A stretch of DNA of 64,000 nt, taken from the NCBI GenBank assembly GCA_900471815.1, contig UICE01000002.1, forward strand, positions 124,001 through 188,000, read 5' to 3'. The notes under the pieces are model-generated. The model had not been told where the DNA came from, searched no databases, and saw only the letters and a list, made by a program, of their open reading frames with translations. Each line of letters begins with the position of its first letter. Position 1 is the stretch's first letter. This DNA is from Hyphomicrobiales bacterium (GTDB lineage: Bacteria; Pseudomonadota; Alphaproteobacteria; Rhizobiales; Rhizobiaceae). Shown here in pieces: positions 1 through 64,000 of the stretch. The position numbers and the translations under genes are program-made.

Positions 1-871
1 GCTTATCGGAACCATATTTGCGCATGGCATCATCATAAGCGATGCGCGGAAATTCCTTGGTAACGCGCTTGCCTTCAGCAAATTCTTCGAAAACGCCGCG
101 CAGAACCGGTTCCATGGTAGTCAGAACGTCATTCTGTTCAACAAAACTCATTTCAACGTCGAGCTGATAAAACTCGCCCGGTAAACGATCCGCGCGCGGA
201 TCTTCATCGCGGAAGCAGGGTGCGATCTGGAAGTATCGGTCGAAACCGGACATCATGATCAACTGCTTATATTGCTGCGGCGCTTGCGGCAGAGCATAAA
301 ACTTGCCGGGATGAATACGGCTTGGCACGAGAAAGTCGCGCGCGCCTTCCGGCGAAGAAGCTGTCAGAATTGGCGTCGAGAATTCCGTGAAGTTGATCTC
401 ACTCATACGGCGGCGCATCGCAGCGATGATCTTCGTGCGCTGCATGATGTTCTTGTGCAGTGTATCGCGGCGCAGATCGAGGAAGCGGTACTTCAGGCGG
501 ATATCTTCCGGATAATCCAATTCGCCAAACACCGGCAAAGGTAGTTCCTTCGCAGCCGAGAGAACTTCGATCTCACGCGCGAAAACTTCGATCTCGCCGG
601 TCGGCATGTTGGCGTTTACCGTATCTTCGGTACGTGCCTTCACCTCACCGTCAACGCGGATAACCCATTCGCCCCGTACGGTTTCGGCAAGCTTGAAAGC
701 TGGCGAATCGGGATTGGCGACGATTTGCGTCAGGCCATAATGGTCGCGGATATCAATAAAGAGAATTCCGCCATGGTCGCGGACGCGGTGGACCCAACCT
801 GAAAGACGAACTGTCGAACCAACGTCCGATTTACGCAAGGCGGCGCAGGTATGGCTGCGGTAACGGTGCAT
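1..871 (-). CDS. aspS: aspartyl-tRNA synthetase, N-terminal 290 residues (cut by window edge)
   Basis: This protein charges tRNA-Asp (and often tRNA-Asn in alphaproteobacteria) with aspartate in the cytoplasm. The visible part begins [12 protein letters not shown]. It holds the N-terminal OB-fold anticodon-binding domain (about residues 15-105, with [11 protein letters not shown] and FIDIRDHYG). The start of the class II catalytic domain follows, with the motif 2 region around [10 protein letters not shown] (residues 255-265). The ATG at 871-869 matches the family's usual start. The remaining ~300 residues lie beyond base 1. It is divergent from rnd, with 141 bp between them for both promoters. 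The family assignment is very secure. Discriminating from non-discriminating specificity cannot be judged here. Confidence 0.97.
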
Positions 872-1012
872 GATATGTGCCTCTGATTAAATATGGCGAA
901 AAGACCGAGGATAAGCCCTCGACACGCCAAAGAATTTGGGCGGACAAGCGCATTTTGGAGCTGATTTGTCAAGAACCGAGACAAACCCATTCTCATTCGC
1001 TATAGAAAAATC

Positions 1013-2173
1013 ATGACCATGATTACAACCACAGATCAGCTTGAACAGGCTGTTGCCGCCCTTTCCCAATCAGACTTCGTGACTGTCGACACGGAATTCA
1101 TCCGCGAGACCACGTTCTGGCCGGAGCTTTGCGTTATCCAATTGGCATCGCCCGATCATACGGCGATTGTGGACGCGCTGGCCCCTGGCCTTGATCTTGC
1201 AGCGTTTTTTAAGCTGATGGCCGACGAAAAAATCGTGAAAGTGTTTCATGCGGCCCGCCAGGACATTGAAATCATCTTCCACCTTGGCAATCTGATCCCG
1301 CACCCGGTGTTCGATACACAGGTTGCGGCGATGGTTTGCGGCTTTGGCGATGCCATCGCTTATGACCAATTGGTGCAAAAGGTGGTTGGGGCACAAATCG
1401 ACAAATCTTCACGATTTACCGATTGGCGCAGGCGTCCTCTTTCCGAAAAGCAACTCGACTATGCTTTGGCGGACGTGACACATCTGCGCGATATTTACCT
1501 CCATTTGAAGGAAAGCCTTGAAGCCGAGGGCCGCACCGAATGGGTTCTGGACGAGATGAAAATTCTCACCGCGCGCGAAACCTATGACATGCATCCGGAC
1601 GATGCCTGGAAGCGGCTGAAGATGCGCCTGCGTAAGCCGGTGGAACTTGCCGTCCTACGCAGTGTGGCAGCATGGCGCGAACGCGAAGCGCGTGAACGCA
1701 ATGTGCCCCGCGGGCGTGTCATCAAGGATGACGCGATTTACGAGATCGCACAACAGCAGCCGCGCGATGCGGAAGCAATGTCACGCTTGCGAACGATTCC
1801 AAAGGGTTGGGAACGCTCCAGCATGGCAACAGGCTTGCTCAACGCTGTCAATCTGGCACTCGACCTGCCGAAGGATGAGATGCCCCGCTTGCCGAAACAA
1901 AGCGCTTCCCCGGAAGGCGCTGGAGCAGCTTCGGAGCTTTTGAAGGTGCTTCTTCGGCTTGTTACCGAAGAGCATGGCGTTGCCGCAAAGGTGGTGGCTA
2001 CCTCCGATGAAATCGACAGGATCGCTTCGGAAGGTGATGTTGATGACATTCCGGCATTGCAGGGATGGCGTCGCGAAGTCTTTGGAGAAAAGGCGCTTCA
2101 ACTGATCAATGGCGAGCTTTGCCTGAAATTCGAAAACAAGAAAATTCGGGCGCTGGTTCTTCCCAGTGAATGA
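1013..2173 (+). CDS. rnd: ribonuclease D
   Basis: This is a 3'-5' exoribonuclease of the DEDDy superfamily that trims tRNA and other small RNA 3' ends. The exonuclease core shows D26-T-E28, D84 in the FHAARQDIE motif, and Y150-xxx-D154 (DYALADVTHLRD), so all metal-binding residues are present. An HRDC-type helical domain follows (about residues 205-290). The length of 386 residues is close to the E. coli enzyme. ATGs at 1013 and 1019 are both possible starts; the first is used. It is transcribed divergently from aspS and ends in front of a good hairpin terminator. Confidence 0.96.
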   Translation: MTMITTTDQLEQAVAALSQSDFVTVDTEFIRETTFWPELCVIQLASPDHTAIVDALAPGLDLAAFFKLMADEKIVKVFHAARQDIEIIFHLGNLIPHPVFDTQVAAMVCGFGDAIAYDQLVQKVVGAQIDKSSRFTDWRRRPLSEKQLDYALADVTHLRDIYLHLKESLEAEGRTEWVLDEMKILTARETYDMHPDDAWKRLKMRLRKPVELAVLRSVAAWREREARERNVPRGRVIKDDAIYEIAQQQPRDAEAMSRLRTIPKGWERSSMATGLLNAVNLALDLPKDEMPRLPKQSASPEGAGAASELLKVLLRLVTEEHGVAAKVVATSDEIDRIASEGDVDDIPALQGWRREVFGEKALQLINGELCLKFENKKIRALVLPSE

Positions 2174-2226
2174 GGGTTGCAACTGACTGCACTCATTTTG
2201 CAGCCCATAGTTACAAAAATTCAGTC

Positions 2227-2263
2227 AAAACAGCCGGTTTTTCTGTGAAGACCCGGCTGTTTT
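2227..2263. terminator. hairpin terminator after rnd
   Basis: An 11-bp perfect inverted repeat (AAAACAGCCGG at 2227-2237 with CCGGCTGTTTT at 2253-2263) flanks a 15-nt loop and ends in a T run. It lies 53 bp after the rnd stop and resembles a Rho-independent terminator that could work on both strands. Confidence 0.8.
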
Positions 2264-2390
2264 CCTGCAAATTACTCAATTCGGCCAATTAACCCTATTG
2301 AGTTTCGATAATTCGGCCATCATCGAAGCATCGGGCTGAGAATTCAGGACATTGATCATTGCTATGATCCATGCCGCGAAGGTTTAAACT

Positions 2391-3305
2391 ATGACTGCTT
2401 CCTCCACTACAACGCCCGCTCTCGCCAAAGAGGTTGCGCTCCTTGCTGTACTCGCAACTTTATGGGGTGCCTCCTACACCTTCATCAGAATTGGTGTTGA
2501 AACCATCCCGCCGATCACCTTTATTGCTGCACGCACATTGATAGCCGGAGGGCTGTTGGTGGCGATCATTAAAATGCGTGGACTTTCGCTGCCTAAGGAC
2601 CCGGCGATCTGGAAGCGCTTTTTCATTCAAGCCTGTATCAACAGTGTTATCCCCTTTACCCTGATTGCCTGGGCCGAGCAGACGGTAAATGCCGGACTGG
2701 CGACTATCCTCAATTCGACCACGCCAATTTTCGCCTTTCTGCTGACGGTGCTGATTACGCGGCATGAAGCGGTGACGATGCGCAAGCTTTTGGGAACAAT
2801 TGCCGGTGTCATCGGGATCAGCCTGATTATCGGAATGGAAGCCTTTCAGGGGGTCGGCAAGGAACTGATAGCGCAACTGGCAATTGTGGCTGCAACAATC
2901 TCCTATGCCGCCGCTGCCATATTCGGACGGGGCTTCAAGGGGCTTGACCCGATGATGCCAGCCGCTGGTTCAATGGTTTGCGGCGCGGTGATACTTATCC
3001 CCGTCAGCTTGATTGTGGATCAGCCATGGACCATTGCGCCATCGGCTGACTCGCTGCTGGCACTGCTCGGTCTCTCGGTGTTTTCGACCGCCCTCGCCTT
3101 TGTTATCTATTTCCGGCTTATCCACACACTTGGCTCGGTGAGTACGACATCGCAGGCCTATCTGCGCGTTCCGATTGGTGTAGGAATCGGCGTTATTTTC
3201 CTTGGTGAAACTTTGGCCTCGACCGCATGGATCGGACTTGTATTCGTTGTCATAGGCGTTGCCGCCATGACATTTCCATCGCGCAAGAAGACTGTGCCCG
3301 TCTGA
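2391..3305 (+). CDS. EamA/DMT-family inner-membrane exporter
   Basis: This is a 304-residue, very hydrophobic protein with about ten predicted membrane segments in two repeated halves, the hallmark of the EamA (drug/metabolite transporter) family. The typical first-helix pattern LLAVLATLWGASYTFIRIGVE is present near residues 17-37, and the second half starts around residue 155. Family members export amino acids, nucleosides or metabolites; the substrate cannot be read from sequence. It stands alone between the rnd terminator and the convergent serine hydrolase, whose stop codon abuts its own with no spacer. A second EamA protein lies at 29678-30520. Confidence 0.9.
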   Translation: MTASSTTTPALAKEVALLAVLATLWGASYTFIRIGVETIPPITFIAARTLIAGGLLVAIIKMRGLSLPKDPAIWKRFFIQACINSVIPFTLIAWAEQTVNAGLATILNSTTPIFAFLLTVLITRHEAVTMRKLLGTIAGVIGISLIIGMEAFQGVGKELIAQLAIVAATISYAAAAIFGRGFKGLDPMMPAAGSMVCGAVILIPVSLIVDQPWTIAPSADSLLALLGLSVFSTALAFVIYFRLIHTLGSVSTTSQAYLRVPIGVGIGVIFLGETLASTAWIGLVFVVIGVAAMTFPSRKKTVPV

Positions 3306-4367
3306 TCAACCTATGGCAGCTTCTGCTGCCGGGACAATTCGGGTGGCCAAAAGATCGTGCAGTTGGCGCACATAGCCGGAGCGACCGGAAGGAGCTGCGG
3401 TGTTTGAGGTCATCACCGCTACCACGGATGCATGGGGCACGACATAGATCATCTGGCCGCCATAGCCCCAGGCATAATAGAACGGCTTGCTATCCGGCAT
3501 ATAAGAGATGAACCAGCCCAGACCATAGCTATCGCCAGTAAATGGCGAGCTGGTTCGAGGCTTCCACGATTCTTCGATCCAGGCAGCTGGCACGATTTGC
3601 TTGCCGCCGCTCTTTCCGCCCTCAAGAAACATTTTGCCAAAGGCGAGCATGGCCCGCGGCGACAATTCCATGTCATTGCCGCCGAAATAAATGCCCTGCG
3701 GATCACGTGGCCAAGGTGGAATAGTGATGTCCAGCGGTTCGCCCAGCCAATCGCGCGCAATCTGCAATGTCGTTCGACCCGTCTTGCGGGTGAGCATTGC
3801 GGATATGAGATGCGAATTGCCGGTTGAGTAAAGCATGCGCCCGCCCGGCTCATCGACGAAATCTCGAGCGAGCGCATAACGAACCCAATCGGAGCTCTCG
3901 ACCCAGCGGCCATAATTGGGGCCGGATGTACGATCAAGCCCCGCCTGCATGGAAAGCAGATTGCCGAGCGTTATTCGCGCCAGCCGAGGATCACGATCCT
4001 GCGGCAGCTTATTCGACAGGATTGGCGCGACAAGCTCGTCCAATCCGGAAAAAACTTTGCGCTCAATGGCTATGCCAGCCAAGGTCGCAATGATTGTCTT
4101 GGAAACCGATTTGACATTGACGGGACGATCTATGGCGGGACCATGGAAACGGTGCTCAATCTGGGTCTGCCCGCCGGCATATACGATCATCGTCTGGAGT
4201 GCTGGAAAAGACGAAGCCTGTTCAATGATCTGGCTCGTTGCAACACTATCCAAAGCCACAGCTTTGCCTGGAACCTGTGCAAAAGAGAACGAAGGGGCCA
4301 AAGCGCCCGCTCCACCGGCAAGGGTGGCCAAGATGAAGCTGCGGCGATTAACCGGATAGGTTTTCAT
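3306..4367 (-). CDS. Tat-exported serine hydrolase, beta-lactamase/class C (AmpC-like) fold
   Basis: A 353-residue protein with a twin-arginine signal (N-R8-R9-S-F followed by a hydrophobic stretch ending FSFAQ near residue 31). This predicts export of a folded enzyme to the periplasm. The beta-lactamase class C/EstB fold is supported by S87-V-S-K90 (SxxK nucleophile and base) and Y180-S-T-G-N184. A late W-G-Y-G-G segment takes the place of the KTG motif. Family members act as esterases, D-aminopeptidases or transpeptidase-like hydrolases, and true beta-lactam resistance is less likely for this subgroup. It runs convergently with the EamA exporter. The 227-bp gap upstream is shared with the divergent MFS gene. 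Confidence 0.88.
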   Translation of the reverse strand: MKTYPVNRRSFILATLAGGAGALAPSFSFAQVPGKAVALDSVATSQIIEQASSFPALQTMIVYAGGQTQIEHRFHGPAIDRPVNVKSVSKTIIATLAGIAIERKVFSGLDELVAPILSNKLPQDRDPRLARITLGNLLSMQAGLDRTSGPNYGRWVESSDWVRYALARDFVDEPGGRMLYSTGNSHLISAMLTRKTGRTTLQIARDWLGEPLDITIPPWPRDPQGIYFGGNDMELSPRAMLAFGKMFLEGGKSGGKQIVPAAWIEESWKPRTSSPFTGDSYGLGWFISYMPDSKPFYYAWGYGGQMIYVVPHASVVAVMTSNTAAPSGRSGYVRQLHDLLATRIVPAAEAAIG

Positions 4368-4594
4368 GCGGCGACTTTGACGAGCATGAAGCGGTACGGC
4401 AACTCAACTCCGCTCACATGCGTGTGATCATATCGGCTTGTCGCAGAATTGAGTGATCAACTATAGGCATGCCCGCCAAGGCCATGACCAGAGCAAATTC
4501 CCAAAGCAAAAATTACCGATCGCAACAAATTTGAGGGAGTTCTGCAAGAAAACTGATAGAGGTCGAGGTCTCTTCCTCTCGGTGCAAACAATCC

Positions 4595-5809
4595 ATGACT
4601 TCTTCGATCAGTTTCCGCGAGCGCATCGCTCTTTATGCTTTTCTGACCTCGCTGACATCCATTAGCATTGACGCGCTGTTGCCAGGGTTGCGCCAAATCG
4701 GAGAAGACGTTGTTGGCGGGCCGCCGCTATCCACACAGCACATCATATCGCTCTTCATTTTCGGCATGGCCGTCGGCGAGCTGCTACTAGGGCCCCTATC
4801 CGATGCCATGGGACGCAAGAAAGCGCTTGTGCTTGGCCTTGGCATTTATGCAGTTGGAACCATTATTGCGATGCTGGCCGGATCGCTGGAAGTAGTGATT
4901 CTTGGTCGGATTCTTCAGGGCGTCGGCGTATCCGGCCCCAAGATAGCTACACGCGCCATGATCCGTGACCAGTTTGAGGGCGACGCAATGGCTCGCGTAA
5001 TGTCCTTGATGTTCACCCTCTTCATTATGGTGCCGATGCTGGCTCCAGCTATGGCGCAGGCAGTGATTTTTATGGCTGGATGGCGTGCCATTTTCGGCAT
5101 TTACCTCGCTATGGCGATGATCCTGGGTCTTTGGCTGGTGATTCGGCAACCGGAAACACTGCCGGTCGACAAACGCATATCCTTCCGGCCGAAACTCTTG
5201 ATACGGAATGGCAGGCGCATTTTGGCAAAACGCCGTGTGACGCTGCTGATCGTCGCGACCGGGATGGTGTTCGGATCACAGCTGCTTTACCTCAGCACGG
5301 CAGCCGATTTGTTTTTCGACGCTTATGAGATCAAGGAAACATTTCCCTTTTATTTTGCGGTGCTGGCCGCAGGAATTGGACTTGCATCATTTCTCAATGC
5401 CAAGCTCGTACAGCGGTTTGGAACGGATGCCATGACGCGTGCAGCCTTTATGGGATTGGCAATAATCGGTCTTCTGATGTTGATTGCATCCGTGCTCTGG
5501 CGTGGGCACTTGCCTCTGGTGGTCCTGATGGTCTTCACCTTTTCAGCCTTCTTTACCATCGGCATATTGTTCGGAAACCTCAATGCCATGGCTATGCGCT
5601 CTCTGGGACAGGTTGCTGGCTTGGGCGCATCTTTGATCGCATCCGGATCGAGCCTTATTGCCACCCTGTTCGCCATCGCTATAGGGAGCTTCTATGATGG
5701 TATGACAATGTATCTGGCGGCAGGATTCTTTATCGCTGGTATCAGTTCGCTCGCTTTGGCGCATTTCGCTATGAAAAGCGACGCTTCGCCGGTAGAGGCG
5801 GCGCGTTGA
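4595..5809 (+). CDS. Bcr/CflA-type MFS drug exporter
   Basis: A 404-residue major facilitator with about twelve membrane segments. The loop 2-3 signature GELLLGPLSDAMGRKKAL (near residues 56-73) and the motif C-like GRILQGVGVSGPKIATRAMIRD (near residues 102-123) are typical of the 12-TMS Bcr/CflA drug:H+ antiporter group. Bcr/CflA proteins export bicyclomycin, chloramphenicol or cysteine; the substrate here is unknown. The start ATG at 4595 gives the expected short N-terminus (MTSSISFRERIALYAF). It is divergent from the serine hydrolase and convergent with the Ppx/GppA gene, leaving 6 bp between stops, so the two 3' ends almost overlap. Confidence 0.9.
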   Translation: MTSSISFRERIALYAFLTSLTSISIDALLPGLRQIGEDVVGGPPLSTQHIISLFIFGMAVGELLLGPLSDAMGRKKALVLGLGIYAVGTIIAMLAGSLEVVILGRILQGVGVSGPKIATRAMIRDQFEGDAMARVMSLMFTLFIMVPMLAPAMAQAVIFMAGWRAIFGIYLAMAMILGLWLVIRQPETLPVDKRISFRPKLLIRNGRRILAKRRVTLLIVATGMVFGSQLLYLSTAADLFFDAYEIKETFPFYFAVLAAGIGLASFLNAKLVQRFGTDAMTRAAFMGLAIIGLLMLIASVLWRGHLPLVVLMVFTFSAFFTIGILFGNLNAMAMRSLGQVAGLGASLIASGSSLIATLFAIAIGSFYDGMTMYLAAGFFIAGISSLALAHFAMKSDASPVEAAR

Positions 5810-5815
5810 ACAAGA

Positions 5816-7327
5816 TTACTTACCAACTTCCATTTTAAGCGGCTTGCCGATGAGCTTTGCCAATTGTTGCAAGCGTCCTTCGGTGACATCGCCGATGAGA
5901 TCAGCTTTCGATTTATCCACCACAAGGCTGATGCCATCAGAGGTGTTTTTCCACGAAAGATACGGCACGACGCCGGACATGGAAGCCGAAAATGGATAGG
6001 TAATCCGCATGATGGCGGCCAGAAGACGCGAGAACTCCAAAAGTCGCGGGCTGGCAATCGCCGCAAGCTCCGGGTCCGGTACGCTATTGGCAACCCCTTC
6101 ATGACGGAAGAAATTGGCAAGCGCTATATAGGCGCGGCCAGGATGATCAATGCCGACAAAAGCGGCATTGGAGATCATGTTCAGCGCCTGGCTGCCGCGA
6201 TAATCGGGATGCGCCCGCCAGCTTATATCTGCAATCAGGCAGGCCGCGCGCCGGTAGCGCTTCTCATCATCAGTCTCTTTATAACCCAGCGCCGCGAAAG
6301 CATCGCCGCTCCAGTCGGCAAGTTCACGCGCATAGGCAGGCGAACGTGCACGCAGTGTCGCCAGTTCCTCGGCGGCAGAAATGAGCGGGTCATTCAACTG
6401 CTCGCTCTCGGGCAAGAGCGAATAGAGAAAGCCCTCACGCACGCCAAGTGCCGAAAAGACTACTTTCGACGGCTTCATGATCTTGATTGTTTCAAGCAAT
6501 GCAATGGCGCCGTAGGACAAGAGCGCCCGGCGGTTTTTTGAGACATCCTCAATGCCGCGCATATTGTCCACATCACCGACAGCAACGCGCTTGAGGAAGC
6601 GCTGGGCTTCTTCGAACGGAATTTCATAATGATGCATGACGTGGAGCGGATAATGTTCCGCACTCATATGCAGCTTGGCAAGGTTTCGCCACGTTCCTCC
6701 AACCGCGTAAAAGGCCCTGCCCTTGCCATTAGCAAGAAGCTTGGCTGTGCCCAGGGTTTTTTGAGCGATGCTCAGCGCTTCGGTCAAATCGCCTTCAGAC
6801 ATATCCTGCAGGCGCAGACCGCCAAGGGGCAAGGTTATGCCATCACCGATCTTACGGCCTTTGACGTCGACGAGTTCCAAACTGCCGCCGCCAAGATCGC
6901 CCGCAATGCCGTCAGGATCGTGAAAACCTGAAATGATGCCAAGCGCCGAATAATAAGCTTCTTCCCGGCCCGACAGAACCTTGATCGGCTCTTCAAGGAT
7001 GGCTTCCGCTTCGCGGATAAATTGCGAGCCATTTTCTGCCTCACGAGCGGCGGCAGTGGCAAGCACATCCAGCGACACGGCACCAGCCTGCTCGGCAAGC
7101 GCGCGAAACCGGCGGAGCGCGCGCAAGGCGCTCTGCACGGCTTTGGCATTCAGCTTTTTGGTTTTGACCAGTCCCTTGCCAAGACCACACAATATCTTTT
7201 CATTGAAAAGAACCGTGGGCGAGCGCGTGACACCTTCGTAAACCACAAGACGCACGGAATTCGAGCCGATGTCGATGACAGCGGCCGGTCGGCGTCCCTG
7301 CACACGTCCCTGTGCTGCCGATATCAT
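5816..7327 (-). CDS. ppx: Ppx/GppA family phosphatase (exopolyphosphatase)
   Basis: The Ppx/GppA family belongs to the ASKHA (actin/hexokinase) superfamily and degrades polyphosphate and/or pppGpp. Phosphate-1 motif AVIDIGSNSVRLVVYE lies at residues 16-31. The phosphate-2 motif GDLGGGSLELVDV follows near residues 143-155, and a C-terminal HD-like helical region makes the protein 503 residues, similar to E. coli Ppx. It lies 58 bp downstream of ppk on the same strand, so synthesis and breakdown of polyphosphate are probably co-transcribed. The choice between Ppx and GppA activity rests on this neighbour and is an inference. Confidence 0.93.
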   Translation of the reverse strand: MISAAQGRVQGRRPAAVIDIGSNSVRLVVYEGVTRSPTVLFNEKILCGLGKGLVKTKKLNAKAVQSALRALRRFRALAEQAGAVSLDVLATAAAREAENGSQFIREAEAILEEPIKVLSGREEAYYSALGIISGFHDPDGIAGDLGGGSLELVDVKGRKIGDGITLPLGGLRLQDMSEGDLTEALSIAQKTLGTAKLLANGKGRAFYAVGGTWRNLAKLHMSAEHYPLHVMHHYEIPFEEAQRFLKRVAVGDVDNMRGIEDVSKNRRALLSYGAIALLETIKIMKPSKVVFSALGVREGFLYSLLPESEQLNDPLISAAEELATLRARSPAYARELADWSGDAFAALGYKETDDEKRYRRAACLIADISWRAHPDYRGSQALNMISNAAFVGIDHPGRAYIALANFFRHEGVANSVPDPELAAIASPRLLEFSRLLAAIMRITYPFSASMSGVVPYLSWKNTSDGISLVVDKSKADLIGDVTEGRLQQLAKLIGKPLKMEVGK

Positions 7328-7385
7328 AAAGTCTGGGTTCCCAAACCGGTATATCGGCAGTCACCAGAGAAAGTCGCAATTAAAT

Positions 7386-9581
7386 TCATTTTTCTTTCGC
7401 CGCTTTCCGCTTGCGATGGGCAATCAATCGAGGCGCAGAAGATTTCAGCGACTTGCCACGGCCTGAAAGGCTAGGATTGGTCATGAAATATTCCTGCGCA
7501 TTAAAAGCATCCTCCCCATCGGCGGGAGCGATCCGCCGCGAGGTTCCATCTGCAAGTAGCTCATAACTCTGCTGGTTGTCGAGAAGGTTTGCCAGCATAA
7601 TCTGTGAAAGAACCTGTTGATGCACAGTTGGATTGGTGATGGGCACCAAAGTTTCAACACGGCGGTCAAGATTACGGGTCATCATATCGGCTGACCCGAA
7701 ATAGACCAGAGCGTTTTCCGATGGGAGCGGCTTGCCATTGCCAAAACAGAAAATACGGCTGTGTTCAAGGAAGCGGCCCACGATGGACTTTGCGCGAATA
7801 TTCTCCGAAAGCCCCGGCACCTGCGGACGCAGGCAGCAAATGCCACGCACGACGAGATCAATTTCCACACCGGCACTGCTGGCTTCATAAAGCGCATCGA
7901 TAATCTTCGCATCGACCAGCGAATTCATTTTCATCCAGATTGCGGCAGGACGGCCAGCTTTCGCATGGGCGATTTCCTCGGCAATATGCTGAAGAATGCG
8001 AGGACGCAGCGTGATCGGGGAAACGGCAAGCTGCATTTCGCCGGAAGGCGGCGTATAGCCTGTGATGTAGTTGAAGATTTGCGCCACGTCGCGGCCAATT
8101 GAAGGCTCGCATGTGAAGAACGACAGATCCGTATAAATCTTTGCGGTGATGGGGTGATAATTGCCGGTGCCCAGATGCACATAGCTGCGCAACTTGTTTT
8201 CTTCGCGGCGCACGACCAGCGACATTTTCGCATGGGTTTTCAACTCGATAAAGCCGAAAACGACCTGTACGCCAGCGCGCTCCAGATCGCGGGCCCAGCG
8301 AATATTGGCCTCTTCATCGAAACGCGCCTTAAGTTCGATCAAGGCAGTAACGGACTTACCGGCATCTGCGGCATCAATCAGCGCACGCACGATCGGGCTA
8401 TCATTTGAAGTACGGTAAAGTGTCTGCTTGATTGCAACGACATCCGGATCGGCAGCGGCCTGACGCAGAAATTGCACCACGACATCGAAGGATTCGTAAG
8501 GGTGATGGACGATGATGTCTTTCTCGCGAATCGCTGCGAAGCAGTCGCCACCATGTTCCCGCACACGTTCAGGAAAACGCGGATTGTAAGGAACAAACTT
8601 CAGGTCCGGGCGCGCGATGCTGACAATTTCCGAAATCATATTGAGCGCAAGCAGACCGCCAAGCACGCTGATGCGATTATCTGGCACACCCAGCTCCGTA
8701 GCCACAAAGCTGCGCAGGGATTCAGGCATTTCATCATCAAATTCGATGCGGATCACCTGACCGCGGCGACGGCGCTTCAGGGCGCTTTCGAACAGGCGAA
8801 CCAGATCTTCCGCCTCTTCCTCGACTTCAATATCGCTGTCACGGATGATGCGGAACGTGCCGGCACCCTTGACCTCATAGCCAGGGAAAAGCCGCCCAGT
8901 GAAAAGGCTGATCGCATCTTCAAGAGATAAGAAGCGGTAGCGACCGCTATCATCCGGTATCTGGATAAAGCGCTTGAGCGCCTGCGGCAGGCGCAGGAGC
9001 GCCGTCATTGGGCGGTTATCCGTGCTGCGGTTCAGCAGCATGGCAATGGTGAAGCCCAGATTTGGGATAAATGGAAAAGGATGCGCCGGATCAATGGCCA
9101 AGGGTGTTAGCACAGGATAGATGGTTTCGAGAAAATGATCCTCCAGCCATTCCTGCTCAGCTTTGGTCAAACGATCAGGCCGAACAATTTCGATATTCTC
9201 CCTGATCAATTCCTCGCGCAAGGCACTCAGACGCAGCTGCTGGGCGGCTTGAAGTTTGCCGACTTCCTCGAGAACGAATTCCAGCTGTTCCTGCGGCGTG
9301 CGTCCATCATCACTGCGACTGGAGACGTTTTCGCGCACCTGCCCGGCCAGACCGGCAATGCGCACCATGAAGAACTCATCCAGATTGGCAGCCGAAATAG
9401 ACAGAAAGCGCAGGCGCTCAAGCAAGGGCTGGTGGGTATTTTGCGCTTCTTCAAGCACGCGGCGATTAAATTGCAGCCAGGAGAATTCGCGGTTGACGAA
9501 GCGATCAACGCTGGTGTGCAGATCCGGCAGAGAGACATTCTCAACAGGCTGCGGAATGGTGGGCGATTGGTCGTTCATCAA
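7386..9581 (-). CDS. ppk1: polyphosphate kinase 1
   Basis: PPK1 reversibly polymerises the gamma phosphate of ATP into polyphosphate and is membrane associated. All four domains are present in 731 residues. The N domain starts at [20 protein letters not shown] (residues 27-46). The head domain follows at about 130-330, and then the two phospholipase-D-like C domains. The autophosphorylated histidine is H450 in the ELKTHAKM segment, followed by [13 protein letters not shown]. The start could be either of the first two methionines. Its upstream neighbour is the divergent CHCC zinc-finger gene; ppx follows on the same strand. Confidence 0.97.
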
Positions 9582-9759
9582 TATTCTCCAGCTAAAAAAA
9601 TTTCCCGCAAAATGCGGACTTAAGAGCGCACCATAGACAAGTCTTTTGACAGTTTGATAGCAATCGTCTTGAAATCGTAATCAGGATGATACAAACCGAA
9701 GCGAAAGAGAAGTCAAATGCCAAACATGCGTATTTGACGAGACGATTCAGGAGCGAAAA

Positions 9760-10005
9760 ATGGCTGGCCACAGCATCCCTCATTTCCAGAACAGCGCAGG
9801 ACATGCGACCATTGCCATCGGCGTGAAGGAATTCATGTGCGTGGGTGCCAACCCGCCTTTCGACCATCCGCATGTGTTTCTCGATCTGGGCGATGACAAT
9901 GAAAAAGTTTGCCCCTATTGCTCCACGCTTTACCGCTATGACGCTTCGCTGCATGCCGATGAGACCGTCCCAGCGGGTTGCACCTATGTGGACAGGGCCG
10001 CTTGA
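9760..10005 (+). CDS. CHCC-type zinc-finger protein (zf-CHCC, NDUFS6-like)
   Basis: An 81-residue protein with the zf-CHCC signature: C27, H36, C51 and C54 (the last pair as CPYC). The pattern FxCxGxxPPxDHPHVFL is shared with the mitochondrial complex I accessory subunit NDUFS6 and its alphaproteobacterial homologues. Family knowledge suggests zinc binding and, in some species, association with complex I; no experiment is implied here. A separate NDUFS4-like gene is present at 23084-23389. The stop codon overlaps a TTG codon that is the likely start of the following FAD monooxygenase. Confidence 0.88.
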   Translation: MAGHSIPHFQNSAGHATIAIGVKEFMCVGANPPFDHPHVFLDLGDDNEKVCPYCSTLYRYDASLHADETVPAGCTYVDRAA

Positions 10006-11264
10006 ACGCATCGCTCATCGATTTAAAGACCGAACGAAACAGGCGCGATCCCAATCCTGACCAGATTATTATCGCCGGCGCTGGCATTGCCGGATTGACG
10101 CTGGCGCTTGCCTTGAGTGCCAAAGGTTTTTCAGTTCAGATATTTGAGAAAAGCGCGACGCTGGCCGAAGCCGGTGCCGGAGTGCAGCTTTCCCCCAATG
10201 CCACGCGGATATTGCAGCAGCTCGGTGTTCTCGACCAATTAACGCCATCCTCGGTTGAACCGCAGGCAATTTGTCTTGCAGATGGTTCGAGCGGCGAAAT
10301 GTTGCTTTCGCTTGATGTTGGTCATGTGGCCCGCACGAGATGGGGCTCACCCTATATTGTCTGCCACCGGGCCGATCTGCAAAATGCCTTGCTGGAACAG
10401 GCGCGAAGCCAGCCCAATATAGCTATCCAGCTGCAATCAGCGGTGACACAGTACAAGCCTGACGCAGATGGCATTATCGTTCGCGTTCAATATCACGATC
10501 GTATCGAGGAACATCGCGGGGCTTTGCTCGTAGGTGCCGACGGCGTCTGGTCGAATATGCGCACTGCCATGTCCGACATGGAGCGCGCGCGCTATACATC
10601 GACGATTGCCTGGCGTTCGACCATCGCCGCTGACCAGTTGCCAAAGAGCTTCACATCCCTGCTGCCTCAGGGCATCAATGTTGTTGCCTGGGTTGGTTCA
10701 AACGCTCATCTGGTCGCCTACCCGATACGTTCCGGTGAAATGTTCAATTTCATTGCTGTTGCCCCGGATCGCCAAGGCGGACGGCGATGGGACGCTGGGG
10801 CTGTGCCGGAAACGCCAAGCCAAAATTTTATCCGGGAATTCAATCTTTGGCATCCCGGTATTCGCGACATCATGCTGGCGGGAAGACCTTGGACTTCATG
10901 GCCATTGTTTGAGCAGCGTAAATGCCGTTACCGAATAAAGGATCGCCTGGTGCTGATCGGGGATGCTGCCCACGCGATGACGCCATATGCAGCGCAGGGA
11001 GCGGCCATGGCTATCGAGGATGCATGGGCGCTGGCATCTGCCTTGGGGGAAAATATCGCAGCATGGCCATCGGCTTTAGACGCGTTTGACAAGACCCGCA
11101 GCAAACGTATCAAAGCAGTGGTGCGGCGCGGAGCGATGAACCAGCTCGCCTATCATGCCAAGGGGCCAATCGCCATGGCGCGCAATATGGTTATGCGCAA
11201 ACGCCCTGCCGAAAAGTTTATCGAAGGGCTGGATTGGCTCTATGGATATGATGGCCAGATTTGA
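10002..11264 (+). CDS. FAD-dependent aromatic-ring monooxygenase family protein
   Basis: A 421-codon flavoprotein of the UbiH/salicylate-hydroxylase (PHBH fold) group. The Rossmann FAD motif IIIAGAGIAGLTLALALS begins about 23 residues in. The DG motif LLVGADGVWSNMR lies near residue 180, and the second FAD motif LVLIGDAAHAMTPYAAQG near residue 320. The start is uncertain. The TTG at 10002 overlaps the stop of the zinc-finger gene (TTGA) and would couple translation. An in-frame TTG at 9978 is an alternative, and no ATG precedes the FAD motif. The substrate is unknown; 3-hydroxybenzoate/salicylate-type hydroxylation or ubiquinone-pathway hydroxylation are possibilities. Confidence 0.88.
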   Translation: MNASLIDLKTERNRRDPNPDQIIIAGAGIAGLTLALALSAKGFSVQIFEKSATLAEAGAGVQLSPNATRILQQLGVLDQLTPSSVEPQAICLADGSSGEMLLSLDVGHVARTRWGSPYIVCHRADLQNALLEQARSQPNIAIQLQSAVTQYKPDADGIIVRVQYHDRIEEHRGALLVGADGVWSNMRTAMSDMERARYTSTIAWRSTIAADQLPKSFTSLLPQGINVVAWVGSNAHLVAYPIRSGEMFNFIAVAPDRQGGRRWDAGAVPETPSQNFIREFNLWHPGIRDIMLAGRPWTSWPLFEQRKCRYRIKDRLVLIGDAAHAMTPYAAQGAAMAIEDAWALASALGENIAAWPSALDAFDKTRSKRIKAVVRRGAMNQLAYHAKGPIAMARNMVMRKRPAEKFIEGLDWLYGYDGQI

Positions 11265-11272
11265 ATGCAAAA

Positions 11273-11292
11273 ACCCTCGCCGAAGCGAGGGT
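11273..11292 (-). terminator. distal hairpin terminator of the aap operon
   Basis: A perfect 8-bp stem (ACCCTCGC/GCGAGGGT) with a CGAA tetraloop. On the minus strand it is followed by TTTTTGC, so it fits a Rho-independent terminator for transcription leaving aapP. It also lies just after the FAD monooxygenase stop but lacks a T run in that direction. Confidence 0.75.
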
Positions 11293-11353
11293 CATGAGCG
11301 CCCAAAAGGGCTTGCAGGCCAAATATAAGAAAAATGGATTGCAGTATCAAACA

Positions 11354-11371
11354 GGCGGCCATAAGGCCGCC
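11354..11371 (-). terminator. proximal hairpin downstream of aapP
   Basis: A perfect 7-bp GC-rich stem (GGCGGCC/GGCCGCC) with a 4-nt loop, 27 bp after the aapP stop. On the minus strand it is followed by TGTTTGAT. It is probably the first of two tandem terminators ending the aap transcript. Confidence 0.65.
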
Positions 11372-11397
11372 GTTTGGTAACATTGCAGAAAACTATC

Positions 11398-12201
11398 TCA
11401 ATGAAGAATCTGGCTGAGGAATAGCTTCGTGCGTTCGTGCTGCGGATTATCAAAGAACTCGGCAGGAGCGTTCTGTTCAACGATCTGGCCCTGATCCATG
11501 AAGATAACGCGATTTGCAACCTGGCGCGCAAAGCCCATTTCGTGGGTTACGCAAACCATGGTCATGCCTTCTTCAGCAAGCTGCACCATTGTGTCGAGCA
11601 CTTCCTTGATCATTTCCGGATCAAGGGCCGACGTCGGCTCATCAAACAGCATGATGCGTGGATTCATGCAGAGCGAACGGGCAATGGCCACGCGTTGCTG
11701 CTGACCACCGGAAAGCTGACCCGGATATTTATTGGCCTGTTCGGGGATTTTGACGCGCTCAAGAAAGTGCATCGCAATTTCGTCCGCCTTCTTCTTCGGC
11801 ATCTTGCGTACCCAGATTGGGGCCAGCGTGCAGTTTTCCAGGATAGTCAAATGTGGGAATAGATTGAAATGCTGGAACACCATGCCGACTTCGCGCCGAA
11901 CTTCGTCGATCTTTTTCAGATCGTTGGTAAGTTCGATACCGTCAACGAGAATCTTGCCGCTCTGGTGCTCTTCCAAACGGTTGATGCAGCGGATCATGGT
12001 CGACTTACCTGAACCGGACGGACCAGCAATGACGATGCGCTCGCCGCGCATCACCTTGAGATTGATGTCCTTCAGAACATGAAAATCCCCGTACCATTTG
12101 TTCATATTGATGATCTCAACGGCAACGTCTGTCGTGGAGACTTGCAGGAGCGAATGGTCGACGTGGATTTCTTCCGGGTCGATAATGTTTTCAGTTGTCA
12201 T
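11398..12201 (-). CDS. aapP: general L-amino acid ABC transporter, ATP-binding protein
   Basis: This is the cytoplasmic ATPase of the Aap importer. Walker A is G60-PSGSGKST68, followed by Q-loop [10 protein letters not shown], signature LSGGQQQR, Walker [13 protein letters not shown] and the switch histidine in CVTHEMGFA. The PAAT family (polar amino-acid uptake) fits. The 267-residue length and N-terminal extension of about 25 residues match rhizobial AapP. It is the last gene of aapJQMP, 12 bp after aapM, and is followed by two hairpin terminators. Confidence 0.97.
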
Positions 12202-12213
12202 ATACGTATGCTC

Positions 12214-13371
12214 CTAACGTTTGTGGCCAGTGTCGAGACGATTTTCCATGAAGATGGAATAGCGCGACATGCCGAAGCAGAAAATCCAGAAGACGAAACC
12301 GGCAAAAACCAGACCGGACATGGGGGTTTGCGGCGATGACCAATTTGTATCGTTGAAGTGCTGACGCACCGTCCCGAGCAAATCGAACATGCTGATGATC
12401 GAAACAAGCGATGTATCCTTGAACAGACCGATAAAGGTGTTGACGATACCTGGGATTACCAGTTTCAACGCCTGTGGCAGAATGATGAGGCCAGTTTTCT
12501 GCCAGTAACCGAGTCCAAGCGAATCCGCACCTTCATATTGCCCTTTCGGGATGGCTTGCAGACCACCACGCACCACTTCTGCCATATAGGCCGAAGCGAA
12601 TAGCGCAACACCGATCAGCGCCCGCAGGAACTTATCGAACGAAACGCCCGGCGGCAGGAACAATGGCAGCATATAGCTGGCCATGAACAGGACCGTCACC
12701 AGCGGAATACCACGCACCATTTCGATAAAAATGACGCACAGCATCTTGATGACCGGCATTTTCGAGCGCCGTCCAAGTGCCAGTGCTATGCCAAGCGGCA
12801 GCGAGACGGAAATACCAACGAAGGAAATAACCAGCGTAACCAGCAGGCCACCCCAAACGGAGGTTTCGACATAGGGAAGGCCGAACCAGCCACCAACCAG
12901 CAGGAAGAATGCGACGATCGGGAATACGAAAAAGAAGACGATCGCATTCAGTACCTTGTAGGGCGCTTTTGGAATCAGAAGCGGAATCAGGAGGGCAACG
13001 AACATGATGCCCACAAGATTGACCCGCCAACGTTGGTCAATGGGGTAAGGACCGTACATGAACTGGCCGAATTTGGCGTTCACGAAGGCCCAGCATGCGC
13101 CGGACCAGCCATCTGGCTGCAAACCGCCCTGTGCCACGGTCGCACATACCGACCTGTTCGGCCCGACCCACGCAGCTTGAATAAATAGCCAGTTGATCAG
13201 TGGCGGTAAAAACCATGCCAGAACGAGAAGTGCCAAAACGGTCAGAACAGCATCGACCGGCGTTGCAAGCAAATTAACCCGCACCCATCGCACAATGCCG
13301 CGTTCACCCAAGGGCGGAGTTTGACCCTGCAGCATTTCCTGACGAACGAAACTAATATTGGTGTCTGTCAT
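12214..13371 (-). CDS. aapM: general L-amino acid ABC transporter, permease
   Basis: This is one of the two membrane subunits that form the Aap translocation pore. The conserved BPD/HisM permease domain begins near [19 protein letters not shown], and the EAA loop is [22 protein letters not shown] in the last third. A long N-terminal part with extra membrane segments is characteristic of AapM. The start ATG at 13371 gives [13 protein letters not shown] and leaves 2 bp after the aapQ stop. A longer frame begins at 13410 inside aapQ but is not needed. Confidence 0.95.
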
Positions 13372-13373
13372 GA

Positions 13374-14567
13374 TCAGCGCTCCACCAGTGCCATTTTGGC
13401 GTTGTACCAATTCATGAACAGCGACGTCAGAATACTGAGGCTCAAGTAAACGATCATGAAAATAACGACCACTTCAAGCGAGCGGCCCGTCTGGTTCAGG
13501 ATCGTTCCCCCGACGGCAAAGAGATCCGGATAACCGGCTGCAATCGCGAGTGAGGAGTTCTTGGTCAGATTCAGATATTGGCTGGCCAGCGGCGGCGTGA
13601 TGATGCGCATTGCCTGTGGCACAACAACAAGCCGTGTTGTCGTGCCTGCACGTAAGCCGAGAGCATGGGCAGCTTCACTCTGTCCCTTGCCAACACCACG
13701 AATGCCAGCCCGGACGATTTCGGCGATAAAGGCCGCCGTATAGAACGACAGAGCCAGATAGAGCGAGATAAACTCAGGTCCGACCTGCGAGCCACCTTTC
13801 AGATTGAAGGCGCCAAGGATTGGATAGTCCAACGTCATGGGAAAGCCTTTGACGGCCAGCGCCAACAACGGCAGACCGACAATGAGGGCAATCGCTGTCA
13901 GACCAACCGGAAACGGCTGACCTGTTGCCATCTGACGCTTATGGGCCCAGCGTCGAACCAGCAAAGTCGCCACGACAGCTATCAGGAAAGCGACACCCGC
14001 CAGCCAGGCACCCTCACCCATAATCAATGACGGAACATAAAATCCGCGATTATTCAGATATGTCCCAAAAGGCAGAGCTATACTTTGGCGTGCCTGGGGT
14101 AACACAGCAAGCACACCGGAATACCAGAAGAAAATAACCAGAAGCGGCGGAACATTGCGGAAAAGCTCCACATAAACCGTACAAATCTTGCGGATAAGCC
14201 AGTTATGCGAAAGCCGGCCAATACCGATAATGAAGCCGATAATGGTTGCAGTGATGATACCCGCAATCGCCACAGTCAGCGTATTCAGAATGCCGACCAG
14301 AAGCGCCTTGGCAAAAGTGGAATCACTGGAATAGGAGACATACGGACTGCTGCTGATATCAAAACCAGCGCGGCCATCGAGAAAGCCGAAACCCGTAGCG
14401 AGCCGCGCGCGCTGAAGATTGGCGATGGTGTTGTTAACGATCCAGTACCCCAGCACAACGATGATAAGCAGTGCTAAAGCCTGAAAAAGATAACCACGGA
14501 ATTTTGGGTCGTTTAAAAGCGAAACTTTGCCGCTATCTGTGCCAGGCGAAATATCCTGCGATACCAT
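13374..14567 (-). CDS. aapQ: general L-amino acid ABC transporter, permease
   Basis: This is the partner permease of AapM. The protein has 397 residues and about eight membrane segments. The BPD transport domain begins at [20 protein letters not shown] (about residue 87) and is split by the long periplasmic insertion seen in AapQ. The EAA loop is [29 protein letters not shown]-type ribosome site lies just before ATG 14567. It is separated from aapJ by 106 bp containing a stem-loop, and abuts aapM by 2 bp. Confidence 0.96.
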
Positions 14568-14624
14568 TGGCCCCTCATTTCTGCTAAGTTCTTGTTCTTA
14601 TTATTTTTATTATTATAGTAAATT

Positions 14625-14648
14625 GAGAGGAGGCCAGCGCCCCCTCTC
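14625..14648 (-). terminator. intercistronic stem-loop between aapJ and aapQ
   Basis: Arms 14625-14633 and 14640-14648 pair over 9 bp with one G-U and a 6-nt loop. On the minus strand the stem is followed by an AT-rich tract with runs of T. It sits 25 bp after the aapJ stop and before aapQ. This fits a partial terminator or 3' stabiliser that raises binding-protein mRNA above that of the permeases, as known for other periplasmic ABC operons; that role is an inference. Confidence 0.6.
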
Positions 14649-14673
14649 CGATTTCATCATTAGCTATATGCGA

Positions 14674-15702
14674 TTAGCGAATTGGCATCGCGTATTGCAA
14701 GCCACCCTTGGTCCACTGAGCATTGATGCCGCGGGCAATCTTGAGCGGGCTGCCGGATCCGAGATTCTTTTCGAAAATCTCGCCGTAATTGCCAACTGCC
14801 TTGACGATGTTGATAACCCAATCATTGGTCAAACCGAGGTCTGTACCGAGCTTGGTATTGGCTTCCTGACCAAGGATACGCTTGACTTCAGGGTTTTCGC
14901 CATTCTTCAACTCTTCGACATTGGCCTGGGTGATGCCGAATTCTTCAGCAGTCAACAGGGCGTAATGAGTCCAGCGAATGATATCGGCCCATTGTGGATC
15001 GCCCTGACGGACAACCGGTCCAAGTGGCTCCTTGGAAATGATTTCCGGCAGAACAACATGGTCATCAGGAGCAGTCAGCGCCAGACGATAGGCATAAAGA
15101 CCAGACTGGTCGGTCGTGTAAGCATCGCAACGACCGGAATCATAGGCTGCGTTAACCTCTTCAACCTTTTCGAACACAACAGGATTGTATTCCATCTTGT
15201 TGGTACGGAAGTAATCAGCAAGGTTAAGCTCGGTCGTTGTGCCGGCCTGAACACATACCGATGCGCCCGATAGTTGAAGCGCGGAGTTGATTCCCGAAAG
15301 CTTCTTCGCATTGATCATGAAGCCCTGGCCGTCATAATAATTGACGCCCGGGAAATCAAAACCCTGTGTATCGCGGCTGAGTGTCCATGTGGTGTTGCGA
15401 ATCAACACGTCGATTTCGCCGGACTGCAGAGCAGGAAGACGATCCTTTGCAGACAAGGGCGTATATTTAACCTTGCTTGCATCGCCAAACACAGCAGCAG
15501 CAACAGCCTTACAATAGTCAACGTCAAAACCAGACCATTCGCCCTTGTCATTCGGCGCTGCAAAGCCAGGAAGACCTGTGTTAACGCCGCACTGCAAGAA
15601 GCCCTTCTTCTTTACATCTTCAAGCACTGTTGCTGAAGCGACGTTGGCAAGAAGGACCAACGCCGAAGCCGCCAGTACGCCCTTCAAAACAAGATTTTTC
15701 AT
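14674..15702 (-). CDS. aapJ: general L-amino acid ABC transporter, periplasmic binding protein
   Basis: This is the solute-binding protein that delivers broad L-amino acids to AapQM. A Sec signal peptide (MKNLVLKGVLAASALVLLAN, cleaved after ASA near residue 24) precedes the mature start TVLEDVKKKGFLQCGV. The PBP family 3 fold shows the signature GFDVDYCKAVAAAVFGD and IRNTTWTLSRD. The length of 342 residues is typical. It is the first gene of the operon, so the promoter must lie in the 393-bp gap upstream (15703-16095). That gap has no obvious gene. Confidence 0.97.
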   Translation of the reverse strand: MKNLVLKGVLAASALVLLANVASATVLEDVKKKGFLQCGVNTGLPGFAAPNDKGEWSGFDVDYCKAVAAAVFGDASKVKYTPLSAKDRLPALQSGEIDVLIRNTTWTLSRDTQGFDFPGVNYYDGQGFMINAKKLSGINSALQLSGASVCVQAGTTTELNLADYFRTNKMEYNPVVFEKVEEVNAAYDSGRCDAYTTDQSGLYAYRLALTAPDDHVVLPEIISKEPLGPVVRQGDPQWADIIRWTHYALLTAEEFGITQANVEELKNGENPEVKRILGQEANTKLGTDLGLTNDWVINIVKAVGNYGEIFEKNLGSGSPLKIARGINAQWTKGGLQYAMPIR

Positions 15703-16095
15703 AATTAATTTGCCCTTTGGTTGTTGTAGTCGTTCCCAGAGAGGTAAGTTTACATCGGTTTATTTACCCCAGCCCCGAAAAGGGCCCCAATGCCTCTCCC
15801 ATTCACCTATCTATCGAAGGGCATTCTGAGGGTTTGGTCAAGGGAGAATATTTGCTCAATTTTGAAGCAAGAACGTCAAAATTGCTGCACGCGAAGCGAA
15901 AAACCGCTGATTTTCTACTCAGTTTTTCTTTTTTTGATGAAAACGGGCGCAAAATTTTCAAATTCGCGGCCAAAGCCGGAAATTCGGACTCAGTAGATCA
16001 GCACTGGATATTGCAAGCTCTCATTGGACCGCAAAGCACTCATGCCACGATGTATTTCCATGATGTTGTATGGAATCACTACTGCCGCAAAGTAT
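15703..16095. other. 393-bp intergenic region upstream of aapJ
   Basis: No convincing gene. Short open frames here lack ribosome sites and family features. The region must contain the aapJ promoter and leader on the minus strand, and lies downstream of the PAP2 gene. I see no clear operator palindrome. Confidence 0.5.
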
Positions 16096-16860
16096 TCACG
16101 AGCCTATAACCGGGAAAAATCGACCCCGTTCACAACGAAAAATAACGTGGCGGCGAGCAAGAAATCTGGCCAGCGTTATCGCGACGAGGAAGCCAATACT
16201 ATAGCCCGCCACGGTATCGGTCGGATAATGCGCCTGTGCAACGATTCGGGTAAAAGCGATGAACATGGTGGCAAGGATGATCGGAAGCCGCCAGCGGGGA
16301 AACCATAAAGCCAGTATCGCCCCGACAGCCCCCATGGTGGTTGAATGGCCGGAAGGAAAGCTGGCAAGATCATCACCACCTGCAAATGGAGAAAAATGAC
16401 CCGTGCCAAGCGTATCAATGAAGGGTGGGCGGGCTCTACCAATAAAGAATTTGGCGATAGCGGTACATGTTCCGGCCAGAGAGATTGCCCAAAAGGCATA
16501 GGTTGCCTGCGTGTAAACGAGATGCAGCCGCTTTCGCCGAGGGACTGGCAAATGCTGCCAATCAATCGCGATCAGGCAGACAATGATAATGAAGGCCGGA
16601 ATTACATACCATTTTGACAGTCCGATATCTGTAATCAAGCGCAGATTGCGTAGATCACTGTCCGGCGATGTGAACATGCGCGACAAATACTCGTCATAAG
16701 GATGCAGTGACAGTACAAGAAAGACGATCAACGCGACCGCCATGGACATCGATCTCGTCCAGGCCGCCGCTCCATCCGGATGTGGACGCGCGGTGACGAC
16801 ATGCAAATAGCGGGCAAGAGAACGATTCAATCGTTGCGCGATGGACGATGTATCAGCCAA
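16096..16860 (-). CDS. PAP2-superfamily membrane phosphatase
   Basis: A 254-residue integral membrane phosphatase. All three lipid-phosphatase motifs are visible: K-FFIGRA-RP (motif 1), PSGH in FPSGHSTTMG (motif 2) and R-IVAQA-H-YPT-D (motif 3). Family members dephosphorylate undecaprenyl diphosphate, phosphatidate or lipid A phosphates on the periplasmic face. The substrate here cannot be decided. It is divergent from metC with 95 bp between them. Confidence 0.92.
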   Translation of the reverse strand: MADTSSIAQRLNRSLARYLHVVTARPHPDGAAAWTRSMSMAVALIVFLVLSLHPYDEYLSRMFTSPDSDLRNLRLITDIGLSKWYVIPAFIIIVCLIAIDWQHLPVPRRKRLHLVYTQATYAFWAISLAGTCTAIAKFFIGRARPPFIDTLGTGHFSPFAGGDDLASFPSGHSTTMGAVGAILALWFPRWRLPIILATMFIAFTRIVAQAHYPTDTVAGYSIGFLVAITLARFLARRHVIFRCERGRFFPVIGS

Positions 16861-16955
16861 TCAAAAATCCTTCTCCTGTTGCAACCGTCATGCAGTGCGA
16901 TTATCGACGTAACCCTACAAGCCTAAAATTAAGCCGATAATTTGGAGGACCTGTC

Positions 16956-18125
16956 ATGGATAAGCAATCTCGTTCAAAACTTGGGATAAATACGAGACTT
17001 GCACATGGCGGCTATGATCCCACCGACTATCATGGTTTCGTCAACCCGCCGGTCGTGCATGCTTCAACCGTGCTGTTTCCGGACGCGCAGACCATGGCAA
17101 CGGGCAATCAACCCTACACATATGCCACCCACGGAACACCGACCACAGACGCGCTTTGCCGCGCTATCGACGAGCTTGAGGGATCGGCTGGCACGCTGCT
17201 CGTTCCATCCGGCCTATTGGCGGTAACGCTGCCACTTTTGGCCTTCCTTTCGCCGGGTGATCATCTGCTGATGGTCGATAGTTGCTACGGCAATACGCAT
17301 TATTTTTGCAACACAACGTTGAAAAGACTGGGTGTTGAGGTCGAATATTACGATCCGCTCATCGGTGCCGGCATTGAAAAGCTGATTAAGCCAAACACCA
17401 AAGTGGTCTTCACCGAATCGCCCGGCTCAAACACGTTCGAGATGCAGGATATTCCGGCAATTGCCGAAAAGGCACACGCAGCCGGGGCCGTGGTTATGAT
17501 GGACAATACCTGGGCAACACCGATTCATTTCAAGGCCTTGGACTACGGCGTTGATATTTCGATTCACGCCGTGACCAAATATCCCTCCGGCCATGCGGAT
17601 ATTTTAATGGGCACAGTCTCCGCCAATGAAAAACACTTCAAAACATTGGAGCAGACCTATACGGCGCTGGGTCTATGCGTCAGTGGTGATGATGCCTATC
17701 AGGTTCTGCGCGGCTTGCGGACCATGGGTCTGCGTATGGAACGGCACGCAGAAAATGCGCTGGCAATTGCCGAATGGCTGGAAAAGCAGGATGGCGTTCT
17801 GGAAGTTCTGCATCCGGCCCTGCCAAGTCATGCGGGACACGAAATTTACAAGCGCGACTTTACGGGCGGCGGCGGCGTTTTTTCGATTGTCATTGAGGGC
17901 GGCAAGGCCCAGGCGCACGCTTTTCTGGATGCGCTTGAGATATTCGGCCTGGGCTATTCATGGGGCGGTTTTGCAAGTCTGGCTGTTCATGTCCGGCTCA
18001 ACGATAGGCAGATCACCGGCAAGAACTATGCAGGGACCGTTATCCGGTTGCAGATCGGATTGGAAGACAAGGAAGATTTGATTGCCGATATTGCCAAAGG
18101 ATTAGCGGCCGCGCGCGCCGCATAA
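16956..18125 (+). CDS. metC: cystathionine beta-lyase (Cys/Met PLP enzyme)
   Basis: A PLP-dependent enzyme of the Cys/Met metabolism family. The Schiff-base lysine is K208 in HAVTKYPSGHADI. The PLP-phosphate loop is around LVPSGLLAV (residues 82-90), and MMDNTWATP (181-189) contains the PLP-nitrogen aspartate. The cytoplasmic reaction splits cystathionine into homocysteine, pyruvate and ammonia for methionine synthesis. Assignment to the beta- rather than gamma-lyase rests on overall similarity to alphaproteobacterial MetC of about 390 residues. A GGAGG ribosome site precedes the ATG. No riboswitch-like structure is seen upstream. Confidence 0.93.
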   Translation: MDKQSRSKLGINTRLAHGGYDPTDYHGFVNPPVVHASTVLFPDAQTMATGNQPYTYATHGTPTTDALCRAIDELEGSAGTLLVPSGLLAVTLPLLAFLSPGDHLLMVDSCYGNTHYFCNTTLKRLGVEVEYYDPLIGAGIEKLIKPNTKVVFTESPGSNTFEMQDIPAIAEKAHAAGAVVMMDNTWATPIHFKALDYGVDISIHAVTKYPSGHADILMGTVSANEKHFKTLEQTYTALGLCVSGDDAYQVLRGLRTMGLRMERHAENALAIAEWLEKQDGVLEVLHPALPSHAGHEIYKRDFTGGGGVFSIVIEGGKAQAHAFLDALEIFGLGYSWGGFASLAVHVRLNDRQITGKNYAGTVIRLQIGLEDKEDLIADIAKGLAAARAA

Positions 18126-18202
18126 CCCGAAGTTGATTTCAATGTGATGAGCAACGGCTGTTATCAAACAGCGCCACTATCATTTAGATGAAAGACTGAA
18201 TC

Positions 18203-18589
18203 ATGACTTTGAAACTCATCCGAAATGCTGCCCTCATCTGCCTCGTCGCTTTTGCCTCGCCTGCATTGGCGCAGGAGCATAGCGGGCACGAGGCCATGAA
18301 ACAGGATTCCATGAAGGCGCAGAAGGGTGATCAGTCCCCCTCCTCAAAAGCGTTCGTGGAAGCCAATACGAAAATGCACAAGGATATGGCCATCGAGTTC
18401 ACAGGCAATGCCGATAAGGATTTCGTTCTCGGAATGATTGCCCACCACCAAGGTGCGATCGACATGGCAAAGGTTGAACTCGAATATGGCAAGGACGCCG
18501 AAATCCGCAAGCTGGCCGAAACGATCATCGCTGCTCAAGAAGGCGAAATCAAAGATATGAAGGCCTGGCTGGAGAAAAATGGCGGCTAA
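18203..18589 (+). CDS. secreted DUF305 protein
   Basis: A 128-residue periplasmic protein. The signal peptide (MTLKLIRNAALICLVAFASPALA) is cleaved before QEHSGHEAM. The DUF305 core follows: MHKDMAIEFTGNADKDFVLGM, then IAHHQGAIDMAKVELEYG with the paired histidines. DUF305 is a ferritin-like helical domain often found with copper proteins; metal binding is plausible but not shown. The gene is monocistronic, ending at a strong bidirectional terminator. Confidence 0.9.
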   Translation: MTLKLIRNAALICLVAFASPALAQEHSGHEAMKQDSMKAQKGDQSPSSKAFVEANTKMHKDMAIEFTGNADKDFVLGMIAHHQGAIDMAKVELEYGKDAEIRKLAETIIAAQEGEIKDMKAWLEKNGG

Positions 18590-18615
18590 TAGCTGGTCCT
18601 TTCAGCGACGTAAGA

Positions 18616-18653
18616 AAACACCCGCTGGTCTGAACTGACCGGCGGGTGTTTTT
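18616..18653. terminator. bidirectional terminator after the DUF305 gene
   Basis: A long stem (AAACACCCGC... paired with ...GCGGGTGTTT), with an internal GGTC/GACC pairing and a 6-nt loop, is followed by a T run on both strands. It separates the convergent DUF305 gene and the gene at 18674-19012. Confidence 0.88.
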
Positions 18654-18673
18654 ACGCAAACTGTCGGTTTAGC

Positions 18674-19012
18674 CTATTGGCGTATTTCATTGCTTGCAGC
18701 GCGCTTCTGCAGGCAGAGTTCCCAAAGGCTGTAGGCGGCATCGGCATAAGTCGATGTACCGGCTTTGAATTCGGCTGAACGCAAAGGCAAAAGATCCTCC
18801 ACGACAGCCAGTGTGCGCGCTGGGAGTATGTCCGTACAGGTTCCCAAACGCCGGAACACAGTGCTGATAGCAACCTGTCTCTCATTGACGTCTATTACGG
18901 GTTCGTCCCTGCCGAGTTCCCAGTCTTCCAAGGCGTCAATCGCGTCCTGAAAGGCGTTATGCAAGATGATAGGCGCATGGCCTTCATGAAGTGGGTGCAG
19001 CAAACCAGGCAT
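18674..19012 (-). CDS. conserved-looking protein of unknown function
   Basis: I do not recognise this family. The protein has 112 residues, is acidic, and begins MPGLLHPLHEGHAPIILHNA. It has two cysteines, no membrane segment and no signal peptide, so it is probably cytoplasmic and helical. The start at 19012 is chosen because GAGGAGACAGGA lies directly upstream; a longer frame from 19039 has no better site. Codon use looks like that of its neighbours. It shares a bidirectional terminator with the convergent DUF305 gene. Confidence 0.72.
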   Translation of the reverse strand: MPGLLHPLHEGHAPIILHNAFQDAIDALEDWELGRDEPVIDVNERQVAISTVFRRLGTCTDILPARTLAVVEDLLPLRSAEFKAGTSTYADAAYSLWELCLQKRAASNEIRQ

Positions 19013-19039
19013 TCCTGTCTCCTCACTTTTGTGTTGCAC

Positions 19040-19511
19040 TGCCGGGGGCTCCCGGAAACAGAATCATACGTGCGACATGCCATGGACCGCAAGCCAAAAC
19101 TGTTAATCCATACTTATTCAATCGAGTTTTTTAATTAAATCAAACGATAGCACTGGGCTTACTGTTCATTATTAATCTGCACTCTTATTTAATTTTGCCA
19201 AAAGCCTAATATTATTGAGTTTTCCTTCTCGACCCGCCAAATAATTCAATCGTTTAGACTGAGTGTGACGATGTTTAAAGAAATGCGGGGGCTTTATACT
19301 CTTGAGTTGACGGGTAAGCGATCTGACCCAGCGAAGGATCAACCAGTGGCTTTCCGCTGCGGGATCGATTTATGCACCAAGCGAGATGGTGTTTCCGGCA
19401 CATACGCAACCATAACTGGTAATTTGATGCAGATTACCCGCGTTTCGCCTTGCCAAAACAAACTCATTGCCCCATTCATGTCCCGCTGCCCACCATCGAG
19501 GATATTGGCAT
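19040..19511. other. 472-bp AT-rich intergenic region
   Basis: Clearly more AT-rich than the flanking genes, especially 19110-19260. It is likely to hold promoters for the divergent gene at 18674-19012 and the lipoprotein gene. An open frame from 19265 overlaps the lipoprotein gene and has no family features, so I do not call it. Confidence 0.5.
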
Positions 19512-19844
19512 ATGAGAACGAGGCTCTTTCCAGTAATCATGTTCACCGCCCTGCTTGCAGGTTGCGGGAATATCCAGGGACAGCTTGATAACGAGAAAAT
19601 TTCGTCGCTGCGCTATGACACGGTTCAATGCCCGGCCCTGATTGCACAGCGCAGCCAGGCCATGGCGGAAGTCAGCCGCCTTACCAATGGTCAAGGCTAT
19701 CAGGACCCGGACGTGATTGTCGGTCTTGGTCCCGTCCTGCCGGATTATCGTACCGAAAATCAGAAAAAGGCCGGAGCGCTGCAAGGTCAGATTGAGTCGA
19801 TGAGCCGTTCGATTGATCGCAGAAAGTGCGGAGCGCCAGCCTAA
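19512..19844 (+). CDS. small putative lipoprotein of unknown function
   Basis: A 110-residue protein with a lipoprotein signal: MRTRLFPVIMFTALLAGC, lipobox LAGC with the lipidated cysteine at residue 18. The mature part is polar (GNIQGQLDNEKISSLRYD...). Two further cysteines are present, one in VQCPAL and one near the C-terminus. A GAGG ribosome site about 10 nt upstream supports ATG 19512 over the longer frame from 19467. The function is unknown; the membrane anchor suggests an envelope role. Confidence 0.78.
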   Translation: MRTRLFPVIMFTALLAGCGNIQGQLDNEKISSLRYDTVQCPALIAQRSQAMAEVSRLTNGQGYQDPDVIVGLGPVLPDYRTENQKKAGALQGQIESMSRSIDRRKCGAPA

Positions 19845-20027
19845 AGCTTCCCAGCCGTGTCTGCCTATACCGCTATCACAGCATGTTGAATGTATCGGCA
19901 GGCGCTGATCGATCCCTTATGTCAAAATTTATTGTGCCAATAATTAATTGGGCGTATTCTGCTTGTTCGGGTGGAGAGTACCGGCTTAAACCGGCTAATA
20001 TTTACTCTTCTTCAGGGAGTGACAAAC

Positions 20028-20204
20028 ATGGGAGAAGTGACCCTTCATACGCCCCATAATGCAAGCTGCGCGACCCCACAAATATTGCAGAAGGTTCGCT
20101 CGGAAATGCCTACCAAGCCGGCTAGCAGCAATAAGCTGTCGGATATATTGAAACGCGCCAAAGGTGGTTTCACTCACCGGCGTTTCAAGCAGCATTCTAA
20201 ATAA
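20028..20204 (+). CDS. candidate small basic protein, 58 residues
   Basis: I do not recognise it. An ATG at 20028 follows a GGGAG ribosome site and opens a 58-residue frame beginning MGEVTLHTPHNASCATP. The C-terminal half is strongly basic (KLSDILKRAKGGFTHRRFKQ), with no signal or membrane segment. A short palindrome CCGGCTTAAACCGG lies about 40 bp upstream. A basic tail could contact nucleic acid or ribosomes, which is speculation. It could also be a chance frame. Confidence 0.45.
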   Translation: MGEVTLHTPHNASCATPQILQKVRSEMPTKPASSNKLSDILKRAKGGFTHRRFKQHSK

Positions 20205-20348
20205 TTATAGGTGCTTGTGGCGCATACGCTTCAAGGAGCATTGTGATATATTATAGAAGCGTGCGCTGTGCGGCTTGGTTTGCGCGGCGCATCTTTCTAT
20301 TTCGACGTATTTGTTAGCTGTAATACCTACGGATAGGCAGCTGAAGCC

Positions 20349-20501
20349 ATGATGGACGAGGGTGACAAAGAAAAAGACGATTATGCGCCCTACCTGACGC
20401 CGGTTTGGGGCTATCTCATTCTTTTTCTTATTATCATCCCCATCGTATTATATCTGGGCCACCAATATGGCGGATACTGGAATTCTTTTAATCAGCCCTA
20501 A
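20349..20501 (+). CDS. candidate 50-residue single-pass membrane protein
   Basis: A short frame starting with two methionines and a strongly acidic head (MMDEGDKEKDDYAP). One clear hydrophobic segment follows (WGYLILFLIIIPIVLYLG, residues 20-37), then a short aromatic tail (HQYGGYWNSFNQP). This charge layout predicts an inner-membrane anchor. The frame ends 8 bp before the convergent MlaD-like gene. No partner or function is recognised. Confidence 0.55.
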   Translation: MMDEGDKEKDDYAPYLTPVWGYLILFLIIIPIVLYLGHQYGGYWNSFNQP

Positions 20502-20509
20502 CCTTTCGG

Positions 20510-21496
20510 TCAGCGCTTTGGTGTATATTCCGGAACGGTATCGTCCTCGCCAAAAAGCAACTTTTGCGGATCGTCCTGGAAGTTTGTAACGCCCCTCTCA
20601 ATACGTTCAACGGCACGACGGCTTTCAGAAATCACTTTCTGGGCGTTGCGGAGCTTTTCACCGGTCAGAGTGTCAAGATTGCCTGCAATCGCTTGCAGGC
20701 GCGCATCCAGTTCCTTTGCCTGTTTCTGATAATCCTCAAGTTTGCCGCGTATTTCGCTGACCATGCTGTCCTTGTCATTGGAAAGCTGTTTATCAACCTT
20801 TAGCAAAGTCTCATCGACCTTCGTGGACGCCTTGTTGACGCGCGAAATTACATCGCGTGCATCATGCATTGTTGTTTCCAGCTTTTGCGCTTTGCGGCCG
20901 TATTCATCAATGGTTTCAGTGCTGCTGGCCAAATCTTCGGAAAAAGCCTTGGCGCTGCGAACGCTTTCAAGCAATGGGCCCCGCGCCTGTTCTATGTAGC
21001 GCTCGGTAACGTCAGTTGCCTTGTCCACACGCTCGATCCAGTCCTGCGCGGTCTGGACAAGCGTTTTCAACGAACTTGGATCAACATCGACGCGTGCAAC
21101 CGTGTCCTCCTTGGCAGCTTCTTCAAGCAGCTTTGGCTCATAGGACTTGCCTCCGGTAAGCTCGATACGTGCAGCGCCAGCAAGTATTTCGAAAGCCAAG
21201 GTTGCCACTGTTGAGCGGGTGATCGGCGTCGTGGAAGCAATTTCAGTCTGAACGATAACCGCATCAGGATTTTCCTGATCAATAAAAAGTCTGCTTACCC
21301 CACCAACTTTCAGGCCATTGAAGAAAACCGGGCTTTTGACGGTAAGACCAGTCACAGAGCCTGGAACTCTGATTTCAAGCGTGCTCGTATCGCGCCGCTC
21401 GCCATAACGGCCGATCCAGTAAAAGAAACCTGCCGCCAGAAGCGCCACCACGACCGTAAAGACCGCCACGATAAAGTAATTGGCTTTGGTTTCCAT
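20510..21496 (-). CDS. MCE/MlaD-domain lipid-transport protein
   Basis: A 328-residue protein with one N-terminal membrane anchor (residues 7-28) and a periplasmic MCE domain (about 38-115, TLEIRVPGSVTGLTVKSPVFFNGLKVGGV). A long coiled-coil C-terminal region follows (about 150-310). This fits the periplasmic subunit of an MlaFEDB-type phospholipid transporter. In the usual layout, mlaE/mlaF (permease and ATPase) lie immediately upstream; here the upstream neighbour is a divergent LysE gene. This copy is therefore an orphan, or its partners were separated. Confidence 0.88.
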   Translation of the reverse strand: METKANYFIVAVFTVVVALLAAGFFYWIGRYGERRDTSTLEIRVPGSVTGLTVKSPVFFNGLKVGGVSRLFIDQENPDAVIVQTEIASTTPITRSTVATLAFEILAGAARIELTGGKSYEPKLLEEAAKEDTVARVDVDPSSLKTLVQTAQDWIERVDKATDVTERYIEQARGPLLESVRSAKAFSEDLASSTETIDEYGRKAQKLETTMHDARDVISRVNKASTKVDETLLKVDKQLSNDKDSMVSEIRGKLEDYQKQAKELDARLQAIAGNLDTLTGEKLRNAQKVISESRRAVERIERGVTNFQDDPQKLLFGEDDTVPEYTPKR

Positions 21497-21772
21497 GGAT
21501 TATCTGGCAACTCCGTCATTCATCGGTCAGCATTACCGCTTTAAGCCGCGGCAAATCAATGGCGAAGGACACCGGAGCGCGTTCTTGCTCAAATAGTATC
21601 GTTCTGCCGGAGAGCTTGCGCACCCTGTTGAAGACTTCAATTCTCCCGACACCGATAAGTTCCGACATGGCGGCGCTGGTGATTTTGCGAACAGGAAGCG
21701 TTGTGGCTGGCCTAATTTTATGTTGATGGCGGGCAAGAATGAGGTCACCATGTTCTGACGTATGGGGGATAG

Positions 21773-22408
21773 ATGATGACAAGTTTGACGATTTTGGCTT
21801 TCGCATTGGTGGCGTTCATAGGCATAGCCACGCCGGGGCCGACAGTATTACTGGCACTGACCAATGGTTCGCGCTACGGCCTTCGAACGGCAAGCGTGGG
21901 CATGGTGGGAGCAGTTCTTTCAGACTTCGTGCTCATCGGGGCAGTGGCCCTTGGCTTGGGCGCGCTTTTGGCTGCATCCGAATTCTGGTTTTCCGTGGTC
22001 AAATGGATAGGCGTTGGATACCTGACCTTCCTCGGGATCATGCTTTTGCGGTCCAGAGGAACGCTCGAGGTTACGAATTCGCATAGGGAGGCTGGCGGAG
22101 GCCCCTCTTCCCGCTCGGTGCTCCTCAAGAGCTTCTTTGTCGCTATTACCAATCCCAAGGGTTACCTGTTCTTTTCGGCGTTCCTGCCTCAATTCGTTGT
22201 GCTTGATCAGCCCCAATTTCCACAATATCTGGCGCTGGCACTGACCTTTGCAATGATCGACGCCATTGTCATGTTTGGCTATGCACTGCTTGGGTCACGC
22301 GCGGTCAAGCTGTTGAAGCAATCAGGCGCATTGTGGCTGGACCGGATTTGTGGCGGCGCATTGTTGGCCCTTGCCGGGTCTCTCGCCTTCTATCGACGCG
22401 CAAGCTGA
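21773..22408 (+). CDS. LysE/RhtB-family amino-acid exporter
   Basis: A 211-residue protein with about six membrane segments. The diagnostic N-terminal motif of the LysE family, GIATPGPTVLLALTNGSRYG, lies at residues 17-36, and ITNPKGYLFFSAFLPQF at about 123-139. Family members export lysine, threonine or homoserine lactone-like compounds; the substrate is unknown. ATG codons at 21773 and 21776 are both possible, with a GGGGGA site upstream. It is divergent from the MlaD-like gene, with a 276-bp gap that holds no convincing gene. Confidence 0.9.
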   Translation: MMTSLTILAFALVAFIGIATPGPTVLLALTNGSRYGLRTASVGMVGAVLSDFVLIGAVALGLGALLAASEFWFSVVKWIGVGYLTFLGIMLLRSRGTLEVTNSHREAGGGPSSRSVLLKSFFVAITNPKGYLFFSAFLPQFVVLDQPQFPQYLALALTFAMIDAIVMFGYALLGSRAVKLLKQSGALWLDRICGGALLALAGSLAFYRRAS

Positions 22409-22721
22409 CGCGAAACGCCGTTTTCATGGTACTTCATAAAGGCGATTCCTGGGGAATGCGCTCTATAGCGCAGCAATGCAAGCGGCAGGACATTGTGAAA
22501 ATGGGGTCAAATAAACCTCGACATGGAATGCATACAATTTTAAGTATTATGACAACAGCTTTCACCTCGCCTTGATATTCATCAAGGTACCCAGGAGGAA
22601 ATTGTCATATCGAGGTGGGCGGGGGATCTGCGTTCGCAGGCAGACCGGTGCAATGACATCAATATCCGTGTCATGCGCAGAATCGATTATATTGGATAAT
22701 GGATTTTCTCGGAGCCGTTAT
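22409..22721. other. 313-bp intergenic region
   Basis: Nothing recognisable. Open frames extending the downstream small gene toward 22572 are not supported by a ribosome site or by composition. The region is downstream of the LysE exporter and presumably contains the promoter of the small gene at 22722. Confidence 0.45.
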
Positions 22722-22964
22722 ATGGGAATTATGCATAGCGAGTTTGTTGAAAGACTGAGAAAAGCCGTCCGGGAACACGAGGAGCGGATTATCCGTTTGG
22801 AAAGCGGCCAAGAAAAAGTATTTCGATCGTCTCGCGACGGGCAAAAAGAAGATATATCTTTACAGACAGCAGATCATTATCGGCGGCTATCGCATCATTT
22901 ACGAGAAATAATATCGCGGCACGATCAGAAAAACGGCCTTATTGCCGAGCCCAAAGAAACCTGA
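22722..22964 (+). CDS. small charged helical protein of unknown function
   Basis: An 80-residue, highly charged protein (MGIMHSEFVERLRKAVREHEE...) predicted to be almost entirely helical, with coiled-coil potential over residues 5-30 (heptad-like spacing of F, L, V and I). It has no signal peptide and no cysteines. ATG 22722 is chosen for the GGAG site about 9 nt upstream; a longer in-frame start at 22572 would add an unlike, cysteine-containing head. It lies just upstream of the minus-strand tRNA-Arg. The function is unknown. Confidence 0.55.
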   Translation: MGIMHSEFVERLRKAVREHEERIIRLESGQEKVFRSSRDGQKEDISLQTADHYRRLSHHLREIISRHDQKNGLIAEPKET

Positions 22965-22993
22965 ACATCCATAAATATTGAATTTTGAAGAAG

Positions 22994-23070
22994 TGGCGAT
23001 CCCGACTGGATTCGAACCAGTGACCGTCGGCTTAGAAGGCCGGTGCTCTATCCAGCTGAGCTACGGGACC
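22994..23070 (-). tRNA. tRNA-Arg (anticodon TCT)
   Basis: A 77-nt cloverleaf on the minus strand: acceptor GGTCCCG pairs with CGGGATC (one G-U), discriminator G, and the encoded CCA is at 22994-22996. The D-arm GCTCAGCTGGATAGAGC, anticodon loop CTTCTAA with TCT, and T-loop GTTCGAATC are present. It decodes AGA/AGG. Confidence 0.96.
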
Positions 23071-23083
23071 AATCTGTTGTAAA

Positions 23084-23389
23084 TCAATGCGTCCAAGGCT
23101 GCATGCGGTCGAATCGGAAGTTCTCCGAATAGGATACAACGCGACGGCGTGTTTCCTTGGGTTCCTGCACCGAATAGGCAATGCCATTCTTTTGGGCGTA
23201 AGCTATTGCCTCTTCCTTGGTTTCAAAGGAAAGGCGGATCTGGCTCTTCATATCGCCCGATGAGGTATAACCCATAAGCGGCTCAACCTTACGTGGTTGT
23301 TCCGGCTCAAACTCAAGCATCCAGGCCTCGGTTTTGGCCTTGCCGGACTGCATTGCGGTTTTTGCGGGGCGATAAATGCGCGCGGCCAT
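23084..23389 (-). CDS. NADH dehydrogenase accessory subunit, NDUFS4-like (ETC complex I subunit)
   Basis: A 101-residue protein of the ETC_C1_NDUFS4 family. MAARIYRPAKTAMQSGKAKTE at the N-terminus and MGYTSSGDMKSQIRLSFETKEEAIAYAQKNG in the middle are the family hallmarks. In mitochondria and alphaproteobacteria this protein binds complex I near the NADH-oxidising arm. Its gene is commonly unlinked from the nuo operon, as here. It is flanked by tRNA-Arg and tRNA-Pro on the same strand. Confidence 0.92.
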   Translation of the reverse strand: MAARIYRPAKTAMQSGKAKTEAWMLEFEPEQPRKVEPLMGYTSSGDMKSQIRLSFETKEEAIAYAQKNGIAYSVQEPKETRRRVVSYSENFRFDRMQPWTH

Positions 23390-23464
23390 TGAAGAAATCC
23401 TTTTGTCTGCAATTCCGATATATTACAGGCTTTGCTTCAGTTCCAGCAGCAATCGTCGTTGAAG

Positions 23465-23541
<77 letters not shown>

Positions 23542-23665
23542 TGTTCTTCAACGGTTGCCTGACTAGAGTTTCCGGAGACGAGAAGCAAGCTATAAATTCA
23601 ACAAATCCAATAAAAAACTGAACCGTGCCGGAAGGTCGCAGGTTTGACAGCGGTTTTGGCAGCGC

Positions 23666-24358
23666 TCAGAGGTCGAAAGCCGCCTGCCCTTCGTCCAATG
23701 CTGTAACGACCCCCGCCGCCAGAGCGCGGGTTATCTTGGATTTTTTCTCAAGGGCGGCACGGTCGAGTCGCTCCACCACCCGATTCGCGGTCGAGAGCGA
23801 CCGTTCAATGTGGCTGACCAGGAAACCAATGACATTCGGGTCCACGGCAATCTGGCGATCTGCGAAAAGCTTATAGAGTACGCCGGAGAGCAGCAGATCA
23901 TCCGGCTCGCCAATCTCGACGGTGGTAGCGGCCTTCAGGCGCGATGCAAGATCCGGCAGGGTTACAGGCCAATTTGCCGGCCAGATGCGCGAGGTCATCA
24001 AAAGACTGCTGCCGCTTTGTCGGACATTATTGATCAAATGGAACAAAGCGGACTCATCGATTGGTCCTGTTCCTATATCATCGATCAAAAAAGGCCCGGT
24101 TTGACCAGCGGCGGCAGCGATATTGCGCGCATCGATGACCATTGCGTTCGATTCCGCCTTCCAGACAGCTGCAAGATGGGTTTTACCGGAGCCTGTCGGG
24201 CCCGCCAGTATGACGACCGGTGAAATCCAGTTTGGCCATCGATCCACAATGTCGACAGCGGCCATGTTGGTGCCGGAAACAATGAGATCGTCGCGGGAGT
24301 AGCCTGGCTCGTGACCAAGGTCCAGCGGCAGTTGGCGGGGCTTTGTCGTGTCATTCAT
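23666..24358 (-). CDS. hdaA: DnaA-related replication regulator HdaA
   Basis: A 230-residue AAA+ protein like the central domain of DnaA. The N-terminal RQLPLDLG (residues 8-15) is a beta-clamp-binding motif. Walker A is GPTGSGKTH (near 54-62), the Walker B-like segment is PFLIDDIG, and the sensor/arginine regions follow (LMTSRIWP, DLASRL). In Caulobacter and relatives, HdaA bound to the clamp promotes hydrolysis of DnaA-ATP after initiation. It lies 34 bp downstream of the AI-2E family gene on the same strand, an arrangement common in Rhizobiales. Confidence 0.9.
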   Translation of the reverse strand: MNDTTKPRQLPLDLGHEPGYSRDDLIVSGTNMAAVDIVDRWPNWISPVVILAGPTGSGKTHLAAVWKAESNAMVIDARNIAAAAGQTGPFLIDDIGTGPIDESALFHLINNVRQSGSSLLMTSRIWPANWPVTLPDLASRLKAATTVEIGEPDDLLLSGVLYKLFADRQIAVDPNVIGFLVSHIERSLSTANRVVERLDRAALEKKSKITRALAAGVVTALDEGQAAFDL

Positions 24359-24392
24359 GGCGCGAACAAATACAACCTAGCTCGGCGCACTG

Positions 24393-25598
24393 TCACCTGA
24401 TTTGTTTTGTCTCGTCGGTTTTGCGGAAATCGCCTGTGTAGAGCGGGGATTGCTGATAACGATTGATGACAAACCGCACCAGCACACCAATAGCGGCGGC
24501 AGTTGGCACGGCAATCAGCATGCCTGTGAACCCCATGAGCGAGCCGAAGGCAAAAAGCGCAAACATCAGCCAGACAGGATGCAAACCAACAGACTGACCA
24601 ACCAGCTTTGGCTGCAGGATATTGCCTTCGATGAACTGGCCGATACCAAATGCGATCGCGACACCGACGATACCGCCCCATTCCGGCCAGAACTGCACCA
24701 ATGCCACGCAGAGGGCCAATACCAGACCAACCAGCGATCCAACATAGGGTATGAAGCTGATGAGGCCTGCGAAAAGCCCGATGAGCAGCCCGAAATTAAG
24801 ACCAACAACAGTAAGGCCGACTGCGTAAATCATCCCGAGCAACAGACAGACGGTGCCCTGCCCGCGCACAAAACCGGCAATAGCCTTGTTCATGTCAGTA
24901 GCGATGCCGCGCACTGTATAGAGGTGATCGCGGGGCACCAGCTGGTCGATCTTCGAAACCATGCGATCCCAGTCAAGCAGCATGTAAAACGCCACCACAG
25001 GCGTCACCACGAAGAGTGCAACAACATCAATGAGCGTCTTGCCCGAACTCCAGATCGATTGCAGCAAGGTAGTGAGGAAGCCAGCACCCTGCTGAAGCAG
25101 CGAATCGAGGCTGTTGCGAATAACGGAAGCATCAACGCCTATGAAATCCTTGAGCCACTGCGAATCCCGGCTGGCGATCAGCTCCTGGAGCCGCGAGACA
25201 TAACTTGGCAGCCGCGCGATGAAATCGCTCATCTGCGATGCCAGGACGGGCACGAGAATGATCAGCAATACCGTGAACGTGACAATGAAGAGGACAAGGA
25301 TAACAACGGTTGCAAGCAGACGCGACAGACCGAGGCGCTGTAACCTGTCAGCGACGGGATCAAGAAAGTAAGCCAACACCATGCCAGCAACGAACGGCAA
25401 CAGGATTGAGGAAAATACAAATAGGAACAGCGCAAACACGACCATCGCAGCAGTCCAGAAAACGGCCTGACGACGGAAACTGCTGGTAAGTGAATTTAGC
25501 TGCACCTCGACATGGATATCCTTGTCGGGAATCTCCACGGGAACGGGAGGTTTTTTTGTCGTTACAGCCTTGCCCGGAGTCTTGCTCATAACCGCCAT
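24393..25598 (-). CDS. AI-2E/PerM-family membrane permease
   Basis: A 401-residue protein with about eight membrane segments in the AI-2E transporter (UPF0118/PerM) layout. An N-terminal hydrophobic pair lies at about residues 45-95, a long amphipathic region with EGNILQPKLVGQSVGLHPVWLM comes late, and a closing pair of helices follows. Relatives include sodium/proton antiporters and the TqsA autoinducer exporter; the substrate cannot be assigned. Methionines 1 and 4 are both plausible starts. It precedes hdaA in a probable two-gene operon and is divergent from purM. Confidence 0.88.
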   Translation of the reverse strand: MAVMSKTPGKAVTTKKPPVPVEIPDKDIHVEVQLNSLTSSFRRQAVFWTAAMVVFALFLFVFSSILLPFVAGMVLAYFLDPVADRLQRLGLSRLLATVVILVLFIVTFTVLLIILVPVLASQMSDFIARLPSYVSRLQELIASRDSQWLKDFIGVDASVIRNSLDSLLQQGAGFLTTLLQSIWSSGKTLIDVVALFVVTPVVAFYMLLDWDRMVSKIDQLVPRDHLYTVRGIATDMNKAIAGFVRGQGTVCLLLGMIYAVGLTVVGLNFGLLIGLFAGLISFIPYVGSLVGLVLALCVALVQFWPEWGGIVGVAIAFGIGQFIEGNILQPKLVGQSVGLHPVWLMFALFAFGSLMGFTGMLIAVPTAAAIGVLVRFVINRYQQSPLYTGDFRKTDETKQIR

Positions 25599-25750
25599 TC
25601 TCGTTGTTCAGTCTGGAGATAGGCAGTCAGTAGAGGTGCGGTCAAGGCTCTAACTGTCAATAAGTGGCGTTTTATAGCCCCTTGCGGCACTCAGACCTTG
25701 CAGCTTGGGCAGAGTCGTGTCATTTCGCGGGCAATAATCTGGAGTTGACC

Positions 25751-26827
25751 ATGAGCACCGAAGAACAGCCCGGCAAGAATGGCCTTACCTATGCGCAGGC
25801 CGGTGTCGACATCGATGCAGGCAATTTGCTTGTCGAAAAAATCAAGCCGCTGGTGCGTTCAACACGCCGCCCGGGCGCAGATGGCGAAATCGGCGGTTTT
25901 GGCGGTCTTTTCGATCTAAAAGCCGCGGGTTTCCAGGACCCTGTACTGGTTGCAGCCAATGATGGCGTGGGCACGAAGCTCAAGATCGCCATTGATGCGG
26001 GTGTTCATGACACTGTGGGCATTGATCTCGTCGCAATGTGCGTCAACGATCTGGTCGTACAGGGAGCCGAACCGCTTTTCTTCCTCGACTATTTTGCCAC
26101 GGGCAAGCTCGACCCCGATCAGGGTGCAGCGATTGTCGGTGGTATTGCCGAAGGTTGCCTGCAAGCCGGATGCGCGTTGATTGGCGGTGAAACGGCGGAA
26201 ATGCCGGGCATGTACCGCGATGGCGACTATGATCTTGCAGGCTTTGCTGTTGGCGCGGCCGAGCGCAACCAGCTTTTGCCGACCGGCGATATAGAAGAAG
26301 GCGATATTATACTCGGCCTCGCCTCTTCCGGCGTTCACTCCAACGGCTTTTCCCTGGTGCGGCGCATTGTTGAGCTTTCCGGTCTTGGTTGGGATGCAGA
26401 TGCACCATTCGAAACCGGCAAGACGCTGGGACAGGCACTGCTGACGCCAACACGCATCTACGTGAAAGCGCTGCTTGCAGCGATCCGCGAGACCAATGCG
26501 ATCAAGGCGCTGGCGCATATTACCGGTGGCGGTTTTCCAGATAATATCCCACGCGTGCTGCCGAAGAATCTGACGGCGAGCATCGATCTTTCTGCGATTA
26601 ACGTGCCTGCGGTATTTTCATGGCTGGCAAAGACCGGCGGCGTGGAACGCGATGAGATGCTGCGCACATTCAATTGCGGCATCGGCATGATAGTCGTGGT
26701 TTCGCCGGAACATGCCGATACTGTATTGGCCGCATTGAACGCACAAGGCGAAAAGACAGTACGGCTAGGCACAATGATTGCACGCGCCGAAAGCGGCGTT
26801 GTTTATCAGGGCGCATTGGCGTTGTGA
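25751..26827 (+). CDS. purM: phosphoribosylformylglycinamidine cyclo-ligase
   Basis: AIR synthetase, step five of purine synthesis: FGAM plus ATP gives aminoimidazole ribotide. It is a cytoplasmic dimer. The 358-residue protein shows the family's [13 protein letters not shown] start, [23 protein letters not shown] (ATP region) and [18 protein letters not shown] 25751, preceded by GGAG, gives [11 protein letters not shown]; the frame extends further to 25664 but that part looks non-coding. The stop overlaps the purN start region (GTGA). Confidence 0.97.
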
Positions 26828-27450
26828 TCCAGGGCGCTGTGACCAAGAAACGCGTTGCAGTGCTGATTTCCGGGCGTGGCTCTAATATGAGCGCGCTTGT
26901 GGAGGCAGCCAAACATGCCGACTATCCGGCGGAAATCGTTGCGGTCATCGCCAACAAGGCGGATGCTGGCGGCCTGGAAGTAGCGCACTTGGAAGGCATC
27001 CCTGCAATTGCCATTCCTCACCGTAACTATGCGTCCAAGAGCGAGCATGAAGCAGCTGTCTGCGCAGCGCTTGTCGAAGCCAAAGCGGATATTGTCTGTC
27101 TGGCAGGCTATATGCGGATTATCTCACCCGAATTTGTCGCGCAATGGGAAGGGAAGATGCTTAACATTCACCCTTCTTTGCTGCCACTCTTCAAGGGCCT
27201 GCATACGCATGAGCAGGCGCTTGAAGCAGGCGTGCGCGTGCATGGTTGTACGGTGCATTTCGTCACTGCCGGTATGGATGACGGCCCAATCATTGCCCAG
27301 ACCGCAGTGCCTGTGAAAACCGGCGATACACCGGATATGCTTGCTAAGCGTGTGCTTTCCGTAGAGCACGAGACCTATACCCGCGCGTTGGCGCTGGTTG
27401 CACAAGGCAAGGCCGTGATGAAAGATGGGCGGACGGTTTTTAGCGATTAG
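26824..27450 (+). CDS. purN: phosphoribosylglycinamide formyltransferase
   Basis: GAR transformylase (10-formyl-THF dependent), step three of purine synthesis. The N-terminus [12 protein letters not shown] binds GAR phosphate. Catalytic N, H and D are in [20 protein letters not shown] and [16 protein letters not shown]. The start is either GTG 26824, overlapping the purM stop and suggesting coupling, or GTG 26839; the first is used. About 205 residues is normal for PurN. It forms an operon with purM. Confidence 0.95.
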
Positions 27451-27475
27451 AACACCAAAGCTCTGTAGCAGGGCC

Positions 27476-29584
27476 TTATGTCGCCGCCTTCACCCAAACT
27501 TTGTTGTCGTGAAACGCCGCGCCGCCATAGGGTGCTGGTGCATCGGCGCCAGTGAGCACATTGATCCCTTCGCCGCGCTCAAAGGACGAATTGGCGAAGA
27601 TTCCTTCTGAAATCACCACGCCGCGTTTTGTCAAAGGTTGAACACGCGCGTGAAGAATAACCTCACCGCGATCATTACCAATTTCCACACGGTCGCCCTC
27701 ATGAATGCCGAGCATTTCCGCATCTTCCGGATGGATCAATAATTCAGGCCTGCGTTCCTTTTGAAGGGATGTCGGCGTTTCGGCAAAAGTCGAGTTGAGA
27801 AAATTATGCGCGGGCGACGTCGCCAGACGGAACGGATGTTTCTCGTCGGCCAGCTCAATGGATTGGAAATAATCGGGCCATTGCGGCAGGGTTTGGTAAG
27901 GCCCCTGCGGTCCCATGGATTGGGGTGGCCTGTTTGGCGATAGCGTTCCCGTCCAGTCAGGCTTGAAGCGGAATTTCCCATCGGGCCAGCTGAAGCCATT
28001 CTGATAATGCGCCGTTTCAAAGTCCGGCTGCACATCGAGCCAGCGCAATTTCTTGAGCATATCAAAGCCCGGCAGATTGCTGGAATGCATCATATTATCG
28101 ATCAACGTCTTTTCGTCGAGGCCAAAGCCGGGGAGATCGCCAACGCCAAGACGATTAGCCAATTCATTGATAACAAACAGATTTGGGCGCGCTTCACCGG
28201 GTCCGTCAATCAGCTTTGGGCCAAGCACAATGTGCTGCTGGCCGCCGCCGCGATAAATATCGTCATGCTCCATGAACATCGTTGCTGGCAACACGACATC
28301 TGCCAGCTTGGCGGTGTCGGTCATGAATTGCTCATGCACAGCCATGAAAAAATCATCGCGCATCATGCCCTGTCGGACAAGACGCTGTTCCGGCGCAACA
28401 TTGGCCGGATTGGTATTTTGGACAAGCATCGCCATAACAGGCGGACCGCCATAAAGCGCGCTCGGATCGCCCGTCAGCGCAGCGCCAATACGGCTTTGAT
28501 CAATATGGCGGATGGAAGGGTCGGCAAAGGCGCGGCCTTCAATCTCCCGCTTGTCCATGCTGTAAATGCCGCCATTCGAATAAAATGCGCCGCCGCCTTC
28601 ATATTTCCACGCGCCAGTGACGGCTGGAATTGACAAGGCGGCATGCATATTGACCGAGCCATTGCGTTGCCGGGTGAAGCCAAAGCCTAACCGGAAGAAG
28701 GTCTTCTTGGTCGTTCCAACAAGTCTGGCGAATTCTTCAATTTCAGCGACTGCAAGCCCTGTGATGGCTGCCGCCCATTCGGGCCCGCGGCTTTGCAAAT
28801 GCCGCTCCAGACCTTTTGGATCATCTGTATAAGCGTTTAGATAGTCCCAATCCGCCATGCCGTCGCGGAACAGAATGTGCATGACCGCGCAGGCCAAGGC
28901 ACCATCCGTGCCGGGTTTCAGCACAAGACCAAGATCAGCCTGCCGAACTGTTGCAGTTTCATAAATATCGATGGCAACGATCTTCGCACCGCGATCCTTG
29001 CGGGCACGGACGGCATGGGTCATGACATTGACCTGCGTTGCCGCAGCGTTCGTACCCCATATAACCACGCAATCGGATTTCGCCATCTCGCGCGGATCGA
29101 CACCGGCTAGCTTCCCCGTTCCGGCATAAAATCCAGTCGTCGCGAGATTGGTGCAAATACTGTCGAATGTGTTGGTGTATTTCTTGGCGTGGCGAAGCCG
29201 GTGTACACTGTCGCGTTGGACCAGCCCCATTGTTCCAGCATAAATATAGGGCCAGATGCTTTCCGAGCCGTATTCGGTTTCAGCTTTGAGGAAGCGCTCC
29301 GCAATCAGATCAAGCGCTGCTTCCCAACTTGCCTCTTTCCAGATGCCCTCACCTTTTGCACCGCTGCGAACCAGCGGCTTCAACAGACGATCAGGATGGT
29401 GGATACGCTCGGCGTAACGGGCAACCTTGGCGCAGATCACGCCAGCCGTATAGCTGTTGTCCTTTGCACCGCGCACACGTCCAATCATGCCTGAATCGAG
29501 TATCTCGATATCAAGAGCGCAGGTTGACGGGCAATCATGAGGGCATGCGGAATGCCCTGTACGAAGAAGGACTGGTTTGTTCAT
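27476..29584 (-). CDS. molybdopterin-dependent oxidoreductase with N-terminal 4Fe-4S domain
   Basis: A 702-residue member of the DMSO-reductase superfamily. The N-terminal C-xxx-C-xxx-C motif (CPHDCPSTC) plus a later cysteine (GVICAK) binds a [4Fe-4S] cluster. The molybdopterin guanine dinucleotide domains follow, including VVIWGTNAAATQVN, and the C-terminal MGD-binding domain is near DRVEIGNDRGEV. There is no twin-arginine signal, so it should be cytoplasmic. No electron-transfer subunit lies beside it. ATG 29584 (MNKPVLLRTGHSA) is preferred; upstream in-frame starts add an unlike head. The substrate is unknown. Transcripts continue from the EamA gene upstream. Confidence 0.88.
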   Translation of the reverse strand: MNKPVLLRTGHSACPHDCPSTCALDIEILDSGMIGRVRGAKDNSYTAGVICAKVARYAERIHHPDRLLKPLVRSGAKGEGIWKEASWEAALDLIAERFLKAETEYGSESIWPYIYAGTMGLVQRDSVHRLRHAKKYTNTFDSICTNLATTGFYAGTGKLAGVDPREMAKSDCVVIWGTNAAATQVNVMTHAVRARKDRGAKIVAIDIYETATVRQADLGLVLKPGTDGALACAVMHILFRDGMADWDYLNAYTDDPKGLERHLQSRGPEWAAAITGLAVAEIEEFARLVGTTKKTFFRLGFGFTRQRNGSVNMHAALSIPAVTGAWKYEGGGAFYSNGGIYSMDKREIEGRAFADPSIRHIDQSRIGAALTGDPSALYGGPPVMAMLVQNTNPANVAPEQRLVRQGMMRDDFFMAVHEQFMTDTAKLADVVLPATMFMEHDDIYRGGGQQHIVLGPKLIDGPGEARPNLFVINELANRLGVGDLPGFGLDEKTLIDNMMHSSNLPGFDMLKKLRWLDVQPDFETAHYQNGFSWPDGKFRFKPDWTGTLSPNRPPQSMGPQGPYQTLPQWPDYFQSIELADEKHPFRLATSPAHNFLNSTFAETPTSLQKERRPELLIHPEDAEMLGIHEGDRVEIGNDRGEVILHARVQPLTKRGVVISEGIFANSSFERGEGINVLTGADAPAPYGGAAFHDNKVWVKAAT

Positions 29585-29677
29585 AGCCCTAGGCATAGCG
29601 CAAAAATTCAACGACAGAAATGCAGCTTTTTGTCTTGGTGACAAACTTGCAATCACGGTGCGCGGATTTGGTGTAAA

Positions 29678-30520
29678 TCAGGCGATCCGCATTACGGCGG
29701 CACCCGCAGCGATGAACGCCACTGCGGCGAGACGCTTGGAGCCAATTCGCTCTTTCAGGATAAATGCGGAGATGGCGACTGCGAAGAGAATCGAGGTTTC
29801 CCGCAATGCCGCCACCGCAGCAACCGGCGCCATGGTCATTGCCCAAAGAGCGAGACCGTAGGAGCCGAGTGTACCGACACCGCCGATTGTTGCCAGGCGG
29901 GTACGTTTGACAAAATGCGGCCAGAGCTCGCCGCGTCGCATGATAAGTGTCCACACCAGAAGCGGCACGGCGTTGAGCACGAACACCCACATTGTATAGG
30001 CTGCAGGCGCACCGGAATGGCGTACGCCCAAGCCATCAATCAACGTATAGGACGCAATAACGACTGCGTTGACCAAGGCGAGAATAGTTGTGGTGCGATT
30101 TGCCCCTACGCGGCGGCGCGACTCTAATGCGAGCGCAAGAACACCGGCGCAAATCAGGGCTATTCCTATCCATTTTTGCAAGGAAAGAACTTCCCCAACC
30201 AAAGGTCCGCTGGCAAGTGCAACGATCAAGGGAGCGGTGCCACGCATGATAGGATAGGCCTGGCTCATATCACCGCTGCGATAGGCAGCGGCAACCAGCG
30301 CAAGATAAATAACCTGTGCAACGCCTGACGCCGCCAAAAATGGCCAGCTTTCCGGTGCGGGGGCAGGCAAAAACGGCAGGCAGACAGCTGCTATCAATCC
30401 TGCCGAGGTGACAACCACGACTGTATTGAGAAATTTGTCGCCCTCGGATTTGACGACAGCATTCCAGCTTGCATGCATGAGCGCTGCAAAAAGCACAACG
30501 AGGACTACGGTTCCGGACAT
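29678..30520 (-). CDS. EamA/DMT-family membrane transporter
   Basis: A 280-residue protein with about ten membrane helices in two EamA repeats; the first begins LFAALMHASWNAVVKSEGD and the second near residue 147. MSQAYPIMRGTAPLIVALASG near residue 85 is typical of the family. The substrate is unknown. It lies 93 bp upstream of the molybdopterin oxidoreductase on the same strand and may be co-transcribed. It is divergent from rlmJ, with 143 bp between them. Confidence 0.9.
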   Translation of the reverse strand: MSGTVVLVVLFAALMHASWNAVVKSEGDKFLNTVVVVTSAGLIAAVCLPFLPAPAPESWPFLAASGVAQVIYLALVAAAYRSGDMSQAYPIMRGTAPLIVALASGPLVGEVLSLQKWIGIALICAGVLALALESRRRVGANRTTTILALVNAVVIASYTLIDGLGVRHSGAPAAYTMWVFVLNAVPLLVWTLIMRRGELWPHFVKRTRLATIGGVGTLGSYGLALWAMTMAPVAAVAALRETSILFAVAISAFILKERIGSKRLAAVAFIAAGAAVMRIA

Positions 30521-30663
30521 TTATATATTTACCTGCCGTATGCCGCATGATGGAGCACACGTTTCTGCTCTATGACAGAAATGCATACAGCAGCAAGTTG
30601 GATAATCTGATCTTTAACATCAACCATCTTGCGAGAGTGCGAACATCATGAAACAAGCGGCGC

Positions 30664-31524
30664 ATGAACTATCGTCACGCCTATCATGCCGGCAATTTCG
30701 CCGATGTGGTCAAACACATCATCCTGACGCGGATTGTCCTTTATCTGCAACGCAAGGAACAGGCGTTTCGTGTGATGGACACCCATGCGGGCATTGGCCG
30801 ATATGATTTGAAGGGCACGGAAGCTGGCAAGACCGGCGAATGGGTAAACGGTGTCGGGCGGCTTATGGGAGCCAAGCTCGATCCACAGGTAGCCGAATTG
30901 CTGGCGCCCTATCTTGATATTATCCGCGCCGAGAATGTCGATGGCCAGATGCGTCATTATCCCGGCAGTCCGCTTATTGTACGGCATTTGCTGCGCAAAC
31001 AGGACAGGCTTTCAGCACTGGAGCTGCACCCTCAGGATGCAAAACTGCTGGCAGAGGTTTTTGAAGGCGATTTTCAAACCCGTGTCACCGAGCTTGATGG
31101 CTGGCTGGCGCTTGGAGCCCATCTTCCGCCCAAGGAAAAGCGAGGATTGGTGCTGATCGACCCTCCCTTCGAGGTTGGCGGCGAATTCGACCGCCTGGTT
31201 GAGGGTCTGGCGCGGGCGCATAAGCGCTTTTCGGGCGGCACATTTGCATTGTGGTATCCTGTAAAAGATATCCAGCAGCTGCGACGCTTTACGGACATGC
31301 TGGCGGATACTGGTATTCCCAAGATATTGCGAACCGAGCTGATGATTCGAGCACCGTCAGCAGAACCGCGACTCGACGGAACGGGGATGATCATCGTCAA
31401 TCCGCCCTTTACACTGGAAGCCGAGTTGCAAACCATCCTTCCGGCGATGTCAAAAATCCTCAGTGATGAACCGAATGCGGGGTTCAGGGTCGATTGGATA
31501 AGGGGTGAGCAAGTTGACGCTTGA
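30664..31524 (+). CDS. rlmJ: 23S rRNA (adenine2030-N6)-methyltransferase
   Basis: RlmJ methylates A2030 of 23S rRNA using SAM. The family-defining N-terminus MNYRHAYHAGNFADVVKHIIL contains an HxxxFAD segment unique to RlmJ. DTHAGIGRYDL (SAM binding) follows, and the catalytic LVLIDPPFE motif is near residue 160. The 286-residue length matches the family. The following secreted-protein gene begins 58 bp downstream on the same strand. Confidence 0.95.
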   Translation: MNYRHAYHAGNFADVVKHIILTRIVLYLQRKEQAFRVMDTHAGIGRYDLKGTEAGKTGEWVNGVGRLMGAKLDPQVAELLAPYLDIIRAENVDGQMRHYPGSPLIVRHLLRKQDRLSALELHPQDAKLLAEVFEGDFQTRVTELDGWLALGAHLPPKEKRGLVLIDPPFEVGGEFDRLVEGLARAHKRFSGGTFALWYPVKDIQQLRRFTDMLADTGIPKILRTELMIRAPSAEPRLDGTGMIIVNPPFTLEAELQTILPAMSKILSDEPNAGFRVDWIRGEQVDA

Positions 31525-31582
31525 CCTGACGCTATCCCTGGTTGAAATTGCACACATAAAATATGTCCCGGAGAATATATCC

Positions 31583-32029
31583 ATGTCACGCTTCTCGTCA
31601 TTGATTGCTGCAAGCTTCGCCGTTGGTGTTGCCCTGTCATCTGCCGCCCCTGCCTTGGCCGCAGATTACGTCGAAGGCCCGGCTCAAAGCTATGACGAGA
31701 CCTGCGGACAGGCCCGCGTGCTTAACCGCATCGTCAACAAATTTTCTTATCAGGTAAGGCATGTTCCAAACCTGCCGCAGGTTGGTATCGACAATTTTAC
31801 CGATGTGCAGCAGACACGCCACGAACCCAGTGCTGATCCTGAAATGGATGCAGTTGAACGGCATTATTGCCGCGCTACGGCTCATCTTTCCGACGGAAGC
31901 CAGCAGCCTGTCTGGTATCTCGTGGAGCACGGTCAAGGGTTTGTCGGTGTTGGAGACAACGTCGAATTCTGTCTTGCCGGTTTTGATCGCTGGCATGTTT
32001 ATAGCGGAAGCTGCCGCACACTGCGCTGA
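31583..32029 (+). CDS. secreted protein of unknown function with four cysteines
   Basis: A 148-residue protein with a clear Sec signal (MSRFSSLIAASFAVGVALSS, cleavage after ALA near residue 27, mature ADYVEGP). The mature part has exactly four cysteines (DETCGQA, RHYCRAT, EFCLAG, GSCRTLR), which suggests two disulfides in the periplasm. GGAG upstream supports ATG 31583 rather than the longer frame at 31505, which overlaps rlmJ. I cannot name a family. It sits 13 bp before the exported RNase T2 gene, so the two may be co-expressed. Confidence 0.78.
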   Translation: MSRFSSLIAASFAVGVALSSAAPALAADYVEGPAQSYDETCGQARVLNRIVNKFSYQVRHVPNLPQVGIDNFTDVQQTRHEPSADPEMDAVERHYCRATAHLSDGSQQPVWYLVEHGQGFVGVGDNVEFCLAGFDRWHVYSGSCRTLR

Positions 32030-32042
32030 TTGAATTCAGCTG

Positions 32043-32789
32043 ATGCCAGCTGGAAAGATTGCCCGCTATCTTCTGTTTGCGGCGCTGATCGGCATCAGTA
32101 TTCTGACCTATTTGCGAGAACAGGACGTTCCGGCACCTCGCCCTACAACGCAGGATAGGGAGAATGTGCCAGCCAGCCAGCTGCCCGAACAGCCTTCGGG
32201 CGAGAAATTGGCGACGGGAAGCGGATTTGATTTTTATGTTCTCGCGCTCTCCTGGTCTCCAAGCTATTGCGCGGCAGAAGGCGACCGCGCTAATGGGCAG
32301 CAATGCGCCTCCGGCAGACCTTATGGTTTTGTGGTTCACGGACTTTGGCCGCAATATGAACAGGGGTTTCCGCAGGATTGCGATACCTCGCAACCTCGCA
32401 ATGTACCTTTTGCCCAAGCCAAGCAGCTCTCCGATATAATGCCTTCGACAGGCCTCGTCACTTATCAGTGGCGCAAGCACGGCTCTTGCAGCGGTCTGAC
32501 GCAACGCGATTATTTTGCAACGATGCGTCAGGCAATGCAGCGGGTTTCCATTCCCTCCGCATATCGCCAACCAAGCCAGCGCAGCCCGATTAACCCGCTA
32601 GTGCTTGAACAGGCTTTCACAGCCGCCAATCCGGGTATGCAGAAAGATGGCATAGCAGTGACCTGCGATCGTGATTATTTGCGGGAGGTGCGCATCTGCC
32701 TGACAAGGGATCTGAATTTCCGTTCCTGCCCGCAGGTCGATAGGTCCTCGTGCCGTAGACGCGCTGTTGATATGCCGGGAGCGTTTTAG
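32043..32789 (+). CDS. periplasmic ribonuclease T2
   Basis: A 248-residue RNase T2 (RNase I type) with a membrane-spanning N-terminal segment (residues 6-23), either an uncleaved anchor or a signal. Both catalytic blocks are present: CAS1 VVHGLWPQ with H99 and CAS2 WRKHGSC with K145-H146. Eight or more cysteines fit the family's disulfide pattern. The enzyme cleaves RNA non-specifically through 2',3'-cyclic phosphates, in the periplasm or at the cell surface. It follows the four-cysteine secreted protein by 13 bp. Confidence 0.93.
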   Translation: MPAGKIARYLLFAALIGISILTYLREQDVPAPRPTTQDRENVPASQLPEQPSGEKLATGSGFDFYVLALSWSPSYCAAEGDRANGQQCASGRPYGFVVHGLWPQYEQGFPQDCDTSQPRNVPFAQAKQLSDIMPSTGLVTYQWRKHGSCSGLTQRDYFATMRQAMQRVSIPSAYRQPSQRSPINPLVLEQAFTAANPGMQKDGIAVTCDRDYLREVRICLTRDLNFRSCPQVDRSSCRRRAVDMPGAF

Positions 32790-32810
32790 CTTGCACTAAT
32801 GTTCTTGCAT

Positions 32811-32828
32811 GGTTCGCCCTTCGACAAG
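32811..32828 (+). repeat. isolated arm of the palindromic repeat at 41021-41150
   Basis: The 18 bases GGTTCGCCCTTCGACAAG match exactly the reverse complement of the right arm at 41133-41150. No partner arm lies nearby, so this is likely a truncated copy. It is located 22 bp after the RNase T2 gene. Confidence 0.6.
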
Positions 32829-32946
32829 GTATGTTTTGAAAAGAAAACACGCTTGCCGTCTTGCAACTCACTTTATCAATGCGCGCTTTTCATAATCCCA
32901 CACGAAGTTTACCGTTTCACATCGAGTCGCAAAATCGGAGTTCATC

Positions 32947-33543
32947 GTGACTAAAGTTCTTTATTCACCCGCATCGCCCTATAGTACCAAGGTGCGTATG
33001 GCGGCGCATTATGCGGATATTCCGCTTGAAGCCGTTCTCGTTGACAGCAATGCGCAGCCGCCGGAATTGGTCAATGCCAATCCGCTTGGTAAAATTCCAA
33101 CCCTGATCCTCGATGATGGCAAGGCGATTTTCGATAGCCGCGTCATTACGCAATATCTCAATCGCCTTTCCGGCAACAAGCTCTTTCCGCGCAACGCGGA
33201 AAAACGCCTTGAGGCAGAGCAGCTTGAGTCTATCGCCGATGGACTTTGTGATGTTTTGCTGGCGCATGTTTATGAGCGCCGTTTCCGCCCAGAAGAAAAA
33301 ATCCATGAACCCTGGCTGGATCGCCAATGGGTCAAGGCAGTGCGCGTGCTTGATGTTTTGAACGCGGCACCTCCCCGTCTTGGCAAGAAACTGCATGGCG
33401 GCCATATCGCGTTGGCGGCAGCCCTCGCCTATGCAAGCTTGCGGTTCGAAGGCAAATGGGAAAAGGGGCGCTCTAAACTGACACGCTGGCAAAAGCGGTT
33501 CGAGGAATTGCATCCCGAACTGGCGGCATTGTTGCCGAAGTAA
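32947..33543 (+). CDS. glutathione S-transferase family protein
   Basis: A 198-residue GST. The N-terminal thioredoxin-like domain begins TKVLYSPASPYSTKVRMAAHY. The cis-proline block is NPLGKIPTLIL, the glutathione-contact segment is IFDSRVITQYL, and an all-helical C-terminal domain follows. The start is GTG at 32947 with GGAG upstream. The substrate is unknown; stress or xenobiotic conjugation is the family role. It is one of three GST paralogues within 15 kb. It is followed by a strong terminator. Confidence 0.9.
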   Translation: MTKVLYSPASPYSTKVRMAAHYADIPLEAVLVDSNAQPPELVNANPLGKIPTLILDDGKAIFDSRVITQYLNRLSGNKLFPRNAEKRLEAEQLESIADGLCDVLLAHVYERRFRPEEKIHEPWLDRQWVKAVRVLDVLNAAPPRLGKKLHGGHIALAAALAYASLRFEGKWEKGRSKLTRWQKRFEELHPELAALLPK

Positions 33544-33560
33544 TTCTGCGGAAGGCCTGA

Positions 33561-33604
33561 AACGAAAAAAGCCGGACAGTCTCCTGTCCGGCTTTTTTTC
33601 GTTA
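33561..33604. terminator. bidirectional terminator between GST gene and omp25-like gene
   Basis: A long near-perfect palindrome (AACGAAAAAAGCCGGACAG to CTGTCCGGCTTTTTTTCGTT) with a 4-nt loop and T runs on both strands. It terminates two convergent genes. Confidence 0.92.
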
Positions 33605-33617
33605 AATCACCCTGGTA

Positions 33618-34262
33618 TTAGAACTTGTAGCCAACACCCAGACGAATTTCATTCGTTGTGATCTTGTTCGATACATCGTCGATACCACCGAGATCGTAGT
33701 TCTTCTTGCCGAAATCGGTGTAACGATATTCAGCACGGCCAACGATATTTTCGGTGATTTTGGCTTCTGCACCAACACCGGCTGTCCAGCCGATATGTGT
33801 CTTGGAATCGCTGCCATCAGGACCGCTAAGCTTGCCTTCAGTCATGGCAACACCGCCTGTACCGTAAAGCAGGACCGGATCAAGAGCGACACCGGCGCGG
33901 GCACGTACTGAACCCTCTACGCCCTGCTTGGCTCTATAACCAAAACTGCGTTCCTTGGCACCGGAGTAACCAACGTCGCCTTCAACACCGTAAACAAACT
34001 GGCCATTCTGAAGGTTGTAACCGCCGTAAACGCCGCCCTTCATGCCATCGGCATCAAGCTTGCCTTCGGATGTCTTGTTCTTGTTCCAGCCATAGCCGCC
34101 ATAAGCACCGACGTAAGCACCATCCCAGCCGCCAACTGGCTGTTCAAACGGTGCAGCCTCAGGAGCTGGCGCCTGTTCGACGATAGCATCAGCAGCGAGA
34201 ACCGGGGCGGAGAGCGTAAGCACAGCCGCCGAAGCGAGGATCATTGTTTTAAGAGTGCGCAT
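33618..34262 (-). CDS. outer-membrane protein of the Omp25/Omp31 family
   Basis: A 214-residue eight-stranded beta-barrel protein. The signal peptide (MRTLKTMILASAAVLTLSAP) is cleaved after VLA, giving mature ADAIVEQ. The family's repeated strands are visible: GAYVGAYGGYGWNK, GGVYGGYNLQNGQFVYGVEGDVGYS, VEGSVRARAGVALDP, HIGWTAGVGAEAKITENIVGRAEYRYTDFGKKNYDLG, and terminal GVGYKF ending in phenylalanine. It resembles Brucella Omp25 but, from memory, differs at many positions, so ortholog versus paralog is open. An AGGAG site precedes the ATG. The family contributes to envelope stability and, in Brucella, host interaction. Confidence 0.9.
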   Translation of the reverse strand: MRTLKTMILASAAVLTLSAPVLAADAIVEQAPAPEAAPFEQPVGGWDGAYVGAYGGYGWNKNKTSEGKLDADGMKGGVYGGYNLQNGQFVYGVEGDVGYSGAKERSFGYRAKQGVEGSVRARAGVALDPVLLYGTGGVAMTEGKLSGPDGSDSKTHIGWTAGVGAEAKITENIVGRAEYRYTDFGKKNYDLGGIDDVSNKITTNEIRLGVGYKF

Positions 34263-34750
34263 CGCAATCTCCTTTTTAAACTCTATTTACACGCAGCGGG
34301 CCTTTGGTCGGGGGGAAACCAAAATTACGTCCGCTTGACGAGAATGACATTCGCTCTTCAATGTGGCGGGACTCGTGCCGGACTGTGAAAAGAAACTGTC
34401 AGGAAAATGGCCGAAATGCGATGTGGTTTTTCAGCAACAATTAGAATTTCCCTGCAAATTCAATCATTTATAAATAAGCTTACAAAATAGAAATCGCACA
34501 CTATTTGAATCAAATTTCATTCAAAGTCATACAATATTGCCGGTCAATATAGTATACTTAACGCTTGCTTAAGATTTACATTGGACTTGGCGATAATGAT
34601 GATTTTCTGTCTCTATCAGAGTTTTCCGTGTTTGATTTCCAATCCGCGTTAAAGTTCGACTAGAACTGTTCATTGCCGACGTTAGCCCCTCGCGCTTTAT
34701 CGGGCTCATGCCTATATTTAGCGTTGAATCACCCCATGAAGGAGAAAACT
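34263..34750. other. 488-bp AT-rich regulatory region upstream of the omp25-like gene
   Basis: It separates the divergent omp25-like and SDR genes. Notably AT-rich from 34430 to 34580. It contains two short palindromes (ATATTG-N5-CAATAT at 34534-34550, CTTAA-N7-TTAAG at 34557-34573). No gene is supported; an open frame on the minus strand (34569-34961) lies mostly inside the SDR gene. Confidence 0.55.
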
Positions 34751-35518
34751 GTGACGCTTGATCGACCGATTGCCCTTGTAACTGGTGGTGCCAAGCGCAT
34801 CGGCAAGGCAATTGTTGAAGATTTGGCCGGTCACGGGTTTGCTGTTGCAATTCACAGCAACCATTCGCGCGCTGAGGGTGAGGCCCTACTTGCCGCAATC
34901 GAGAGCAAAGGCGGCAAGGGTTGCGTTGTTGAAGCTGACCTAACTGATAGCGACGCAACAAGGCGGCTTGTTTCCCAGGTGCAACACGAGCTTGGGCCGG
35001 TACAGCTTCTGGTCAACAACGCTTCGGTTTTTCAGGAAGACGCAATTGGCAATCTCGCCGATGATGTTGTTTGGAACAACCACTTTGCGGTGCATGTGAA
35101 GGCGCCGGTGCTGCTTGCGGACGCCGTTGCCTCATTGCTGCCCGATGGACAAGATGGGCTGATTGTTAATATTATTGACCAGCGCGTCTGGAAACTGACC
35201 CCAAAATTCCTGTCATATACTTTGTCGAAGAGCGCCCTGTGGACTGCTACCCAAACGCTGGCGCAGGCATTGGCTCCCCGTCTTCGCGTCAATGCGATTG
35301 GACCTGGACCGACCATGCCGAGCGACCGACAGGACCAGCATGATTTCAATCAACAAGTCAGCAGCCTCCTTTTGGAGCGAGGCCCGGACCTTTCAGAATT
35401 TGGCCGTACAATTCGTTATCTTTGGGAGACACGCTCCATTACGGGGCAAATGATCGCCCTTGATGGCGGACAGCACCTGGCCTGGAAAACCGCCGATGCG
35501 ACGGGAATCGCAGAATGA
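34751..35518 (+). CDS. short-chain dehydrogenase/reductase, FolM/pteridine-reductase-like
   Basis: A 255-residue SDR. The cofactor motif [11 protein letters not shown] replaces the usual TGxxxGIG and, with its arginine, points to NADPH and to the pteridine/dihydromonapterin reductase subgroup (FolM, PTR1). The core motifs are NNAS and YTLSKSA (catalytic Y and K), ending in a [12 protein letters not shown] tail. GTG 34751 is chosen because GGAG lies 6 nt upstream; ATG 34736 is an alternative. Its stop overlaps the uvrC start (ATGA). Confidence 0.87.
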
Positions 35519-37593
35519 TCGAACCAGCAAAACAAGCGACTAACCTCGAACGGGACGACCCCGATTTCGACATGGCGGAAAACACTGACGAAACGGCCAG
35601 AGTGGCCAATGAACCGGTGCGGAAAGTTGCGGCGCTGATTAGCGCTATCGAATGGGATTCGGCAATTGTCAGCGACGGCAATAGTGGCGCCGATGTCATT
35701 GCCGAACTTGTCAAACGCCTGCCCAACAAACCTGGCGTCTATCGCATGTTCAATGAAGCAGGCGACGTGCTTTATGTTGGCAAAGCACACAGTCTGAAAA
35801 AACGCGTTTCAAACTATGCACGTGGACAGGGCCACAATAATCGCATTGCGCGCATGATCCGCGAAACCATGAAAATGGAGTTCGTGGTTACCCGTACCGA
35901 GACGGAAGCCCTGCTGCTGGAAGCGAATCTTATCAAGCGCTTGCGTCCGCGCTTTAACGTGCTGATGCGCGATGACAAGTCGTTTCCCTATATTTTGCTG
36001 ACAGCGCCAAAACCGGGAGAGCGGCGCATTGCCCCCGGCATTTTCAAGCATCGCGGTGCGCGGTCGAGCAAGGGAGACTATTTCGGCCCATTCGCTTCTG
36101 CCGGTGCAGTGGGCAGAACAATCACCGCGCTACAGCGTGCCTTTCTGCTGCGCACTTGCACGGATTCATTTTATGAGAACCGCACGCGCCCCTGCCTGCT
36201 CTACCAGATCAAGCGTTGCTCTGGCCCTTGTACCGGCGAAATTGACGAGCGCGATTATGATGAGCTCGTTGCCGAGACGAAGGCGTTTCTTTCGGGCAAG
36301 AGTCAGGCGGTGAAGACGCATCTTTCAAATGCGATGCGGGATGCCTCTGCTGATCTCGATTTTGAGCGTGCTGCCATCTATCGGGACAGGCTTTCGGCCC
36401 TATCCCATGTGCAATCCCATTCAGACATCAATCCGCAAGGTGTCGAGGAAGCAGATGTCTTTGCGATCTACCAGGATGGCGGCGTCACCTGCATTCAAGT
36501 GTTCTTTTTCCGCACCGGGCAAAACTGGGGTAATCGCGCTTATTACCCCAAGGCGGATTCATCCTTGTCTGGTGCCGAAGTTCTGGGGGCATTCCTGTCG
36601 CAGTTCTATGATGACAAGCCCTGCCCTTCAATGATCCTGCTTTCCGAAGTAGTGGAGGATCAGGAATTACTGGGAGTTGCGCTGACAGCCAAATCCGAAC
36701 GCAAGGTCACGATCCTTGTTCCACAACGCGGCGAAAAGAAAGATCTGGTCGAGCATGCCTTGAGCAATGCGCGAGAAGCTCTAGGGCGGCAATTGGCAGA
36801 AACATCGTCGCAATCGCGCTTGCTCAAAGGTGTAGCGGAGACATTCGGACTGGAAAAGACGCCGCGCCGCATCGAGGTCTATGATAATTCCCACATTATG
36901 GGCACCAACGCGATAGGCGCCATGATTGTTGCCGGACCCGAGGGTTTCGTCAAAAACCAGTACCGGAAATTCAATATCCGCTCGACAGATATTACGCCCG
37001 GCGATGATTTCGGCATGATGCGTGAAGTGATTGAGCGCCGCTTCAGCCGATTGGTCAAAGAACATGGCACGCCTGAAAACAAGGATATGCCGGCACAAGA
37101 TGTCGAAATCGATGAATTCGATGATGATTCAGATGCCTTCCCGGCTTGGCCCGATATTATTCTCATCGACGGCGGGCAAGGTCAGATGAGCGCGGTGCGA
37201 GGTATCCTCAACGAAATGGGTCTTACCGACAAGGTCACTGCCATTGGTGTCGCGAAGGGCGTGGACCGCGATGCGGGCCGCGAGCGCTTCTTCATGGAAG
37301 GCAAACCAGCCTTTACCCTGCCCCCGCGCGATCCGGTGCTATATTTCCTCCAGCGGCTGCGTGACGAGGCCCACCGATTCGCGATTGGCACGCACAGAGC
37401 GAAGCGAAAAAAAGAGATGATAAAGAACCCGCTCGACGAAATTGCAGGCATCGGACCATCACGCAAACGCGCGCTGCTGCATCAATTTGGTACTGCCAAG
37501 GCCGTTTCCCGGGCTGCTGTCGAAGATTTGATGAAGGTCGACGGTATATCTGAAGCGATGGCTATTACAATTCGCGATCATTTCCGTACATAG
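35515..37593 (+). CDS. uvrC: excinuclease ABC subunit C
   Basis: UvrC makes both incisions around DNA lesions bound by UvrB. The GIY-YIG nuclease domain starts at GVYRMF (residue 74) with [19 protein letters not shown]. The UVR domain follows (about residues 270-310), then the RNase H-like nuclease domain ([15 protein letters not shown]), and C-terminal helix-hairpin-helix motifs ([17 protein letters not shown]). The length is 692 residues, with an unusual ~65-residue hydrophilic N-terminal extension before the GIY domain. Such extensions occur in other Rhizobiales. It is translationally coupled to the SDR gene. Confidence 0.97.
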
Positions 37594-37719
37594 GAAGGAA
37601 ACTGGTCGGAGCGAACTTTGCTCTGCTATCAGACATAATTGCGCCTGACTTGGCCATGATGAGCTTGACGTAAGGTGCTTAAGTCCCTTTGATCGGTAAT
37701 GATTTGAATGGTTGGAAAT

Positions 37720-38304
37720 ATGCCCAAGAACAACGCCTACTCACTACCGAATATCCTGACCTATGCCCGTATTATTGCTGTGCCGCTGGTTGTCCTGTGC
37801 TTTTTCATTGAAGGAAGCCTGCAATCAAGCGATACAGCCCGTTGGGCCGCGCTTGCCATATTCATCATTGCCAGCGTTACCGATTTTTTTGACGGCTATC
37901 TGGCGCGCATCTGGAAGCAAACATCAACAATAGGCCGCATGCTTGATCCTATCGCTGATAAGTTGCTCGTCTCCGCTTGCCTGCTTCTTTTGGCAGCAGA
38001 TCAAACTATCGCCGGTTGGACACTCTGGGCCGCGATTATTATTCTTTGCCGCGAAATTCTGGTCTCTGGCCTGCGTGAATATCTGGCAGAGCTTAAAGTC
38101 AGCGTGCCTGTGAGCCGTCTGGCAAAATGGAAAACCACGATTCAGATGGTCGCGGTGGCTTTTCTCCTTGCGGGCCCGGCTGGCGACAAGATCGTGCCAA
38201 TCATCACAATTCTTGGTATCGTGCTCTTGTGGAGTGCCGCACTGATAACTCTCTATACCGGCTGGGATTATTTCCGCGCTGGCCTGAAACATGTGGTGGA
38301 TTGA
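37720..38304 (+). CDS. pgsA: CDP-diacylglycerol-glycerol-3-phosphate 3-phosphatidyltransferase
   Basis: This integral membrane enzyme makes phosphatidylglycerophosphate. The CDP-alcohol phosphotransferase motif is complete: D-FFD-G-YL-AR-x8-G-xxx-D-xxx-D (TDFFDGYLARIWKQTSTIGR, then MLDPIADKL). It has about five membrane segments. The start is ATG 37720 (MPKNNAYSLPNI), with ATG 37708 four codons earlier as an alternative. It is followed after 3 bp by moaD, giving the usual uvrC-pgsA-moaD-moaE order in Rhizobiales. Confidence 0.95.
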   Translation: MPKNNAYSLPNILTYARIIAVPLVVLCFFIEGSLQSSDTARWAALAIFIIASVTDFFDGYLARIWKQTSTIGRMLDPIADKLLVSACLLLLAADQTIAGWTLWAAIIILCREILVSGLREYLAELKVSVPVSRLAKWKTTIQMVAVAFLLAGPAGDKIVPIITILGIVLLWSAALITLYTGWDYFRAGLKHVVD

Positions 38305-38307
38305 TCA

Positions 38308-38562
38308 ATGACCAAACTCGTCTATTTCGCATGGGTGCGTGAGCGGATCGGAAAAGGCGAGGAAGTGATTGAGCTTGACCCGGCAATTGTCACAGTCAGC
38401 GATTTACTGGCTCATTTGAAAACCCGCGGCGAAGAATATGCCGCGGCTCTCGAATATGAGAATGTGATCCGCGTTGCCATCAATCAGGAACATGTGGAAC
38501 ACGACGCTTTTGTAAAAGGAGCAACCGAAATCGCCCTGTTCCCGCCGATGACCGGGGGATGA
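38308..38562 (+). CDS. moaD: molybdopterin synthase sulfur-carrier subunit
   Basis: MoaD carries sulfur as a C-terminal thiocarboxylate to precursor Z. It is an 84-residue ubiquitin-fold protein ending in the required Gly-Gly (PPMTGG). The start ATG lies 3 bp after pgsA, and its stop is 1 bp before the moaE ATG. The product probably supplies molybdopterin for enzymes such as the one at 27476-29584. Confidence 0.96.
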   Translation: MTKLVYFAWVRERIGKGEEVIELDPAIVTVSDLLAHLKTRGEEYAAALEYENVIRVAINQEHVEHDAFVKGATEIALFPPMTGG

Positions 38563-38563
38563 T

Positions 38564-39034
38564 ATGGGCGCGGTGCAGCCACGGATCATAGTTCAGCGTG
38601 ACGATTTCGATATCGCCGCTGAGATGAGCCAGATTTCCGGACAGAACCGGAATATAGGCGCTGTGGTAACATTCAGCGGTCTTTGCCGCGACGAAGCTGG
38701 AACGCTGGCGGCGCTTGAGATTGAACATTATCCCGGCATGGCGGAAGCAGAAATGACCCGCGTTGCAGCCGAAGTGCTGGACCGCTGGACACTTACCGGC
38801 CTCACAATCATTCATCGTTTCGGGTTGATCAAACCCGGAGAGAACATTGTTCTTGTCATGGCAGCATCAATCCATCGCGAGGCGGCATTCAATGCCGCTT
38901 CATTCCTGATGGATTATCTGAAGAACACAGCCCCGTTTTGGAAAAAAGAACATTTGAATACGGGCGAAGAACGCGGCTGGGTCGAAGCCAAGACCAAGGA
39001 TCAGGACGCATTCAAACGTTGGCACAGCCTGTGA
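38564..39034 (+). CDS. moaE: molybdopterin synthase catalytic subunit
   Basis: MoaE inserts two sulfurs into precursor Z, forming molybdopterin, with MoaD. The 156-residue protein shows GAVVTFSGLCRD, IEHYPGMAEAEM, IIHRFGLIKPGENIVLVM and the active-site lysine region NTAPFWKKEHL. It is directly linked to moaD. The stop codon (TGA at 39032-39034) overlaps a GTG that could open a 26-codon membrane peptide. Confidence 0.96.
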   Translation: MGAVQPRIIVQRDDFDIAAEMSQISGQNRNIGAVVTFSGLCRDEAGTLAALEIEHYPGMAEAEMTRVAAEVLDRWTLTGLTIIHRFGLIKPGENIVLVMAASIHREAAFNAASFLMDYLKNTAPFWKKEHLNTGEERGWVEAKTKDQDAFKRWHSL

Positions 39035-39111
39035 ACCGGCTCGCAACAGGTTCGCTGATTGTGGGGTTTATCGCAGTGTTGGTGCTGGTTATCCTGTCAA
39101 TCGTGGCATAA
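39031..39111 (+). CDS. candidate 26-residue membrane peptide coupled to moaE
   Basis: GTG at 39031 overlaps the moaE stop in the GTGA arrangement. The 26-codon frame encodes VNRLATGSLIVGF followed by a continuous hydrophobic run to IVA. It is nearly all a single membrane span with a positively charged N-terminus. It ends 4 bp before the terminator palindrome, so it would be the last cistron of uvrC-pgsA-moaDE. Too short for family recognition; conservation across species would decide it. Confidence 0.4.
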   Translation: MNRLATGSLIVGFIAVLVLVILSIVA

Positions 39112-39115
39112 GGCC

Positions 39116-39148
39116 AATAAAAAAGCCGGGCGAACCCGGCTTTTTATT
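39116..39148. terminator. bidirectional terminator between moaE and ndk
   Basis: A near-perfect palindrome AATAAAAAAGCCGGG/CCCGGCTTTTTATT with a CGAA tetraloop and T runs in both directions. Confidence 0.92.
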
Positions 39149-39164
39149 CATCAGCTTTTAAGAA

Positions 39165-39587
39165 TCAGCCGACAATTTCTGTACCGGAGAACCAGTAAGC
39201 AATCTCTTCTGCAGCTGTTTCAGGTGCATCGGAACCATGTACCGAGTTTTCACCGATCGAAAGGGCGAAAGTCTTGCGGATTGTGCCTTCGTCAGCATTG
39301 GCTGGATTGGTGGCGCCCATGACTTCGCGGTTGCGCAGGATGGCGTTTTCGCCTTCAAGAACCTGAACGATGGTTGGAGCGGAAGACATGAATTCTACCA
39401 GTTCGCCAAAGAAAGGGCGATCCTTGTGCACTGCGTAGAAGCCTTCAGCTTCGCGGCGGCTCATCCAGACGCGCTTGGAAGCGATAACACGAAGACCGGC
39501 TTCCTCAAGCTTGGCGGTGATGGCGCCAGTGAGGTTGCGGCGTGTCGCGTCGGGCTTGATCATCGAGAAAGTGCGTTCAATTGCCAT
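39165..39587 (-). CDS. ndk: nucleoside diphosphate kinase
   Basis: Ndk balances NTP and dNTP pools by transferring the ATP gamma phosphate through a phosphohistidine. The active-site histidine is H117 in [10 protein letters not shown]. The N-terminus [11 protein letters not shown] and [14 protein letters not shown] are family signatures. The length of 140 residues is standard. It is monocistronic, convergent with the moa operon across a shared terminator. Confidence 0.98.
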
Positions 39588-39704
39588 GGAAATGAAACCT
39601 TGTCATTTTGGGGAGATTGGATGGCGGGTCTATAGCGGCAGGCAGTGCGTTTGCCAAGAGACCTTTTACCCGATGCGCTTGAATGCCCCTCCTGAACTGC
39701 CCTC

Positions 39705-40397
39705 TTATGCCGCAGCCAATACCTTACGGGCTATGCCGCCATGCAGATCGAGACACCGCTCGAACCAGTCTGCAACTGGGTCTCCCTCATCAAACAGCTC
39801 GTAAGGCGTCAACACTCTTGCCCATTGGAATGCGCCGAAAATAATGTAGTCGCCAAAGAGCGGCGTTTCACCGCCAATGAATGGCTGCGAGAGCAGCATC
39901 TTGCGGATCGGAGCCAGGCTTTTGGTAAATGCGTCGCGCTTACTATCGCGATCAGCGGCGACATCTTCAAGCTTGCGGCCAAAAATCTGTTCGCGGCTTT
40001 CGCGAAAATAAGCCTGGTTTGGTGTGTCCAGCACATCGTGTACCGGCATCAGCACGACCAGATTGAGGAAGGGATGCAGGATCATTTGCGAATACCCCTC
40101 GACAAAACGAGCCATGGCGCGGCCGCCCTCGCCTTTGAAAAGTGAAGGACGGTCCGGATAATGATCCTCCAAATAGAGCGCGATGTCGAATGAATCAGCA
40201 ACGAGCTTCTCGCCATCCCTTACCACCGGGACCTTGGCGGAATAGCCGTTTTCAAGTTTCGGAATATCAATAAAAGAGACCGCATTCCTGTCAAATGGCA
40301 GGCCTTTATGAGCGAGTGACATCACTGTCTTCCAACAATGAGGACTAAATGGGCGGCTCTTGTCAGTACCGACAAGCTCGTGCAGAACAATTCCCAT
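39705..40397 (-). CDS. glutathione S-transferase family protein
   Basis: A 230-residue GST with a beta-etherase-like N-terminus (MGIVLHELVGTDKSRPFSPHCWKTVM), VPVVRDGEKLVADSFDIALYLEDHYP for glutathione contact, and a long helical C-terminal domain (about 95-230). This layout is closer to LigE/LigF-like GSTs than to the one at 32947-33543. The substrate is unknown. It is divergent from the DinB-fold gene, with 65 bp between the two starts. Confidence 0.88.
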   Translation of the reverse strand: MGIVLHELVGTDKSRPFSPHCWKTVMSLAHKGLPFDRNAVSFIDIPKLENGYSAKVPVVRDGEKLVADSFDIALYLEDHYPDRPSLFKGEGGRAMARFVEGYSQMILHPFLNLVVLMPVHDVLDTPNQAYFRESREQIFGRKLEDVAADRDSKRDAFTKSLAPIRKMLLSQPFIGGETPLFGDYIIFGAFQWARVLTPYELFDEGDPVADWFERCLDLHGGIARKVLAAA

Positions 40398-40462
40398 GGC
40401 AAATTACCTCGCTCGATATAATATGTCAGCAATACTGACTCTTGTAATGGAGAAGTCAACGG

Positions 40463-40975
40463 ATGGAACAGCATTTTCAGATGCTGGCGGCATATAACCG
40501 CTGGGTAAACGAGCGGCTCTATATGGCAGTGGCCGAGCTGGAGGACGAGGAATATCGCCGTGACATGGGCGCTTTTTTTGGCTCGTTGCACAGGACGCTA
40601 AACCACCTGCTGGTGACTGACCGCATCTGGATGTTTCGCTTTAGCGGCGAAGGGGATGCTCCCAAGGCTCTCGATGCGATACTCTTTGACAGGTTCAATG
40701 AGCTGAAAGCGGCGCGTGAACAGGAAGATGCCCGCATTTTAAACTGGGTACGGAGCTTGGACAGCAAGGCAATCGCCTCTCGTTTCACCTATACGACCGT
40801 GAGTGACATGCGCACCATCAGCCAACGGCTGGCACCAGCTCTGGCGCATCTGTTTAATCACCAAACCCACCATCGCGGTCAGGCTCACGGTATTTTGACG
40901 AGTCTTGGAAAGACCTTGCCTTCGTTTGATCTCGCTCAATTTCAAAGGACTGAAGAAGGTAGGCCTTATTCTTGA
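40463..40975 (+). CDS. DinB-fold metalloprotein
   Basis: A 170-residue four-helix DinB/YfiT-like protein. The metal-binding histidine triad is visible: a first histidine in LHRTLNHLLVTDRIWM (residues 42-57) and two in FNHQTHHRGQAHGIL (about 130-145). The family includes thiol S-transferases (bacillithiol or glutathione dependent) and hydrolases. In a glutathione-using proteobacterium the role is unclear. The name DinB here is the fold family, not DNA polymerase IV. Confidence 0.9.
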   Translation: MEQHFQMLAAYNRWVNERLYMAVAELEDEEYRRDMGAFFGSLHRTLNHLLVTDRIWMFRFSGEGDAPKALDAILFDRFNELKAAREQEDARILNWVRSLDSKAIASRFTYTTVSDMRTISQRLAPALAHLFNHQTHHRGQAHGILTSLGKTLPSFDLAQFQRTEEGRPYS

Positions 40976-41020
40976 ACTCTTCCTTCAAACTATTGAAAAT
41001 CTTTGCAAGAACGCAATAGC

Positions 41021-41150
41021 GCCCTTCGACAAACTCAGGATGAGGAAGGTGGTGGGTTGCAGGCATCAAGAATTGCAGCTTCAGTGATATTATTGCGGAG
41101 CATCAACCTTCGTCATGGTGAGCCATCCTGAACTTGTCGAAGGGCGAACC
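41021..41150. repeat. palindromic intergenic repeat (Bru-RS-like)
   Basis: The left arm starts GCCCTTCGACAAACTCAGGA (41021-41040). The right arm ends CTTGTCGAAGGGCGAACC (41133-41150). Outer arms pair over about 21 bases with two mismatches. Inner parts (GAGGAAGGTGGTGGG near 41043 and CATCAACCTTCGTC near 41101) pair imperfectly, so the ~130-bp element could fold as one long hairpin. It lies between the DinB-fold and ABC-F genes. The core resembles the Bru-RS palindromes recalled from Brucella; a fragment of the same arm is at 32811-32828. Confidence 0.75.
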
Positions 41151-41228
41151 CCGCATAGCAGCCGTGCAATCTGACTTTTAAACACGAATACCTTGCGGAA
41201 ATGAGATTTCCCGTGCAAAAGCGCGGCC

Positions 41229-43124
41229 ATGCTTATTCTCGACGATATATCCGTGCGGATGGCCGGCCGTTTGCTGATCGATCACGCCAGTCTCAACCTG
41301 CCATCCGGCACAAAAGCCGGGCTTGTGGGCCGCAATGGTGCGGGCAAATCCACACTGTTCAAGGTCATCACGGGCGAACTTCACGCTGAAACCGGCGATT
41401 TCTTCCTGCCGAAGAATATCCGTATCGGTCAGGTGGCGCAGGAAGCGCCCGGCACAGAAGATTCATTGATTGAAATCGTGCTTGCTGCCGACAAGGAACG
41501 TACGGAACTGCTAGCGGAGGCGGAGACTGCAACCGATCCGCATCGTATTGCCGATATTCACATCCGACTGGCCGACATTGACGCGCATTCGGCTGAAGCC
41601 CGCGCCGGAGCAATTCTTTCTGGCCTCGGCTTTGATGCGGAAGCGCAAAAACGACCGGCATCGTCTTTTTCGGGCGGTTGGCGCATGCGCGTTGCCCTGG
41701 CGGCGGTGCTGTTTGCTGAGCCGGATCTTCTGCTGCTCGACGAGCCAACCAACTATCTCGATCTGGAAGGCACCTTATGGCTGGAAGATTATGTGCGCCG
41801 TTATCCGCATACCGTCATCCTCATCAGCCATGACCGCGACCTTTTGAACTCCGCCGTCAACTCCATCATCCATCTGGATCAGACCAAGCTGACACTTTGG
41901 CAGGGCAATTACGATCAGTTCGAACGTCTGCGTTCGGAAGCGCTGGAATTGCAGCAGAAGGCGCGTACCAAGCAGGAAGCCCACCGCAAGCACATGGAAG
42001 CCTTTGTGGAGCGTTTTCGCGCCAAGGCGTCCAAGGCCAAGCAGGCGCAATCACGCTTGAAAGCCTTGCAGAAGCTCAAACCGATTTCCGCGCACATTGA
42101 GGATCATGTGATGCCATTCCATTTTCCGGAACCGGAAAAGGTCGTGGCCTCTCCTATTATCGCGATTGAAAGCGGTGAAGTCGGCTATACGCCGGGCAAA
42201 CCCATTCTCAAGCATTTGAACCTCCGCATCGATGCGGATGACCGCATTGCGCTGCTCGGGTCGAATGGCAATGGTAAGTCCACGCTTGCCAAGCTGATCA
42301 GTGGCCGCCTACCTTTGCAAAAAGGCAAGATCACGGTTGCTTCGAACCTGAAAATTTCCTTCTTTGCCCAACATCAGCTGGACGATCTCGTACCGGAAGA
42401 CAATGCCATCGAGCATGTCCGCAAGCTAATGCCGGATGCACCAGAAGCGAAGGTGCGCGCGCGCGTCTCGCGCATGGGTCTTGCTACGGTCAAGATGAAT
42501 ACGGCGGCGAAAGACCTCTCTGGTGGTGAAAAAGCCCGACTTTTGATGGGACTTGCGACGTTTGAAGGGCCAAATCTGCTGATCCTCGACGAACCGACCA
42601 ACCACCTTGATATAGACAGCCGCGAAGCTTTGATGCACGCGCTAAACGAGTTCGACGGCGCTGTCATCCTGATTGCCCATGATCGCCACCTGATCGAAGC
42701 GACAATGGACCGGCTGTGGTTGGTGCGCGATGGCGCAGTTGCGCCTTACGATGGCGATCTTGATGCTTACCGCTCACTGGTTCTGGCTGATGCCAAGGCC
42801 GAGCGCTCGGGCAACAAGATCGTGGTCGAAGAAGGCCAGAAGCTCAGCAAAGCAGAACAGCGGAAGCTGGCTGCCCAAAAGCGCGAGGCATTAAAGCCGT
42901 TGCAGAAAAAGATTCAGGAAGCCGAAGCACAGGTTCAGCGCTTCCAGAAGAAGATCGACTCGCTGCAAGTCCAACTCGCGGACCCGATCATCTATTCCCG
43001 CGAACCTGCAAAGGCGACGCAGATCGGCAAAGAGATTGGCTATGCCAAATCTTCACTGGCGCGTGCCGAGGAAGAATGGCTGGCGCTCTCCAGCGAATAT
43101 GAAGAGGCCATGGCTGATTTATAA
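41229..43124 (+). CDS. ABC-F family ATPase (translation factor-like)
   Basis: A 631-residue soluble protein with two ABC ATPase domains in tandem and no membrane segment. Domain 1 has GRNGAGKST (34-42), FSGGW and LLLLDEPTNYLD. The inter-domain P-site tRNA-interaction-type linker is rich in K, R and A (about 235-280). Domain 2 has GSNGNGKST, LSGGEKAR and LLILDEPTNHLD. A C-terminal coiled-coil (about 540-630, LQKKIQEAEAQVQRFQKKI) follows, as in Uup/YheS. ABC-F proteins act on the ribosome; Uup/YheS-type roles are housekeeping rather than resistance. Confidence 0.94.
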   Translation: MLILDDISVRMAGRLLIDHASLNLPSGTKAGLVGRNGAGKSTLFKVITGELHAETGDFFLPKNIRIGQVAQEAPGTEDSLIEIVLAADKERTELLAEAETATDPHRIADIHIRLADIDAHSAEARAGAILSGLGFDAEAQKRPASSFSGGWRMRVALAAVLFAEPDLLLLDEPTNYLDLEGTLWLEDYVRRYPHTVILISHDRDLLNSAVNSIIHLDQTKLTLWQGNYDQFERLRSEALELQQKARTKQEAHRKHMEAFVERFRAKASKAKQAQSRLKALQKLKPISAHIEDHVMPFHFPEPEKVVASPIIAIESGEVGYTPGKPILKHLNLRIDADDRIALLGSNGNGKSTLAKLISGRLPLQKGKITVASNLKISFFAQHQLDDLVPEDNAIEHVRKLMPDAPEAKVRARVSRMGLATVKMNTAAKDLSGGEKARLLMGLATFEGPNLLILDEPTNHLDIDSREALMHALNEFDGAVILIAHDRHLIEATMDRLWLVRDGAVAPYDGDLDAYRSLVLADAKAERSGNKIVVEEGQKLSKAEQRKLAAQKREALKPLQKKIQEAEAQVQRFQKKIDSLQVQLADPIIYSREPAKATQIGKEIGYAKSSLARAEEEWLALSSEYEEAMADL

Positions 43125-43139
43125 TTAAGAACATCGCAA

Positions 43140-43174
43140 GAGAGGGAACGTGCAGGTCGAAACCGTCCCCTCTC
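43140..43174 (+). terminator. probable terminator after the ABC-F gene
   Basis: GAGAGGG...CCCCTCTC arms with a ~19-nt loop, followed by CTGGATTTTTC. The stem is interrupted by one mismatch. It lies between the convergent ABC-F and MFS genes. Confidence 0.55.
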
Positions 43175-43224
43175 CTGGATTTTTCAGAGTTTCAGGGCCA
43201 AGACCCTAGCCCTCCGAAAGTCGG

Positions 43225-44655
43225 TCAAAGCTTGGGCACATCGATTGCAAGCATTGTCTTTTTGCGCAGCGGCAAAGCATAGCCGGCCAGCAGTGCGCCG
43301 AGGCCGATAATCGTCGATACGGCGAAAATGATTATCGATGCATGCCGTAAGGCATCGGGCGTCGTTGCGAGCGGATAGCCGACAGCATTTGCAGCCAGTC
43401 CCGCTATGGCGGCCCCAATCGCATAGCCGGCAGATTGCAGGGTTGGCAGCAAGGCAGAAGCTCGATCACGCTCGCCGCTCTTGGCAGCTTCCATCACCGT
43501 TTGGCTGAGGAAGCCCCAGCTTATGCCAAAGCCCGTGCCGATCAATATTTGCCCGAGCATGACCACCAGAGGTTCGTCCAGCGAGAAACCAAAGACGATG
43601 ATCGCAAGACCGCTGACGAGCAGCGTTGGTCCAAGGCGGATCATCCAGGCACGGCGGCGCGGATCCTGAATATTTGCAACAAGAATGGCAAAAAGGCTCC
43701 ATGCAATTGCAAAAGTTGCGCTGAAAGCACCAGCTTTGGTTGGACCATAACCCCAAAGGTTTTGCAGGGTCATAACCAGATAGACCGAGGTGGAAGCTTG
43801 CGCGACCGGCATAAGCAGCACAATCCAAAGGCCAATGCCAACCGTGGAATTGAGCGAAAAGGCATCTGACGGAAAGAGTGGTGTGTCGCTGCGACGATCA
43901 ATTAGGATGACCGAGGCAAGGACTATGGCTGCACCGGCCACGAAAAGCACTTCCATGGGCACGCTCTGCATGATGCTGGCTAACGCAACGAGCATGATAC
44001 CGGCACCGATGGCGGATAGGCGAAAAAATGGTACGCTTAATCGCTGTATCTCGCCGGAAAAGCGCGGAACGATGCGGAATGTCAATGCGATGAAGATCAG
44101 CCCCAAGGGAACATTGATGAGGAAGGCTGCGCGCCACGAAAGATGCTCGGTCAGCATGCCGGACACCAACGGACCACCGAATGCCGCAATAGCCCAAACG
44201 ACCGCTTCAGCACCAAACACTTTGGCGACAAGCCGGGACGGAAAGAGTTCCGGGATCAGCGCGTAACAGGTGGCAGCAATAATGCCCTCGCCTACGCCCT
44301 GAAGGGCCCGGCCTATCAGGACTTCGGTCATGGATGAGGCAAAGGCCGCAATCAATGTACCAGCCAAAAATACCAGGGCCGAACCGACAAGCGCGGTACG
44401 AGAGCCGAAGCGGGCTTTCAGCAAGGCACCGCTGGCGCCGCCGACAATAGAAAACACCAGATAAAGGGTAAATGCCCAGGATATCAGCTCAATACCGCCA
44501 ATTTCGCCCACGGCAGTGGGAAGCGATGTCGACACCAGAAAACCGTTAAAGGCGAAAAGGGCAACGCCCAGACAAAGTGTCGTTGTGGCTGCCGAATAGT
44601 CGGCGGTTAGCAGTTCCGACCAGCGGGCATCGCTGGGTTGAGCATGGTCACTCAT
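43225..44655 (-). CDS. MFS exporter, DHA2-like (multidrug)
   Basis: A 476-residue major facilitator with about fourteen hydrophobic segments, as in the EmrB/QacA (DHA2) group. Motif A-like GALLKARFGSRTAL lies at about 76-89. The GRALQGVGEGIIAATCYALIPELF segment near 114-137 and motif C GGPLVSGMLTEHLSWRAAFLINVPLG near 160-185 are strong matches to drug:H+ antiporters. The likely role is efflux of toxic compounds. It is divergent from a transcription factor across 93 bp containing an inverted repeat, suggesting local regulation. Confidence 0.9.
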   Translation of the reverse strand: MSDHAQPSDARWSELLTADYSAATTTLCLGVALFAFNGFLVSTSLPTAVGEIGGIELISWAFTLYLVFSIVGGASGALLKARFGSRTALVGSALVFLAGTLIAAFASSMTEVLIGRALQGVGEGIIAATCYALIPELFPSRLVAKVFGAEAVVWAIAAFGGPLVSGMLTEHLSWRAAFLINVPLGLIFIALTFRIVPRFSGEIQRLSVPFFRLSAIGAGIMLVALASIMQSVPMEVLFVAGAAIVLASVILIDRRSDTPLFPSDAFSLNSTVGIGLWIVLLMPVAQASTSVYLVMTLQNLWGYGPTKAGAFSATFAIAWSLFAILVANIQDPRRRAWMIRLGPTLLVSGLAIIVFGFSLDEPLVVMLGQILIGTGFGISWGFLSQTVMEAAKSGERDRASALLPTLQSAGYAIGAAIAGLAANAVGYPLATTPDALRHASIIIFAVSTIIGLGALLAGYALPLRKKTMLAIDVPKL

Positions 44656-44676
44656 GGCATTTCCTCAATTTAATTA

Positions 44677-44708
44677 GTTTTATGTTTTTATATTCCGCTT
44701 TATAAAAC
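44677..44708. promoter_or_regulatory. candidate operator between MFS exporter and regulator genes
   Basis: The inverted repeat GTTTTAT (44677-44683) and ATAAAAC (44702-44708), seven of seven bases, with an 18-bp spacer. It is centred in the 93-bp AT-rich divergent promoter region. Position and symmetry suit a dimeric winged-helix regulator; this is an inference. Confidence 0.45.
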
Positions 44709-44748
44709 AAGCAATAGCTTTTTTAATTTTTATGCCTATATTGGCACC

Positions 44749-45408
44749 ATGCAGGATCGCACGACAAATCGCATGCTATATTCCTTGAAAGTGACCGGGG
44801 CTCAAACAGCTGCGGCATTAGCGGAACGTCTGGATATTACCGCGGTGGCTGTTCGCCAGATGCTGGGGCGACTGCATGAAGCCGGCCTTGTCGATTATGA
44901 AGACAGCCGTGAGAGCGTGGGAAGACCCAAGAGGTTTTGGCATTTGACTGAGGCAGGAAACGCCCAGTTTCCGGATAATCATGCCGGGTTAACCAGAGAT
45001 CTCATCGCTTCAATCTCTGCGGTTTTCGGGGAGTCCGGACTGGATCAACTGATTTCTCATCGCGAACAGGCGACGCTTAATCAATATCAGCTTGCACTTG
45101 AACCAATTGAGACCCTTGAAGCCAAGGTGGAACAGCTTGCAGCCATTCGCTCGGCGGAAGGATATATGGCAACCAGCACCCGCAACGCAGAAGGCAAGCT
45201 CGTCCTTGTCGAGAATCATTGCCCTATTTGTGTTGCTGCACAGGCCTGTCAAAAACTCTGCCGCTCCGAGCTTGAAGTGTTTCAAGCAGCACTTGGGCCT
45301 GATGTTGAAGTTACACGTTTCGAGCACATCCTCAAAGGTGCGCGGCGTTGTGCTTATACAATTGCAGCAAGGCCACAACAAAGCGATCAGCTTGCGATGA
45401 AGCTGTAG
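44749..45408 (+). CDS. winged-helix transcriptional regulator with SufR-like cysteine cluster
   Basis: A 219-residue regulator. The N-terminal helix-turn-helix (about residues 10-62, TGAQTAAALAERLDITAVAVRQMLGRLHEAGLV, then a wing) is of the ArsR/DeoR-like COG2345 type. The C-terminal part has four or more conserved-looking cysteines: HCPIC, AQACQKLC and ARRCAY. In SufR and relatives such cysteines hold an Fe-S cluster that senses iron or redox state. The targets may be the divergent MFS exporter and itself. The 3' end overlaps the convergent GNAT gene by 22 bp. Confidence 0.87.
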   Translation: MQDRTTNRMLYSLKVTGAQTAAALAERLDITAVAVRQMLGRLHEAGLVDYEDSRESVGRPKRFWHLTEAGNAQFPDNHAGLTRDLIASISAVFGESGLDQLISHREQATLNQYQLALEPIETLEAKVEQLAAIRSAEGYMATSTRNAEGKLVLVENHCPICVAAQACQKLCRSELEVFQAALGPDVEVTRFEHILKGARRCAYTIAARPQQSDQLAMKL

Positions 45409-45938
45409 ACCATCGGACTGATGAAACGATCCCCTACCCGCCAATAATCGCGAAGGGGTCCGCCTTCGAGTGCAAAGCCCAGTCTCGCCGCCAATCGGAT
45501 TGAAGGTGCATTATCCGGATGGATAATCGCCGCAATGCGCCGCGTTTTCAGCTCATCAATGCAGTGGGTCATGATTTTTCGGACAGCCTCCGTCATCAGG
45601 CCTTGGCCGTGATATTCGGCCCGAAGAATATAGCCAATCTCAAGCTTGCGGCTGTAGGCTTCGCGATGGTGATAATTGACCATTCCGATACATTCATCTG
45701 TCTTGATATCGGCCACGGCCCAAGCAATGGCTGTTTCCGGCTGGGCTCCCTTCGCAAGAGCCCTTACCCAGCCCCGCGTTTCCTGGATATTCCTACAAGG
45801 CGCGAAATCCCAATATTGCACCAACTCCTGATTGCCGAGGCAAGCATGGAGACCCTTATCGTCCTTCGGCTCAAACTGACGCAAGCGCAATCTTTGCGTG
45901 ACCATAACAGGAAATTTTGTGGCCTGACTGGCCATCAT
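45387..45938 (-). CDS. GNAT-family N-acetyltransferase (RimJ/RimL-like)
   Basis: A 183-residue acetyltransferase of the RimJ/RimL type. TQRLRLRQFEPKDD begins the fold. The acetyl-CoA loop is IGYILRAEYHGQGLMTEAVRKIM (Q/R-x-x-G-x-G/A), and HPDNAPSIRLAARLGFALEG near the C-terminus is typical. Targets may be protein N-termini or small molecules. The start is one of two adjacent ATGs (45938, 45935) overlapping the stop of the upstream gene (ATGA), so translation is probably coupled. A longer frame to 46058 runs inside the neighbour. Confidence 0.88.
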   Translation of the reverse strand: MMASQATKFPVMVTQRLRLRQFEPKDDKGLHACLGNQELVQYWDFAPCRNIQETRGWVRALAKGAQPETAIAWAVADIKTDECIGMVNYHHREAYSRKLEIGYILRAEYHGQGLMTEAVRKIMTHCIDELKTRRIAAIIHPDNAPSIRLAARLGFALEGGPLRDYWRVGDRFISPMVYSFIAS

Positions 45939-46528
45939 CTGCCCCATTTCGACTGCGGCGGAACCGAAACTGGCGTTGCCTTGCCGCGGCGACGCAAAAA
46001 TAAAAGCCCGGCTATGCTGATTACGATCAAGGCAATACCAGCGGGCATGATACGCCAATCGACAATTGAAGCGTTTTTTCGCAAAACCAGATCGACATGA
46101 GCCACTTCCAACCCGTCAAAATCGCCTGGCCCTATCGTGAAGAGATAATCTCCGTCTTGGGCAGGGTTGATATCGCCAATTTCATCGCGATAGATCTGCT
46201 GCCCTTGTGGCGAACCTTTATTGGTGGCTTTTGAGCCGGTATAGTTCAATGTTTCAACAAGAACGTCTTTGCCATTATGGGTCACAACCGCGGTTAAGGC
46301 GGTGCGGCTTACCGTCGGGATAAAATTGCGAAGTGTTTGCATATCGACAAAGGCGCGCACGGGCGCATCTTCAACTTTCAAGGCAACCGTGACAGGCTTG
46401 TAGGGGCCGGGCCGGTCATAAACACGCCAGGTTCCGATCTCCTCTCCAGAGAAATTCAAGGCTGCCCAAGGCCCGCCAATGCCGAAGACAACACCTAGAA
46501 CAAGCAGAAACAGGAAAACGAAACGCAT
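45935..46528 (-). CDS. membrane-anchored protein of unknown function
   Basis: A 197-residue protein with an N-terminal hydrophobic segment (residues 3-24, signal or anchor) and a second one near the C-terminus (about 161-178), followed by a basic tail (LRRRGKATP). The central ~130 residues are predicted beta-rich and face the periplasm; they contain GTWRVYDRPGPYKP and DGDYLFTIGPGDFDGLE. I do not recognise a named family. GGGGAGG upstream supports ATG 46528. It is coupled to the GNAT gene and 78 bp after holC. Confidence 0.75.
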   Translation of the reverse strand: MRFVFLFLLVLGVVFGIGGPWAALNFSGEEIGTWRVYDRPGPYKPVTVALKVEDAPVRAFVDMQTLRNFIPTVSRTALTAVVTHNGKDVLVETLNYTGSKATNKGSPQGQQIYRDEIGDINPAQDGDYLFTIGPGDFDGLEVAHVDLVLRKNASIVDWRIMPAGIALIVISIAGLLFLRRRGKATPVSVPPQSKWGR

Positions 46529-46543
46529 CGGCGCCTCCCCTTA

Positions 46544-46608
46544 AAAGCAATTCCAATTTACGCAATTCCGGACGGATAACCGGTGTCCACTTTTCCTGAA
46601 ATTGCTTT
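46544..46608. repeat. palindromic Rhizobiales-type intergenic repeat
   Basis: A ~65-bp element bounded by AAAGCAATT (46544-46552) and AATTGCTTT (46600-46608). Inside are GCAATTCCGGACGG and CCGGTGTCCACTTTTCCTGAA. The core resembles a very common Rhizobiales intergenic repeat (CAATTCCGGACGG... with ...CTTTTCCTG-AATTGC), known to me from other genomes. The right edge overlaps the stop codon of holC. Confidence 0.72.
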
Positions 46609-47056
46609 AAGCCTTCTTTTCCCAGCGCCCCTCGGCATTCTGCTGCCAATAGGTCAACGCATGGCCCTGATCTTTCAATAATTTCCATTGTGCCCGAGCC
46701 TGCTCAAGCTGCTGCTGGTCATGGCCATCAAACATCAAAATAAGGCGCTCATAGTTTTCGGCATCACTTGGGACGGCTCCGTCAACGAGAAACCGGACCG
46801 TTGCCGCATTGGGATTGGCATCCGTTGTCGTCAGGATAACCGGCTGTTCTTCAGGATTGGCCTCCTGATCCGTGCCATGGGCAAGAAATGACGAATCCGA
46901 CCAGGTCCATAAATGATTATCCAGACTGTCGCGCCGTTCCTGCGAGCCAGTCTGGATGACAACTCTCCACTTCCGGTCAAGCGAGCGCTCAACGAGCCCG
47001 GGCAACGCATTTTCCAGGGTCGATTCAGTCAAGTGGTAGAAGAGAATTTCAGTCAT
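46607..47056 (-). CDS. holC: DNA polymerase III subunit chi
   Basis: HolC (chi) links the clamp loader to single-strand-binding protein. The 149-residue protein begins MTEILFYHLTESTLENALPGLVERSLDRKWRVVIQ. It has the alphaproteobacterial DNHLWTWSDSSFLAHG block, LTTTDANPNAATVRFLVDGA and the LERAQWKLLKDQGHALTYW-type end. Its stop codon TAA lies in the edge of a palindromic repeat. It follows pepA and a GST gene on the same strand, an order common in alphaproteobacteria (pepA-holC). Confidence 0.93.
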   Translation of the reverse strand: MTEILFYHLTESTLENALPGLVERSLDRKWRVVIQTGSQERRDSLDNHLWTWSDSSFLAHGTDQEANPEEQPVILTTTDANPNAATVRFLVDGAVPSDAENYERLILMFDGHDQQQLEQARAQWKLLKDQGHALTYWQQNAEGRWEKKA

Positions 47057-47069
47057 TTCATTCCGTATG

Positions 47070-47702
47070 TCAGAATTTCATGCAGTCCGGTCGTGTCTCG
47101 ACCATACTGGCGGATACACGCATCGAATCCCACCATTCCCGCAAGCGTGGCCTCTCGTCAATCAGCGCGGCCCCTGGTTCCACTGTATCGGCAGCGGCAA
47201 GCGTGCTCATCATATAGAATGTGGCAAGTGTTGGCGTTGTGAAGCCGCAGGCAGGTGACTTGTCAAGAATTCCCTCGATAACACCCAGCACCTGTCGGGA
47301 TTGGGTAATTGCCTCGTCCGTCGGTGCCAGTCCATCACGCCAATAGATCGGAACATAAAGCCCCCAGACCAATGGCCGGTAGGCATATGCATCAACAATT
47401 CGCATGAGCTGCCGCATGCGTGCTGCATCCTTTACAGATGACGGTATCAATGCAGGCTCGTCAAAAACTGCGTCGATATAATGCACAATGGCATCGGTCT
47501 CATAAAGACCGAAACCATCTATTTCTATCGCCGGGATTTTTCCGAATGGATGCAGCTGGTCATAGTGAGCCGGGAGCTTTCCTCCCTCGAAAGGGTCGGC
47601 CTCCACCATTGAAAATTTGGCTCCCTTAGTGAGGAGGACAAGTCTGACAATGCGTACATATACGCTCTCAAGCGTTCCATAGAGGTTGATCTCCACGGTC
47701 AA
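47070..47702 (-). CDS. glutathione S-transferase family protein
   Basis: A 210-residue GST. The thioredoxin-like domain begins [21 protein letters not shown], the cis-Pro block is [26 protein letters not shown], and the C-terminal part is helical. It lies between pepA (start overlapping the pepA stop, ATGA) and holC (13 bp downstream). It is therefore inserted in the usual pepA-holC pair; the functional link is unknown. Confidence 0.88.
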
Positions 47703-49189
47703 CCCTCAAAATTATCCTGAACAAATCTGTCCAGAAGCCGCACCCCGAATCCTGAAGCCCAGGACTGGCTGTATTCATTGGTGGGAGCGCCTATCGCCGT
47801 GGCAGCGATGTCCAGATGCGCCCAAGGCGTATCGCCGACAAAGCGCTGCAGGAATTGTGCAGCTATGATCGCGCCGCCATAGCGCCCGCCAATATTTTTC
47901 ATGTCGGCATTCTTGGTATCGAGAAGCTTGTCATATTCCGATCCAAGAGGCATGCGCCAGAGTTTTTCTCCCGTAGCCTGTCCGGCCTCCAAAAGTTGCC
48001 CCGCAAGCTCGTCATTATTGGAGAATAGACCTGCATGATGAAGACCGAGCGCTATCATGATCGCGCCGGTTAGCGTGGCCAGATTTATCATGAGCTTTGG
48101 CTTGAAACGATCATTGCAGTAGTAAAGCGCATCCGCCAGAACAAGACGTCCCTCGGCATCGGTATTGAGCACTTCTATGGTTTGCCCCGACATAGAGGTC
48201 ACGATATCGCCCGGACGTTGTGCATCGCCGTTGATCATGTTTTCCACGATGCCGATCACGCCGACGACATTTACTTTTGCCTTGCGCGTGGCCAAAGCAT
48301 GCATCAGACCGGTGACAGCAGCAGCGCCGCCCATATCGCCCTTCATCTCCTCCATGCCACCCGCGGTTTTGATGGAGAGACCGCCGCTATCAAAGGTGAC
48401 CCCCTTGCCGATAAATGCGATCGGCTGGTCCTTGCCCTTGCTTCCGTTCCAATGCATCACGGCCAGACGCGCCGGGCGGGTAGAACCCTGTGCAACACTG
48501 AGAAGCGAGCCCATGCCCAGCTTTTTCATATCTTTCTCGGACAATATTTCGACCTTCACGTCGAGCTTCTTCAGCTCCTCAATGCGTTCAGCAAATTCGA
48601 TGGGTCCAAGCATATTGGCAGGTTCGTTCACCAGATCACGCGCCAGCACAACGCCTTCTGCGACCGCTTCGGCTTGAGCAAAAGCTTTTTTTGCCGCTTG
48701 AGGATCTGCCACGTGAATGGTTATGCGGGCTGAGCGATAATCCTTTTCGCCGTCCCTGTTCTTTTTCGTTTTGTATTTGTTGAAACTATAGGAGCGCAGC
48801 AATATGCCGAGTGCAAAATCAGCGGCGCTTGTGGCCGAAATTTGCGTATCCGGAAGCGCCAGAACAATCGATATGTCTTTCACACCGGCCACTTTCGCAA
48901 GAGCGGCACCGCCCAGTTTCAGCCAATCATCGGCCTTAAGTTTGTCTGGATCACCCGTTCCTATCAGCACCAGCCGATCAAGTTGAGTATCCGCAGGAGC
49001 GATTGTGGAAATACCCGAAGCCAGTTTACCTTTAAAATCCGAAACATTGATGATACGCGACAGCGCATCGGCACCGATAACAGATTCGGCCTCTGCAGAG
49101 ATCTTACCTTCAGCATTGGCCAGCAAAATGGCAGTCTTGCCTTCGATTGGCGCGTGCTTCGCAAAACTGATGGATGGGCGTTTGGACAT
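47699..49189 (-). CDS. pepA: leucyl aminopeptidase (M17)
   Basis: A cytosolic di-metal aminopeptidase, 496 residues, of peptidase family M17. The metal-site segments are [14 protein letters not shown] (containing K and D ligands) and [14 protein letters not shown] (containing D, E and R). The C-terminal [10 protein letters not shown] is also standard. The N-terminal domain (about 1-170) is more variable. It removes N-terminal residues in protein turnover; some homologues also bind DNA in recombination and regulation. It is divergent from lptF with 270 bp between them. Confidence 0.96.
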
Positions 49190-49459
49190 GATATCTCCAG
49201 ATTGAACAAAACGTGATTTTCTTATTTATCAAACGTGATGAAATAAGGGACTCAACGAAGTATGTGGACTAACACCTTGTTAACCAGCTTTCTTCGCCTA
49301 TTTTTAGCCAAGCCTGACTAGATTGAACTAAAGTCGATATATAGAACACGTAACGGGTTCGTCCCAAAATTCCATGGGCTTCATGGGATAAACTGAACAG
49401 CCGGTCTTTCCGGTCCGGTGGTTAAACAAGGTGGCGGAACTCTTCTTGCGAAACATGAC

Positions 49460-50665
49460 ATGCGCCTGATTGAGATATATATCTTGCGACGGATCGTCGT
49501 CATGTTTTTTGCTGTGCTGCTTTCGGCAGTCGGCGTGACGTGGATTGTCCAGGTGCTGGGGCGCATCAACTTCCTGACGACCAGTGGGCAAAGCTTTTTC
49601 TACGTTCTCAAATTCAGTTCCAATCTGCTTCCATCCGCCTTCCCGCTTGTTATGCCATTTGCGCTGGTGATTGCTGTTACGCAGACGCTTTCGACAATGA
49701 ACCAGGATTCAGAGCTTGTCGTTATCAATGCCGCGGGCGCGCCGCGCTCGGCGGTGATCCGCCCCGTTCTGCTTTTTGCCGCCTTCGTCTCAATATCGTC
49801 ATTCGTGATTGCAAATTTCATCGCGCCCTACTCCACACTTAATATGCGCCAGATGATTGCCGACGCGAATGCTGACGTCGTTAATCTTGTGGTGCAGCAA
49901 GGCGCTTTTCAGGAACTGGCGGACAATCTCTACATTCAGATCGAAGCACGCGATTCCAACGGCTCCATCAAGGGATTGTTTGTTTCCGATTCCCGCGATC
50001 CAACGACAGACCTGATTTATTACGCCAAGGAAGGACTGGTCGTTGAAACGGGAAACCAGAATCTGCTGGTCATGAAAGACGGCGAAATCGATCGCCGCGA
50101 TGTCCAGACCGGAAATGTTTCCATCATCAAGTTCAACACATATGCGCTTGATCTTGCAGCATTTTTGGCGGCAGATGAGAAAGAGCCGACCATTTTTGCG
50201 AAAGACCGCCCTCTGGATGAACTGTTGAATCCTGATCCGAACGACAAGCAATATAAGAGCAACCCACTGCGCTACACGTCTGAACTATACAAGCGATTCA
50301 CTGAGTGGAGTTATGCCTTTGTGTTTGCGTTGATTGCGCTGGCGGCAGCTGCCGATTCACGCTCCCATCGCGAGGCCCGGATTTCGGCCTCGTTTACCGC
50401 CATTACGCTCAGCCTCATCGTATTCTGGATGGCCTATTCGACGGGGCAAAACACCAATAAAAATGCAGACCTGCTGCCACTGCTGGTCGCGATACCACTG
50501 TTTGCGGGTCTGGCTGCAACCTATGCTTTGGTCACAAACCGGCAAATCGGTTTGCCTGATAGTTGGACGAAGTGGCTGAAATCAAACCTGGCGGCGCGGC
50601 AGGAAGCTTTTGCCGGCGTAGGCACGAAGCTGTTCAGTCGCAAACGCGGAGGCAACCGCAAATGA
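49460..50665 (+). CDS. lptF: LPS export ABC transporter permease LptF
   Basis: LptF is one of the two permeases of LptB2FG, which extracts LPS from the inner membrane. The 401-residue protein has three N-terminal and three C-terminal membrane segments around a periplasmic beta-jellyroll (about 130-280). It begins RLIEIYILRRIVVMFFAVLLS, a family hallmark. ATG 49460 is chosen; the frame extends to a GTG at 49418 without clear support. The ATP-binding lptB is not in the window. It overlaps lptG by 4 bp. Confidence 0.94.
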   Translation: MRLIEIYILRRIVVMFFAVLLSAVGVTWIVQVLGRINFLTTSGQSFFYVLKFSSNLLPSAFPLVMPFALVIAVTQTLSTMNQDSELVVINAAGAPRSAVIRPVLLFAAFVSISSFVIANFIAPYSTLNMRQMIADANADVVNLVVQQGAFQELADNLYIQIEARDSNGSIKGLFVSDSRDPTTDLIYYAKEGLVVETGNQNLLVMKDGEIDRRDVQTGNVSIIKFNTYALDLAAFLAADEKEPTIFAKDRPLDELLNPDPNDKQYKSNPLRYTSELYKRFTEWSYAFVFALIALAAAADSRSHREARISASFTAITLSLIVFWMAYSTGQNTNKNADLLPLLVAIPLFAGLAATYALVTNRQIGLPDSWTKWLKSNLAARQEAFAGVGTKLFSRKRGGNRK

Positions 50666-51750
50666 TAGGTTGGACTCTGGGTCGCTATTTCTTTTTGCGC
50701 TACGTGACAATCACGGCATATTTTTTGCTGGGCAGTTTCGCGCTGGCACTCATTCTCGATTTTACGGAGCTGTCGGGCAAATTATCGGCATTACCCGACT
50801 ATTCGCCGCTCGCCGCATTCGGCATATCGGCGATGCGCATCCCTTTCATCATGCAGCAGGTCTTTCCGTTCATCGCCCTGTTTTCGGCAATGGCAACGTT
50901 GATTTCCCTGAATCGCAAGTACGAACTTGTTGTCGCTCGTTCAGTTGGGGTTTCAGCGTGGCAGTTCCTGTTGCCAGCCTGCGCAGGTGCCCTGCTTTTT
51001 GGTCTTATTGCCATATTACTGGTCAATCCCCTCGCCGCTCACGGCTATGAGCGAAGCGAGCAAATCACCTCCGCCTGGCGTTCCGGCAAAGCCAATGATG
51101 TTGGCACGAACCGCGTTCCGTGGCTCCGCCAAAAGACTGAAGATGGCGAAACCATTATCGGAGCCAAATCTATCGTCAATCGTGGTTTACGATTGGTTGA
51201 CGCGACTTTCATTCGGCTGGACAAGAATCAGGACATTCGGGAACGGCTTGATGCGCGAACCGCTGACTTGAAAGATGGCTATTGGGAACTGAACAATGTG
51301 ACCAAGTTTGTGCTTGGCGAAACCCCGGTTCCGTTGGATTCAATACGTATTCCGACGCATCTTCGCCCTGAATTCGTTGAAGAAAGCCTCGCCAAGCCTG
51401 AAACAATTCCTTTTTTTGAGCTGCGTAACAAAATTGCCGCAGCCCGTTCTTTTGGTTATTCAGCCAACAGTTTTGACATGCATTTCCAGTCTTTGCTGGC
51501 TTTACCGGCTTTGTTGATGGCGATGACTTTGATCGCCGCGACAGTTTCGTTGAAATTTGTTCGCTTTGGACAATCCGGAACGATGATTCTGGGTGGCGTC
51601 CTGGCGGGCTTCGTGCTTTATGTCGTCACTGTTGTGGTCAAGGCATTTGGCAATGCGGGATTCGTCCCGCCTTTCATAGCCGCATGGACACCCGTGTTGA
51701 TTGCAACATTTTTTGGGGTCTCCTTTCTGTTGCACAAGGAGGATGGTTAG
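50662..51750 (+). CDS. lptG: LPS export ABC transporter permease LptG
   Basis: This is the partner permease of LptF. The protein has 362 residues, six membrane helices and a central periplasmic domain. The start MIGWTLGRYFFLRYVTITA, the SGKLSALPDYS segment and the C-terminal RFGQSGTMILGGVLAGFVLYV motif are typical. ATG 50662 overlaps the lptF stop (ATGA). The last bases contain the lptD ribosome site. Confidence 0.95.
   Translation: MIGWTLGRYFFLRYVTITAYFLLGSFALALILDFTELSGKLSALPDYSPLAAFGISAMRIPFIMQQVFPFIALFSAMATLISLNRKYELVVARSVGVSAWQFLLPACAGALLFGLIAILLVNPLAAHGYERSEQITSAWRSGKANDVGTNRVPWLRQKTEDGETIIGAKSIVNRGLRLVDATFIRLDKNQDIRERLDARTADLKDGYWELNNVTKFVLGETPVPLDSIRIPTHLRPEFVEESLAKPETIPFFELRNKIAAARSFGYSANSFDMHFQSLLALPALLMAMTLIAATVSLKFVRFGQSGTMILGGVLAGFVLYVVTVVVKAFGNAGFVPPFIAAWTPVLIATFFGVSFLLHKEDG
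51736..51742 (+). promoter_or_regulatory. ribosome binding site for lptD inside the end of lptG
   Basis: The perfect AAGGAGG lies within the last codons of lptG. Its 9-nt spacing to GTG 51752 is ideal, whereas ATG 51743 starts with no spacing. It therefore decides the lptD start. Confidence 0.7.
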
Positions 51751-51751
51751 A

Positions 51752-54094
51752 GTGGGATTGAATGTAACGCGCTCGGTGTTACCGTCGTGGCTCGCACGTT
51801 TGTTGTGCGGGACGGCAGTGCTATGCCTAGCAGGCGGGATTTCGCTCCCAGCCTATGCCCAGACAAATGATGCACTTGTGGGCACTGTCCAGACTAATCC
51901 AAATGCACAGCTTCTTCTGGAATCAGACGAGCTTGTCTACGACATCAATGCCAAGACGATTTCCGCCGTTGGTGGTGTGCAGATTGACTATGATGGAAAC
52001 CGGCTTGTCGCGCGTCAGGTCACGTATGACCAGAATACCGGCCGCCTGAAAGCCATGGGCAAAGTTGAGATTGTCGAAAAAGACGGCAATCGGATTTATG
52101 CCGAGAATCTCGATGTCACCGACGATTTCCGCGAAGGCTTTGTCAATGCCCTGCGCGTTGAGTCCGCTGACAATACGCGGTTCGCAGCCGAAAGCGCCGA
52201 GCGTATTGGCGGCGAAATTACAACCTTTAACAACGGTATATATACTGCCTGCGAGCCTTGCCGTACAAAGCCGGACAAAGCTCCGCTCTGGCAGGTCCGT
52301 GCGCAAAAGATCATTTGGAACGGCAAGAAGAAGACAATTCGTTTCGAGCGTGGCCGTTTTGAAATGTTCGGCATGCCATTGGCCTTCCTGCCAGCCTTCG
52401 AAATTGCAGATCCGACGGTCAAGCGCAAAAGTGGCTTTCTCATTCCAAGCTACAAGCATGAAACCAACCTCGGATCAGGCGTTTCCGTGCCATATTTCTG
52501 GGCCCTTGCACCCAATTATGATCTGACGCTTACCGGTACTTATTACAGCAAGCAGGGTTTCCTCGGTGAAGCTGAATGGCGCCACCGCGTGACCAATGGC
52601 GAATATTCGATCAAGGTTGCCGGCATCAGCCAGCGTGAGCCGGAAGCGTTCAACCCCGGTGAAGAGGTTGACCGCGACAACGAAGGCCGCGGCATGATTG
52701 CAACCAAGGGTGCGTTGCGGATTAATCCCCGCTGGACCGTTGGCTGGAACGTCATGGCACAATCAGACAAGGCGTTCGCCTATCGATATGGCATTGATCA
52801 ATATGACAATTACAATATCACCAACGAAGTCTACCTGACCGGTATCAATGATCGAAACTATTTCGATCTTCGCTTCTATAATTTCCTTGTTCAGGAATCG
52901 ATTGATAATGATAATTCCAGCGCCCAAGAAACGAAGCAACCTTGGGTAATGCCAAGTTTGGATTACGCTTTCACGCCCACACAATCAGTTGCAGGCGGCG
53001 AACTGAATTTCGATGTTAATTTGCAAGCTCTGCATCGTGATAGGCAAAGTGGTACCGGATTCGACGATGTTACCCGCGAAGGTTACATTTCCGGCATTAA
53101 AGGCAACAATGGACGCTTGACCGCTGAAGCGGAATGGAAACGTACATTCATCGCGCCTAACGGCCTGGTTATTACCCCCCTCCTCGCTTTGCGCGGTGAT
53201 GGAATGTATGTGGACTCCGACACGGCCGCTGTGGTGCGTTCTGAAGCCTTCCGCGGCATGGCGACAGCAGGTCTTGAGGCCAGATGGCCTATCCTGTTCT
53301 CAACGACCAGCTCGACGCATGTGCTTGAGCCGACTGCTCAGCTATTCGTTCGCAACAATGAGCCCTATGCGGGCGAGATGCCGAACGAAGACGCGCAGAG
53401 CTTTGTTTTCGACGCATCCAGCCTGTTCGAGCGTGACAAATTTTCTGGTTATGACCGGGTTGAAGGTGGCACGCGCGTCAATCTCGGCGTTCGCTATTCC
53501 GGTACATTCAGTAATGGCCTGTCGCTCAATGGTATTGCTGGCCAGTCATTCCATATCGCCGGGAAAAATTCGTTCAATACGAATGACTTCGTGAATGTTG
53601 GCGCAGAGTCTGGCCTTGAAGATGACCGTTCAGACTATGTTGCGATGATTGGTGCCAATTATGGCCGGTTCAACGTGACAACTGGCGGGCGCTTCGACAA
53701 GGACACATTTGAGGTTCGCCGCGCCGAAGTTGCCAGCACAGCGGATGGCAAGTATGGCTCAGCCTTTGTCAAATATGCATTCATTGACAAGCAGGAGACT
53801 TACGGGTTTCCGACAGACCGCCACGAGGTGACGGTAGGCGGCTCTGCCAAGCTAACACCGAACTGGCGTGTTCTCGGCTCAGGGACCTATGATCTCGTAT
53901 CCGAGACGTTGGTGAAGCGCACCGCAGCGCTGGCCTATGATGATGAATGCTTCACATACAGCATGTATTATCAGCAAGAGCAGCCTGTGACCGTTAATGG
54001 CGCAGAGGGCGACAAGACGACGAAATTCGGGTTCAATATCTCGTTCAGAACGCTCTGGGGCGTTGGTGAGCCAGTTGATATTGGCGGCATCTAA
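51752..54094 (+). CDS. lptD: LPS assembly outer-membrane protein LptD
   Basis: LptD is the outer-membrane LPS translocon, forming a plug-and-barrel with LptE. A signal peptide of about 35 residues ends PAYAQ. The N-terminal jellyroll (OstA/LptA-like, about 45-170) includes DELVYDINAKTISAVGGVQIDY. CEPCRTKP is the cysteine pair near residue 166, and a large C-terminal beta-barrel follows. The start is GTG 51752, one base after lptG; ATG 51743 is an alternative. A hairpin follows the stop. It is in one operon with lptF and lptG. Confidence 0.95.
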   Translation: MGLNVTRSVLPSWLARLLCGTAVLCLAGGISLPAYAQTNDALVGTVQTNPNAQLLLESDELVYDINAKTISAVGGVQIDYDGNRLVARQVTYDQNTGRLKAMGKVEIVEKDGNRIYAENLDVTDDFREGFVNALRVESADNTRFAAESAERIGGEITTFNNGIYTACEPCRTKPDKAPLWQVRAQKIIWNGKKKTIRFERGRFEMFGMPLAFLPAFEIADPTVKRKSGFLIPSYKHETNLGSGVSVPYFWALAPNYDLTLTGTYYSKQGFLGEAEWRHRVTNGEYSIKVAGISQREPEAFNPGEEVDRDNEGRGMIATKGALRINPRWTVGWNVMAQSDKAFAYRYGIDQYDNYNITNEVYLTGINDRNYFDLRFYNFLVQESIDNDNSSAQETKQPWVMPSLDYAFTPTQSVAGGELNFDVNLQALHRDRQSGTGFDDVTREGYISGIKGNNGRLTAEAEWKRTFIAPNGLVITPLLALRGDGMYVDSDTAAVVRSEAFRGMATAGLEARWPILFSTTSSTHVLEPTAQLFVRNNEPYAGEMPNEDAQSFVFDASSLFERDKFSGYDRVEGGTRVNLGVRYSGTFSNGLSLNGIAGQSFHIAGKNSFNTNDFVNVGAESGLEDDRSDYVAMIGANYGRFNVTTGGRFDKDTFEVRRAEVASTADGKYGSAFVKYAFIDKQETYGFPTDRHEVTVGGSAKLTPNWRVLGSGTYDLVSETLVKRTAALAYDDECFTYSMYYQQEQPVTVNGAEGDKTTKFGFNISFRTLWGVGEPVDIGGI

Positions 54095-54104
54095 CCATCA
54101 CGTT

Positions 54105-54128
54105 TGACGACCGCTCTTGCGGTCAGTC
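54105..54128 (+). terminator. hairpin after lptD
   Basis: The inverted repeat TGAC-GACCGC/GCGGTC-A-GTCA with a TCTT loop, 11 bp after the lptD stop, followed by CGCTTTTGCC. The T run is short, so it may attenuate rather than fully terminate before surA. Confidence 0.6.
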
Positions 54129-54229
54129 ACGCTTTTGCCTTAGTAAAGCGACAGTAATTACGCTACTACACCAAAGCACTAAGGCTACAGCCCGCTTATT
54201 ACATGCGGACAATGATTGGATAATTAGGA

Positions 54230-55159
54230 ATGATGGCGAGGAACCATATTATTGCAGCGGCTTTGTTTGCCGTAATCGGCTCGAGTCTCACGGTGGGAAC
54301 AATTCTACCTGCAGCCGCAAGCGAAATCAAAGTTGTTGTCAATGGTGCTCCTATCACCGATTACGATATTTCACGGCGCGCCGCCTTCCTGAAGTTGCAG
54401 CGTAAAAAGGGCGATGCCAAAGAGGAATTGACCGAAGAAGCATTGAAGCGCCAGGAATTGCGGCGGCTCAACCTTCTTGTTGGCGATGGCGAAGTCAACG
54501 ATGCTTTCGCCCGCTTCGCAACCAATAACAAGATGACATTGGCTCAGCTTAATAGCGTCCTGGACAAGGCTGGCGTTACCGCCCAGCACTTTAAGGAATA
54601 TATCCGCATTCAGATGAGCTGGGGCCGCGCATTGGCGACCCGCAATCGTTCGCAGGGAGGCGCTAAGTTTACCGAGCAGGATGCAGTTCAACGCATGCTC
54701 AAAGATGGCGGCAAGAAACCTGTTTCTACTGAGTATCAGCTTCAACAGGTGATTTTCGTTGTACCGGCAAACAAGCGCGACAGACTTGCAAAGCGTCGCG
54801 GAGAAGCCAATGCAATGCGCGCCAAGTTCAACGGCTGCGATGGCACGCGCGATATTGCAAAAGGTACGCTTGACGTGACCGTCCGTGACCTTGGCAAGTT
54901 TATCGAGCAGGAACTTCCCCCTGAATGGGCAGCTCAGGTAAAATCGACATCAGTTGGCCACGCCACCGCTACGCTTGATACCGATAAGGGCGTTGAATAT
55001 CTGGGTGTCTGTGCAACACGCCAGGTCTCCGATGACCGCGTAGCCCGTATGGTATTCGCGCAAGAACAAAATAGCGGCAAAGGCGACGCGACAGCAGAGG
55101 CCGTTGATAAGAAATACCTTGATGAACTGCGCGCCAAAGCCAAAATCACCAACGAATAG
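54230..55159 (+). CDS. SurA-like periplasmic chaperone
   Basis: A 309-residue exported protein (signal MMARNHIIAAALFAVIGSSLT..., cleavage near PAAAS). The SurA N-terminal chaperone signature is clear: EIKVVVNGAPITDYDISRRAAFLKL. The C-terminal half holds at most one diverged peptidyl-prolyl isomerase-like domain (STEYQLQQVIFVVP onwards); the parvulin core residues are not obvious to me, and E. coli SurA is about 120 residues longer. The likely role is outer-membrane protein folding, in keeping with the lptD-surA-pdxA-rsmA order of proteobacteria. Confidence 0.88.
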   Translation: MMARNHIIAAALFAVIGSSLTVGTILPAAASEIKVVVNGAPITDYDISRRAAFLKLQRKKGDAKEELTEEALKRQELRRLNLLVGDGEVNDAFARFATNNKMTLAQLNSVLDKAGVTAQHFKEYIRIQMSWGRALATRNRSQGGAKFTEQDAVQRMLKDGGKKPVSTEYQLQQVIFVVPANKRDRLAKRRGEANAMRAKFNGCDGTRDIAKGTLDVTVRDLGKFIEQELPPEWAAQVKSTSVGHATATLDTDKGVEYLGVCATRQVSDDRVARMVFAQEQNSGKGDATAEAVDKKYLDELRAKAKITNE

Positions 55160-55234
55160 CTGTATTCGCCTTCGGCACGATGCCGCGTCGAATAAACAAG
55201 ACTTGCTCTACCTCATAGAAGACGGGGCGTGCCC

Positions 55235-56251
55235 ATGACTGCCATCGCTGTAAGCTGCGGCGACCCTTCGGGCATCGGTCCTGAAATTGCCATTGCCTGT
55301 TGGTTGAAGCGCAAGCAATTGGGTCTGCCGCCGTTTTTTCTGCTCGCCGACCCGGCGCTGATTGAAGCGCGCGCAAAGCTTACAGGGCAGAATTGCACGA
55401 TTGCTATTTCAACGCCGGTGAAGGCCGAAGGCCTATTCGCTGATGCACTCCCCGTCGTGCCGCTTGAAAACGCACAAATTGACCAGCCGGGAACACCGCT
55501 GGCTGAGAATGCCCCGGGAACGATGGAGGCTATCGAGCGCGCAGTTGCATTAAGCCTGTCAGGCGAAGCGCGCGCTGTCGTTACCTGCCCCATTGCAAAG
55601 AAACCGCTTTACGATGCTGGATTTCATTTTCCGGGCCACACAGAATTTCTTGCACATCTTGCCGCTCAACATCTCGGACATGACGTCACGCCCGTCATGA
55701 TGCTTGCCGGGCCACTGCTTAGAGCGGTTCCCGTGACCATACATATAGGCATTGCTCAGGTTCCGGTTGTTCTGGATATCCCAACCATCGTTTCAATATG
55801 CCGTATCACCGCCGCAGCGCTTAAAAACCAGTTTGGTATCGCCGAACCTCGGCTTGCAATAGCCGGGCTTAACCCGCATGCGGGCGAAGGCGGCAGCATG
55901 GGTACCGAAGATGAAATCATCGTCAGGCCCGCTATCCAGATTCTTCGTGCCGAAGGTATTGACGCACGCGGGCCCCTGCCAGCCGATACGATGTTCCATC
56001 CGGCAGCCAGAGCAACATATGATGTTGCGATATGCATGTATCACGATCAGGCACTGATACCGGCAAAGACGCTTGGATTTGACGACAGCGTCAATGTTAC
56101 GCTTGGTTTGCCCTTCATACGCACCTCGCCCGACCACGGCACTGCATTTAATATTGCGGGGACCGGACAGGCCAAGCCCGACAGCCTGATCGCGGCAATC
56201 CGCCTTGCCGATGAACTCGCATTGAACAAAGAAGAAAAGAATATCGCATGA
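55235..56251 (+). CDS. pdxA: 4-hydroxythreonine-4-phosphate dehydrogenase
   Basis: PdxA oxidises 4-phosphohydroxy-L-threonine in pyridoxal-5-phosphate synthesis, with NAD and a divalent metal. The N-terminus [43 protein letters not shown] (metal histidine) and [36 protein letters not shown] are diagnostic. ATG 55235 gives [11 protein letters not shown]; a GTG two codons earlier is an alternative. The 338 residues are standard. The stop overlaps rsmA (ATGA). Confidence 0.96.
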
Positions 56252-57069
56252 GCATCGACGACCTTCCCCCCTTACGCGAAGTCATCGAACGTCATGAACT
56301 GATGGCGAGAAAATCACTCGGCCAAAACTTTCTGTTCGATCTGAACCTGACTGCAAAGATCGCCCGTCAAGCCGGGGATCTTGAAGGGCAGACTGTTATT
56401 GAAGTTGGCCCCGGCCCCGGTGGTTTGACGCGCGCGCTTTTGGCACAAGGCGCCAATGTCATCGCCATCGAACGCGATGAGCGCTGTCTGGCTGCTCTTC
56501 AGGAAATTGCCGATCATTACCCGGGCCGTCTTCGCGTCATCCCGGGCGATGCAATGGAAACCGACTTTGCGGCTCTGGCAGGCGACAGCAAGATAAAGAT
56601 CGTCGCAAACCTGCCCTATAATGTTGGAACACCCCTGCTGGTCGGCTGGCTATTGGCAGAGCCCTGGCCGCCATTCTACTCTTCGCTGACCCTGATGTTT
56701 CAGCGCGAAGTGGCCGAACGCATCGTCGCACGACCGGGATCGGACTCCTATGGGCGACTTGGTGTGCTTGCAGGGTGGCGTACAGAGGCGAGAATAACCT
56801 TTGACGTGCCGCCGCAGGCCTTCACCCCGCCGCCAAAGGTTACCTCATCAGTGGTGCATCTGGTGCCACGGGAGGCACCATTGTCCTGTGATGCTACGGT
56901 TTTAGGCAAGGTTACGCAGGCTGCCTTCGGTCAGCGCCGCAAAATGCTACGGCAAAGCGTCAAATCGCTGGGTGGCGAGGCTCTGCTGGCAAAGGCGGGA
57001 ATTGATCCCACCCGCCGCGCCGAAACATTGTCTATCGATGAGTTTGTGGCGCTTGCAAATTCGCTCTAG
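56248..57069 (+). CDS. rsmA: 16S rRNA (adenine1518/1519-N6,N6)-dimethyltransferase
   Basis: RsmA (KsgA) dimethylates two adjacent adenines in the 16S 3' hairpin during 30S maturation. The 273-residue protein begins with [18 protein letters not shown]. The SAM-binding motif is [14 protein letters not shown], and the catalytic [11 protein letters not shown] is near residue 118. Coupled to pdxA by a 4-bp overlap; the 3' end overlaps the convergent gmk gene by 4 bp. Confidence 0.97.
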
Positions 57070-57713
57070 TCCAGCTTTTCTTCCAGTAGTCCGTTGACGA
57101 AATCAAACAGGCCGGGCGAGCGATCACGGCGCAGACGCTCCGCGGTGACGATAGACTGGACCTGATTATAGGCACGGTCGAGGTCCTTATTGACGATAAC
57201 GTAGTCATAAGAACGCCAACGCTCGATCTCATTGCGCGCATTTCGCAAGCGCATCTCGATCACTTCTTCCGTATCTTCGGCGCGGCGATGCAGACGTTGC
57301 TTCAGATCGGCCATGGAAGGCGGTAAAATGAAAATGCTCACAACATCCCCCTTCATCTTTTCCTGAAGTTGAAGAGCACCCTGCCAGTCAATATCGAACA
57401 GCATGTCCTGACCATCGGCGAGCGCATTTTCGGCAGCCTCGCGAGGCGTGCCGTAAAAATTGCCGTGAACCTCTGCCCATTCGATCAACTCGTCGCTGTC
57501 ACGCAATCGTTCGAACTCACGCACCGAAATAAAGTGGTAATGGACACCCTCGATCTCACTTGGGCGGCGTGTTCGTGTTGTAACGCTGACTGACAGCGCC
57601 AATTCGAGCTTTTCTTTATCGTTCAGCAGCAGGCGGGCGATCGTCGATTTACCGGCACCGGAGGGCGATGAAAGCACCAGCATGAGGCCGCGTCTTTTGA
57701 TAGCGTTGAGCAT
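57066..57713 (-). CDS. gmk: guanylate kinase
   Basis: Gmk phosphorylates GMP to GDP. It is a 215-residue cytosolic P-loop enzyme with SPSGAGKST (16-24), [19 protein letters not shown] for GMP binding, and [13 protein letters not shown]. It sits 2 bp after yicC on the same strand. The yicC-gmk pairing is widespread in proteobacteria. Confidence 0.97.
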
Positions 57714-57715
57714 AT

Positions 57716-58606
57716 CTACTCCAAATTCTGTATCTGCTCGCGCAATTGATCTACAACGGCCTTAAGGTCAAGACCTATGGTTGTAATTGATGCGGCGTTT
57801 GCCTTTGAGCAAAGTGTATTTGCTTCCCGGTTAAATTCCTGTGTCAGAAAATCCAGCTTTCGCCCAGCGCCGTTTCCATCCGCCAAGAGAAGCCGCGCTG
57901 ATGCCACGTGCATTTCAAGACGATCAAGCTCTTCCTGAATGTCCGCCTTAGTTGCCAGGAACGCTGCTTCCATATGCAACCTTGCCTCATCGAGCGCTGG
58001 CGCAGCATCAAGCAGAAGGGCGACCTGTGCGGAAAGCCTGCCCTTTATCGCTTCAAGCGAGCGGCTTGGATCGCGCTTTGCCCGTTCAACCAGCGCTTCA
58101 ACGGCAGACACTTGCCGCGACAATATCTCGCCGAGCGCGCTTCCCTCTGCCCGGCGATCCTGCTCAAGCCTTACAAGCGTCTCTTCGAGAACCGCCAGCG
58201 CTAAATCATCCAGCTTTGACTGATCTTCCGGTGTGACAATATCCTGCGGCACTTCAAGCACGCCGCGCAGCGCCATCAACCCTTCCGGCGTTGAGGGCGC
58301 GAGATTGAATTCTTCACGCAACCGCCCGGCAATCGATGCCAATTCCTCAAGCAATGGCCGGTTAACCACAGTCCTGGCAGAAGCGCCTTCCGTTTTGTCG
58401 ACAGTCAATGCGGCCTGAAAATTGCCTCGCTTGAAATGTTGTCCGAAAAGAGCCCGGGCTTTTTGATCAATCGCTTCGAAGCCTTGCGGCAGCCGAAAGC
58501 GTACATCGAGCCCTTTGCCATTGACCGATTTGATTTCCCACGAAATCTGCACTCCGGGAAAGGTCCGGAGGTGACGGGCAAAACCCGTCATACTCTGCAA
58601 TGACAT
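57716..58606 (-). CDS. yicC: YicC family endoribonuclease-like protein
   Basis: A 296-residue YicC/YloC protein. It begins [38 protein letters not shown]. The C-terminal DUF1732 segment is [44 protein letters not shown]. In E. coli YicC is an endoribonuclease affecting the small RNA RyhB; activity here is inferred from family. It lies between mltG and gmk. Confidence 0.94.
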
Positions 58607-58638
58607 ATGCTTCCCCCTTGGCCCGGCATTCTTTCCGG

Positions 58639-59844
58639 TTAATTTGCGACGCCGCCCTCAACCGGCACGGCATTCTCGTCCCCCGTCGCGGCTTTTGCGG
58701 CTTCATCAAGCCTGTTCTTTTCGACTTCGCGCCACCGCTTTACGTTCTCATTATGCTCTTCCAGCGTCGCAGCAAAGACATGGCCTCCAGTGCCATCGGC
58801 AACGAAATATAGATCTTTCGTCTGCGAAGGATGGGCAACAGCCTCAAGGGCGTCACGACCAGGATTGGCAATAGGACCAGGCGGGAGACCATTAATTGTA
58901 TATGTATTATATGGCGTGGGCTTTTCGATATCCGACTTCAGGATTGCGCGGTCCGCAGGGCGGCCTTTTCCTCCAAAGAGACCATAGAGGATCGTCGGAT
59001 CAGACTGCAGGCGCATGCGCTTGTTCAGCCGGTTGATGAATACGGAGGCAACACGCGGGCGCTCATCAGCCTTGCCGGTCTCTTTCTCGACAATAGAAGC
59101 GAGCGTGACAAACTCTTCAATGGTTTTTAGCGGCACGCTTGGATCGCGGCGCTCCCAAATATCTTCAACCAGCTTCTTTTGGTCCGCCTGCATTTTCTTC
59201 ACGAGTTCTTCACGGGTCGTGCCACGGGAAAACCGCATCGTATTAGCAAAAAGCGAGCCTTCCTTTGGCATAATAGCCGGTAAATTGCCGGTCAGAACGT
59301 CATCCTCGCTGATACGCTGGAATATCTGCTCGACAGTCAGACCTTCCGGTATGGTGAGAGAGTGCAGAACAGATTTTCCGCTGCGCAGCAGGTCCATGAT
59401 CTCGCGCATGGATGCGTGCGCCTTGATCTCGTATTCGCCGGCCTTCATGTTGCCCTGATGGCCATAGGCCTGTACGCCATATTTGAATATGCGTGCATCA
59501 GAGATAATCCCACGGCGCTCAAGTCCGTCGGCTATTTCAATAATACCGGAGCCACTCTTGACCACGTAATTGGTGGTCACATCATTTGGGCCGGGTTCGT
59601 TAAATTCGACCTTGCCAAAATAAACAACAGCAGCCGCGGCGAGCACAACCAGCACAACCAATGACAGCATGAAGTTTGCAAAAACGACGATCTGGCTTCT
59701 GGCGCGGCGTGAGCGGCGTTTCGGCGCTGGTGGAGGCGTGCCTGGTTCTGGACGCAAAGCTTCAGATGCCGACTGCGGGACAATAGGCTTACGCTCCGGC
59801 GTACCGGAACTATTTGTCTCTCCAGACTGCTGATCTGAACTCAC
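58639..59844 (-). CDS. mltG: endolytic peptidoglycan transglycosylase MltG
   Basis: MltG cleaves nascent glycan strands at the inner membrane, probably setting strand length. It has a cytoplasmic proline-rich tail, one membrane segment (about residue 55-75 from this start), a LysM-like region (NYVVKSGSGIIEIADGLERRG) and the YceG catalytic domain. The proposed catalytic glutamate is in LASIVEKETGK. The start is GTG 59844 (VSSDQQSGETN, GAGG upstream). ATG 59886 or 59937 would lengthen the tail. It is downstream of fabF, about 170 bp away, on the same strand. Confidence 0.93.
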   Translation of the reverse strand: MSSDQQSGETNSSGTPERKPIVPQSASEALRPEPGTPPPAPKRRSRRARSQIVVFANFMLSLVVLVVLAAAAVVYFGKVEFNEPGPNDVTTNYVVKSGSGIIEIADGLERRGIISDARIFKYGVQAYGHQGNMKAGEYEIKAHASMREIMDLLRSGKSVLHSLTIPEGLTVEQIFQRISEDDVLTGNLPAIMPKEGSLFANTMRFSRGTTREELVKKMQADQKKLVEDIWERRDPSVPLKTIEEFVTLASIVEKETGKADERPRVASVFINRLNKRMRLQSDPTILYGLFGGKGRPADRAILKSDIEKPTPYNTYTINGLPPGPIANPGRDALEAVAHPSQTKDLYFVADGTGGHVFAATLEEHNENVKRWREVEKNRLDEAAKAATGDENAVPVEGGVAN

Positions 59845-60017
59845 GCAAGCACCTCGGGACGAATTAGCGGTTATTTTGCCGTCCATCCAGTGGATGAAGG
59901 AACGGCAACTTTGCAGATGGCGCATAGTACAGCTCAAATCAAAGCTGATTCAGCCACTATGCGGTAAAATCGACTGTAATATGGCGAAAGCGCCTAGCGC
60001 CCTCGCCATAAGTCCGA

Positions 60018-61280
60018 TCACTGTTGATAACGCCGCAGAACAAGCGAAGCATTGGTTCCGCCAAATCCGAAAGAATTGGACAAGGCGATATCGATCTTCC
60101 GTTCGCGCGCTTTATGCGGAACCAAATCGATTTTGGTTTCAACAGATGGATTGTCAAGATTAAGCGTCGGTGGCGCGATATTGTCGCGAATCGCCAATAC
60201 GCAGAAGATTGTTTCCGTGGAACCTGCAGCACCGAGAAGATGCCCAATCGACGATTTCGTTGACGACATCGAAATTTTTGACGCAGAATCGCCGACAACC
60301 CGCTCCACCGCACCAAGCTCAATGGTATCAGCCATGGTCGAAGTGCCATGCGAATTGATGTAATCGATATCCGACGGGGTAATGCCCGCACGCTTGAGCG
60401 CCATTTCCATGGAGCGCTGCGCACCCTCACCGCTCTCGGAAGGCGCGGTGATATGGTAGGCGTCGCCCGACAGGCCATAGCCTATGACTTCGGCATAAAT
60501 CTTGGCGCCGCGAGCCAATGCGTGATCCAGCTCTTCAAGAACAACGATACCGGCGCCCTCACCCATGACGAAACCATCACGGTCTCTGTCATATGGACGG
60601 GAAGCAGCTGTAGGATCGTCATTTCTTTCCGTGGAAAGCGCCTTGCAGGCCGCAAAACCGGCAAGCGAAATACGGCTGACTGGAGATTCCGTTCCACCAG
60701 CGACCATCAGATCCGCGTCGCCAAAAGCAATCAAACGGGCCGCGTCGCCAATGGCATGCGCACCGGTGGAGCAAGCAGTGACGACCGAATGGTTTGGGCC
60801 ACGCAGCTTGTGTTTGATGGAAACTTGACCGGAAGCGAGATTGATCAATCGTCCGGGAATAAAGAAGGGCGAAATGCGGCGCGGGCCTTTGTCACGCAGG
60901 GTGTAACCTGCCTCGACAATCCCTTCGAGACCACCGATACCTGAACCGATGAGCACACCAGTGCGAATCTGGTCTTCATCGCTTTCAGGTGCCCATTTGG
61001 CATCAGCAAGCGCCTGATCGGCAGCTGCCATTGCGTAAATAATAAATGGATCAACCTTGCGCTGTTCCTTCGGCTCCATCCAATCGTCAGGATTGAAAGT
61101 GCCATCGGACCCGTCGCCCACCGGAATACGGCATGCGATCTTGCAGGGCAGATCTTCAACATCAAATTCTGTAACGCGCCGGGCACCGCTCTGGCCGGCC
61201 AAAAGCCTTGACCAAGTGAGCTCAACACCCGATGCGAGAGGAGAAACCAGCCCAAGGCCGGTTATGACAACGCGCCTCAT
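60018..61280 (-). CDS. fabF: beta-ketoacyl-ACP synthase II
   Basis: KAS II elongates acyl-ACP with malonyl-ACP. The catalytic triad is visible: C170 in VVTACSTGAHAIGDA, a histidine in INSHGTSTMADTIELGA, and a histidine in KSSIGHLLGAAGSTE. The C-terminal NSFGFGGTNASLVL loop is the family signature. The 420 residues are typical. It follows acpP by 108 bp, which contain a stem-loop. Confidence 0.97.
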   Translation of the reverse strand: MRRVVITGLGLVSPLASGVELTWSRLLAGQSGARRVTEFDVEDLPCKIACRIPVGDGSDGTFNPDDWMEPKEQRKVDPFIIYAMAAADQALADAKWAPESDEDQIRTGVLIGSGIGGLEGIVEAGYTLRDKGPRRISPFFIPGRLINLASGQVSIKHKLRGPNHSVVTACSTGAHAIGDAARLIAFGDADLMVAGGTESPVSRISLAGFAACKALSTERNDDPTAASRPYDRDRDGFVMGEGAGIVVLEELDHALARGAKIYAEVIGYGLSGDAYHITAPSESGEGAQRSMEMALKRAGITPSDIDYINSHGTSTMADTIELGAVERVVGDSASKISMSSTKSSIGHLLGAAGSTETIFCVLAIRDNIAPPTLNLDNPSVETKIDLVPHKARERKIDIALSNSFGFGGTNASLVLRRYQQ

Positions 61281-61325
61281 GGCCGATCCTTAATTATCAT
61301 ATGCGACATGGTTGTATCCCTCGAA

Positions 61326-61369
61326 CGCATGAATGAGAAAGGCGTTACGCCACTTCATTCACTCATGCG
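61326..61369 (-). terminator. stem-loop between acpP and fabF
   Basis: The imperfect inverted repeat CGCATGA...GGCGT / ACGCC...TCATGCG spans 44 bases, with arms of about 20 bases and two bulges. It begins 20 bp after the acpP stop. No clear T run follows on the minus strand, so it is more likely an mRNA 3' stabiliser or partial attenuator. It may help the much higher level of acpP than fabF; this is inferred. Confidence 0.5.
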
Positions 61370-61388
61370 CCGCCAGGCATAACAAAAA

Positions 61389-61625
61389 TTAGGCTTGTGC
61401 TTTGTCGATGAATTTGACGGCATCGCCGACAGTCAAAATCGTTTCAGCAGCATCATCCGGAATTTCAACGCCGAATTCTTCTTCAAAAGCCATCACGAGC
61501 TCGACAGTATCAAGGCTGTCTGCGCCCAGATCGTCGATGAAGCTCGCACCATCGGTGACTTTCTCGGCATCAACGCCCAGATGTTCAATAACGATTTTCT
61601 TGACGCGTTCTGCAGTATCACTCAT
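61389..61625 (-). CDS. acpP: acyl carrier protein
   Basis: AcpP is a 78-residue, highly acidic four-helix protein. The phosphopantetheine attachment serine is S37 in [19 protein letters not shown]. It carries acyl chains for fatty-acid and lipid A synthesis. The start [17 protein letters not shown] is invariant in Rhizobiales. Its promoter probably lies in the 278-bp gap to fabG, which has no other gene. Confidence 0.98.
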
Positions 61626-61903
61626 GTGGAAACCTCAACCTGTTTGTTTTTCCCTATGCCTTGGTTAGCGGCACGGATGACTCTAATCAAGCAATAAGAT
61701 GATGGTTCAGTGCTGTTTAACAGCTAAAACACCAACCCCTGCGGCTTATTCCTTGCGGAATTTCTTGGGCATCTAATCGATTTGGCAAATCCATTTGATG
61801 TCACAACTGGTGCGCGACTTATCACGCTTTATTCACGGCCTCAATCTCATAAATGTGATTGTTTCCTATACTTCACTCGATCGCAGGATGCGTGAGTGAT
61901 TAA

Positions 61904-62641
61904 TCAGATCATCGCCATGCCACCGTTTACATGGATCGTCTGGCCAGTGACGTAGGCAGCCTCACTGCTGGCAAGATAAACCACTGACGACGCGATTTCC
62001 TCGCCTGTGCCCATACGGCGCATAGGAATGGCGGACATGATGCCTTCCTTCTGCTTATCATTGAGCTTGTCGGTCATGGCTGATTCGATGAAACCGGGCG
62101 CTACACAATTCACGGTAACGTTGCGGCTGGCGATCTCCTGCGCAAGCGACTTGGAGAAGCCGATAAGGCCGGCCTTCGAAGCCACGTAATTTGTCTGGCC
62201 GGGATTTCCGGTAACGCCAACGATTGACGTTATGTTGATGATGCGGCCATAGCGCCGGCGCATCATGGGATGGGTTAATTCGCGGGTGAGACGGAACACG
62301 GCGGTCAAATTGACCTCCAGAACATTGTCCCAGTCGGCGTCGCTCATGCGCACAAACAAACCGTCTTTGGTGATACCGGCATTGTTGACCAATATCTCCA
62401 CGCCTTCAAGATCCGCTTCAGCCTTCTCACCCAGCGCCTTGACTTCATCGCGATTGGAAAGGTTTGCCGGGAAAATCTTGACGCGATCGCCAAGTTCGCC
62501 TGCCAAGGCTTCCAGCTTCTCGATGCGCGTACCGTGCAAACCGACAATTGCACCCTGGGCATGCAGCGCGCGGGCAATCGCTTCACCGATACCACCTGTT
62601 GCGCCCGTAATGAGAGCCTTGCGGCCAGTAAGGTCAAACAT
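61904..62641 (-). CDS. fabG: 3-oxoacyl-ACP reductase
   Basis: FabG is an NADPH-dependent SDR that reduces beta-ketoacyl-ACP. The cofactor motif is TGATGGIGEAI (12-22), NNAG is at about 86, and the catalytic S139-Y152-K156 lie in ITSIVGVTGNPGQTNYVASKAG. ATG 62641 gives MFDLTGRKALITG and the family-typical 245 residues, with GAGG upstream. It lies 26 bp after fabD. The standard fabD-fabG-acpP-fabF order is kept. Confidence 0.97.
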   Translation of the reverse strand: MFDLTGRKALITGATGGIGEAIARALHAQGAIVGLHGTRIEKLEALAGELGDRVKIFPANLSNRDEVKALGEKAEADLEGVEILVNNAGITKDGLFVRMSDADWDNVLEVNLTAVFRLTRELTHPMMRRRYGRIINITSIVGVTGNPGQTNYVASKAGLIGFSKSLAQEIASRNVTVNCVAPGFIESAMTDKLNDKQKEGIMSAIPMRRMGTGEEIASSVVYLASSEAAYVTGQTIHVNGGMAMI

Positions 62642-62667
62642 TGCGCGTTCCTCTATTCCAGTGTTTA

Positions 62668-63612
62668 TCAAGCATTCAGGGCGGCTACAGCCGCTTCAAT
62701 ATCTTCCGGCGTCCCAACTGCTACACCGGAAATGTCTTTATTGATACGGCGCGCAAGCCCTGTAAGCACTTTGCCTGCGCCAATCTCATAAAGCGTCGAT
62801 ACCCCATTGGCACCAAACCACTCAACAGTTTCGCGCCAGCGAACCCGTCCGGTCACCTGCTCAACTAGCAAGGCTGCAATTTCATCGGCGGAACTAACCG
62901 GCGCCGCTTTGACATTGGCAATAAGCGGCACGATGGGATCATTCTTGGCAACGGCTGCAAGAGCTTCCTGCATCGCATCAGCAGCAGGCGCCATGAGAGC
63001 TGAATGAAAAGGAGCGGAAACAGGCAGCATGATCGCACGCTTTGCACCCTTGGCAGAAGCCAGCGCAGCGGCCGCCTCGACCGGAGCCTTTGCACCCGAG
63101 ATAACCAGTTGTCCGCCGCCATTATCATTGGCGATCTGAACCGATCCTTGCGCCGAGGCCTCGGCGCACACGGATTCGACGTCCGCATATTCAAGACCGA
63201 TAATGGCAGCCATAGCGCCCTGACCCGCTGGAACTGCTTTTTGCATGGCGTTGCCGCGAATACGCAAAAGCCGCGCGGTATCGGCCAAGGAGAACGTACC
63301 AGCCGCGCAAAGCGCAGAATATTCACCTAGCGAGTGGCCAGCTACAAAGGAAACCTTGTCCTTAAGCGAGATGCCCTGGGATTCCAGCACGCGGATCACC
63401 GCAATGGATACGGCCATCAAAGCCGGCTGCGCATTGGCAGTAAGCGTCAATGTCTCTTCAGGCCCTTCCCATATGATGGAGGACAGCTTTTCACCCAAAG
63501 CCTCGTCCACCTCATCAAAGACGGCCTTGGCTTGTGCAAAATTGTCGGCAAGCGCCTTGCCCATGCCGACGGACTGACTCCCCTGTCCGGGAAAGGTGAA
63601 TGCTATGGACAT
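62668..63612 (-). CDS. fabD: malonyl-CoA:ACP transacylase
   Basis: FabD loads malonate onto ACP. The 314-residue protein begins MSIAFTFPGQGSQSVGMGKAL. The nucleophile is S94 in VAGHSLGEYSAL; the AQPALMAVSIAVIR and PVSAPFHSALM segments (catalytic histidine) are present. ATG 63612 has GGAGG 6 nt upstream, so the longer frame from 63681 is rejected. It is the first gene of the fatty-acid cluster on the minus strand. Confidence 0.97.
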   Translation of the reverse strand: MSIAFTFPGQGSQSVGMGKALADNFAQAKAVFDEVDEALGEKLSSIIWEGPEETLTLTANAQPALMAVSIAVIRVLESQGISLKDKVSFVAGHSLGEYSALCAAGTFSLADTARLLRIRGNAMQKAVPAGQGAMAAIIGLEYADVESVCAEASAQGSVQIANDNGGGQLVISGAKAPVEAAAALASAKGAKRAIMLPVSAPFHSALMAPAADAMQEALAAVAKNDPIVPLIANVKAAPVSSADEIAALLVEQVTGRVRWRETVEWFGANGVSTLYEIGAGKVLTGLARRINKDISGVAVGTPEDIEAAVAALNA

Positions 63613-64000
63613 AGAAATGCCTCCAAATGAAACCGGGCTCAATGTGCCGCGCGGTGTGCCTATCAGCAAGCGCGAAGTCAAGCTCTCTCATGGGCCTTTG
63701 AAAAAACTGACTTGCATATCACACCACTGCAATGCACGATGTTGCCAATATCGCAGGGTTCAATCCCACCTTACATATTATAACGCAATACATTTTCAGC
63801 TAACCATTTCAACCTCAGACGCCCCAATGCTACTCCGGAATTCAGCAAGCTTTTTCGGCTGTAGACGGTTGGTACGGTTGCCAATTTTTTGAAGCCAATG
63901 TCCATCACCAGATCAATAAAGAAGATCGAATATTACTCCAGAAACATTATCAGAGACCTGTTGCCTCAGCATTTATTCCGCAGGCAGCTGAATGTTCTAT
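63613..64000. other. 388-bp region upstream of fabD, to the window edge
   Basis: No complete gene is supported. The promoter of fabD must lie here. The last ~23 bases could be the 3' end of a minus-strand gene entering the window (frame ending ...NIQLPAE then TAA), but this is too short to call. Confidence 0.4.

Follow-up and report, generated by a model that had tools for sequence, protein, structure and literature searches.

Introduction

SufR has been described in Cyanobacteria and, as Rv1460, in Actinobacteria. Its gene adjoins suf genes and, in cyanobacteria, is divergent from its target. One published account presents SufR as a repressor, with the cysteine motif C-X12-C-X13-C-X14-C (PMC8593673), and this account and a second one (PMC8593673, PMC13421787) give CAAC-N6-GTTG as the SufR site and describe responses to iron limitation and oxidative stress. 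In Mycobacterium tuberculosis SufR, C203, C216 and C244 are needed for function (PMC6034842). The ligands of Synechocystis SufR are given as C164, C171 and C206 (PMC13421787). Reviews disagree on the ligands of SufR.

Other described systems resemble the locus studied here in layout or in target. MarR, MepR and MexR are repressors of efflux pumps that are not known to have a C-terminal cysteine domain. SoxR is a MerR-type regulator with a [2Fe-2S] cluster. In Stenotrophomonas maltophilia, SoxR regulates a divergent MFS gene for paraquat, mfsA, whose product has 14 helices (PMC4411124). This system shows a redox sensor at work in a divergent MFS layout.

Here, we describe a SufR-like regulator encoded divergently from an MFS exporter in a 64,000-nucleotide stretch of DNA ("the window"; contig UICE01000002.1). 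The window comes most likely from Phyllobacterium, since the closest named relatives of the regulator, at 93% and 81–74% identity, belong to that genus.

Results

The regulator gene and its neighbours

The regulator gene (44749–45408, + strand) encodes a SufR-like winged-helix protein of 219 aa with cysteines at C158, C161, C167, C171 and C201. An initial annotation of this DNA had reported a winged-helix protein with the segments HCPIC, QACQKLC and RRCAY, back to back with an MFS exporter gene, and both the reading frame and its divergent neighbour are as it described. The interval that it gave for the feature, 44656–45408, has the right end; its start is the first intergenic base. The exporter gene (43225–44655, − strand) encodes a DHA2-like protein of 476 aa, and the gap between the two divergent genes is 93 bp. 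Pfam recognizes MFS_1 in the exporter (111.5 bits; cut-off 33.4) and also Sugar_tr. Its best NCBIfam hit is TIGR00711, the model of EmrB-like DHA2 proteins, at 112.2 bits, short of the cut-off of 230.2. In a check for 14 membrane helices, crude hydropathy gives 11 segments, some of them long.

On the other side of the regulator, a convergent GNAT acetyltransferase gene (45390–45938, − strand), probably a bystander, extends into the 3' end of the regulator gene. The neighbours of the regulator in the window are thus the MFS gene, the GNAT gene and, by eye, an ABC-F-like gene; no suf gene was identified there, and the locus differs in this respect from those of SufR.

A sister branch of SufR

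Only DNA-binding winged-helix families exceeded their cut-offs in a Pfam scan of the regulator. Its top NCBIfam match is the SufR model TIGR02702, and the homology is near full length, with regulator residues 6–205 aligned to model positions 3–208 of 208, which agrees with the SufR-like character proposed in the initial annotation. However, the score of 109.3 bits falls short of the SufR equivalog threshold of 178.8 bits. Cyanobacterial SufR proteins score 283–335 bits on the same model (n = 23; a set taken from the relatives of one cyanobacterium in which a second type occurs as well), and the second cyanobacterial type scores 69–142 bits, the lowest values including two partial matches. Many of these cyanobacterial genomes hold both SufR and the second paralogue. 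In a tree of 134 rows, made by a quick method and including some long branches, a branch with an SH-aLRT value of 100 separates all 23 SufR proteins from the regulator. On the basis of this split and of the cysteine pattern described below, the regulator is, by sequence, a member of a sister branch of SufR and not SufR itself. We take the wider SufR-like branch to be COG2345-type. The window genome has one copy of the regulator.

In a joint alignment, C158, C171 and C201 coincide with cysteines that are invariant in 23/23 SufR proteins. At the positions of C161 and C167, SufR has S/A and F/Y, respectively. The remaining SufR cysteine corresponds to V186 in the regulator, and this position is a cysteine in 28 of the 140 non-SufR rows, which include one locus twice (L067). 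Hence, the first, second and fourth cysteines of the published SufR motif are present in the regulator and the third is V186. Judged by spacing, we read C203, C216 and C244 of M. tuberculosis SufR as the probable equivalents of C158, C171 and C201: C-x12-C is found in both proteins, followed by 29 residues in the regulator and 27 in M. tuberculosis SufR. The regulator has all five cysteines by which we define the branch, namely the three shared with SufR and the additional C161 and C167. Since the third SufR cysteine is mostly absent from the branch and two cysteines are new, the ligand set of any cluster must differ from that of SufR.

The initial annotation would have been contradicted by a lack of cysteine conservation in orthologues. 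In our phylum sample, collected by profile (E 1e-20 or better), C158, C171 and C201 are each present in 40/40 sequences, C167 in 39/40 and C161 in 37/40. The 80 named loci were retrieved by a pattern containing HCPI, so that C158 is conserved there partly by construction. Seven named Phyllobacterium loci (L022–L026, L029, L030), together with L020 and L021, were excluded from the cysteine, operator and neighbour groups.

Two operators in the intergenic region

We searched for palindromic motifs, from random starts, in 66 non-redundant upstream regions of other genera; the training set left out Phyllobacterium and every regulator at least 70% identical to that of the window. The resulting motif, aTTTatAAAG.AATT.CTTTatAAAt, was found de novo, with the best 15 of 60 starts converging on one score, and it scored 432 compared with 49–61 for eight dinucleotide-shuffled sets. 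An unconstrained search also returned a palindrome (r = 0.97 against its own reverse complement).

A scan with this held-out matrix marks two operators between the genes. The stronger, O2 (44702–44727; ATAAAACAAG-CAATAG-CTTTTTTAAT), scores 23.9 bits and has its centre 34 bp 5' of the regulator ATG. The other, O1 (44668–44693; ATTTAATTAGTTTTATGTTTTTATAT), scores 13.7 bits and lies 34 bp from O2, centre to centre. Both are marked in 19/19 held-out Phyllobacterium gaps. O2 scores 21.0–24.6 bits there and is centred 34–35 bp 5' of the ATG; O1 ranges from 13.7 bits, its score in the window, up to 22.1 bits in other species. The spacing between them is 34 bp in 18 species and 33 bp in one. Mean column identity across Phyllobacterium is 0.915 in O1 and 0.96 in O2, compared with 0.73 between the sites and 0.74–0.86 outside them.

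The initial annotation had instead pointed to a perfect 7+7 inverted repeat, GTTTTAT-N18-ATAAAAC, and proposed looking for it before orthologous pairs. The repeat exists (44677–44708), once in the window and in none of 100 shuffles. It straddles the operators, joining the middle of O1 to the outer edge of O2, and its arms are exact and perfectly complementary in only 7/19 Phyllobacterium species. We reject it as the operator, the conserved elements being O1 and O2.

Sites above 10 bits were also frequent outside Phyllobacterium, in counts that include the training set: they occur at 46/53 non-operonic named loci and at 33/38 phylum loci (5/38 lack one), compared with 46/702 starts of control genes and with 1.4% of background windows (n = 6325). 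Among second cyanobacterial paralogues, 4/8 have such a site and 4/8 do not. True SufR genes, 18/23 of which have one, are a positive control for the matrix: the sites listed for them are mostly CAAC-N6-GTTG, though the matrix was built without SufR. The operators of the branch are like that of SufR in being palindromes with a 6-bp centre, but their core is AAG-N6-CTT. The location of the operator varies across loci, between about −128 and +10 as counted from the start of the regulator.

In the window genome, O2 is the sole exact match to the operator pattern. With one mismatch allowed, there are 6 places compared with 7 for a reversed control; by this blunt test, no wide regulon was seen. Since these matches do not exceed the control, the regulator looks dedicated to the regulator/MFS pair in this genome. 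The search covered 19/20 genomes of the genus, its outcome for the later genomes referring to the matches listed.

A likely −10 box for the regulator, TATATT (44737–44742, + strand), stands exactly 6 nt before the ATG, and TAnnnT-N6-ATG is found at the regulator start in 19/19 Phyllobacterium species. Because of this spacing, the regulator mRNA is predicted to be leaderless. For the exporter, a likely promoter on the − strand (44687–44714) consists of TTGCTT (44714–44709) and TATAAA (44692–44687), 16 nt apart, within O2 and O1. Since it was read by eye, and a consensus promoter scan returned no site for either the regulator or the MFS gene, we regard it as a candidate. O2 likely lies over the −35 region of both genes, and O1 over the −10 of the exporter, so that the two predicted operators would between them cover the likely promoters of both genes.

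Distribution and gene neighbourhood

The regulator is present in 19/20 Phyllobacterium genomes, that of the window included, and a divergent MFS gene adjoins it in 19/19 of these. The GNAT gene is kept on the other side, also in 19/19. The gene order within the genus therefore reflects general synteny, and only linkage across families is strong evidence. In a sample of relatives, 0/15 genomes from the family's other genera and 2/24 from the remaining families of the order gave a match to the regulator. When Pseudomonadota were sampled more widely, 41/397 genomes had it (E 1e-20 or better; own genome included), at one copy each, and these include other genera of the window's family.

Outside Phyllobacterium, the upstream (−1) neighbour is an MFS gene at 47/107 loci and a superoxide dismutase gene at 7/107 (genes of at least 150 aa), compared with 3/461 and 0/461 in a far-gene control, in which unlike MFS proteins go uncounted as the MFS labels were seeded from neighbours. 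Some MFS genes were missed by the gene caller (L053, L066, L089). The 40-locus phylum sample has a divergent MFS gene at 12 loci, an MFS gene in an operon with the regulator at 1, an adjoining superoxide dismutase gene at 2 and no labelled neighbour at 12. Thus, the gene pair, whose loss among orthologues would have spoken against the initial annotation, is kept throughout the genus wherever the regulator is present, and in part beyond it.

Further annotated neighbours are FMN reductase, Rieske proteins, LPG synthase, the cis/trans isomerase CTI, an EamA transporter, an ABC ATPase, glpX and a SIMPL protein. Many neighbours, such as glpX, LPG synthase and SIMPL, have no clear redox role, and others are unannotated. 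Fe/Mn superoxide dismutase genes are divergent from relatives of the regulator at L039, L042, L043, L080, L093, L096 and L147. In Chelativorans and Nitratireductor (L044, L052, L055, L065, L081), the divergent gene is phosphatidylglycerol lysyltransferase-like, and at L170, L173, L174 and L050, where operators lie between the two genes, it encodes a Rieske-domain protein.

In 21/21 betaproteobacterial named loci, the MFS gene is directly upstream of the regulator and co-directional with it, and in 21/21 a site above 10 bits (12.5–22.0) lies 10–64 bp before the MFS start. Where the regulator is directly behind a co-directional gene, such a site stands before the regulator itself in 2/21 loci. 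In Brucella/Ochrobactrum (L039, L040, L042, L043), sites are found before the regulator, with superoxide dismutase divergent in three, and again before a separate downstream MFS gene; the latter are 106–245 bp before the called MFS start in three, and the site in L039 was assigned to another frame. The motif goes with the exporter, not with the regulator alone.

One Phyllobacterium genome (G005; locus L230) gave no match to the regulator. It keeps the MFS gene, at 82% identity, directly behind a co-directional GNAT gene, and no operator above 9 bits was found in the 6-kb stretch around it. This genome represents a natural deletion, in which the regulator and operators were lost together and the exporter was retained.

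Discussion

The initial annotation proposed that the regulator controls an efflux pump instead of Fe-S assembly. This is well supported by the sequence analysis, because of the SufR-like sequence, the conserved cysteines, the linkage to exporters and the shared operators. The neighbours of the branch, exporters and superoxide dismutase, also differ from the suf neighbours of SufR.

What might the regulator sense, and how? By analogy with SufR, in which the holo form represses and reduction, damage or loss of the cluster releases, we think it probable that the regulator, as an Fe-S protein of the SufR type, represses both the exporter and itself and that damage to the cluster relieves this repression. 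Presumably as a homodimer, it would bind O2 and O1 and so close two promoters, the leaderless one of its own gene and the divergent one of the MFS gene. Since O2 lies over the likely −35 of both genes, binding there should silence both, and O1 should silence the exporter further. The holo protein is expected to hold a [4Fe-4S] cluster on C158, C171 and C201 plus C161 and/or C167. Oxidants, redox-cycling compounds or a failing Fe-S supply may damage or empty this cluster; DNA binding would then weaken, and the regulator would be made together with the exporter.

An alternative explanation is that the regulator is a drug- or metabolite-sensing repressor, with a C-terminal domain that binds the exporter substrate and cysteines that hold structural zinc, in the manner of MarR-type pump repressors or V4R-type aromatic sensors. 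Sequence searches of the PDB matched only the N-terminal part of the protein, to about residue 124. The AlphaFold model (mean pLDDT 84.8, pTM 0.60) comprises a winged helix (about residues 1–75) and a long helix (77–117), followed at the C-terminus by an alpha/beta domain in which the cysteines lie. Residues 1–120 of the model align with the pump repressors MarR, MepR and MexR (Z 11.7–13.3), which suggests the same winged-helix fold. The efflux target is also alike; unlike these repressors, the regulator has a C-terminal cysteine domain. When this part is modelled alone (pLDDT 80.7), VIA-align matches it over 82–101 residues to TRAPP subunits, H-NOX domains, BcsD and the MopR aromatic sensor (Z 5.4–8.5), with a TRAPP subunit at the top (Z 8.5) followed by guanylate cyclases. 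V4R-type aromatic sensors contain zinc, five cysteines would suit zinc, and MFS is the commonest neighbour of the branch. However, the fold match is weak, given that Z values as high as 6.7 were also obtained with designed proteins, and Foldseek alone returned no match under 0.001 for the C-terminal domain. Furthermore, the three SufR cysteine positions are invariant, and the operator is shared with some superoxide dismutase and FMN reductase neighbours, which argues for a redox signal rather than one substrate. We consider substrate sensing unlikely, although the fold matches, modest as they are, leave a small-ligand or zinc sensor as the chief rival.

Alternatively, the signal could be iron shortage rather than oxidants, making the regulator a sensor of iron or Fe-S supply and the exporter a carrier of a siderophore or chelator. 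The response of SufR to iron limitation as well as to oxidative stress is consistent with this. However, none of 37 scanned neighbour proteins belongs to a siderophore or named iron-uptake family (one is an ABC ATPase without known substrate), and superoxide dismutase and flavin reductase do occur as neighbours. We regard this explanation as improbable. More doubtful still is a SoxR-like activator that binds O2 and switches the exporter on when oxidised. S. maltophilia SoxR activates its divergent MFS gene in the same layout, and O2, near −34 of both predicted start sites, is where an activator could bind too; yet operators ranging from about −128 to +10 of the regulator start suit a repressor, and SufR is a repressor. 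Finally, a thiol or soft-metal sensor (a disulfide switch of the ArsR/SmtB type), as the public annotation "metalloregulator ArsR/SmtB" implies, is very unlikely: the ArsR/SmtB model NF033788, which has a cut-off of 55 bits, scores no more than 19.3 bits, and does so over residues 3–51 alone, in the DNA-binding part.

The SufR-type Fe-S repressor thus remains our preferred reading, and in it the locus is like SoxR-mfsA in having a regulator, here presumed to be redox-sensing, divergent from an MFS exporter; SoxR itself is an activator from another protein family. The SoxR model found no match above its cut-off in the window genome (best 55.7 compared with 116.9 bits). Nonetheless, we reject the idea that the branch stands in for SoxR: SoxR is above the cut-off in 21/40 genomes with the branch and in 11/20 without it, the latter a small and uneven control taken from among the matches listed.

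Literature searches returned no description of a five-cysteine SufR-like branch among the matches listed. The branch is apparently undescribed so far and has its own type of DNA-binding site. We tentatively suggest, as a possibility that goes beyond the single locus, that this widespread sister branch of SufR is a SoxR-independent control system for redox and xenobiotic defence in Pseudomonadota: a five-cysteine Fe-S repressor with a V4R/H-NOX-like sensor domain and one shared operator for exporters, superoxide dismutase and flavin/Rieske enzymes, travelling as an exporter-plus-switch cassette that is also found on conjugative plasmids. A defined operator and frequent exporter or redox neighbours point to a possible means of coupling Fe-S sensing to efflux that does not involve SoxR; the operator also provides a handle for seeking other targets of the branch.

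Relatives of the regulator also occur on plasmids, whose records either leave them unnamed or give only a generic name (metalloregulator, transcriptional regulator or MarR protein). On a Comamonas testosteroni plasmid (L229), the relative lies between a TolC-family gene and genes for an RND multidrug pump, and no operator above 13 bits was found at that locus. The same MFS protein (WP_105667421.1), with the regulator divergent from it, is encoded on two plasmids typed as conjugative, from Klebsiella pneumoniae (L227) and E. coli (L228). Two operators, at 17.2 and 25.0 bits, accompany the pair; one lies between the genes, the other where the regulator is annotated to start. An IS element, ISApl1, splits the regulator gene on the E. 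coli plasmid.
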